Shown: positions 1-33,831 of the stretch, piece by piece
Layout of the letters: each line of letters begins with the position of its first letter
Numbering within the stretch: the first letter of the stretch is position 1
NCBI GenBank assembly: GCA_913061465.1
Contig: CAJXSU010000018.1
Location: 1-33,831, forward strand
Origin: an uncultured Flavobacterium sp.
Lineage (GTDB): Bacteria; Bacteroidota; Bacteroidia; Flavobacteriales; Flavobacteriaceae
DNA length: 33,831 bases
Direction of reading: 5' to 3'
Program-made: the position numbers and the translations under genes
Notes under the pieces: generated by a model
Database searches by the model: none
The model's input: the letters and a program-made list of their open reading frames with translations, nothing else
What the model was told of the DNA's origin: nothing

Positions 1-1
1 A

Positions 2-700
2 GGCTATGGCCCTGATAGAATTTTATTAATGGTTTCTACCAGTGAATCTCACCATCTAAAAAATTCTGGCTTGTCATTAAAAGACTACTGGAAAATGGCT
101 GAAGCTCAAATTAAAAAAGCCCATGATGCCGGTATTAAAGTAAATGGTACGGTGAGTACTATTTGGGGATGCCCAATAGAAGGCCCAACAGATCTCAACA
201 AAGCTATAGACTATACTCAACGTTGGTTTGATATTGGTGCAGATGATGTAGAACATGCAGATCATGATGGTTCTGCTTCACCAGATAGAGTATTTAAATA
301 TTACAGTATGCTTCAAGAAAAGGTAGGAATGACAGACAAACAAATTGTTCATTTTCATACTACTAGAGGCTGGGGCATGGCCAATGTACTGGCAGCACTT
401 CAAGCCGGGATGACGCATTTTGAAGCTACCATGGGAGGTATTGGTGGCCAGCCTGCAAACTTTGTAGACGGAATACCAGTTGCAGGTACAGGTTCTTATT
501 ATTATAAAGATCCAAACTTAGTAGGCCTTGTCTCTACGGAAGATTTAGTAGTTATGCTAGATGAGATGGGAATTGATACTAATTTAGATGTTGATAAAGT
601 GCTAGAAATAGGTACTATGAATGAACGAATTGTTGGAAGACGCTTGCGTTCAGAAGCTATTAAAAACGGCCGAGTTCCAAAGTCTTTAACAGGGAGGTAA
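2..700 (+). CDS. HMG-CoA lyase-like DRE-TIM metallolyase, 5' truncated
   Basis: The reading frame is open to the left edge, so the N-terminal part of the TIM barrel is outside the window. The ATG at 29 is internal: the frame before it reads GYGPDRILL. What remains aligns by eye with the C-terminal half of HMG-CoA lyases: STSESHHLKN, the strand around WGCPIEG, the HFH metal-ligand pair before TTRGWGMANVLAALQAG, and STEDLVVMLDEMGIDT. HMG-CoA lyase proper has a glycine loop reading GLGGCP whose Cys is catalytic; here the loop is GGIGGQP, with Gln in that place, followed by an insertion (about NFVDGIP to DPNLVG). The family is clear, but the Cys change argues against ordinary HMG-CoA cleavage; another acyl-CoA or 2-oxoacid aldol/lyase reaction is possible. 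No intrinsic terminator follows; the next gene starts 51 bases on. Confidence 0.8.
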   Translation, partial: GYGPDRILLMVSTSESHHLKNSGLSLKDYWKMAEAQIKKAHDAGIKVNGTVSTIWGCPIEGPTDLNKAIDYTQRWFDIGADDVEHADHDGSASPDRVFKYYSMLQEKVGMTDKQIVHFHTTRGWGMANVLAALQAGMTHFEATMGGIGGQPANFVDGIPVAGTGSYYYKDPNLVGLVSTEDLVVMLDEMGIDTNLDVDKVLEIGTMNERIVGRRLRSEAIKNGRVPKSLTGR

Positions 701-751
701 TTTGCAGTGCTCTGAGAATAAGGGTATCATTGCACAACTAAAAAAGCAGAA

Positions 752-1348
752 ATGTCATTAGAACTAGACTTACAAAACAGAAGCGGAAATACCTGCGAAC
801 TATGTGTATCTTCAGAGAACTTAGCAATCTATGAGGTAAAACCAACCTCAACAGGAGGTGGAGGTATTGATGGAAGCTTGTTAGGGTGTGCTATCTGTAT
901 AGAGCAAATAGAAAACCCTGAAACTACAGATGCTAATCATTGGCGTTGTTTAAATGATAGTATGTGGTCAGAATTTAGGGCCGTAAAAGTGATTGCCTGG
1001 AGAATATTATCTCGCTTAAGAAAAGAAGGGTGGCCTCAAGATTTATTAGACATGCTGTATCTAGAAGACGATGATTTGCGCTTTGCAAAAGAAACAGGAG
1101 AACATTTAGAAGAGGTAGATAAGATTATACATAGAGATGCCAACGGTGCTATTCTTCAAGCAGGAGATTCTGTTGTTTTAATTAAAGACTTAAAAGTAAA
1201 AGGATCTAGCTTGGTTGCCAAACAAGGAACGGCTGTTCGAAGAATTTCTTTAGATCATGAAAACGCAAAATATATTGAAGGGAAGGTAGGCCCCACACAG
1301 ATTGTTATTATTACAGATTATGTGAAAAAAATGTCAGAAAAGGAGTAA
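752..1348 (+). CDS. PhnA domain-containing protein
   Basis: 198 residues. The C-terminal part carries the PhnA-domain pattern DANGAILQAGDSVVLIKDL, then KVKGSS and a closing EGKVGP...IVIITDYVKK, as in proteins once linked to alkylphosphonate operons. The N-terminal half has paired cysteines, CELC near residue 15 and CAIC near residue 47, which probably form a zinc ribbon. The middle contains LNDSMWSEFRAVKVIAWRIL, typical of the longer Bacteroidota versions. The family has no firmly established function, and no phosphonate C-P lyase gene is nearby, so a phosphonate role should not be assumed. It lies in the same direction as the genes on both sides (gaps of 51 and 26 bases) and may be co-transcribed with them. 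Confidence 0.85.
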   Translation: MSLELDLQNRSGNTCELCVSSENLAIYEVKPTSTGGGGIDGSLLGCAICIEQIENPETTDANHWRCLNDSMWSEFRAVKVIAWRILSRLRKEGWPQDLLDMLYLEDDDLRFAKETGEHLEEVDKIIHRDANGAILQAGDSVVLIKDLKVKGSSLVAKQGTAVRRISLDHENAKYIEGKVGPTQIVIITDYVKKMSEKE

Positions 1349-1374
1349 TCATAAATAATAGTATTGATATTAAT

Positions 1375-2001
1375 ATGAAAAAAATAACAGCATTTATAAT
1401 TTTAATTTCTTTTTTATCATGTAGCCCAAAACTCTTTAAGGAAAAATGGACTAAAGAAGAAGCACCAGCATATTTTAAAGCGAGGTTTGAAACTACTCAG
1501 GGAAATTTTGATATTGAGGCAAAAAGAGCTTGGTCTCCAGAAGGTGTAGACAGATTGTTTCAATTAATTAAGAATGAATTTTACACAGATATTGCTGTTT
1601 TTAGAGTTGTGCCTGGTTTTGTAGCTCAGTTTGGAATTCACAACGATAGCCTTGTAAATGCTAGTTGGAGACGTTTTAAAATTGCTGATGAAGAAGTTGT
1701 TGAAAGTAACGATTTCATGACAATCTCTTTTGCTAGAGGAGGAGTAAAGACAAGAACAACTCAAATATTTATCAATTTAAAAAACAACAAACGCTTAGAT
1801 GCGTTAGCATATTCTGGAGTTAAAGGTTTTCCTGTTATTGCAAAATTAATTGCTGGGAAAGACAATATTTTAAAGTTTTATGATGGGTATGGAGATCGAT
1901 TGGGTATGCGACAAGATTCTTTAAATAGATACGGTAATACATTTATCAGAACCAACTATCCCGAAATAGACTTTATAAAAAAAGCTTATATACTTAAATA
2001 A
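1375..2001 (+). CDS. Cyclophilin-type peptidyl-prolyl isomerase, lipoprotein
   Basis: 208 residues. A short hydrophobic leader ends in a lipobox (FLSC, Cys16), so it is probably anchored in an envelope membrane. The rest has the cyclophilin fold pattern: FETTQGNFDIE, the core FRVVPGFVAQFGI, TISFARGG and TTQIFIN. The Arg of the catalytic FHR-type motif is present (FRVVPGF) but the preceding His is absent. The usual Q-G-G-D reads QFGI, so activity may be weak or altered. The expected role is proline isomerisation during folding of exported proteins. The stop codon abuts a strong hairpin terminator, so this is the last gene of the leftward + strand group. Confidence 0.88.
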   Translation: MKKITAFIILISFLSCSPKLFKEKWTKEEAPAYFKARFETTQGNFDIEAKRAWSPEGVDRLFQLIKNEFYTDIAVFRVVPGFVAQFGIHNDSLVNASWRRFKIADEEVVESNDFMTISFARGGVKTRTTQIFINLKNNKRLDALAYSGVKGFPVIAKLIAGKDNILKFYDGYGDRLGMRQDSLNRYGNTFIRTNYPEIDFIKKAYILK

Positions 2002-2026
2002 AAAAGCCGCTATAAGCGGCTTTTTT
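2001..2026. terminator. Bidirectional intrinsic terminator
   Basis: An 11-bp hairpin (arms 2001-2011 and 2015-2025, core AGCCGCT/AGCGGCT, 3-nt loop) is flanked by A's on the left and T's on the right. It lies between two convergent genes and can end both the cyclophilin transcript (+) and the dipeptidase transcript (-). Confidence 0.9.
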
Positions 2027-3414
2027 TATTTAGATAGCTCTGTAAAATATTTATAGAAATAAGGAATGGTTTCAATTCCTTTTAAATAATTAAAAATACC
2101 AAAATGCTCGTTTGGAGAATGGATGGCGTCACTGTCTAGACCAAAGCCCATTAGAATTGTTTTGCTTCTTAGTTCATCTTCAAAAAGAGAAACTATAGGA
2201 ATACTTCCACCACTTCTTTGTGGTATGGGAGTTTTTCCAAAAGTTGCTTCATAAGCTTTACTTGCAGCTTTATAGCCAATGGTATTTATAGGAGTTACAT
2301 AACCTTGTCCACCATGATGCGGTGTTACTTTAACAGTAACAGCTTCTGGAGCAATACATTCAAAATGTTTCGTAAATAACTCAGTAATTTCATGCCATTC
2401 TTGGTTTGGTACCAAACGCATCGATATTTTTGCATAGGCCTTAGAAGCAATCACTGTTTTTGCTCCCTCTCCGGTATATCCACCCCAAATTCCATTAACA
2501 TCTAAAGTTGGGCGTATAGAGTTTCTTTCATTGGTTGTATATCCTTTTTCTCCATAGACGGCATCAATAGCTAATGCTTTTTTGTAATTCTCTAAAGAAA
2601 AGGGAGCTTTAGCCATTTCATCTCTTTCTGCTCTAGATAATTCTTCTACTTTTTCATAAAAACCAGGAATGGTAATATGGTTATTTTCATCATGCAATGA
2701 AGCAATCATCTTTGTTAAAATATTAATGGGGTTGGCTACTGCACCACCATACAATCCAGAATGTAAATCTCTATTGGGCCCAGTAATTTCTACTTCAACA
2801 TAACTTAAACCTCTTAACCCAGTTGTTATTGAAGGAATGTCATTGGCTATCATTCCTGTATCAGAAATTAAAATGATATCATTGGCTAATTTTTCATGGT
2901 TGTTTTTTACAAACCAACCCAAACTCTCAGATCCTACTTCTTCCTCACCTTCAATCATAAATTTTACATTACAAGGTAGATTTCCTGTGGTGGTCATATA
3001 TTCCATAGCTTTTATATGCATGTACATTTGACCTTTATCATCACAGGCTCCTCGAGCAAAAATAGCTCCCTCAGGATGAAGAGCTGTTTTTTTAATAACA
3101 GGTTCAAATGCCGGAGAATCCCATAAATCTAGTGGGTCTGCGGGTTGAACATCGTAATGACCATACACTAAAATAGTAGGTAAATTATTATCAATTATTT
3201 TTTCTCCGTAAACAATAGGGTACCCTGGAGTTTCACATATTTCTACAAAATCACAACCTGCTTTTTCTAGCCGATCTTTTACAGCTTCAGCAGTATTTAA
3301 TACATCTTGTTGGTAAGCTGGATCTGCACTAACAGAAGGGATTTTTAGGAGCTCAATAAGTTCATTGATAAAACGATTTTTATTTGCTTTTATATAGTTT
3401 TTGATGTCTGACAT
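2026..3414 (-). CDS. M20 family dipeptidase (CNDP/PepV-like)
   Basis: 462 residues from the chosen start MSDIKNYIK. An in-frame ATG 18 bases upstream (3432) is rejected because it lies at or before the expected transcription start of the TATTTTTG box at 3434-3441. The zinc-peptidase motifs are all present: GHYDVQP (first metal ligands, HxD), the bridging Asp in ACDDKGQ, and EGEEEVGS with the catalytic Glu. A dimerisation (lid) domain follows, including DLHSGLYGG, and the closing metal ligand is in DAIHSPNEHF. Length and order match the M20 metallopeptidases that hydrolyse di- and short peptides. No signal peptide is visible, so it is probably cytoplasmic. It would complete breakdown of imported peptides; the POT and permease genes of this window would supply substrate. 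Confidence 0.92.
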   Translation of the reverse strand: MSDIKNYIKANKNRFINELIELLKIPSVSADPAYQQDVLNTAEAVKDRLEKAGCDFVEICETPGYPIVYGEKIIDNNLPTILVYGHYDVQPADPLDLWDSPAFEPVIKKTALHPEGAIFARGACDDKGQMYMHIKAMEYMTTTGNLPCNVKFMIEGEEEVGSESLGWFVKNNHEKLANDIILISDTGMIANDIPSITTGLRGLSYVEVEITGPNRDLHSGLYGGAVANPINILTKMIASLHDENNHITIPGFYEKVEELSRAERDEMAKAPFSLENYKKALAIDAVYGEKGYTTNERNSIRPTLDVNGIWGGYTGEGAKTVIASKAYAKISMRLVPNQEWHEITELFTKHFECIAPEAVTVKVTPHHGGQGYVTPINTIGYKAASKAYEATFGKTPIPQRSGGSIPIVSLFEDELRSKTILMGFGLDSDAIHSPNEHFGIFNYLKGIETIPYFYKYFTELSK

Positions 3415-3433
3415 GTATATTTTTTTGCGCATT

Positions 3434-3492
3434 CAAAAATACTAAAATTCCTTCGATTCCGCTTTGCAAATTCAGACGAATGCTTATATTTG
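3434..3492. promoter_or_regulatory. Divergent promoters for the M20 gene (-) and tRNA-Leu (+)
   Basis: The tRNA side has TTTG at 3463-3466, an 18-nt spacer and TATATTTG at 3485-3492. This fits the Bacteroidota sigma-A pattern (TTTG, 17-23 nt, TAnnTTTG). The minus side has TATTTTTG on 3441-3434, 19 nt before the chosen dipeptidase ATG. The TTTGCAAA palindrome at 3463-3470 offers a TTTG to both directions, although the minus spacer would be long (25 nt). Confidence 0.7.
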
Positions 3493-3501
3493 CAATCCGA
3501 T

Positions 3502-3522
3502 AGCTGAAAAAGTATTTCAGCT
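3502..3522 (+). promoter_or_regulatory. Hairpin in the tRNA-Leu 5' leader
   Basis: AGCTGAAA (3502-3509) and TTTCAGCT (3515-3522) form a perfect 8-bp stem with a 5-nt loop. It sits between the predicted transcription start (about 3498) and the mature tRNA 5' end, where RNase P would remove it. Confidence 0.5.
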
Positions 3523-3528
3523 TTAGTT

Positions 3529-3610
3529 GCAGGCGTGGTGGAATTGGTAGACACGCTAGACTTAGGATCTAGTGCCGCAAGGTGTGAGAGTTCGAGTCTC
3601 TCCGCCTGTA
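3529..3610 (+). tRNA. tRNA-Leu (anticodon UAG)
   Basis: Folded by hand. The acceptor stem GCAGGCG (3529-3535) pairs with CGCCTGT (3603-3609), with one G-U at the end. The anticodon stem is CTAGA/TCTAG with loop CTTAGGA, giving anticodon TAG. There is a long variable arm as expected for a class II tRNA. The T arm is GAGAG/CTCTC around TTCGAGT. The discriminator base is A3610 and the CCA end is not encoded. Total length is 82 nt. Confidence 0.97.
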
Positions 3611-3615
3611 CAGAT

Positions 3616-3658
3616 AAAAACCTCATCCTATTGAATTTTCAATAAGTTGAGGTTTTTT
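3616..3658. terminator. Intrinsic terminator after tRNA-Leu, usable from both sides
   Basis: An outer stem of AAAAACCTCA (3616-3625) with TGAGGTTTTT (3648-3657) encloses a second small hairpin (TATTGA/TCAATA) and ends in a T tract. Read on the minus strand it also ends in five T's, so it can stop the leftward transcript of the repeat-protein gene. Confidence 0.85.
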
Positions 3659-3719
3659 TAGTATGTAGGTCTAGAATCCTTAAATTACCTCTAGTGAAGT
3701 GTTTTTCCTATTCCTTTAT

Positions 3720-6011
3720 TTAATTCTTTATAATTCTCTTTGTAGTTAGTTTAACGCCATCAGAAAGCTTCAGTATATAAACTCCTTTTTCTAATTGACT
3801 TATGTCTATACTATTTGTGACGGATTCTTTCATTAGTTGTTTGCCAAGAATATCATAAACAACAACGTTTAAATTAGTATAATTACCATCAATGTATACC
3901 AAATCTGAGGTAGGATTAGGATAGATTGAGATGTCTAATTGATTTAGGTCATCTACACCAGCTGTTGCACATTCTAATTGGTCTCCAGTAAATCCCCATC
4001 CTTTGTCATCTATTAAACTTTGTCTAGCATTCTCTCCAACACAATAGGTTAAGTTAACAGCACCAAATAAAACATTAGGCTTAACATTTTGTTCTGCCCA
4101 ATCTATTAATAATGCATCATAATTAGTTTTAGATAGGCCAGAGTTGTCAAACATATTTTCCATATCAGTAACACTAATTATATTCCATTCACTAATATCT
4201 TGGTTAAAAGCGGTTGCTTCAAAAAACATAGAATTCATGGTAGGAACATTAATAGTATTCCAATTACTTATATCTTGATTGAAAGATATTGCATTAGAAA
4301 ACATAGAACTCATATCTGAAACACTAATTGTGCTCCAATCGCTTATATCTTGATTAAAGCTCGTTGCACCTGAAAACATAGAACTCATATCATTAACACC
4401 AATAGTATTCCATCCATTTATTTCTCCATTGAAAGATATTGCATTAGAAAACATAGAACTCATGTCAGTAACACTAACGGTGTTCCAATCATTTAAACTT
4501 TTATTAAAAGATGATGCACCAGAAAACATAAAACTCATATTTGTTACTCCTAATACATTCCAATTATTGATATTTTTGTTAAAAGAAATAGCGTCTTCAA
4601 ACATGTTTTCCATAGTATCTACAGAAAACACCTCCCATTCGCTTATATCCTGATTGAAAGACGATGCACCTTTAAACATGAAACTCATATCTGTAACATT
4701 AATTGTATTCCAATCACCTATATCTTGGTTAAATAATGATGCGCCAGAAAACATATATTGCATGTATTCAACATTACCGGTATCCCATCCACTTATGTCT
4801 CTATTGAAAGAGAGTGCGCCAGAAAACATATATTGCATGTATTCAACATTACCAGTATCCCATCCGCTTATGTCTCCATTGAAAGATATTGCTCCATCAA
4901 ACATTTTAAATGTACTTCTAACTTCGGATGTATTCCAATTACTAACATCCTTATTAAAGGAAGATGCATTATTAAACATAAAATACATAGAATTTACATT
5001 ACTCACATTCCAATCTCCAATTTCTTGGTTGAAAGAAACCGCGCCTGAAAACAGTCCAACTGTAGAGGTAACATTACTTGTATCCCAATCACCAATCTCT
5101 TGATTAAAGGAGATTGCACCATCAAACATATAACTCATATCATTTACATTACTGGTATCCCAACCACTTATGTCTCCATTAAAAGATATTGCTTCACTAA
5201 ACATTCGGTCCATTTCAGTAACATTACTTGTATTCCAATCCGTGAGGGATTGGTTAAAACTATCTGCCCCAAAAAACATATACTCCATAGAAGTAACATT
5301 GCTTGTATTCCATTCACTTATGTCTTGATTGAAAGATGTAGCTTCAACGAACATCCAACTCATATCAGTTACATTACTAACATCCCAACTATTTAAAGGT
5401 TTGTTAAATGATTTTGCATTATAAAACATAAAATTCATATTCGATACTTTACTAACATCCCAAGAACTTAAATCTTGATTAAATGATGCTGCATCTCTAA
5501 ACATATCTTTCATATTTGTAACGTTACTAGTATTCCAATCGCCAATATCTTGATTAAAATCTTTCGTTCCACTAAACATGTTTTCCATATCAATTACCCT
5601 ACTAACATCCCAATTACCAATATTTTGATTAAAAACCATATCAGCAGGAACATGGCTAGATTTCCCAAACATCTCCCTCATGATGATAACATCACCTGTG
5701 TCCCAATCATCTATTGGTTGATTAAAATCATCTGCTTCATAAAACATTTTACTCATAAGTCTAACATTGGAAACATCCCAATTACTTATATCTGCATTAA
5801 AAGTACTTCTATTTTTGAAAGTGCCTGACATATCATCTATATTACTGACATCCCAATCTGGCATTATTCCATGAGGACTATTGGTACACAGACCATCAAT
5901 TGGGTTTGTAGCTAAACATTGGATTACAGCAGCAGACCAATTATCATCTGAAAGTTGAGAATACGATGCGGTAGAAAGTGTAATTGCTAAAATAAGTAGT
6001 GTTTTTTTCAT
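3720..6011 (-). CDS. Secreted BspA/DUF285-type repeat protein with T9SS sorting domain
   Basis: 763 residues. The N-terminus is a Sec signal peptide (MKKTLLILAITLSTASYS). Residues 53 to about 626 are about 23 repeats of 25 residues with the pattern W-[DN]-x-S-x-V-x-x-M-x-x-M-F-x-x-A-x-S-F-N-x-x-[IL]-x-x. This is the BspA-like surface protein repeat (DUF285/PF03382). A Cys-containing linker follows. The last ~80 residues, starting near ISIYPNPTSDLVYIDGN and ending LKLSDGVKLTTKRIIKN, are a type A sorting domain for type IX secretion, so the product is probably exported and anchored at or released from the cell surface. Related proteins are often linked to adhesion; the ligand here is unknown. 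The gene stands alone, with tRNA-Leu downstream and a 267-nt AT-rich gap upstream. Confidence 0.93.
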   Translation of the reverse strand: MKKTLLILAITLSTASYSQLSDDNWSAAVIQCLATNPIDGLCTNSPHGIMPDWDVSNIDDMSGTFKNRSTFNADISNWDVSNVRLMSKMFYEADDFNQPIDDWDTGDVIIMREMFGKSSHVPADMVFNQNIGNWDVSRVIDMENMFSGTKDFNQDIGDWNTSNVTNMKDMFRDAASFNQDLSSWDVSKVSNMNFMFYNAKSFNKPLNSWDVSNVTDMSWMFVEATSFNQDISEWNTSNVTSMEYMFFGADSFNQSLTDWNTSNVTEMDRMFSEAISFNGDISGWDTSNVNDMSYMFDGAISFNQEIGDWDTSNVTSTVGLFSGAVSFNQEIGDWNVSNVNSMYFMFNNASSFNKDVSNWNTSEVRSTFKMFDGAISFNGDISGWDTGNVEYMQYMFSGALSFNRDISGWDTGNVEYMQYMFSGASLFNQDIGDWNTINVTDMSFMFKGASSFNQDISEWEVFSVDTMENMFEDAISFNKNINNWNVLGVTNMSFMFSGASSFNKSLNDWNTVSVTDMSSMFSNAISFNGEINGWNTIGVNDMSSMFSGATSFNQDISDWSTISVSDMSSMFSNAISFNQDISNWNTINVPTMNSMFFEATAFNQDISEWNIISVTDMENMFDNSGLSKTNYDALLIDWAEQNVKPNVLFGAVNLTYCVGENARQSLIDDKGWGFTGDQLECATAGVDDLNQLDISIYPNPTSDLVYIDGNYTNLNVVVYDILGKQLMKESVTNSIDISQLEKGVYILKLSDGVKLTTKRIIKN
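4134..5855 (-). repeat. Tandem 75-bp coding repeats, about 23 units
   Basis: Each 25-residue unit corresponds to 75 bp. Unit 3 (residues 103-133) is 31 residues long because of a 6-residue insertion (GKSSHVPADMV region). Units 1-12 mostly keep SNV at positions 4-6. Units 16-23 replace it with varied residues (INV, FSV, LGV, VSV, IGV, ISV). Units 14 and 15 are almost identical at DNA level: about 61 bp (4741-4801 and 4816-4876) with only two differences, so they look like a recent duplication. Confidence 0.9.
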
Positions 6012-6278
6012 AGGAGTATATTAATATTATATTAATAAAGTGAATAAATTTTAAAAAGGTTGCGTGGAAATTAAAATATTAATAATAGCTGGTTAAAGCT
6101 TAACTAATCTTCTTTTAGATTTGCAAAGATTAGATTATTTAAAATAGTAAATTCATAGCAATGTAAAATTAAAAAATTAATTATGTTCATGAAAAAAAAG
6201 ATTCACAAAAAAATCTTAAAAACTAGTTTTAATTTTTTTAATGTATGAATATTGATGAGATTAAAACACCAGGCTAGA

Positions 6279-6632
6279 TTAATTTTGAATAAAACTATAA
6301 TCAATTTCTTTTACAGAAATTTTTTGATATTCTTTTGCAGATTTATTGTTAAATAATTTTTTTAATTCGTCTATTTCTTGTTGATTAAATAATAAAACCA
6401 AATTTCCTTGTAGTGTTGGTATTGGGATGTTCTTTTTTACTTTAGGGCAAGGATAGTTTTCATTCCAATATGTAGTATCTAAATGTAAAATATATTTTTT
6501 AAATTGAATGTATTCTTTTTCTGTAAACTCAAAAAAAATGTTATTGAAGGTAAGATGGTAATGATCACAGTTAGTGCAAATAGTTAACTCTCCACTTTTT
6601 ACTTTTCCTATTGTTTTTATATAATTACACAT
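6279..6632 (-). CDS. Small Cys-containing protein, possibly DUF6686
   Basis: 117 residues starting MCNYIKTIGKVKSGELTICTNC, with no signal peptide or membrane segment. Cys2 and the CTNC pair followed by HYH look like a metal site. TFNNIFFEFTEKEYIQFKKY and the spaced aromatic residues recall a short conserved Bacteroidota family that I believe is DUF6686, but I could not check this. Function is unknown. It is codirectional with the repeat-protein gene, but the 267-nt gap between them (6012-6278) is AT-rich and shows no ORF, so joint transcription is doubtful. That gap has an AT-only palindrome next to the downstream start and otherwise nothing I recognise. Confidence 0.7.
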   Translation of the reverse strand: MCNYIKTIGKVKSGELTICTNCDHYHLTFNNIFFEFTEKEYIQFKKYILHLDTTYWNENYPCPKVKKNIPIPTLQGNLVLLFNQQEIDELKKLFNNKSAKEYQKISVKEIDYSFIQN

Positions 6633-6669
6633 AACATCATTTGTTTATTTAGATTTAATAAAAATTATT

Positions 6670-6840
6670 TATATTTGTAAATATAAAATAGAATCATTCT
6701 AAATAAAAATATTATTAACTATTTTTTAGATTATATTTTATATACGAGTGAATACTATTAATTCTTACAGATGAAATTAATTCTACTCTCTTTACTATTT
6801 AATTTGAATTTAGCTCCTCAGAAATGAGGAGTTTTTTTTA
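6670..6840 (+). ncRNA. Candidate small transcript with mini-ORF
   Basis: A TATATTTG box at 6670-6677 could start a transcript near 6683 that ends at the clear terminator of 6812-6840, giving an RNA of about 155 nt. No annotated + strand gene explains that terminator. The transcript contains an 18-codon ORF, ATG 6771 to TGA 6827, reading MKLILLSLLFNLNLAPQK, whose stop codon lies inside the terminator hairpin. The box overlaps a perfect inverted repeat (6668-6676/6679-6687). It could be a small RNA, a small membrane peptide, a leader, or a remnant of a lost gene. No matching -35/-33 element at normal spacing was found. Confidence 0.35.
6812..6840 (+). terminator. Intrinsic terminator with GAAA tetraloop
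   Basis: A stem of about 9 bp (6812-6820 with 6825-6833, GCTCCTCA/TGAGGAGT) is closed by a GAAA loop and followed by eight T's on the + strand. Read on the minus strand it is followed by CTAAATTC rather than T's, so it should act mainly for + strand transcription. Confidence 0.85.
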
Positions 6841-6850
6841 TTGAAGATTA

Positions 6851-7930
6851 TTAATTTTTTACATCTAATGCATCCCTTAGGGCATTTCCTATTAACATAA
6901 AAGCCATAACCAAACTCATAATTGCTAGTCCAGGAATAACCGCTAAGTAAGGTTTTCCTAGAATAATATAATTGTAGTGATTTTTTATAATTGCTCCCCA
7001 AGATGGAGTAGGAGGTTGAGCTCCTATTCCTAAGAAACTTAACCCGCTTTCTATTAATATCGCTGCAGCGAAATTTGCTGCAGAAATTACAATGATTGGT
7101 GCAATAATATTAGGTAAAATATGTCTAAAAATAATTCTAATACTAGAAAACCCTAAAACATAAGCAGCCTCTACATATTGTTGTTGTTTGGTTGTTAATA
7201 CTTGTCCTCGAACAACTCTAGCGACCTCAACCCACATGGTTAGCCCAACAGCTATAAACACTTGCCAATACCCCTTACCTAAAGCTAAAGTTATTGCGAT
7301 TACCAATAGCAAAGTAGGAATAGACCATGTAATATTAATCAACCACATAATAAATGCATCTATTTTACCACCATAATATCCAGCAACTGCTCCAATCCCA
7401 ATACCAATAAATAAAGATATAAATACAGTAATAAATCCTATAAAAAAAGAGATTCTAGTACCTATTAATAATCTGCTCAAAAGATCTCGACCGTATTTGT
7501 CTGTTCCAAAATAGAAAGTTTTCTTCTTTATGTATTTTTTTGGTGAGTTATCTAGTAATGTTAATTTTATTGTTTTTGGTAATCCATCACCATACCCAAT
7601 GTATTCTAACTCTTCTTTAAGAATGCTATAGGATTGAATGGGAATTTCTGTATTGATCTGTGTACTTCCCATAAAAAGTTTATTAAAAAAAGATTGTGAT
7701 CTTTTTTCTTTTAATGGAATGGTTAACATTTCTACTGTGAAACCTGGTTTTTTTGAATGAATTTCTACATGCATTTGGTTTGCATTCTGACTATTGTCTG
7801 GAGCAATTAAGTAACCAAACACAGCAATAAACCCACAAAAAACAACAAACCAAAAACTAAATAAGCCGATTTTGTTTTGCTTAAATTTTTGAAGAGCAAC
7901 TTTGGAAAGTGATTTTGATTGGTTCATCAT
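6851..7930 (-). CDS. ABC transporter permease, Dpp/OppC type
   Basis: 359 residues. The protein has an N-terminal membrane helix (about 22-42), a long extracytoplasmic segment (about 45-140) and a five-helix BPD_transp_1 permease domain. The coupling loop that contacts the ATPase is EAAYVLGFSSIRIIFRHILP with the expected EAA...G spacing. It ends with GIGAQPPTPSWGAIIKNHYN, as in OppC/DppC-type peptide or nickel permeases. The partner permease, ATPases and binding protein are not nearby, so the system is encoded in scattered loci. Two adjacent ATGs (7930, 7927) are possible starts. The best -7 box (TATTTTTG, 7943-7936) is only 5-8 nt upstream, so the mRNA may be nearly leaderless. Confidence 0.88.
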   Translation of the reverse strand: MMNQSKSLSKVALQKFKQNKIGLFSFWFVVFCGFIAVFGYLIAPDNSQNANQMHVEIHSKKPGFTVEMLTIPLKEKRSQSFFNKLFMGSTQINTEIPIQSYSILKEELEYIGYGDGLPKTIKLTLLDNSPKKYIKKKTFYFGTDKYGRDLLSRLLIGTRISFFIGFITVFISLFIGIGIGAVAGYYGGKIDAFIMWLINITWSIPTLLLVIAITLALGKGYWQVFIAVGLTMWVEVARVVRGQVLTTKQQQYVEAAYVLGFSSIRIIFRHILPNIIAPIIVISAANFAAAILIESGLSFLGIGAQPPTPSWGAIIKNHYNYIILGKPYLAVIPGLAIMSLVMAFMLIGNALRDALDVKN

Positions 7931-7935
7931 TGATT

Positions 7936-7975
7936 CAAAAATAAAAACCTGATAGTTTTTATAAACATATCAGGT
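7936..7975 (-). terminator. Prc terminator overlapping the permease promoter
   Basis: On the minus strand ACCTGATA/TATCAGGT (arms 7968-7975 and 7947-7954, 13-nt loop) is followed by TTTTATTTTTG. The T tract that would end the Prc transcript is also the TATTTTTG -7 box of the permease gene. Confidence 0.65.
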
Positions 7976-8000
7976 CCTTAAAGTTTTAATTTATTTCAGG

Positions 8001-10127
8001 CTAATTTTTAACAATCTTTTGATTGTTCACTAACTTTAATTGACTTAGGACATTTAATGCCTCTGAAATATACAGATCTTTTGATAGATTTTTGTGCCAA
8101 GTATCTCTTTTTTCTTTTAAATCTTTATTTTCTTTTAAGAGAGGTACTTCATAACCAGGGGAATTGAAAGCTAATCCTGATTTATACTTGAATACTGATT
8201 TAAATTTTTCGGCAAAGTTTTCTTTTTCTTTTGATTCTTTTTGATTTTGTTTGTAGTTTAAAGCGTAAGAATAATCATCTTGCTCTTTTTTTAACCACTT
8301 TGCATATTCGTCAATCAGCTGAAATTTAGGATCTTTATTAATTCTTTCTATACTTGACGTAACAACATCAGAAAAGTTACTATAAGAGTTCACTTGAGTA
8401 TAGGATGCTTGAGGTACTTTATCCCAAGGTAATGCTCCTTCAAGATCGCGCTCTCCATATTTCATATAACTAAAACGGGTTGGCATTGCAATATCTGAAT
8501 AAACTCCCTCAACCTGAGTAGAACCTCCATTAATTCTATAAAATTTTTGAATCGTCATTTTTAAGTATCCCAAATCATCCTTATAATTAGGATAAAATTT
8601 ATTAACAGGTAAAATATTTTGTACAGTACCTTTACCATAGGTTTGATTACCTCCTAGGATAACAGCTCTATTATAATCTTGCATAGCTGCTGCAAAAATT
8701 TCTGATGCTGATGCAGACAATTCATTAACCAATAAAACCAGAGACCCTGTCCATTGAGTTCTAGTATCGATATCTTGTTTAACTACAGCAGTTTCATTTC
8801 TATATTTTACTTGAACAATTGGTCCTTTGTCAACAAATAAACCTGCTATTTTTATAGCTGTATCTAAAGATCCTCCTCCGTTATTTCTTAAATCAATTAA
8901 TAAACCTTCAACATTTTCCTCTTTAAGACGTTCAATTTCTTTTTCCATGTCTTTAGCGGAATCTCTAAAGTTTCTATCATCAAAATTGATATAGAATTTT
9001 GGTAAATCTATTATTCCATATTTTTTTCCATCTTTTTCTACTGTAGATGACTTTACAAATGTTTCGTCTAATTGAACTATATCTCTAGTAATTGTAATTA
9101 CTTGAGTAGAACCGTCAATTTTTTTCTTGACTGTTAATACTACTTTAGTATCCTTTGGTCCTTTAATAAATTTTATGGCATCATCTAAACGCATACCTAC
9201 AATATCGACAGGGTCCTCATTTTCTTGAGCTACTTTTAAAATAATATCTCCATCTTCTAGATCACCTTGTTTCCAAGCTGGCCCTCCAGAAACCAATTCT
9301 ACGATATGTGTGTAAATACCCTTCTTTTGAAGACGAGCACCAATTCCTTCAACTTTACCAGACATATCTTGATCAAAACTTTCTTTAATATTTGGAGGCA
9401 TATAAATGGTATGAGGTCCAAAAGCTTCGGTAATACTATTTAAAAAAGTCGAAAACCAATCACGATGCTCCAATTCATCTATCCTAATGTATAAATTTTC
9501 CATAGAAATCATAACTTCTGCTCTTGCCTTTTTTTCTAGTGTAGAAAAAGATCTCTTTTTATAAGACTTGTCTTTTTTAAACTTTTCTTTATCTAGCTCT
9601 TCTTGTTCTTGAATTTTCCCTATGGTTTGTAATTTGAGCTGTTTTCTCCAATAATTTAGAAGCTCTTTCTCAGAATTAGCATACTCTATTTTTGTATAGT
9701 CTAAATCAATAATTTCATCTTTTTTGTAATTAAAAGGCTTTTCTAAAATAGTACTGTAATAATTTTTTGCATTTTTTATTTTATTCAAAAATCTACCGTA
9801 TACAAGTTTATAAAAAGCGATGTCAGATTCCTTTAGCTGATTGTCTATTTGAAATTTATATTTAGAAAATTCCTTAATATCATTTTTTGTAAAATATCTT
9901 TTAGATTGGTCTAAATCAGTGATAAAATTATTGAATACTATTTCAGAAAAATCATCATTCAATTCTTTTTCAATATAATGACCTCGCGTGAGCATGTAGT
10001 TCAATACAGAAATTAAAACCTTGTCTTTTTCTGGATCTTGTTGGTTGGTAATTTTAGAATTAGCAAAACTAATACTGCTTACTAATAAAAAAAGAGTTAG
10101 AAAAGTGGTGATAAGTTTGTTTCTCAT
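8001..10127 (-). CDS. prc: Carboxy-terminal (tail-specific) processing protease Prc
   Basis: 708 residues from the chosen ATG at 10127, which begins a good signal peptide (MRNKLITTFLTLFLLVSSISF). The frame continues 40 codons upstream to 10247, but that part has no signal or conserved sequence. Domains in order: helical tail-specific protease N-terminal domain (about 30-250), PDZ (about 257-336), S41 protease core, and a charged C-terminal domain. The catalytic Ser (about 473) is in SASASEIFAAAMQDY, and the Lys (about 499) in YGKGTVQ, as in E. coli Prc. It cleaves exposed C-termini of envelope proteins in the periplasm. Candidate -7 boxes read TAAATTTG (10213-10206) and TATTTTTG (10235-10228). 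A terminator follows at 7942-7975. Confidence 0.93.
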   Translation of the reverse strand: MRNKLITTFLTLFLLVSSISFANSKITNQQDPEKDKVLISVLNYMLTRGHYIEKELNDDFSEIVFNNFITDLDQSKRYFTKNDIKEFSKYKFQIDNQLKESDIAFYKLVYGRFLNKIKNAKNYYSTILEKPFNYKKDEIIDLDYTKIEYANSEKELLNYWRKQLKLQTIGKIQEQEELDKEKFKKDKSYKKRSFSTLEKKARAEVMISMENLYIRIDELEHRDWFSTFLNSITEAFGPHTIYMPPNIKESFDQDMSGKVEGIGARLQKKGIYTHIVELVSGGPAWKQGDLEDGDIILKVAQENEDPVDIVGMRLDDAIKFIKGPKDTKVVLTVKKKIDGSTQVITITRDIVQLDETFVKSSTVEKDGKKYGIIDLPKFYINFDDRNFRDSAKDMEKEIERLKEENVEGLLIDLRNNGGGSLDTAIKIAGLFVDKGPIVQVKYRNETAVVKQDIDTRTQWTGSLVLLVNELSASASEIFAAAMQDYNRAVILGGNQTYGKGTVQNILPVNKFYPNYKDDLGYLKMTIQKFYRINGGSTQVEGVYSDIAMPTRFSYMKYGERDLEGALPWDKVPQASYTQVNSYSNFSDVVTSSIERINKDPKFQLIDEYAKWLKKEQDDYSYALNYKQNQKESKEKENFAEKFKSVFKYKSGLAFNSPGYEVPLLKENKDLKEKRDTWHKNLSKDLYISEALNVLSQLKLVNNQKIVKN

Positions 10128-10200
10128 GAAGATTTCTATTGTTGAGTGATTTTTTATAGAGTATTTAATGCTGATAATTATTGAATATAGTTTTAGATTC

Positions 10201-10304
10201 AAAACCAAATTTAAATTATTAGTTATACAAAAATAATTAAAAACCAAATTAGACCCTCTTTACAAAATGTTAAAAAATATTCTTATTTAATTGGCTTACA
10301 TTTG
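10201..10304. promoter_or_regulatory. Divergent prc/surE promoter region
   Basis: For surE, TACATTTG at 10297-10304 lies 18 nt before the ATG at 10323. For prc, TAAATTTG (10213-10206) and TATTTTTG (10235-10228) are candidates. An 11-bp direct repeat AAAACCAAATT occurs at 10201-10211 and 10240-10250, 39 bp apart, and could be a regulator site or chance in AT-rich DNA. Confidence 0.5.
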
Positions 10305-10322
10305 TATGAAATCTTGTTAAAA

Positions 10323-11096
10323 ATGACAAATAAAAGACCTCTAATATTAGTAACAAATGATGACGGTATCACTGCACCTGGAATAAGAGCATTAATTCAA
10401 ATTATGAATACAATAGGCGATGTTATTGTTGTTGCTCCAGATAGACCCCAAAGTGGAATGGGACATGCTATCACAGTAGATAATGTATTACACTGTAATC
10501 CTATTACTATAGATGATGGTCCTCAAATTGAATATAGTTGTTCTGGTACACCCGCAGATTGCGTAAAAATGGCTGTTAATGAAATTCTAAATCGTAAGCC
10601 AGATTTATGTGTTTCTGGAATAAATCATGGAGCAAATTCATCTATAAATGTTATCTACTCAGGAACAATGAGTGCCGCCGTTGAAGCAGGTATAGAAGGT
10701 GTTCCGGCTATTGGATTTTCATTGTTAGATTTTAACTACAAAGCAGATTTCAAACAAGGTAAAGAATTTGTAAAAAGAATTACATTGAATGCTTTAAAAA
10801 ATGGTATTCCAGAAGCAACTGTTTTAAATGTAAATATTCCAAAATTAAAAAAGGAGCATATAAAAGGGATTAAAATTTGTAGACAAGCGAATGGGTATTG
10901 GCGAGAAGACTTCGATAAACGAAAAAGCCCATTTGGAAAAGAATACTATTGGTTGTCTGGAGAATTTGTGAATAAAGACAAAGGAGAAGATACCGACATA
11001 TGGGCATTAGAAAATGGTTATGTTTCTATTGTACCGGTTCAATTTGATTTAACAGCACATCACATGATTCAAAAACTAAATTCATGGGATTTATAA
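10323..11096 (+). CDS. surE: 5'/3'-nucleotidase SurE
   Basis: 257 residues from ATG 10323 (MTNKRPLILVTNDDG). A TTG 21 bases upstream is also in frame, but it lies inside the TACATTTG promoter box and is rejected. The metal-site residues of SurE are present: the Asp pair in TNDDG, Ser in DRPQSGMGHA, and Asn in SGINHG. GTPADCVKMA and YSGTMSAAVEA are further conserved segments. It dephosphorylates nucleoside monophosphates and is cytoplasmic. The end overlaps the next gene by 13 bases, so the two are translationally linked. The order surE, small membrane protein, lpxB is common in Flavobacteriia as far as I recall. Confidence 0.96.
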   Translation: MTNKRPLILVTNDDGITAPGIRALIQIMNTIGDVIVVAPDRPQSGMGHAITVDNVLHCNPITIDDGPQIEYSCSGTPADCVKMAVNEILNRKPDLCVSGINHGANSSINVIYSGTMSAAVEAGIEGVPAIGFSLLDFNYKADFKQGKEFVKRITLNALKNGIPEATVLNVNIPKLKKEHIKGIKICRQANGYWREDFDKRKSPFGKEYYWLSGEFVNKDKGEDTDIWALENGYVSIVPVQFDLTAHHMIQKLNSWDL

Positions 11097-11371
11097 AAAA
11101 AGAAATTTCTATAGGTTTTATAATTTCTGTTATAGCAACTTTCTGTGGTATTTTTTTGTACCTGCAATATTTTTCTAAATATGGATTTGAGGAAACTATT
11201 CTTATGATTAAAGAAGGAAATTTATATGCCCAAGTATTATCATTATCAGCTCTACCCAATCTCTTTGTGTTTTTTATTTTTATCAAGAAAAAACAAGATT
11301 ACAGAGCAAGAGGTGTTTTAATGGCTTCTATTTTAACTGCTTTGGTTACCTTTGTATTAAAATTCATGTAG
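11084..11371 (+). CDS. Small membrane protein between surE and lpxB
   Basis: 95 residues with three hydrophobic segments: about 8-29 (IGFIISVIATFCGIFLYLQY), 50-68 (VLSLSALPNLFVFFIFIKKK) and 76-94 (ARGVLMASILTALVTFVLKF). Positive residues lie between the second and third segments (KKKQDYRAR). It begins within the last 13 bases of surE in another frame. I do not recognise a functional domain. The position between surE and lpxB suggests an envelope role, but that is only inferred from context. Confidence 0.8.
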   Translation: MGFIKKEISIGFIISVIATFCGIFLYLQYFSKYGFEETILMIKEGNLYAQVLSLSALPNLFVFFIFIKKKQDYRARGVLMASILTALVTFVLKFM

Positions 11372-11452
11372 TTTAAAAGTTAACATGACTTCAAGTAGAT
11401 TTGGCAATTTATTTTTTAGATTAATTTCACTTGACCTAACAATTTCATTCAT

Positions 11453-12562
11453 ATGAAATACTATATCATAGCAGGAGAAGCTTCCGGAGACCTTCACGGT
11501 TCAAACTTAATGAAAGCTTTGTATAAACAAGAAGACAAAGCAGATATAAGGTTTTGGGGTGGAGACCTTATGAGTACAGTTGGAGGAACTCTCGTAAAGC
11601 ACTTTAAAGAGAGAGCATTTATGGGGTTTGTTGAGGTTTTTATGAATCTTAATAAGATACTTAGAATGATTTCTTTTTGTAAAAAAGACATCCTAAATTT
11701 TCAGCCAGATGTTCTTATTTTTATTGATAATTCAGGATTTAATTTGCGCGTAGCTAAATGGGCAAAATCACAAGGATTTAGGACTACTTATTATATTTCT
11801 CCTCAAGTTTGGGCTTCAAGAGCCAATAGAGTAGAAAAAATTAAAAAATACATCGATGAGATGTATGTAATTCTCCCTTTCGAAAAAGAATTCTATAAGA
11901 AATATAATTTCGATGTTACATTCGTTGGTCATCCATTAATTGATGCCATTGCTGACAGAAAGCAAGTTGAAGAAATTAAATTTAGAAATGAACATCAGCT
12001 AGGAGATAAGCCAATAGTAGCTCTTCTTCCAGGAAGTAGAAAACAAGAAATTACAAAAATGCTATCTGTCATGCTATCATTGGTTGATGATTTTTCCGAT
12101 TATCAATTTGTAATCGCAGGAGCCCCTAGTCAGAACTTTTCTTTTTACAATACAATTATTGGATCTAAAAATATCTGTTTTGTAGATAATCGAACTTATG
12201 ATTTATTAAGTATTTCTCATGCTGCCCTTGTTACCTCTGGTACAGCTACATTAGAAACCGCTTTATTTAAGGTACCTCAGGTAGTTTGTTACAAGGCAAG
12301 TCTAATCTCCTACCAAATCGCTAAAAGGATTATTACACTTCGCTTTATTTCTTTAGTTAATCTGATTATGGATAAAGAAGTTGTTAAAGAATTAATTCAA
12401 CATGATTTCACAAAGAAAAATCTAATTAAAGAATTAAATATTATTCTAGATGTTAATCATAGAGCATCACTTTTTGAAACTTATAATGAGTTAGAACAAA
12501 TATTGGGAGGAAAGGGCGCTTCTGAAAATACAGCTCTATCTATTCTGTCAAATTTTAAATAA
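11453..12562 (+). CDS. lpxB: Lipid-A-disaccharide synthase
   Basis: 369 residues, normal for the family. It joins UDP-2,3-diacylglucosamine to lipid X to make the lipid A disaccharide, acting at the inner face of the inner membrane. Conserved GT19 features are GEASGDLHGSNLMKAL at the N-terminus, YISPQVWASR, the GHPLIDA loop, LLPGSRKQEI at the start of the nucleotide-binding half, and TSGTATLETALF near the C-terminal sugar-nucleotide site. A TAGATTTG box at 11396-11403 may give it its own promoter, with a leader of about 40 nt. comEC follows after 27 nt. Confidence 0.96.
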   Translation: MKYYIIAGEASGDLHGSNLMKALYKQEDKADIRFWGGDLMSTVGGTLVKHFKERAFMGFVEVFMNLNKILRMISFCKKDILNFQPDVLIFIDNSGFNLRVAKWAKSQGFRTTYYISPQVWASRANRVEKIKKYIDEMYVILPFEKEFYKKYNFDVTFVGHPLIDAIADRKQVEEIKFRNEHQLGDKPIVALLPGSRKQEITKMLSVMLSLVDDFSDYQFVIAGAPSQNFSFYNTIIGSKNICFVDNRTYDLLSISHAALVTSGTATLETALFKVPQVVCYKASLISYQIAKRIITLRFISLVNLIMDKEVVKELIQHDFTKKNLIKELNIILDVNHRASLFETYNELEQILGGKGASENTALSILSNFK

Positions 12563-12589
12563 TTTTTTTTTTAGTAACTTTAACCTGCT

Positions 12590-14605
12590 ATGAAAAAGTT
12601 GCTAGGTTATAAACCCTTTCACTTTTTACTATTTCTTGTTTTAGGTATTGGTTTTCAGTTTTACACTGATTGCTGGGATTTTGGAATAGTAACTTCTCTA
12701 TGTGCACTTTTGTTTCTATTACTCTTTTCTTATTTTCTCAGAAAGTCTAGATTTTTTGGTTTATTTATTGGATTTGTATTTTTTTTGATAGGTATATGTA
12801 TTCTAAACAATAGTGATGCAACAAAAAATTACAATTATTTTGAAAAACACCTAACTAATACCTCAAATGCAATTTTAGCAATAGACAAAGTCCTAAAACC
12901 AGGAAATTTTCATTACAAATATGTAGCTGAGGTACTTCAAATAGACCATAAAAAAACTACTGGTAGCGTACTTGTAAATATTGAAAAAGATAGTGTTACA
13001 TCGTTCTTTGAAATTGGAGATCATATCCTTATAAAAAATAAATTTATTGCAATTAAAGAATCATTAAATCCTTACCAGTTTAATTATAAAAACTATTTAG
13101 TAAAACAAGGAATTCACCAACAAACTTATGTTACAAAAGAAGAATTGTTGTTGTTAGATCAAACATCAACATCCTTTTTGGGATTTATAGCTGCCTTTCG
13201 GTTAAAAATTCAGCAATCATTGCAACATTGTGGCTTTTCAGAAGATGAATTGGCTATTATGAATGCTTTATTGTTAGGGCAACGGCAAGACATTTCTAAA
13301 GAATTAACAGCCAACTATTCTAAAGCAGGTGCCATTCATATTTTGGCAGTATCTGGCTTACATGTAGGTATTATTTTATGGATGTTTTCCTTTGTGTTAA
13401 AACCCTTAGAAAGATATAAAAGAGGAAAAGGCATAAAGCTAGCCTTGGTACTATTATTTCTATGGTTTTTTGCTTTATTAGCAGGAATGTCTGCATCGGT
13501 AACAAGAGCTGTAACTATGTTTTCAGCCATAGCCATAGGCCAATTTTTCAACAAAAGAAATGCTATAGAACAATCATTAATTTTCTCGATGTTCCTATTG
13601 TTGCTATTGAAACCTCTATTTTTATTTGATGTAGGTTTTCAATTAAGTTATTTAGCTGTGTTTGGAATTATTTGGGTGCAACCGGTATTTTATCAATTAT
13701 GGAAACCCAAATACTACATTATAGATAAAGGGTGGCAATTGTTTACGGTTTCTTTGGCGGCTCAGATAGGAGTTTTACCACTAAGCCTATTTTATTTCCA
13801 TCAATTCCCAGGATTATTTTTTGTCTCAAATTTACTGATTATCCCTTTTCTAGGTATTATTTTAAGTACAGGAATTATTGTTTTAGTTCTTTCATACTAT
13901 TCACCACTCCCTGCTTTTATGGTTACTATTTATGGCGGTATTATTTCTGTTCTTAATAAGACAGTTGTTTTCATAGCCAAGCAAGAAGCTTTTTTATTTT
14001 CTGATATTTCCTTTTCTGCCGTAAAAATGTTTTTATTGTATTTACTCATAATAGCTTATTTTCAGTTTATTTTAAAAAAAAATACAAAAAGATTTATGCT
14101 TTTTTTATGTCTTATTTTAGTTTTTCAATCGGTTAGTTTTTACGAGAAATATAGAACAGAAATTGCTAATCAATTTATAGTATTTCATAAAAGTAGAAAT
14201 TCAATTGTAGGAAATAGGATAGGAGCTAGTTTAAAAGTTTACCACAATATGGATACTTTAATTCACAATCAAAACGTATTAAAAAATTATAAAGTAGGAG
14301 AGAATATTAAAGATTTAAAATATGAAAAAATCCCAAATTTTTTACAGATAAATAATCAGGTTGTTTTATTTATAGATACCAATGGAAATTATAATATTAA
14401 AGGCTTACAAAAACCAATTTTGGTATTACGCCAATCTCCAAAAATTAATCTGGAACGCCTTATTAAAACGCTTAATCCAAGAATGATTATTGCAGACGGA
14501 TCTAACTATAAAAGTTACGTAAGTCTTTGGAAAGCTTCATGTTTAGAGTTGCACACATCCTTTTGGTCTACTGGTGAAAAAGGAGCATATGTTTTGAATA
14601 ATTGA
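12590..14605 (+). CDS. comEC: ComEC/Rec2-family DNA-uptake channel protein
   Basis: 671 residues. An N-terminal pair of helices is followed by an OB-like soluble region (DUF4131-type, about 80-190). A multi-helix Competence domain comes next, with GQRQDISKELTANYSKAGAIH, then VSGLHVGI and LAGMSASVTRAVTMF. ComEC carries single-stranded DNA across the inner membrane in natural transformation. Many ComEC proteins end in a metallo-beta-lactamase-like domain with HxHxDH. Here the tail (about 510-671) has no such motif, only a terminal segment resembling its end (IIADGSNYKSYV, FWSTGEKGAYVL). It is a short, probably non-nuclease version. It is downstream of lpxB in the same direction. Confidence 0.9.
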   Translation: MKKLLGYKPFHFLLFLVLGIGFQFYTDCWDFGIVTSLCALLFLLLFSYFLRKSRFFGLFIGFVFFLIGICILNNSDATKNYNYFEKHLTNTSNAILAIDKVLKPGNFHYKYVAEVLQIDHKKTTGSVLVNIEKDSVTSFFEIGDHILIKNKFIAIKESLNPYQFNYKNYLVKQGIHQQTYVTKEELLLLDQTSTSFLGFIAAFRLKIQQSLQHCGFSEDELAIMNALLLGQRQDISKELTANYSKAGAIHILAVSGLHVGIILWMFSFVLKPLERYKRGKGIKLALVLLFLWFFALLAGMSASVTRAVTMFSAIAIGQFFNKRNAIEQSLIFSMFLLLLLKPLFLFDVGFQLSYLAVFGIIWVQPVFYQLWKPKYYIIDKGWQLFTVSLAAQIGVLPLSLFYFHQFPGLFFVSNLLIIPFLGIILSTGIIVLVLSYYSPLPAFMVTIYGGIISVLNKTVVFIAKQEAFLFSDISFSAVKMFLLYLLIIAYFQFILKKNTKRFMLFLCLILVFQSVSFYEKYRTEIANQFIVFHKSRNSIVGNRIGASLKVYHNMDTLIHNQNVLKNYKVGENIKDLKYEKIPNFLQINNQVVLFIDTNGNYNIKGLQKPILVLRQSPKINLERLIKTLNPRMIIADGSNYKSYVSLWKASCLELHTSFWSTGEKGAYVLNN

Positions 14606-14616
14606 AATTCTATAAC

Positions 14617-15135
14617 TTAATTTAAGTTACTTACGAAGCTTTTAACGAAGTCTTGCCAGGTTTCAGTTTTATATTTTTTATCGGCAAAATAGGTGATCAC
14701 TTGTTCCATAATATCTGGAGAAAGATAACCTGGAACTCTATCCAATATGCCCAGCTCCTCATCCATAAAAACAGTTGTAGGATAACTTAGTTTTCCATTT
14801 AGTAATGCAGCAGCAAACTCGTGATATCCACTTCTTCCAGAGGATTTATATGTAAAGGTATAGTCTTTATAAATTAGGTCTTCCCTTTGCTCACCATCTA
14901 ATTTTACAGGATAAAAATTTTCATTGATATATGATGAGATAAATTTATTATTGTAGGTAATTCTGTCCATTTTTTTACAGTAACCACACCAATCTGTATA
15001 CACATCTATTAACATAGGTTTTGGGTTCTCTTTTGTTAATTTAACGGCTTCATCAAAAGATATCCAGTTTACTTTTTGGCCATATAGATGACTTGTTAAA
15101 AAAAATAAAAACATGATGGCAACTAATTTCTTCAT
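14617..15135 (-). CDS. Exported thioredoxin-fold protein (WCGYC)
   Basis: 172 residues from ATG 15135; the longer frame to 15144 would need a TTG. A signal peptide (MKKLVAIMFLFFLTSHLYGQ) is followed by a thioredoxin-like domain with MLIDVYTDWCGYCKKMDR, whose CxxC is the redox site, and a cis-Pro in LSYPTTVFMDE. It probably acts as a periplasmic thiol reductase or disulfide carrier, as in DUF255-like thioredoxins of Bacteroidota. It has its own TAAATTTG box (15169-15162). A terminator lies between it and the POT gene upstream, so it is transcribed separately from the peptide transporters. Confidence 0.87.
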   Translation of the reverse strand: MKKLVAIMFLFFLTSHLYGQKVNWISFDEAVKLTKENPKPMLIDVYTDWCGYCKKMDRITYNNKFISSYINENFYPVKLDGEQREDLIYKDYTFTYKSSGRSGYHEFAAALLNGKLSYPTTVFMDEELGILDRVPGYLSPDIMEQVITYFADKKYKTETWQDFVKSFVSNLN

Positions 15136-15171
15136 GGGTATCAAAATGTAATTTCAGTTAGCAAATTTAAA

Positions 15172-15198
15172 CAAAAAAAAAGCATCAAAAATGATGCC
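15172..15198 (-). terminator. Intrinsic terminator after the POT transporter
   Basis: On the minus strand GCATCA/TGATGC (15192-15197 with 15182-15187, 4-nt loop) is followed by a run of nine or more T's. It lies 26 nt beyond the stop of the POT gene ending at 15224. Confidence 0.8.
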
Positions 15199-15223
15199 TT
15201 CTTTTATTTTTTTTTAATTCTGA

Positions 15224-16981
15224 TTATCGAACTCCATGCATAAGTTTTTTAAGTAATGGATGCAGTGCAAATGACACTAGACCTAAAACTATTGGAACTA
15301 TTGTGAAAATTAAGAAGAAATAAGAAAGTCCACTTTCCTGAGATATTTTTTCAATATCACCACCAATATAATGTGCTAATTTATTCCCTATGGCGATGGC
15401 TAGATAGTAAACTCCAAACATGAATGCTACCATTCTTGCAGGAACTAATTTACTCAAGTAGGATAGCCCCATTGGAGACAAACATAATTCACCTAACGTA
15501 TGAAATAAATAAGCTAATACTAGCCAAATCATACTTAGTTTAGCAGTTTTGGCTCCTAAAGGAATATCATTTGTAGCAAATGCTAAAAAACCAAAACCTA
15601 TAGCCATAATAATTAAACCTAATCCATACTTTACTGAAGCTGGAGGATTGTATTTACTGTCCCACCATTTGGTAAACAGTGGAGCAAAGATGATAATAAA
15701 TAAAGAATTTAAAATGGCAAACCAAGTAATTGGCACTTCTGTTTCAGTAGCTTGAAATTCTATATATAATTTATAAATGATAATCGCCCAAACAATTAAG
15801 AAACTAATCCCTAAAATAACATTGGACAGACTAATTTTACTGAATGTTTTATTAAATAATTTCACAAGTACATAGGTGATTACCAACATAGGAATTACAG
15901 TTACTAACAAATCAATAACTTTGAATATAGTTCCAGCAGTACCCTCTAAAATTCTATCTGTAAAATCTCTGGTATATATTGGTAAAGAACCTGCCGCTTG
16001 CTCAAAAGCAGCCCAAAAGAAGATTGTAAACAAACAAAAAATTGTAAAGGCAATCATTCTATCGCGTTCTATTCTTGTGTATCTAGGAATTCTTACAAAT
16101 AATAAAATAATAAATGTAATAGCGGCTACAAGTGCAAAAAATAACGAATCAGACATTCCTGCAATTGTAAAGTTCAAAGTATTAATATTTCCTATTTTAC
16201 TCAAAGGGTCATTGATAATAAATATTAATGCTGAAACAATAAAAACAACAATCAATGAATAATCAAGCATTGAAAATGGATTCAATTTCTCCTCAGTTTT
16301 ATCCTTACTAGTTGTGGTGGAAGTATTTGACTCTATTTTTTTTGGTTTATCACCTAGGCTACCAAAAATAGACTGCGCATAATAAAACTGTAACATTCCT
16401 AAAAACATAAAGATTCCTGCTAAACCAAAACCGTAGCTCCATCCAATTTTTTCTCCAACCCAACCACATAGCATGATCCCTATGAAAGCACCTGCATTTA
16501 CACCCATATAAAATATGTTGTATGCACCATCTTTCTTTTCGTCTTTACCTGCATACATCTTCGAAATGATAGAGGTCATATTAGGTTTAAAAAAACCATT
16601 ACCAACAATTAGTAATGCAATACCTATATATAAAAATGTTGGGGTTTCAATTGCCATGGAAGCATGGCCTAAAGTCATTAATAGTGCACCAATAACAACA
16701 GCCATTCTATAGCCTATTTTATTGTCTGCAAGCCAACCTCCAACAATAGGGGTTAAGTAGACAAATAAAGCGTAGGTTCCCAACAGAGACAAGGCAGTGG
16801 ATGTATCCCATCCCCACCCTGGATTATTCCCAGAGATGGCCCCTGTTAAAAATATTACTAATATAGCACGCATTCCATAATAAGAAAAACGCTCCCACAT
16901 TTCAGTAAAAAATAACACAAAAAGTCCGGCAGGGTGCCCAAGAACTTTGTCTTTAAACATATTTTCGATATCTGTTGTCAT
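15224..16981 (-). CDS. POT-family proton-coupled di/tripeptide transporter
   Basis: 585 residues with about 14 predicted membrane helices. The first helix carries the POT signature ExxERFxYYG (FTEMWERFSYYGMRAIL), and the family motif around FYMGVNAGAFIG is present. A hydrophilic loop near residues 215-235 (KKIESNTSTTTSKDKTEEK) separates the two halves. WAAFEQAAGSLPIYTRDF and HTLGELCLSPMGLSYL are further POT-like segments. It imports short peptides with protons through the inner membrane. It is downstream of a second POT gene (42-nt gap) and a DPP-IV-like gene in one direction, most likely as one operon ended by the terminator at 15172-15198. Confidence 0.94.
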   Translation of the reverse strand: MTTDIENMFKDKVLGHPAGLFVLFFTEMWERFSYYGMRAILVIFLTGAISGNNPGWGWDTSTALSLLGTYALFVYLTPIVGGWLADNKIGYRMAVVIGALLMTLGHASMAIETPTFLYIGIALLIVGNGFFKPNMTSIISKMYAGKDEKKDGAYNIFYMGVNAGAFIGIMLCGWVGEKIGWSYGFGLAGIFMFLGMLQFYYAQSIFGSLGDKPKKIESNTSTTTSKDKTEEKLNPFSMLDYSLIVVFIVSALIFIINDPLSKIGNINTLNFTIAGMSDSLFFALVAAITFIILLFVRIPRYTRIERDRMIAFTIFCLFTIFFWAAFEQAAGSLPIYTRDFTDRILEGTAGTIFKVIDLLVTVIPMLVITYVLVKLFNKTFSKISLSNVILGISFLIVWAIIIYKLYIEFQATETEVPITWFAILNSLFIIIFAPLFTKWWDSKYNPPASVKYGLGLIIMAIGFGFLAFATNDIPLGAKTAKLSMIWLVLAYLFHTLGELCLSPMGLSYLSKLVPARMVAFMFGVYYLAIAIGNKLAHYIGGDIEKISQESGLSYFFLIFTIVPIVLGLVSFALHPLLKKLMHGVR

Positions 16982-17023
16982 AATTTTTATTTTAATTAAT
17001 GATAAAAATTTATCTAATCATTA

Positions 17024-18409
17024 CTAATTTAATTCTAATTCTTCGGCACCGTGAGTTAACCTTTTGAGAGGTTTTAATATGGCAATAATTAGTAGACCAA
17101 AAATTGTACAAAAAATTGCAATTCCTGTAAATACTTCAAATTCTCCAGCATCTTTAGATAATTCACCAACTAATCCCGCTACTTTATTCCCTAGTCCAGT
17201 TGCTGCAAAGTAGGCTCCCATCATAAAAGATGCATATTTTAAAGGTGCTAACTTCGTTATAAAAGACAATGCAACTGGTGAGGCACACAATTCACCTATA
17301 GTATGAAATAAGTATGCCAATACTAACCAAATCATAGCTGATTTTTCAACAATTTTATCACCATCCATTACTACTTCAGTACTAGCTTTACTCATAAAGA
17401 AAAATCCAAAAGCCATAATAATTACTCCGATAGCCATTTTAAATAAAGATGAAGATTCCTTCCCTTTTTTTGCCCACTTGTACCAAAAATTCGCTATCAA
17501 AGTTGCAAAAATTATTATAAAAAAAGCATTGATTGATTGAAATACTGCTGCTGGAACTTCATTACCTATAAGAGGTAATGAGAAAGTCAACATTCTGTCG
17601 GTTTTTTGTTCAGTATATAAACTCATTAAGCCACCAGCTTGTTCAAAAGCACCCCAAAAAACAATTATAATTAGAAAAGATAAAAACATTACCAGCATTC
17701 TATCTTTTTCCTTTTTGTTTAAAGGCTTTTTCATTACATCTTTATTCAAAGAATCTTTAGCACCAAGAAAATCTCCAACACCTATCAGGTATTTTAAACC
17801 ATAAAAGTACATAACCTGTCCTAAAGCCATACCAATACCAGCCAATCCAAAACCATAATGCCACCCCCATTTAGCAGCAACAATTCCAACGATTAAAGCT
17901 CCCAAAAAAGCTCCTAAATTAATACCCATGTAAAATATATAAAAACCTATATCTCTTTTGTCATCTCCTTGTTTATACAAACCACCAACCATAGTGGATA
18001 TGTTGGGTTTTAATAGTCCAACACCAAGTACAATAAAAACTAATCCACTAAAAAAGGCCCATTGCGCGTCAACTGCAAGGATTCCATGACCAATACAAAG
18101 TAAAAGCCCTCCTACCATTACTGCTTTTTTCTGACCTATAAATTTATCAGCAATCCATCCTCCAGGAATGGAGGTTAAATAAACAAACATAGTATAGGTT
18201 CCGTAAAAAGATAGAGTTTCAGTATTTGACCAACCATATCCAGATTGCGGATCACCCATAATAACAGGTGCAGCTAAAAATAATGTAAGTATTGCTCTCA
18301 TTCCATAGTAGGAAAATCGTTCCCACATTTCTACAAAAAATAATACATACAAGCCAGCAGGATGTCCAAAGATTTCTTTTTCGTGTGGTTGTTTCATTGT
18401 TGTATTCAT
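17024..18409 (-). CDS. POT-family peptide transporter, shorter paralogue
   Basis: 461 residues. The N-terminal region is nearly the same as its neighbour's (FGHPAGLYVLFFVEMWERFSYYG), so the pair arose by duplication. It is about 120 residues shorter, mainly in the centre (the neighbour's long linker and adjoining segments). Still present are FYIFYMGINLGAFLG, WGAFEQAGGLMSLYTEQ and HTIGELCASPVALSF. The two transporters probably differ in substrate range. It starts 32 nt after the stop of the DPP-IV-like gene, consistent with one transcript. Confidence 0.93.
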   Translation of the reverse strand: MNTTMKQPHEKEIFGHPAGLYVLFFVEMWERFSYYGMRAILTLFLAAPVIMGDPQSGYGWSNTETLSFYGTYTMFVYLTSIPGGWIADKFIGQKKAVMVGGLLLCIGHGILAVDAQWAFFSGLVFIVLGVGLLKPNISTMVGGLYKQGDDKRDIGFYIFYMGINLGAFLGALIVGIVAAKWGWHYGFGLAGIGMALGQVMYFYGLKYLIGVGDFLGAKDSLNKDVMKKPLNKKEKDRMLVMFLSFLIIIVFWGAFEQAGGLMSLYTEQKTDRMLTFSLPLIGNEVPAAVFQSINAFFIIIFATLIANFWYKWAKKGKESSSLFKMAIGVIIMAFGFFFMSKASTEVVMDGDKIVEKSAMIWLVLAYLFHTIGELCASPVALSFITKLAPLKYASFMMGAYFAATGLGNKVAGLVGELSKDAGEFEVFTGIAIFCTIFGLLIIAILKPLKRLTHGAEELELN

Positions 18410-18441
18410 CAGTTTATTTGTTTACGTTTTATTGTTGGATT

Positions 18442-20631
18442 CTAATTTTTTATTAAATGTTGAGCTATGAAGTTAGTCATTTTATGATACAAATGTAGGC
18501 GAGTGTTCTCACCTTTTCTAATTCCGTGTGCTCTGTCTGGATACATTGCTATCTCAAAAGGCTTATTAGCCGCTACTAATGCATTAATCATTCTCCTAGA
18601 GTTTTGTACATGCACATTGTCATCACCTGTTCCATGAACTAATAAATAATTGCCTTTAAGTTTATTTGCATAATTAATAGGAGAATTATCATCATAACCA
18701 CTGGCATTTTCTTGAGGTGTTTGCATATAACGTTCTGTATATACCGTATCGTAAAATCGCCATGAAGTTACAGGAGCAACTGCAATGGCAGTGGTAAAAA
18801 TATCATTTCCTTTTAAAAGACAATTTGTACTCATAAAACCACCATAGCTCCAACCCCATATACCAATTTTTTCTTTATCTATGTAGTTGCGTTCTGCTAA
18901 TTTTTTGGCAGCAGTAATTTGATCCTCTACTTCATATTTACCTAATTCTTTTTGAGTTATTTTTTCAAAATCTCTCCCTTTTAGACCTGTTCCTCTTCCA
19001 TCTACACAAACAATAATCATTCCTTGCTGTGCTAATAGTTGATGCCAATAATCATTGGTGCCATTCCATTTATTAGCAACCTGTTGAGAGCCAGGACCTG
19101 AATATTGAAACATTAATAATGGGTATTCTTTTTGTACATCAAAATCAAGAGGCTTTATCATCCACATATTTAGATCATTTCCATTAATATTGATGGTTGA
19201 AAATTCTTTTGGACTAATTTTATAATTTAACAATTTATCTTCCAAGCTTGAATTGTCTTTAATCACTTTAATCATATTTCCTTCAGCAGCGTAAAGTGAA
19301 TAAATTGGAGGTGTTTCTGTAGTTGAATATGTATTGATGAAATAATTTAAATTTCTGCTAAAAGCAGCAGTATTTGTTCCAGCGTTATTACTTAATAATT
19401 TTTTATTAGTTCCATCTAAATTAATGCTGTAAACTCCTCTATTGATAGTTCCGTTTTCTACAGATTGATAGTAGATAGCTTTCTTTTCTTTATTGAAACC
19501 ATAATATTTGGTTACTTCCCAAGTTCCATTGGTTATTTGATTGATGAGTCTTCCATTAAAATCATAATGATAAACGTGATTGTAACCGTCTTTTTCACTG
19601 GTCCAAATAAAACTATTGTCTTCTAAAAATGTAAGATCATTTTTAACACTTACATACGCGTCATCTTTTTCATTTAGCAAAAGAGTTGAACTACTTTTAA
19701 GCGCATTTACTTTGTGAAGTTTTAAATCATTTTGGTGTCGATTTAAAGTAGTAGCAATTAGAATAGGGTTGGTATTAGACCATTGTATTCTTGGAATGTA
19801 TTCATAGCTTCCTAAAGCTATTTTCTTTGATTTTTTAGTTTTTAAATTATAGGTGTGCAGCGAAACTTTAGCATTGTCTTCTCCTGCTTTGGGATATTTA
19901 AACACATGTTGGCTGGGGTATAACTGATTCCCAGTAACTCCCATAGAAAATTCTTTTACCTTAGTTTCGTTAAATCTTAAAAAAGCAATAAACTTACTGT
20001 CCTTGCTCCATTCAAAAGCTCTAACAAAACCAAATTCTTCCTCATAAACCCAATCTGTAGTTCCATTGATTACATGATTGTATTTCCCATCTTTGGTAAT
20101 TTGCTTGGTGGTATTTGTGGTTAAGTCTAAAATAAATAGATTGTTATTTTTAGCGTAGGCTACTTTTTTACTATCAGGAGAAAAGGTAGGCTCTTGAATC
20201 TGTTTTCCAATTAAGTGTATTTTTTTTGAGTTTACAGTGTATACGTAGTAGGTTCCTTTTGTTGATCTTCTGTAAACCTTTTGGATGTTTTTTCCTAAAA
20301 TTAATTTTGATTCATCATTATTAAATGAATACGATTCAAATTTTTGTAAATTATTGAGGGTTTTACCGTCTACAATAGTGGCTACCTTTTCTAAATTTAA
20401 GTAACTATATTGATCTACTGTGGAAACCCCATTTTCATCTTTATTTAAAAGAGAATAATAATCTCCATTCATAGAATTTAAAGAATTCATTCTGTTCGTG
20501 GAGAAAGTAGACCCCCAAATATCTTCTAGTGTTATTTTTTGTGTTCTTGAGACCTTGTTTGAATTATTTGAGGTGTGTTGATTACAACTAAAAAGAAGTG
20601 TGATGACAGCTAAAATGAATAATTTCTTCAT
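18442..20631 (-). CDS. Dipeptidyl-peptidase IV-like S9 peptidase, lipoprotein
   Basis: 729 residues. The lipobox is LFSC with Cys16, giving an envelope-anchored lipoprotein. The N-terminal two-thirds are the DPP-IV beta-propeller, including DWVYEEE (193-199), which holds the Glu pair that fixes the substrate amino terminus. The alpha/beta-hydrolase domain has GWSYGGF (Ser595), the Asp in GTGDDNVH (about 670) and His702 in RAHGI. It releases X-Pro or X-Ala dipeptides from peptide N-termini. The two POT genes directly downstream would import these, which explains the linkage. A TAAACTTG box (20669-20662), one mismatch from consensus, precedes the start. Confidence 0.95.
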   Translation of the reverse strand: MKKLFILAVITLLFSCNQHTSNNSNKVSRTQKITLEDIWGSTFSTNRMNSLNSMNGDYYSLLNKDENGVSTVDQYSYLNLEKVATIVDGKTLNNLQKFESYSFNNDESKLILGKNIQKVYRRSTKGTYYVYTVNSKKIHLIGKQIQEPTFSPDSKKVAYAKNNNLFILDLTTNTTKQITKDGKYNHVINGTTDWVYEEEFGFVRAFEWSKDSKFIAFLRFNETKVKEFSMGVTGNQLYPSQHVFKYPKAGEDNAKVSLHTYNLKTKKSKKIALGSYEYIPRIQWSNTNPILIATTLNRHQNDLKLHKVNALKSSSTLLLNEKDDAYVSVKNDLTFLEDNSFIWTSEKDGYNHVYHYDFNGRLINQITNGTWEVTKYYGFNKEKKAIYYQSVENGTINRGVYSINLDGTNKKLLSNNAGTNTAAFSRNLNYFINTYSTTETPPIYSLYAAEGNMIKVIKDNSSLEDKLLNYKISPKEFSTININGNDLNMWMIKPLDFDVQKEYPLLMFQYSGPGSQQVANKWNGTNDYWHQLLAQQGMIIVCVDGRGTGLKGRDFEKITQKELGKYEVEDQITAAKKLAERNYIDKEKIGIWGWSYGGFMSTNCLLKGNDIFTTAIAVAPVTSWRFYDTVYTERYMQTPQENASGYDDNSPINYANKLKGNYLLVHGTGDDNVHVQNSRRMINALVAANKPFEIAMYPDRAHGIRKGENTRLHLYHKMTNFIAQHLIKN

Positions 20632-20742
20632 TCTATAATTACATATTTAGGAATTGATTGCCAAGTTTACGGAAAAATCGTCAAAAAAACTTTAAAAACA
20701 GTATAAATATTGAATTCATCTTACTGTTTTCATTGTTTCATT

Positions 20743-20750
20743 TATCTTTG
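20743..20750 (+). promoter_or_regulatory. -7 box of the HMG-CoA reductase operon
   Basis: TATCTTTG, a TAnnTTTG match, ends 14 nt before the ATG at 20765. No clear -33 TTTG is seen at the usual distance. Confidence 0.6.
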
Positions 20751-20764
20751 CTTTACACTATAAA

Positions 20765-22051
20765 ATGACATCGATGTCTAAAATGATTTCCGGATTTTCT
20801 AAACTAACCAAAGAAGAAAAAATTAATTGGTTAGTTACTAATTATTTTACAGATAAAACAGAAATAATTTCTACGATAAAAAAATATTGGAACTCAGATG
20901 AATTATTGCAACAATTACATGATGATTTCATAGAAAATACCATTTCTAATTTTTATTTACCCTATGGTGTAGCGCCTAACTTTCTTATCAACAATATCTC
21001 TTATGCAATTCCTATGGTTATTGAAGAAAGTTCAGTAGTCGCAGCAGCCTCATTAGTAGCTAAATTTTGGAGCACAAGAGGAGGTTTTAGAGCTGAAGTG
21101 CTATCTACCACTAAAATAGGTCAGGTACATTTTATGTATGATGGTGATAAAAATGAATTGATACAGTATTTCAATTCTAAAAAAGAGCTATTTAAAATAG
21201 TTACAGCGTCCATTACAAAAAATATGGAAAAACGTGGTGGAGGTATTTTAGATATTCAATTGATAGATAAAACTGAGAAGCTACACAACTACTATCAAAT
21301 TCATGTCACTTTTGAAACCGTAGATTCTATGGGGGCAAATTTTATTAATTCTTGTTTAGAGGCTATCGCCAAAGAATTTAGAAGTGATGCGATAGACATA
21401 GTGATGAGTATTCTATCTAATTATGTTCCAGAATGTTTAGTGAGAGCTGAAGTAAGTTGTAACATTGAAGAATTAGGTGGAGATGATCCCCAACAATTTG
21501 CTAAGAAATTTCATCAAGCAGTTCAGATTGCTGGTGCAGAACCCCACAGAGCCGTTACACACAATAAAGGGATCATGAATGGTATTGATGCAGTTGTATT
21601 GGCTACCGGTAATGATTTTAGAGCTATTGAAGCAGGAGTGCATGCCTATGCTTCAAAATCTGGCCATTATACGAGTTTAACACATTGTGAAATTACCAAT
21701 GGTGTTTTTCGTTTTTGGATAGAAGTTCCATTGGCTGTAGGAACAGTAGGAGGCTTAACTTCTTTACATCCTTTAGCAAAATTATCTTTAGGGATGTTAC
21801 AACAACCCTCTGCAAAAGAACTAATGATGATTATGGCAACTGCAGGTTTAGCTCAAAATTTTGCAGCTTTACGAGCTTTAACCACCAAAGGAATTCAGCA
21901 CGGACACATGAAAATGCATCTAATGAACATCTTAAACCAATTAGGCGCAAATGATCAAGAGAAAACAGCAATAACTAATTATTTTGATGGAAAAACAGTG
22001 ACTCACAGTGCTGTGGTTGATATGTTTAAAGAATTAAGAAATACCCAATAA
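20765..22051 (+). CDS. mvaA: Class II hydroxymethylglutaryl-CoA reductase
   Basis: 428 residues, the class II length. Expected residues are visible: ENTISNFYLPYGVA (57-70), the catalytic Glu88 in MVIEESSVVAAAS, DSMGAN (187-192), Lys268 in THNKGIMNG, Asp284 in TGNDFRAIEAG, and His381 in GHMKMH. It reduces HMG-CoA to mevalonate. Because the kinases and decarboxylase are nearby, it is almost certainly biosynthetic here rather than degradative. The cofactor (NADH or NADPH) cannot be read from the sequence by eye. The next gene begins 2 nt after the stop, so the two are translationally coupled. Confidence 0.96.
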   Translation: MTSMSKMISGFSKLTKEEKINWLVTNYFTDKTEIISTIKKYWNSDELLQQLHDDFIENTISNFYLPYGVAPNFLINNISYAIPMVIEESSVVAAASLVAKFWSTRGGFRAEVLSTTKIGQVHFMYDGDKNELIQYFNSKKELFKIVTASITKNMEKRGGGILDIQLIDKTEKLHNYYQIHVTFETVDSMGANFINSCLEAIAKEFRSDAIDIVMSILSNYVPECLVRAEVSCNIEELGGDDPQQFAKKFHQAVQIAGAEPHRAVTHNKGIMNGIDAVVLATGNDFRAIEAGVHAYASKSGHYTSLTHCEITNGVFRFWIEVPLAVGTVGGLTSLHPLAKLSLGMLQQPSAKELMMIMATAGLAQNFAALRALTTKGIQHGHMKMHLMNILNQLGANDQEKTAITNYFDGKTVTHSAVVDMFKELRNTQ

Positions 22052-22053
22052 TT

Positions 22054-22983
22054 TTGAATACACTCTACTCTAATGGAAAATTATTGCTCACAGGAGAATA
22101 TCTTGTTTTAGAAGGAGCAACAGCTTTGGCAGTTCCTACTAAATTTGGACAAGACTTAGCAGTAGAAAAAATTAAGGAATCACAACTCATATGGGGGAGT
22201 TTTACCCATACTGGAGACTGCTGGTTTGAGGCTGTTTTTGAACTACCTAAACTTAGATTAGTAAATGCAACATTTAATTCTGAAAAAGAGGGAAATGCAG
22301 ACTTTATTGCTGAAACACTTCAAGATATTTTATCAGAAACCAGAAAATTGAATCCAGAATTTTTACAATCTGAACAAGGGTTTTTAGTAAAAACCAATCT
22401 TACGTTTCCCAGAGATTGGGGTTTAGGAACTTCTTCTACATTAATCAATAATATTGCGCAATGGGCAAAAGTTGATGCTTTTCAATTGTTGTGGAATTCA
22501 TTTTCAGGAAGTGGATACGATATTGCCAATGCAAAACACAATACCCCAATTCTATATGAGGTTAATAACCAACAACCAGTTGTAAAAAAAGTAGATTTTA
22601 TGCCTAGTTTTAGTGATCAGCTATTTTTTGTTCATTTAAATAAAAAACAAGATAGCAAGCATGGAATTGCTAGGTTTAAAGAAAAGCGGCAGAATATAAA
22701 TAACGAAATACAACTTGTTTCAGAAATTTCTAAACAACTCATTTTAGAACAAAAGCTTTCAGAATTTGAAAAACTGATACAAGAACATGAAAAAATTATT
22801 TCCTCGATTATTGAGTTACCTACAGTGAAAGAACGCTTATTTTCTGACTATTTTGGAACTCTAAAAAGTCTTGGTGCATGGGGTGGAGATTTTATTTTAG
22901 CAACTGGAGATAAAAACACTCCTCAATATTTTAAAACTAAAGGATACACCACAATTCTTAGCTATTCAGATATGGTGTTATGA
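22054..22983 (+). CDS. GYDIA-type GHMP kinase, probable phosphomevalonate kinase
   Basis: 309 residues, starting with TTG at 22054. The first in-frame ATG is far inside the domain, and the conserved N-terminus (LYSNGKLLLTGEYLVLEGA) begins at residue 4, so TTG is the reasonable start. The GHMP ATP-binding loop is WGLGTSSTLI (122-131). GSGYDIANA (152-160) names the family and resembles the GSGFDV motif of phosphomevalonate kinases. Position directly after HMG-CoA reductase and presence of a separate mevalonate kinase at 28566 support the step mevalonate-5-phosphate to the diphosphate. I recall biochemical work on Flavobacterium johnsoniae showing a complete mevalonate pathway with kinases only distantly related to known ones. 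The end overlaps the next gene by 4 nt. Confidence 0.85.
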   Translation: MNTLYSNGKLLLTGEYLVLEGATALAVPTKFGQDLAVEKIKESQLIWGSFTHTGDCWFEAVFELPKLRLVNATFNSEKEGNADFIAETLQDILSETRKLNPEFLQSEQGFLVKTNLTFPRDWGLGTSSTLINNIAQWAKVDAFQLLWNSFSGSGYDIANAKHNTPILYEVNNQQPVVKKVDFMPSFSDQLFFVHLNKKQDSKHGIARFKEKRQNINNEIQLVSEISKQLILEQKLSEFEKLIQEHEKIISSIIELPTVKERLFSDYFGTLKSLGAWGGDFILATGDKNTPQYFKTKGYTTILSYSDMVL

Positions 22984-24191
22984 AAAAAGTAATGATTATA
23001 GGTGGAGGTGCTGCAGGATTTTTCACAGCAATTAATGCTAAGGAAATGAATCCTGAATTAGACATTACCATCCTAGAAAAAGGTAAAGAAGTACTGCAAA
23101 AAGTAAAAATTTCTGGGGGTGGACGTTGCAATGTTACCCACGCTTGTTTTGAACCCAAAGAATTGGTGCAATTTTATCCAAGAGGTGAAAAAGAATTGTT
23201 AGGTCCGTTCCATCAATTTATGACAGGTGATACTTTTGAATGGTTTGAGAATAATGGTATTCCTCTAAAAATAGAAAAAGATAATCGTGTTTTTCCTGAA
23301 TCCAATTCATCACAAACTATTATAGATTGTTTTCTAAATAAAACAAAGCGTTTAGGAATTCCTGTGCTGAAAAATCATGGAGTGACCACCATACAAAAAC
23401 AAGCCAATTCTTGGCTAGTAATTACCAAAGAAAAGCAATTTGTTTGTGATGCTGTGGTAATGGCAGCAGGAAGTAGTAAAAAGGTTTGGGAGTTGTCAAA
23501 ATCACTAGATCATTCAATTATTTCTCCTGTGCCTTCATTGTTTACATTTAATATTAAAGATGCCAGAATTAAAGATTTGTTGGGAATATCGGTTCCCAAT
23601 GCTACTGTTCAATTAGTAGACACTAATTTGGAAGCTTCAGGACCATTATTAATTACACATTGGGGTATGAGTGGTCCTGCCATTTTAAAACTATCTGCAT
23701 TTGGAGCTCGAGTGTTGGCAAAAAAAAATTACGAGTATAAAGTGCAAGTAGATTGGCTTTCTAGACCTACTCATAAAATTGTAAATGTGTTGTTAAATTT
23801 AAAAAAGAAACACTCCAAAAAACAAGTAATTGTTAGATCTCCTTTTGAAGAGATTCCAAAAAGATTATGGGAGCGCTTTGTATTAGCTTCAAAGATTAAA
23901 ACTACTTTTAATTGGGCAGATGTAAGTCATGATCAAATAGATGCCCTGGCTAATCAATTGACTAAAAGTGTTTTTACTGCTAAGGGAAAAAGTACGTTTA
24001 AAGAAGAGTTTGTAACAGCCGGTGGAGTAGATTTAAAAGAGATTAACTTTAAAAACTTTGAAAGCAAATTACAAAAAAACTTATTTTTTGTTGGTGAAGT
24101 TTTAAATATAGACGCAGTTACTGGAGGCTTTAATTTTCAGAATGCTTGGACTGGGGGCTGGTTGTGTGCGAAGGCACTTGCTAGCAGATAA
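22980..24191 (+). CDS. BaiN/HI0933-family FAD-dependent oxidoreductase
   Basis: 403 residues. An N-terminal Rossmann fold (VMIIGGGAAGFFTAINAKEM) is followed by the family pattern KVKISGGGRCNVTHA, a middle domain with THWGMSGPAILKLSAFGAR, and a C-terminal return to the FAD fold (TAGGVDLKEI, then FVGEVLNIDAVTGGFNFQNA). The family has no agreed housekeeping reaction; some members reduce steroid or bile-acid double bonds, others are uncharacterised. It overlaps the kinase gene in an ATGA junction, so it is translated from the reductase-kinase mRNA. A role in isoprenoid metabolism is an inference from that linkage only. It converges with the amidohydrolase gene (25-nt gap) and I see no strong terminator between them. 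Confidence 0.9.
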   Translation: MKKVMIIGGGAAGFFTAINAKEMNPELDITILEKGKEVLQKVKISGGGRCNVTHACFEPKELVQFYPRGEKELLGPFHQFMTGDTFEWFENNGIPLKIEKDNRVFPESNSSQTIIDCFLNKTKRLGIPVLKNHGVTTIQKQANSWLVITKEKQFVCDAVVMAAGSSKKVWELSKSLDHSIISPVPSLFTFNIKDARIKDLLGISVPNATVQLVDTNLEASGPLLITHWGMSGPAILKLSAFGARVLAKKNYEYKVQVDWLSRPTHKIVNVLLNLKKKHSKKQVIVRSPFEEIPKRLWERFVLASKIKTTFNWADVSHDQIDALANQLTKSVFTAKGKSTFKEEFVTAGGVDLKEINFKNFESKLQKNLFFVGEVLNIDAVTGGFNFQNAWTGGWLCAKALASR

Positions 24192-24216
24192 ATCTTGATT
24201 GGTAATTAAAATGCTA

Positions 24217-25680
24217 CTATTTTTTAGTTGTTAAGTTACTTAATAAACCATCTAAATGTTCCCTGTTAAAATATTTTCCTTGTTTTATAACTGCATTAAT
24301 TTGTTTGGTATTGTTAATGTCATCTAAAGGATTTGCATCAAGTATTACTAAATCCGCCCAATTATTTATTGCAATTTTCCCTAACTCGTTATCTAAATTA
24401 AAGTATGCTGCAGGGTTTGTGGTGGCACTTTTTAACGCCTCTAATGGTGATAAGCCAGCTTCTACTAAAACTGCTAATTCTTCATGTAAGCTAAGCCCTG
24501 GTGTTAAGAAGAAAATTGGGGTATCTGTTCCCGCCATTATTTTAATTTTCTTTTTATGAACTCTTTTGGTCATATCAAACATCCATTTAGCATATTTTTT
24601 ATCAAATGGTTTTACCTCAGTTTTTACAAGATTATTGATATAGTTTAACCACTGCTCTTTGATATTTTTAGGTAAATAGGAAAAACTTTTTTGCCAATCT
24701 TTTGCAGCAAAGGGTCTTCTTGCAAAAGCGGTATTTAATGTGAGTGTTGGAATTTGCCAAGTATCATTTTTTTTCAAGACTTCTAAAACTTCATCAGCTT
24801 TACCTTCATTAAAGTTATGTAGAGCGATCTCTCTTTGTTTTTTGTGTATTCTTGAACGCAAAATACCTCCTTTATCGTCTTTTCCAGAGGCTAACAATTG
24901 TTGTCTTTGTAGTAATAATTCGTCTGAATTAGAGGCACAAGATAATTCTAAGTTTCTAAAATGCTCCATGCTGTTTAATCCTGCATTAGAAGCACCAATT
25001 ACATCCATACTTAATGGTACATGGCCAGTTACCTTAAGTCCTTTTTCTTTAGCAAGTTTTGTAACCTCTTTAAATTGTTCTGGAGTTAACATTTCATAAG
25101 CTTTAAGAAAATCTACTTTTAAGCTATCTAATTCGTTAATTTTATTCTTTACATCATCAACAGTTTTCAACCCAACTGAAAGTGGAGGATGACTATGATC
25201 ACTACCATCATATACATTTGGGTTGCCATCAAGAAGTGGACCTGCTACCATTACTCTTGGAGCATTTGTAGGGTTGGCTAGAGATATTTCTTTCCAAGTA
25301 TTTACAAAATTAATATCTCCCCCTGTATCTCTCAAACTAGTAATACCATAAGCTAAAAATAAATCCAACATATTAGGAGCCATTTCTTTGATAAAAGAAA
25401 AGTGAATATGAGCATCCCATAACCCAGGAATCATGAATTTATCGGTACCATCTATAATGGTATTTTGTTTAGATAATTGAAGGTCTTGAGAAGGAGAAAC
25501 CTGAATTATTTTTCCTGCTTTAATAATAATTGTTTGGTTTTCTAACAATCCAATTTCAGGGTCAATTGTAGAAATATTTTCAATACACAGTGCGTCTTCA
25601 AAAAATACTTCAGAATTCTGACAACTAAAAAGTGTACAAAATAAAATTAAGAGTAGCCTGTAGGATATTTTACGTATCAT
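24217..25680 (-). CDS. Amidohydrolase-family lipoprotein
   Basis: 487 residues with a lipobox at FSC (Cys20), so an envelope lipoprotein. Metal-site residues of the imidazolonepropionase/prolidase-like amidohydrolases are visible: the HxH of WDAHIHF (His91, His93), a Lys in FLKAYEML (Lys193) that may be carboxylated, His220 in TGHVPLS, His240 in MEHFRNLE, and the Asp in MAGTDTP. Related enzymes hydrolyse cyclic amides or Xaa-Pro type peptides; the substrate here is unknown. It shares the minus strand with the next two genes upstream and is separated from them by 30 nt, so a three-gene transcript is possible. Confidence 0.88.
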   Translation of the reverse strand: MIRKISYRLLLILFCTLFSCQNSEVFFEDALCIENISTIDPEIGLLENQTIIIKAGKIIQVSPSQDLQLSKQNTIIDGTDKFMIPGLWDAHIHFSFIKEMAPNMLDLFLAYGITSLRDTGGDINFVNTWKEISLANPTNAPRVMVAGPLLDGNPNVYDGSDHSHPPLSVGLKTVDDVKNKINELDSLKVDFLKAYEMLTPEQFKEVTKLAKEKGLKVTGHVPLSMDVIGASNAGLNSMEHFRNLELSCASNSDELLLQRQQLLASGKDDKGGILRSRIHKKQREIALHNFNEGKADEVLEVLKKNDTWQIPTLTLNTAFARRPFAAKDWQKSFSYLPKNIKEQWLNYINNLVKTEVKPFDKKYAKWMFDMTKRVHKKKIKIMAGTDTPIFFLTPGLSLHEELAVLVEAGLSPLEALKSATTNPAAYFNLDNELGKIAINNWADLVILDANPLDDINNTKQINAVIKQGKYFNREHLDGLLSNLTTKK

Positions 25681-25710
25681 CTTTTATTGAATAAATAGAT
25701 CATTGAAACT

Positions 25711-26535
25711 TTAATATAAGAATTTATTTCTTATTTTATATAATATTTTACCATTTGAAAAACTTTTTACTTCAACAGGGTTATTTTTGTGGTCATACAA
25801 ATATTTGAATTCTGAAATATTAGTTGTCGTTGTATCTTTTTCTTTGATAACTTTTATAGTCCAGCTAACAATATCATTGTATTTATTATATTTTTTTTCA
25901 GTAATTCTTCTTTTTTTGGTTTTATAATCGAAACTTACATTTAAGATTGGATTGCCTTTTTTATCATATTTAAGTTCTCTTTTTCTTCTAATGCTTCCAT
26001 CTGAGTCATAATATGTGTGACCAATTTCATTCCATTTTTTATCATAGAAAGTTGTTATTCTACCAATGTTTTTTTCTTTGACAGACCCATCTTTATTATA
26101 TACGAAATCTGAGGCTCTTGAGCTTTTATCTATTGTATTATAGGTATAATTATTTGATTTATTTCCATCTTTATTGATGGTTGTAGAACTAATAATTTTT
26201 CCATTTTTGTTATAGGTGTAAGTTTTATTTCTATGAATAACACTATCTTTTACGTAATGGATATACTCTATAATATTTCCTTTTTTATCATAGATGAATT
26301 TTTTTTCACCTTCCACGATGTTTCCAGCCCTATTGATATTAGGTTGTTTTAAAATACGGCCTTTAGAATCATAATAAATCAACTGTTTACCATACCAAAA
26401 TTCTTTTTCAATATTATAATAAGATATTTCAACCATTTTCGGTTTTCCTTTCCATCCATCATAGGCATTTAAATATTTTAAATTTGAGCATTTAGTAAAT
26501 AATAGAACTATTAGGATTGGGGCTATTTTTTTCAT
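25711..26535 (-). CDS. Lipoprotein with YD/RHS-like repeats
   Basis: 274 residues. The leader ends at a lipobox-like LFTKC (Cys16). The remainder is a string of about eight short beta repeats of the kind YDKKGNIIEY, YNKNGKIISS, YNKDGSVKEK, YYDSDGSIRR, YDKKGNPILN. These resemble YD/RHS repeats but belong to a short, self-contained lipoprotein rather than a polymorphic toxin. Many similar proteins are found in Bacteroidota, with no known function. No toxin domain or immunity gene is nearby. Confidence 0.75.
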   Translation of the reverse strand: MKKIAPILIVLLFTKCSNLKYLNAYDGWKGKPKMVEISYYNIEKEFWYGKQLIYYDSKGRILKQPNINRAGNIVEGEKKFIYDKKGNIIEYIHYVKDSVIHRNKTYTYNKNGKIISSTTINKDGNKSNNYTYNTIDKSSRASDFVYNKDGSVKEKNIGRITTFYDKKWNEIGHTYYDSDGSIRRKRELKYDKKGNPILNVSFDYKTKKRRITEKKYNKYNDIVSWTIKVIKEKDTTTTNISEFKYLYDHKNNPVEVKSFSNGKILYKIRNKFLY

Positions 26536-26544
26536 GGGGTATTG

Positions 26545-26778
26545 TTAAAATAATTCTCCTCTATGAGGTTTCAAAGCATCTCTATATACTTTCATGTCAG
26601 ATTCATTAACTACTATAAAGGCAGCACACAGCATAGGGTTCAACTCTTTAATATCTATCTCATGAAATTGGAGATTTTCGATTGCAGCAAATTCTTTTAA
26701 ATGAATGGTGTGGTGTTTTGCAGTTTCTAGGGCGTCAGGTCCTCTAAAATCCCATAATAGTTTTACTTTTCTTTCCAA
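26545..26778 (-). CDS. Conserved small protein of unknown function (TTG start)
   Basis: 77 residues reading from TTG 26778 as MERKVKLLWDFRGPDALETA and ending LKPHRGELF. No in-frame ATG gives a sensible start: the only other Met codons are deep in the protein. A TATTTTTG box (26804-26797) lies 18 nt before the TTG, matching the spacing seen for other genes here. The paired histidines in TAKHHTIHLKEF and the ferredoxin-like alternation suggest a small dimeric alpha/beta fold (YCII-like), which is a guess. It reads divergently from the diphosphomevalonate decarboxylase gene. Confidence 0.65.
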   Translation of the reverse strand: MERKVKLLWDFRGPDALETAKHHTIHLKEFAAIENLQFHEIDIKELNPMLCAAFIVVNESDMKVYRDALKPHRGELF

Positions 26779-26796
26779 CAGAATACAATTTTAAAA

Positions 26797-26895
26797 CAAA
26801 AATACTCTTTTCTAACTATATTTAGGTATTGCATTAATTATGAAAATATCCTTTAAAAAGTTAACTGATGCATAAGTCAAAAACTGCTATATTTG
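26797..26895. promoter_or_regulatory. Divergent promoter region before mvaD
   Basis: TATATTTG at 26888-26895 (+) ends 16 nt before the TTG start of the decarboxylase. TATTTTTG on 26804-26797 (-) ends 18 nt before the TTG start of the 77-residue gene. Both genes in this pair use TTG. Confidence 0.6.
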
Positions 26896-26911
26896 CAGTA
26901 AATTTTAACAC

Positions 26912-28006
26912 TTGGAAACACATCAATTTATTCCAAAATCTCTTGTAAATAATACTACAAAACTATCATTTACCTGGAAAACACCTAGCAATATTGCTTT
27001 GGTAAAATATTGGGGAAAAACAGAACCACAAATCCCAAAAAATGCCTCGATAAGTTTTACGTTGAGTAATAGTCATACCATTACAACAATAAATTTTACC
27101 AAAAAAAGTAATTCTGAAGCCGGTAATAGTGAAATCAACTTTGAGTTGTTTTTTGAAGGGAAAAAGAAAGAAGATTTTAAACCTAAAATTGCAAAGTTTT
27201 TTGAAAGAATTCTAGAATATTGCCCATACTTAACAACTTATAATATGGTAATACATTCAGAGAATTCCTTCCCTCATAGCAGTGGTATAGCTTCTTCAGC
27301 TAGCGGTATGAGTGCTATAGCCATGTGTTTAATGAGTTTAGAAAAATCGTTAAGTTCTGTTGAGTTAACAGATAAATTTATATACAAAAAAGCTTCTTTT
27401 TTGGCGCGTCTGGGGTCTGGAAGTGCCAGTAGGAGTATAGAAGGTCCTTTGGTGGTTTGGGGACAACATCCAGCTATTAAAGGGAGTTCAGATGTATTTG
27501 GGATACCATTTCCTTATGAAGTTCACGAAGTTTTTAACAACTATCAAGATGCTATTTTATTGGTAGATAAAGGAGAAAAGCAAGTAAGTAGCACTGTTGG
27601 TCATGATTTAATGCACAATCATCCATTTGCAGAGGAAAGATTTAATCAAGCCAATGAAAATTTAGCGACCATTTCTGAAATTTTACAAAACGGTGAGATA
27701 GATTCTTTTATTAACTTGGTAGAAAGTGAAGCTTTAAGTTTACATGCTATGATGCTAACAAGTAATCCGTATTTTATTTTAATGAAACCCAATACCTTAG
27801 AAATAATCAATGCCATTTGGAGGTATAGAAATAACACTGGAAGTAAGGTGTGTTTCACTCTAGATGCTGGTGCTAATGTTCATGTTTTATATCCAGCTAA
27901 TGAAACTGAAACTGTAGCTCAATTTATTGATAATGAGCTTTCTAAGTTCTGCCAAAAAAATCATTATATTTGTGATGTTGTTGGTTTAGGGGCCGTTAAT
28001 TTATAG
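26912..28006 (+). CDS. mvaD: Diphosphomevalonate decarboxylase (TTG start)
   Basis: 364 residues from TTG 26912. No in-frame ATG occurs before the conserved core, and the TATATTTG box 16 nt upstream leaves no room for an earlier start. GHMP-superfamily motifs of the decarboxylases are present: SNIALVKYWGKTE (26-38), NASISFTLSN, PHSSGIASSASGMSA (121-135), RLGSGSASRSIEGP, and CFTLDAGANVHVLY near the end. It converts mevalonate 5-diphosphate to isopentenyl diphosphate with ATP. The next gene starts 5 nt after the stop, so the mRNA continues into the MORN-like gene. Confidence 0.95.
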   Translation: METHQFIPKSLVNNTTKLSFTWKTPSNIALVKYWGKTEPQIPKNASISFTLSNSHTITTINFTKKSNSEAGNSEINFELFFEGKKKEDFKPKIAKFFERILEYCPYLTTYNMVIHSENSFPHSSGIASSASGMSAIAMCLMSLEKSLSSVELTDKFIYKKASFLARLGSGSASRSIEGPLVVWGQHPAIKGSSDVFGIPFPYEVHEVFNNYQDAILLVDKGEKQVSSTVGHDLMHNHPFAEERFNQANENLATISEILQNGEIDSFINLVESEALSLHAMMLTSNPYFILMKPNTLEIINAIWRYRNNTGSKVCFTLDAGANVHVLYPANETETVAQFIDNELSKFCQKNHYICDVVGLGAVNL

Positions 28007-28011
28007 TCAAT

Positions 28012-28533
28012 ATGAAAATATTTCTTTCTAGAATCTCAGTTTTCACTCTCTTTACATTCGTCTCATTTCTTTTTTTATCATTTACTCAAGTTGTAGTTTG
28101 GTTTGATGAAAACCATGATGAGGTTGCTGAAGCTAATGGAGTTTTTTATAGACCAATTCCAAATAAAAAGCGGAGTACGTATTTAATTGTAGACTATTAT
28201 AAGGGTGGTGCTAAATACCGTGAAGGTAAAGCCACTTCTTTAATCATCAAAAAAGAAAATTTCAAAGGTTTAGTAACTTATTTTTATAAGGATGGTTCAG
28301 TTTTAAAAACAGAAAAATACAAAAATGGAGCTTTGGATGGACCCTACAAGGAATATTATCCTACAGGAGAATTAAAAGTAGACGGAGTTTTTGGTAAAGG
28401 AGTTAAGGAAAGAGTTTGGAAAATATATTATAAGACAGGAAAGATTAAAACTAAAGGAAAATATAGAAATGGAGAAAAAGTAGGCGAATGGACTACCTTT
28501 TATCGAGATGTATATTATCCTAACGAAGAGTAA
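28012..28533 (+). CDS. MORN/YwqK-like repeat protein
   Basis: 173 residues. An N-terminal hydrophobic segment (about 7-30) serves as a signal peptide or anchor. The rest has MORN-type units: KGLVTYFYKDGSVLKTEKYK, NGALDGPYKEYYPTGELKVD, GKGVKERVWKIYYKTGKIKT and NGEKVGEWTTFYRD. Databases often call such proteins YwqK-family antitoxins, but no toxin gene is nearby, so that name should not be read as function. It sits between two mevalonate genes: 5 nt after mvaD, and 32 nt before the mevalonate kinase, which has its own promoter box within that gap. Confidence 0.85.
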   Translation: MKIFLSRISVFTLFTFVSFLFLSFTQVVVWFDENHDEVAEANGVFYRPIPNKKRSTYLIVDYYKGGAKYREGKATSLIIKKENFKGLVTYFYKDGSVLKTEKYKNGALDGPYKEYYPTGELKVDGVFGKGVKERVWKIYYKTGKIKTKGKYRNGEKVGEWTTFYRDVYYPNEE

Positions 28534-28540
28534 TTTTTTG

Positions 28541-28548
28541 TATATTTG
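28541..28548 (+). promoter_or_regulatory. -7 box of the mevalonate kinase gene
   Basis: TATATTTG ends 17 nt before the ATG at 28566, which suggests that kinase and prenyltransferase can be transcribed apart from mvaD. Confidence 0.6.
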
Positions 28549-28565
28549 AATTATATTTATACCCT

Positions 28566-29492
28566 ATGAAAGGTCCATTATTTTACGCAAAGATTTTACT
28601 ATTTGGAGAATATGGTATCATCAAAGACTCAAAAGGTCTAGCCATACCATACAATTCATATAATGGAGCCTTAAAATCTTCTTCTAATCTTTCAGGAGAA
28701 GCAAAAAAATCAAATGAAAACTTAGCTAAATTTTATCACTATTTAAAAAATACATCAACAGATTTAGTATCATTTAATTTTGAAAATTTTAAAAAAGATA
28801 TTGATTCAGGTATGTATTTTGATTCCTCCATTCCTCAGGGGTATGGGGTAGGAAGTTCTGGTGCGTTAGTTGCCTCGATTTATGATCAATATGCAGAAGA
28901 TAAAATTACAATACTTGAAAATTTAACAAGGGATAAGTTGTTAAATTTAAAAGCCATTTTTTCTTTAATGGAGTCTTTTTTTCATGGTAAAAGTTCGGGT
29001 TTAGATCCACTAAACAGTTATTTAAGTTTACCTATTTTAATTAATTCAAAGACCAATATTGAACCTGCTGGAATACCATCTCAAAAAGAAGGAAAAGGAG
29101 CTGTTTTTTTGTTAGACTCTGAACAAGTTGGAGAGACTGAACCTATGGTAAATATTTTCATGAACAAGATGAAGAATGAAGGATTCAGAAAGATGCTTAA
29201 TGAAGAATTTTCCATATATACAGACGCATGTATAGATAACTTTTTGCACGGAAATGTATCGTCCCTGTTTGGTAATGTTAAAAAACTATCTAAACTGGTT
29301 CTTGCAAATTTTAAACCTATGATTCCTAGTGCTTTTCATAAAGTATGGGAACAAGGTATTCAAACAAACGATTATTATCTTAAATTATGTGGTTCTGGCG
29401 GTGGCGGTTATATTTTAGGTTTTGCCCAAGACTATGAAAAAGCCAAAACCTCTTTGCAAGATTATAAATTAGAACTAGTGTATAGATTTTAA
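28566..29492 (+). CDS. Mevalonate kinase, divergent Bacteroidota type
   Basis: 308 residues. N-terminal FYAKILLFGEYGII is the GHMP start motif. The ATP-binding loop is PQGYGVGSSGALVAS (90-104). HGKSSGLDPLNSYLS (from 140) contains the probable catalytic Asp147, in the mevalonate kinase pattern HGxxSGxD. CGSGGGGYILGF near the C-terminus is motif 3. It phosphorylates mevalonate to the 5-phosphate. Overall similarity to standard mevalonate kinases is low by eye, and I recall that flavobacterial kinases were long overlooked for this reason. The next gene starts 11 nt after the stop. Confidence 0.88.
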   Translation: MKGPLFYAKILLFGEYGIIKDSKGLAIPYNSYNGALKSSSNLSGEAKKSNENLAKFYHYLKNTSTDLVSFNFENFKKDIDSGMYFDSSIPQGYGVGSSGALVASIYDQYAEDKITILENLTRDKLLNLKAIFSLMESFFHGKSSGLDPLNSYLSLPILINSKTNIEPAGIPSQKEGKGAVFLLDSEQVGETEPMVNIFMNKMKNEGFRKMLNEEFSIYTDACIDNFLHGNVSSLFGNVKKLSKLVLANFKPMIPSAFHKVWEQGIQTNDYYLKLCGSGGGGYILGFAQDYEKAKTSLQDYKLELVYRF

Positions 29493-29503
29493 CTTCTTCA
29501 CTT

Positions 29504-30430
29504 ATGGAGAATGGTAAAAAAACTTCTTTATTTTATAAAATATTCAGTTTATTATCTGTTGTTAGAGGTTATAATATTTTAGTTCTTGTAATCGCTCAAT
29601 ATTTAGCATCTATTTACATTTTTTCTCCAAAAAAATCAATTCCATCCGTACTATTTGACTTACACCTTTTCTTTGTTGTATTTGCTACTGTCTGTGTAGT
29701 AGCTGGAGGCTATATTATAAATAATTTTTATGATATTAAAGCCGATAAAATAAATAGACCCTATAAATCAGGTTTGGACAGTTATGTTAAACAAGAAACA
29801 ATATTATCTATTTACTTTTTTTTAAATATTGTTGGAGTTCTTTCAGGGTTTTTAGTTTCTTGGAAAGCGGCCTTATTTTTTGTAGTATACATATTTAGTA
29901 TTTGGTTTTACTCCCATAAACTAAAAAGATATCCTTTAACGGGTTTGATGTCAGCGTCCCTGCTAACAATTTTGCCATTTTTTGTCATTTTTGTGTACTT
30001 TAAAAATTTTTCTAACATAATTTTTGTCCACGCTGTGTTTTTATTTTTAGTCATTATGGTTAGAGAACTCATAAAAGATTTAGAAAATATGCGAGGCGCA
30101 GTGGCGAGTAATTATAAAACTTTTCCAGTAGCCTATGGTGAAAGAAATACTAAATTACTATCTATTGTAATTTTGTTTTTAGCCCTATTTACAGTGATTA
30201 TTCTTTTAAACCACCCAGCAATTTCATTTATGAAATATTATTTTTATTTGGTGGCTGTTTCTTTAGTTATTATTGGTGTAGTTTTACTTAAATCATCAAA
30301 AAAGCAAGAATATACGATCTTACATACTACCCTTAAAATACTACTTTTAATAGGTGTTTTTAGTTTAGTATTTATTGATACTTCCCTAATCATAGATAAG
30401 GTAATTAATACCCTCAAATTAGTAAATTGA
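29504..30430 (+). CDS. UbiA-family prenyltransferase
   Basis: 308 residues with about nine membrane helices. The first Asp-rich motif is NNFYDIKADKINRP (73-86), whose usual second residue is Asp rather than Asn. The second motif region is RELIKDLENMRGA (187-199), where the closing residue is Ala199 in place of the Asp of the DxExxxGD-like pattern. Asp77, Asp81, Asp192 and Glu194 remain to bind Mg-diphosphate. The family transfers prenyl groups to aromatic or glycerol-phosphate acceptors. Flavobacterial members next to mevalonate kinase are commonly labelled digeranylgeranylglyceryl-phosphate-synthase-like, but the acceptor cannot be read from sequence. It is the last gene of the mevalonate kinase unit. 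Confidence 0.88.
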   Translation: MENGKKTSLFYKIFSLLSVVRGYNILVLVIAQYLASIYIFSPKKSIPSVLFDLHLFFVVFATVCVVAGGYIINNFYDIKADKINRPYKSGLDSYVKQETILSIYFFLNIVGVLSGFLVSWKAALFFVVYIFSIWFYSHKLKRYPLTGLMSASLLTILPFFVIFVYFKNFSNIIFVHAVFLFLVIMVRELIKDLENMRGAVASNYKTFPVAYGERNTKLLSIVILFLALFTVIILLNHPAISFMKYYFYLVAVSLVIIGVVLLKSSKKQEYTILHTTLKILLLIGVFSLVFIDTSLIIDKVINTLKLVN

Positions 30431-30515
30431 GTTTTTGTGCTAAATTTCTTTATTGGTTATTTAAAACGATATTGGAAGTTCAAATCACCAATTTTTAGAC
30501 ACTAATTGATGTGAG

Positions 30516-30546
30516 TTTGTTGTAAAATAATTAATGATTACATTTG
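30516..30546 (+). promoter_or_regulatory. Promoter of the pseudouridine synthase gene
   Basis: TTTG (30516-30519), a 19-nt spacer and TACATTTG (30539-30546) form one of the two fullest consensus promoters seen in the window. The start ATG is 15 nt further on. Confidence 0.7.
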
Positions 30547-30561
30547 CCGAAAATTTTTAAA

Positions 30562-31392
30562 ATGAATTCAAATCATAAATCGTCGGGAGGACGACAAGCA
30601 AGAAAAGGCAGCTCTCCACAAAGAAAAAACAGCTTTCGTAAAGACTTTAAAAAACCACTATCTACTCCGAAAAAAGTAGATATTGGAGGTATAAGGTTAA
30701 ATAAGTTTATATCTAACTCTGGAATTTGCTCAAGAAGAGAGGCAGATACATACATAGAGCACGGGAGTGTTACAGTTAACGGTAATTTAGTTACTGAAAT
30801 GGGTTACAAGGTTCAACCAAATGATGATGTTCGTTTTGATGGAACCTCTATTTCTCCTGAAAAAAAGAAATATGTTTTATTGAATAAGCCCAAGAACTAT
30901 ATTACCACTATGGATGATGATCGTGGAAGAAAAACAGTTATGGAATTAGTTTCTAATGCGGCAAATGAAAGAATTTATCCTGTAGGAAGACTAGATAGAA
31001 TGACTACAGGTCTTCTTCTATTTACTAATGATGGTGAGTTGGCAAAAAAATTAACGCACCCCAAACATGATGTTAAAAAATTATATCATGCTTCTCTCGA
31101 TAGAAAGTTAGATTTGAAAGATTTACAAAAACTAAGAGGTGAGGTTGTTATAGAGGGTAAAAAAGTTTTTATTGATGCAATTTCCTATGTAGAAGGTCAA
31201 ACTAAAACTGAAGTGGGTATCGAAATTCATTCCGGTAGAAATAGAATTGTTCGTAAAATATTTGAACATGTTGGTTACAAGGTTGTAAAATTAGACAGAG
31301 TTCTTTTTGCTGGTTTAACAAAAAAGAATCTTCCTAGGGGAAGATGGAGAGAACTAACCAAGCAAGAATTAGCCAACCTGCAAATGATTTAA
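30562..31392 (+). CDS. RluB/RsuA-family rRNA pseudouridine synthase
   Basis: 276 residues from ATG 30562. A TTG at 30544 is in frame but lies in the promoter box, so it is rejected. A basic, probably disordered N-terminal tail (HKSSGGRQARKGSSPQRKN) of about 45 residues precedes an S4 RNA-binding domain (RLNKFISNSGICSRREADTY). The catalytic domain has the active-site Asp in VGRLDRMTTGLLLFTND, with motif II YHASLDRKL and motif III SGRNRIVRKIFEHVGYKV. It isomerises a uridine in 23S or 16S rRNA; the RluB-type is more likely given the S4 domain and basic tail. A strong terminator follows. Confidence 0.93.
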   Translation: MNSNHKSSGGRQARKGSSPQRKNSFRKDFKKPLSTPKKVDIGGIRLNKFISNSGICSRREADTYIEHGSVTVNGNLVTEMGYKVQPNDDVRFDGTSISPEKKKYVLLNKPKNYITTMDDDRGRKTVMELVSNAANERIYPVGRLDRMTTGLLLFTNDGELAKKLTHPKHDVKKLYHASLDRKLDLKDLQKLRGEVVIEGKKVFIDAISYVEGQTKTEVGIEIHSGRNRIVRKIFEHVGYKVVKLDRVLFAGLTKKNLPRGRWRELTKQELANLQMI

Positions 31393-31403
31393 TATATACA
31401 AAC

Positions 31404-31435
31404 AAAAAATCCGAACAATATGTTCGGATTTTTTT
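31404..31435 (+). terminator. Intrinsic terminator after the pseudouridine synthase
   Basis: ATCCGAACA/TGTTCGGAT (31409-31417 with 31421-31429, 3-nt loop) is extended by A/T pairs and followed by T's. It marks the end of the conserved chromosomal block. Confidence 0.92.
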
Positions 31436-31451
31436 GTGGTACCTCCAGGAA
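31436..31451 (-). other. Fragment resembling a tRNA 3' end, possible att site
   Basis: On the minus strand the 16 nt read TTCCTGGAGGTACCAC. That is what a tRNA would show from the T-stem (CCTGG) through a 7-nt acceptor strand (AGGTACC) and discriminator A. The expected TTCGA loop and the rest of the tRNA are missing. A tyrosine integrase begins 170 nt away, so an attachment-site copy left by integration into a tRNA gene is plausible. No second copy occurs in the window. Confidence 0.4.
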
Positions 31452-31489
31452 GAATTTACTTTATTTCATTTAATCTTAAAAACACCTAA

Positions 31490-31508
31490 ATCATTAATAA
31501 TTAATGAT
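31490..31508. repeat. Perfect palindrome upstream of the integrase
   Basis: ATCATTAAT and ATTAATGAT form 9-bp arms around a single A. It may be a recombinase or repressor site, but AT-rich palindromes of this size also arise by chance. Confidence 0.35.
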
Positions 31509-31575
31509 ATAACATCATTTTTATTATAAAGATATAAAATGAAATAAAGAGAAATAAACTACAAATAACTAAACT

Positions 31576-31606
31576 GCGCACACCTTTGAGCACACCCTTT
31601 ATGCGC
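31576..31606 (+). repeat. Short direct repeats before the integrase
   Basis: GCACACCTTT (31578-31587) and GCACACCCTTT (31590-31600) are tandem near-copies flanked by TGCGC on each side. This is a GC-rich island in very AT-rich DNA, ending 14 nt before the integrase ATG. Arm-type integrase binding sites are one possible explanation. Confidence 0.45.
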
Positions 31607-31620
31607 TGTATATTAGCTGT

Positions 31621-32910
31621 ATGAAGAAAATAATTAAACCACAATTAGGAACTGTAAGGTACAATTTGAAGGAATCCAAAGAGTCATTAAGACAAAGTAG
31701 AAAAGAAAGTCCAATTTCATTATGGTTTTCTTATGGTAAACGACAAAGATTAAGATATTCAATTGGAATATCAGTAGGTTATGCAGATTGGGATTTTGAA
31801 AGACAAAGAGTTAGAAGAAATCGAAGTCTTATAATTAATTCAGCAACAGTTAATAGATACCTTGACAAGTTACAGAATGAACTCATTCATGATCATTCGG
31901 AATTAGTATTGGAGGGAAAAGAAGTTAACAATGAAGTTTTAAGATCTATTCTCGATAGGTTGACAAATCGAAATATTGAATCAGAAGTAAAAGTAATTCA
32001 AGATGATTTTTTTGTTTTTGCAGATGAGTTCATCGAGGAGAAGAGGGGTAGTATTGAAAATGTTACTTTACTACTATATAAACAGTCCTTAAAGAAACTT
32101 AAATTGTTTTCAGATTCCACAACATCAATTGATTTCACATCTTTCACAAGACCTATTTTAAACGACTTTAAGAGGTTTTTGGAGGTTGAACAAGGGTTTA
32201 AATTAAACACCATTTCAAAACATTTCAAATCAATAAAAACAATTGTGTTGGAGGGGAAGAGGCGGGGTTTAATTGGAGATGTAGATCTCAGATTGTTTTC
32301 AATTCCAACGGAGGAGCCAACAAAGATTTATTTAAGTGAGAATGAACTACGTAAGATGAAGGATTTAGATCTTTCAAATGACATGACTATGCAATTGGCA
32401 AGAGATATCTTCTTAGTGGGTTGTTATACAGGACAACGTATTAGTGACTATAATCGATTATCAGGTATAGATATTGTAGAAAAAGACGGGGTTCATTTTT
32501 TTGAAATTCTTCAAAAGAAAAGTGGTGTTAAAGTTAACTGTCCAATAACAATAGAACTTAGAGAAATAATGGCGAGATACAATAACCAGCCCCCTCCAAA
32601 ACTATCAGACCAAAAGATAAACAAGTACCTCAAGTTAATTGGAAGAAAATTAAATATGAATGAAGATATTTTATGTCATGATACAAAGGGAGGAGTTAAA
32701 AGAACTTATACACGTCCAAAGTGGGAAATGTTGGAGTCACATACTGCACGTAGAAGTTTCTGTACAAATTATTATTTAAAAAGAATGTCAATTCAAGATA
32801 TCATGCATATTTCAGGTCATAAAACTGAAAAGGAGTTTCTCAAGTACATTAGGATCACATCAGATGAGCGCACCCGACACATATTGGATCAAGGATTTTT
32901 TAATATGTAA
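31621..32910 (+). CDS. Tyrosine recombinase (integrase)
   Basis: 429 residues. An N-terminal arm-binding-like region (1-115) precedes a SAM-like core-binding domain (about 131-215) and a tyrosine recombinase catalytic domain. The catalytic set is complete: Arg273 in TGQR, Lys299/300 before SGVKV, His374 and Arg377 in SHTARRSF, His400 in SGH, and the nucleophile Tyr409 in LKYIRI. Bacteroidota integrases of this length serve conjugative transposons, genomic islands and prophages. It follows the terminator and the tRNA-like fragment, and points into the accessory DNA. No excisionase gene is visible. Confidence 0.93.
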   Translation: MKKIIKPQLGTVRYNLKESKESLRQSRKESPISLWFSYGKRQRLRYSIGISVGYADWDFERQRVRRNRSLIINSATVNRYLDKLQNELIHDHSELVLEGKEVNNEVLRSILDRLTNRNIESEVKVIQDDFFVFADEFIEEKRGSIENVTLLLYKQSLKKLKLFSDSTTSIDFTSFTRPILNDFKRFLEVEQGFKLNTISKHFKSIKTIVLEGKRRGLIGDVDLRLFSIPTEEPTKIYLSENELRKMKDLDLSNDMTMQLARDIFLVGCYTGQRISDYNRLSGIDIVEKDGVHFFEILQKKSGVKVNCPITIELREIMARYNNQPPPKLSDQKINKYLKLIGRKLNMNEDILCHDTKGGVKRTYTRPKWEMLESHTARRSFCTNYYLKRMSIQDIMHISGHKTEKEFLKYIRITSDERTRHILDQGFFNM

Positions 32911-32947
32911 ACTATAAAGTTATAAGGTGCTTTAGTTACAGGGAACT

Positions 32948-33481
32948 TTAGTTAACTTCTTTAAAACCTTTGAAAAATCCAATTGTAAAATCTACAATCC
33001 ATTTAATGGATAAAAAACCAAACCATAAAATAGAGATGAAAATGTGCCAAAATACTTTAATGAAATTAACAAAGAGAATGATCAACATGTAGATCATTTG
33101 AAACGTAGCAGCGTTTTTTCCTCTTACTTGAACACCTCCTAATTTGAAACTGGAGTAATTGGGTTTAAAGATGTTATAGGAACCTCGTTTATTTTTGAGG
33201 GAAGTACTAACTCCATTTTTTGAAATATTGAAGTTAAAAGGACCACTTTTATACCTTCCAATAAACTGAAAGTTTCCGTTTTGGAAACCCATTCGAGTTC
33301 CCTTAAACAATCGTTTGTGTAGCCGAAGTCCGTGTTTGGTGTTAATGGTTGCTCCAACTCCATCTCCTTTAAATGTTTTCGTTGCAGAAACACCTCCTGT
33401 TCTTGAAACTCGGACATTTTCACCTCTGTATTCTATTCTTTTTGAAGGGTTGTTTTTATCTTTTGGATTAGTACTTGACAT
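32948..33481 (-). CDS. Unknown membrane protein, DUF4236-like central region
   Basis: 177 residues. The N-terminal part is hydrophilic and basic (NPSKRIEYRGENVRVSRTGG). Two Gly/Lys-rich stretches, VSATKTFKGDGVGATIN and FNFNISKNGVSTSLKNKRG, look like the short beta repeats of DUF4236 proteins, in which NLSKSGVS-type segments occur. The C-terminal 55 residues hold two strong hydrophobic helices (FQMIYMLIILFVNFIKVFWH and FISILWFGFLSIKWIVDFT). Function is unknown; the domain link is by eye only. It converges with the integrase gene (37-nt gap) and is probably element cargo. Confidence 0.65.
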   Translation of the reverse strand: MSSTNPKDKNNPSKRIEYRGENVRVSRTGGVSATKTFKGDGVGATINTKHGLRLHKRLFKGTRMGFQNGNFQFIGRYKSGPFNFNISKNGVSTSLKNKRGSYNIFKPNYSSFKLGGVQVRGKNAATFQMIYMLIILFVNFIKVFWHIFISILWFGFLSIKWIVDFTIGFFKGFKEVN

Positions 33482-33512
33482 AAAAAATTATATTTTTTTT
33501 TCAATCACAGGA

Positions 33513-33797
33513 TTAATATCCTTCAGGTAATTCTATTTTCTCTCCATTAATACGTCTCTCCATTAAATTAATAAGAGTCTTTTCAGACATTCTATAGTCA
33601 GTCCACCCGCACTGAACTATATCCATTTCTCCTCCCTCAAGAACATTAAGGTAATGTTTGTAGACTTCCTTAAGTTTCGAATTTTCGGACTCAATTAACC
33701 CTTCTTTCTGATTTTTATATTCAAATTCTGAATATTCGCCATACCACTCTTCCAAAGTCCACTTCCCTTTTTTAAAATTGAATGTATATCCATCATC
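33513..33797 (-). CDS. Unknown protein, 5' end cut off by contig end
   Basis: The frame is open into the adapter, so only the last 94 residues are real, from DDGYTFNFKKGKWTLEEWYG to the end MERRINGEKIELPEGY. An apparent ATG start at 33812, giving MYKRQ, is adapter sequence and not biological. The surviving part is charged, with no membrane segment, and contains a Trp- and Tyr-rich N-terminal patch. I do not recognise it. It shares the minus strand with the membrane protein downstream (31-nt gap) and may be in the same transcript. Confidence 0.6.
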   Translation of the reverse strand, partial: DDGYTFNFKKGKWTLEEWYGEYSEFEYKNQKEGLIESENSKLKEVYKHYLNVLEGGEMDIVQCGWTDYRMSEKTLINLMERRINGEKIELPEGY

Positions 33798-33831
33798 CTG
33801 TCTCTTATACACATCTCCGAGCCCACGAGAC
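33798..33831. other. Illumina Nextera adapter, not biological
   Basis: The 34 bases begin CTGTCTCTTATACACATCT, the Tn5 mosaic-end sequence of Nextera libraries, and continue with CCGAGCCCACGAGAC, the read-2 adapter. It is untrimmed library sequence at the contig end. Confidence 0.98.

Follow-up and report, generated by a model that had tools for sequence, protein, structure and literature searches.

Why should a promoter box and a terminator, both on the plus strand, stand between two minus-strand genes where no plus-strand gene is annotated? In the window, i.e. the complete stretch of 33,831 nucleotides analyzed here, these elements are located between a DUF6686 gene (PF20391; 6279..6632, minus strand) and the gene of an OppC-type ABC permease (6851..7930, minus strand), whose stop codon (6851-6853) lies 11 nt beyond the T run of the terminator. 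Beside the DUF6686 gene lies a gene (3720-6011, minus strand) for a protein of 763 residues that carries repeated DUF285 stretches and a Por secretion tail; in the related genomes G007 and G010, nothing of this kind stands between DUF6686 and an M20 peptidase.

The plus-strand unit and its close copies

The elements which an earlier note had read from this DNA were all located. The intrinsic terminator (6812..6839, plus strand) consists of a stem of nine pairs (6812-6833) with a GAAA loop and a run of eight T's (6832-6839); the box TATATTTG (6670-6677, plus strand) lies within an inverted repeat with 9-base arms (6668..6687; TTTATATTT-GT-AAATATAAA). An 18-codon ORF (6771..6827, plus strand; MKLILLSLLFNLNLAPQK plus TGA) ends in the 3' arm of the terminator stem, where its stop codon occupies positions 6825-6827. 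With the start taken from the -7 box and the end from the terminator, a short RNA of about 157 nt is predicted (6684..6841, plus strand). Over positions 5500-8500, one terminator-like site was observed versus 0.8 (sd 0.8) in shuffles, and 16 promoter-like sites versus 17.6. Such consensus counts do not exceed chance in these 3 kb, and the argument is therefore built on comparison with related loci.

When 59 genomes were searched with the DNA, two long relatives emerged, in G007 and G010, with 83% identity each over query positions 2-200; five named contigs came from a protein search with the neighboring DUF6686 gene. Two of the five hold the loci of G007 and G010, called L011 and L012, and a further copy, L013 (JABHBC010000065), is more distant. 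All four copies (window, L011, L012, L013) have the same order, S41 protease - OppC | terminator, leader, promoter | DUF6686; the operator/promoter block and the terminator are kept in the three other genomes. The plus-strand -7 box is present in 4/4 copies, and so is the hairpin with its T run, each time in plus direction. OppC shows an identity of 0.44 at fourfold sites between window and L013 (n=108), a value which we take as near saturation. For the same pair, 59/66 positions of the promoter block (8 gap columns) and 27/29 of the terminator (1 gap column) are identical; the RNA body (6711-6770) gave 11/25 with 43 gap columns, and its local alignment did not exceed shuffles (458/500 were as good). 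For window and L011, the corresponding values are 0.68 for the OppC fourfold sites (n=117), 64/68 for the promoter block, 43/60 for the body, 37/40 for the mini-ORF stretch (6772-6811) and only 23/28 for the terminator; the local alignment of the body reached a z of 15.4. Within this pair, the 3' half of the unit may be under constraint. On this evidence, what selection would preserve is that an RNA is made and stopped, more than what this RNA contains.

In the hairpin, 27/27 cells stay paired over three distinct sequences; 5/9 pairs vary on one side and 0/9 on both, so that the pairing is no proof by covariation. GAAA-loop terminators of the same kind were found elsewhere in the order, with look-alikes in G011 and G058. 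Such hairpins are ordinary, and the terminator sequence alone was therefore not used as evidence of relation. The fold of the RNA (~159 nt) is mildly more stable than that of shuffles (z -2.1; 8/200 equally stable). A long-range pairing between the 5' end and the segment preceding the terminator is not claimed, because no pair changes on both sides and the 5' strand is itself operator. When the whole window was compared with Rfam, tRNA alone reached the gathering threshold and there was no hit for the short RNA. A permissive scan of 6630-6880 returned five weak hits, which were rejected: the best was STnc480 on the minus strand (E 0.0086, 30 bits versus a cut-off of 72), the remaining ones had E >= 0.5, and the best three of the five overlap the hairpin.

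The promoter block in congeners and the missing cluster

For Riemerella anatipestifer, a Fur box ATTTAGAATTATTCTAAAT and an EMSA with Fur are reported, and -7 and -33 elements are mentioned (passages of PMC5609570). Two sites of the window resemble this box, and the promoter lies between them. Site 2 (6686..6704; AAATAGAATCATTCTAAAT) agrees with the Riemerella consensus at 16/18 positions, more than any other site in the window. Site 1 (6647..6665; ATTTAGATTTAATAAAAAT) matches the first seven bases exactly and scores 14/18; this value is reached by six sites in the window and is not special on its own, so that the weight of site 1 comes from the alignment with receptor promoters described below.

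The -7 motif of the phylum is TAnnTTTG. The inverted repeat can be read as two overlapping divergent -7 boxes: L011 and L012 have the full pair TATATTTGtCAAATATA, i.e. TATATTTG-t-CAAATATA, and both boxes are also present in L013. In the window one C of the palindrome is missing; the plus-strand box is intact and the minus-strand box reads TATATTTA. The missing base in 6668-6687 thus alters the minus-strand box only, a change which may weaken the expression of DUF6686 in this species.

The promoter block is collinear with the promoters of TonB-dependent receptors at nine congener loci (L068, L069, L070, L071, L077, L081, L083, L084, L085); L078, an unrelated receptor of the window's own genome, and L082, which has no receptor row, were left out. 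BLAST identities of the blocks are mostly 77-83%. At 8/9 loci, the exception being L070 (G091), site 2 holds the first ATG of the receptor frame, and the receptors start within the site as MFLN, MSLN or MILN. The operator of L068, L069, L071, L077, L081, L083, L084 and L085 hence also encodes the first residues M-x-L-N of the receptor. At the same position, L013 retains an ATG, followed by a stop after 11 codons, and the window has ATC.

On the opposite side of this promoter, the congeners carry genes for DUF6607, ankyrin, DUF2271, PepSY/flavoreductase and DUF6686. The DUF6607 protein of the cluster matches PDB entry 8XJC, described as the haemophore RhuH, at 7.8e-90, by which the gene was identified as rhuH. 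The most complete comparison is offered by G150 (contig JAUIEK010000007), with the order S41-OppC-thioesterase-601aa-HmuY (PF14064)-receptor | promoter | RhuH-Ank-DUF2271-PepSY-DUF6686. In the window, G007, G010 and L013 the order is S41-OppC | unit | DUF6686, and the rest of the cluster is absent: if only the promoter is left between OppC and DUF6686, the arrangement of G150 becomes that of the window. Receptor and rhuH are missing at the site in 4/4 copies.

The losses were also followed through whole genomes; G000, G007 and G010 are 84, 71 and 90% complete, but in each of them a single contig spans the collapse. A RhuH query (from G005) found 0/3 in G000, G007 and G010 and 3/3 in G091, G150 and G005. 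Among five genomes searched for HmuY, there was no hit in G000, G007, G010 and G091 and one in G150. With the HmuR-type receptor of G150 as query, the best matches in G000, G007 and G010 were just 27-28% identical; a G091-type receptor compared with the receptors fetched from these three genomes gave at best 28-29% over ~130 residues.

Two further arrangements were seen among the congeners. In G005, an in-frame stop splits the rhuH frame (L069:6523-7431), and this locus is perhaps another decaying rhu locus. In G138 (L106:9366-13457), the order is rhuH | promoter | DUF6686-receptor-HmuY.

A DUF6686 search of 146 genus genomes matched 43, and 30 loci were fetched; inspection by eye of the DNA before DUF6686 found the collapsed form in G000, G007 and G010 only, and no promoter-terminator unit before DUF6686 at the remaining loci of these 30. 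With the L013 copy as query, 56/166 genus genomes matched at E<=1e-5; among the matches listed, only that of the window covers the terminator half, and the terminators of G007 and G010 were missed, which means that this search can overlook terminators. The block also matches outside rhu loci: among eight further regions, three are rhu loci (L106, L110, L113) and five are not. The own genome contains two other, weak paralogous hits (both E 1.9e-5), one immediately 5' of a TonB receptor frame (L003) and the other before an unrelated gene (L002).

A Fur-family gene was found in G000, G007 and G010; the same search gave no hit in G091, a genome which has the promoter. Before the DUF6686 gene of a Lutibacter MAG (L015) there is a Fur-like site scoring 16/18. 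A genome-wide search with a 17-nt Fur core and two mismatches gave 23 sites versus 10 for the reversed control; the 15 loci fetched were, by eye, mostly not beside iron genes, and the core was rejected as too loose to define a regulon.

Interpretation and rival readings

The site is probably a collapsed rhu-type haem-uptake locus, and the plus-strand unit the emptied receptor arm of its two-way iron promoter. In the relatives, one Fur-type promoter would drive a haem-type TonB receptor (rhuR, with or without hmuY) in one direction and rhuH-ankyrin-DUF2271-PepSY/flavoreductase-DUF6686 in the other. The lineage of the window would have lost all but the promoter and DUF6686, which now stands directly behind the minus arm and would be expressed from it under Fur control. 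When iron is short, Fur would leave the DNA and the plus arm would make an RNA of ~157 nt that ends at the terminator and does not reach OppC in antisense. The likeliest role of the terminator is to insulate OppC from this leftover Fur-controlled transcription. Synteny before and after, the loss of rhuH, hmuY and receptor, the collinear promoter and the conserved sites, -7 box and terminator are all read from the sequences; Fur binding at the site and transcription from the plus arm are inferred from them. The earlier note had called the transcript an orphan. Comparison supports a plus-strand unit with its own promoter and terminator; the label itself no longer fits an arm that appears to be the receptor side of a Fur-type divergent promoter.

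That there is no real plus-strand unit, with hairpin and -7 box occurring by chance and the sites serving DUF6686 alone, seems to us quite improbable. Chance alone would supply terminator-like sites in 3 kb, and the operators could be kept for DUF6686; however, it is the plus-strand box that is retained in 4/4 copies and the minus-strand box that is altered in the window, and the plus-directed hairpin with its T run recurs in 4/4 copies, with 27/29 identical positions in L013. Least credible of all is a small hydrophobic peptide as the product of the unit, possibly left over from the signal peptide of the receptor, with translation acting on the terminator, as the earlier note had suggested for the mini-ORF. 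The ORF is present in the window, and its frame is open over most of its length in L011 and L012 and over part of it in L013. Against this stands the start codon, which is an ATG in 1/4 copies, the aligned triplet being GTA in L011 and L012 and AAG in L013; in the latter copy a TAG lies in the 5' arm of the stem. Of the two features for which that note had proposed a conservation check in relatives, the hairpin is conserved and the start of the ORF is not. By its looks the mini-ORF had seemed a possible descendant of a receptor signal peptide; this is unsupported, as the alignment of the mini-ORF stretch with receptor 5' ends was not beyond shuffles.

A reading of higher, if still low, probability is that the receptor was lost and its Fur-controlled arm exapted in this flavobacterial lineage for a new iron-responsive sRNA, which would be repressed by Fur and pair in trans with mRNAs at low iron, as RyhB does. 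An own promoter between Fur-like sites and an own terminator would suit such an RNA, and so would the conservation between window and L011, where the mini-ORF stretch (37/40) exceeds the fourfold sites (0.68) and the body aligns with a z of 15.4. Moreover, complements of a 21-nt core with at most three mismatches gave seven non-self matches in three genomes and none for the reversed control. However, as we read them, 4/7 of these matches are in sense, one lies inside a TPR gene common to G007 and G010, and no gene start is common to the three genomes in this search, which was made without G-U pairs and short seeds; in addition, the body is no more similar to that of L013 than shuffles are. We judge this exaptation unlikely.

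The reading as a collapsed rhu locus has its own difficulties, namely the block matches outside rhu loci, the missing Fur hit in G091 and the terminator identity of only 23/28 between window and L011. Nor do the data support leader and terminator as descendants of the receptor gene, because no relation of the body after site 2 to the receptor 5' ends of G091 and G150 was detected (alignments not above shuffles) and the hairpin at the end of the G150 operon differs from the terminator of the window.

Known systems and meaning

The closest known system is the rhu bidirectional Fur promoter. In R. anatipestifer, rhuH and rhuR-rhuA are placed on its two sides, and one Fur box is described (PMC11967795). 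The promoter of the window is likewise two-way, with Fur-like sites between the receptor and rhuH sides, and the cluster of the congeners encodes a homologue of RhuH. In contrast to that system, the window contains two Fur-like sites and neither receptor nor rhuH: the place of rhuH is taken by DUF6686, that of the receptor by a short unit with a terminator. As receptor and rhuH are absent at the site, we call it a derived relic, not a member, of the rhu-type promoters. The site is probably such a promoter with its receptor arm emptied.

With RyhB, PrrF, NrrF, HrrF and IsrR the unit has in common, as far as sequence goes, a short intergenic extent, Fur-like operators and an intrinsic terminator. 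As a difference from RyhB-like sRNAs, the conservation of its body between window and L011 does not extend to L013, and the narrow target search described above found no common target start; the relation to these sRNAs was checked through Rfam, with no hit at the gathering threshold. For Rfp18 of Flavobacterium psychrophilum, wide conservation, a strong fold and a requirement in protease expression are described (part of PMC9723704). The predicted unit resembles Rfp18 and other small transcripts of F. psychrophilum in being an independent small transcript of a flavobacterium; it is set apart from Rfp18, going by that description, by its weak fold and its occurrence in four genomes. A Fur-controlled sRNA of Bacteroidota was found neither among the literature matches listed nor in the portions considered of PMC9723704, PMC9618737 and PMC4222909. 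The last of these, in the same portion, names RyhB in general terms and reports that no Hfq orthologue was seen in P. gingivalis. A literature search for "DUF6686" found no paper.

The locus appears to be an informative remnant, not an established new regulator. An anonymous terminator can now be read as the trace of an event in which genes around a shared regulatory region were lost and a promoter arm remained with nothing to express. DUF6686, whose function is not assigned, is linked to iron and haem because it survives behind a Fur-type promoter. The loci before (G150) and after the event (window, G007, G010, L013) form a pair for asking whether emptied promoter arms become sRNAs. If the exaptation were true, the birth of an sRNA would be seen at one locus, and Bacteroidota would have a Fur-controlled sRNA.
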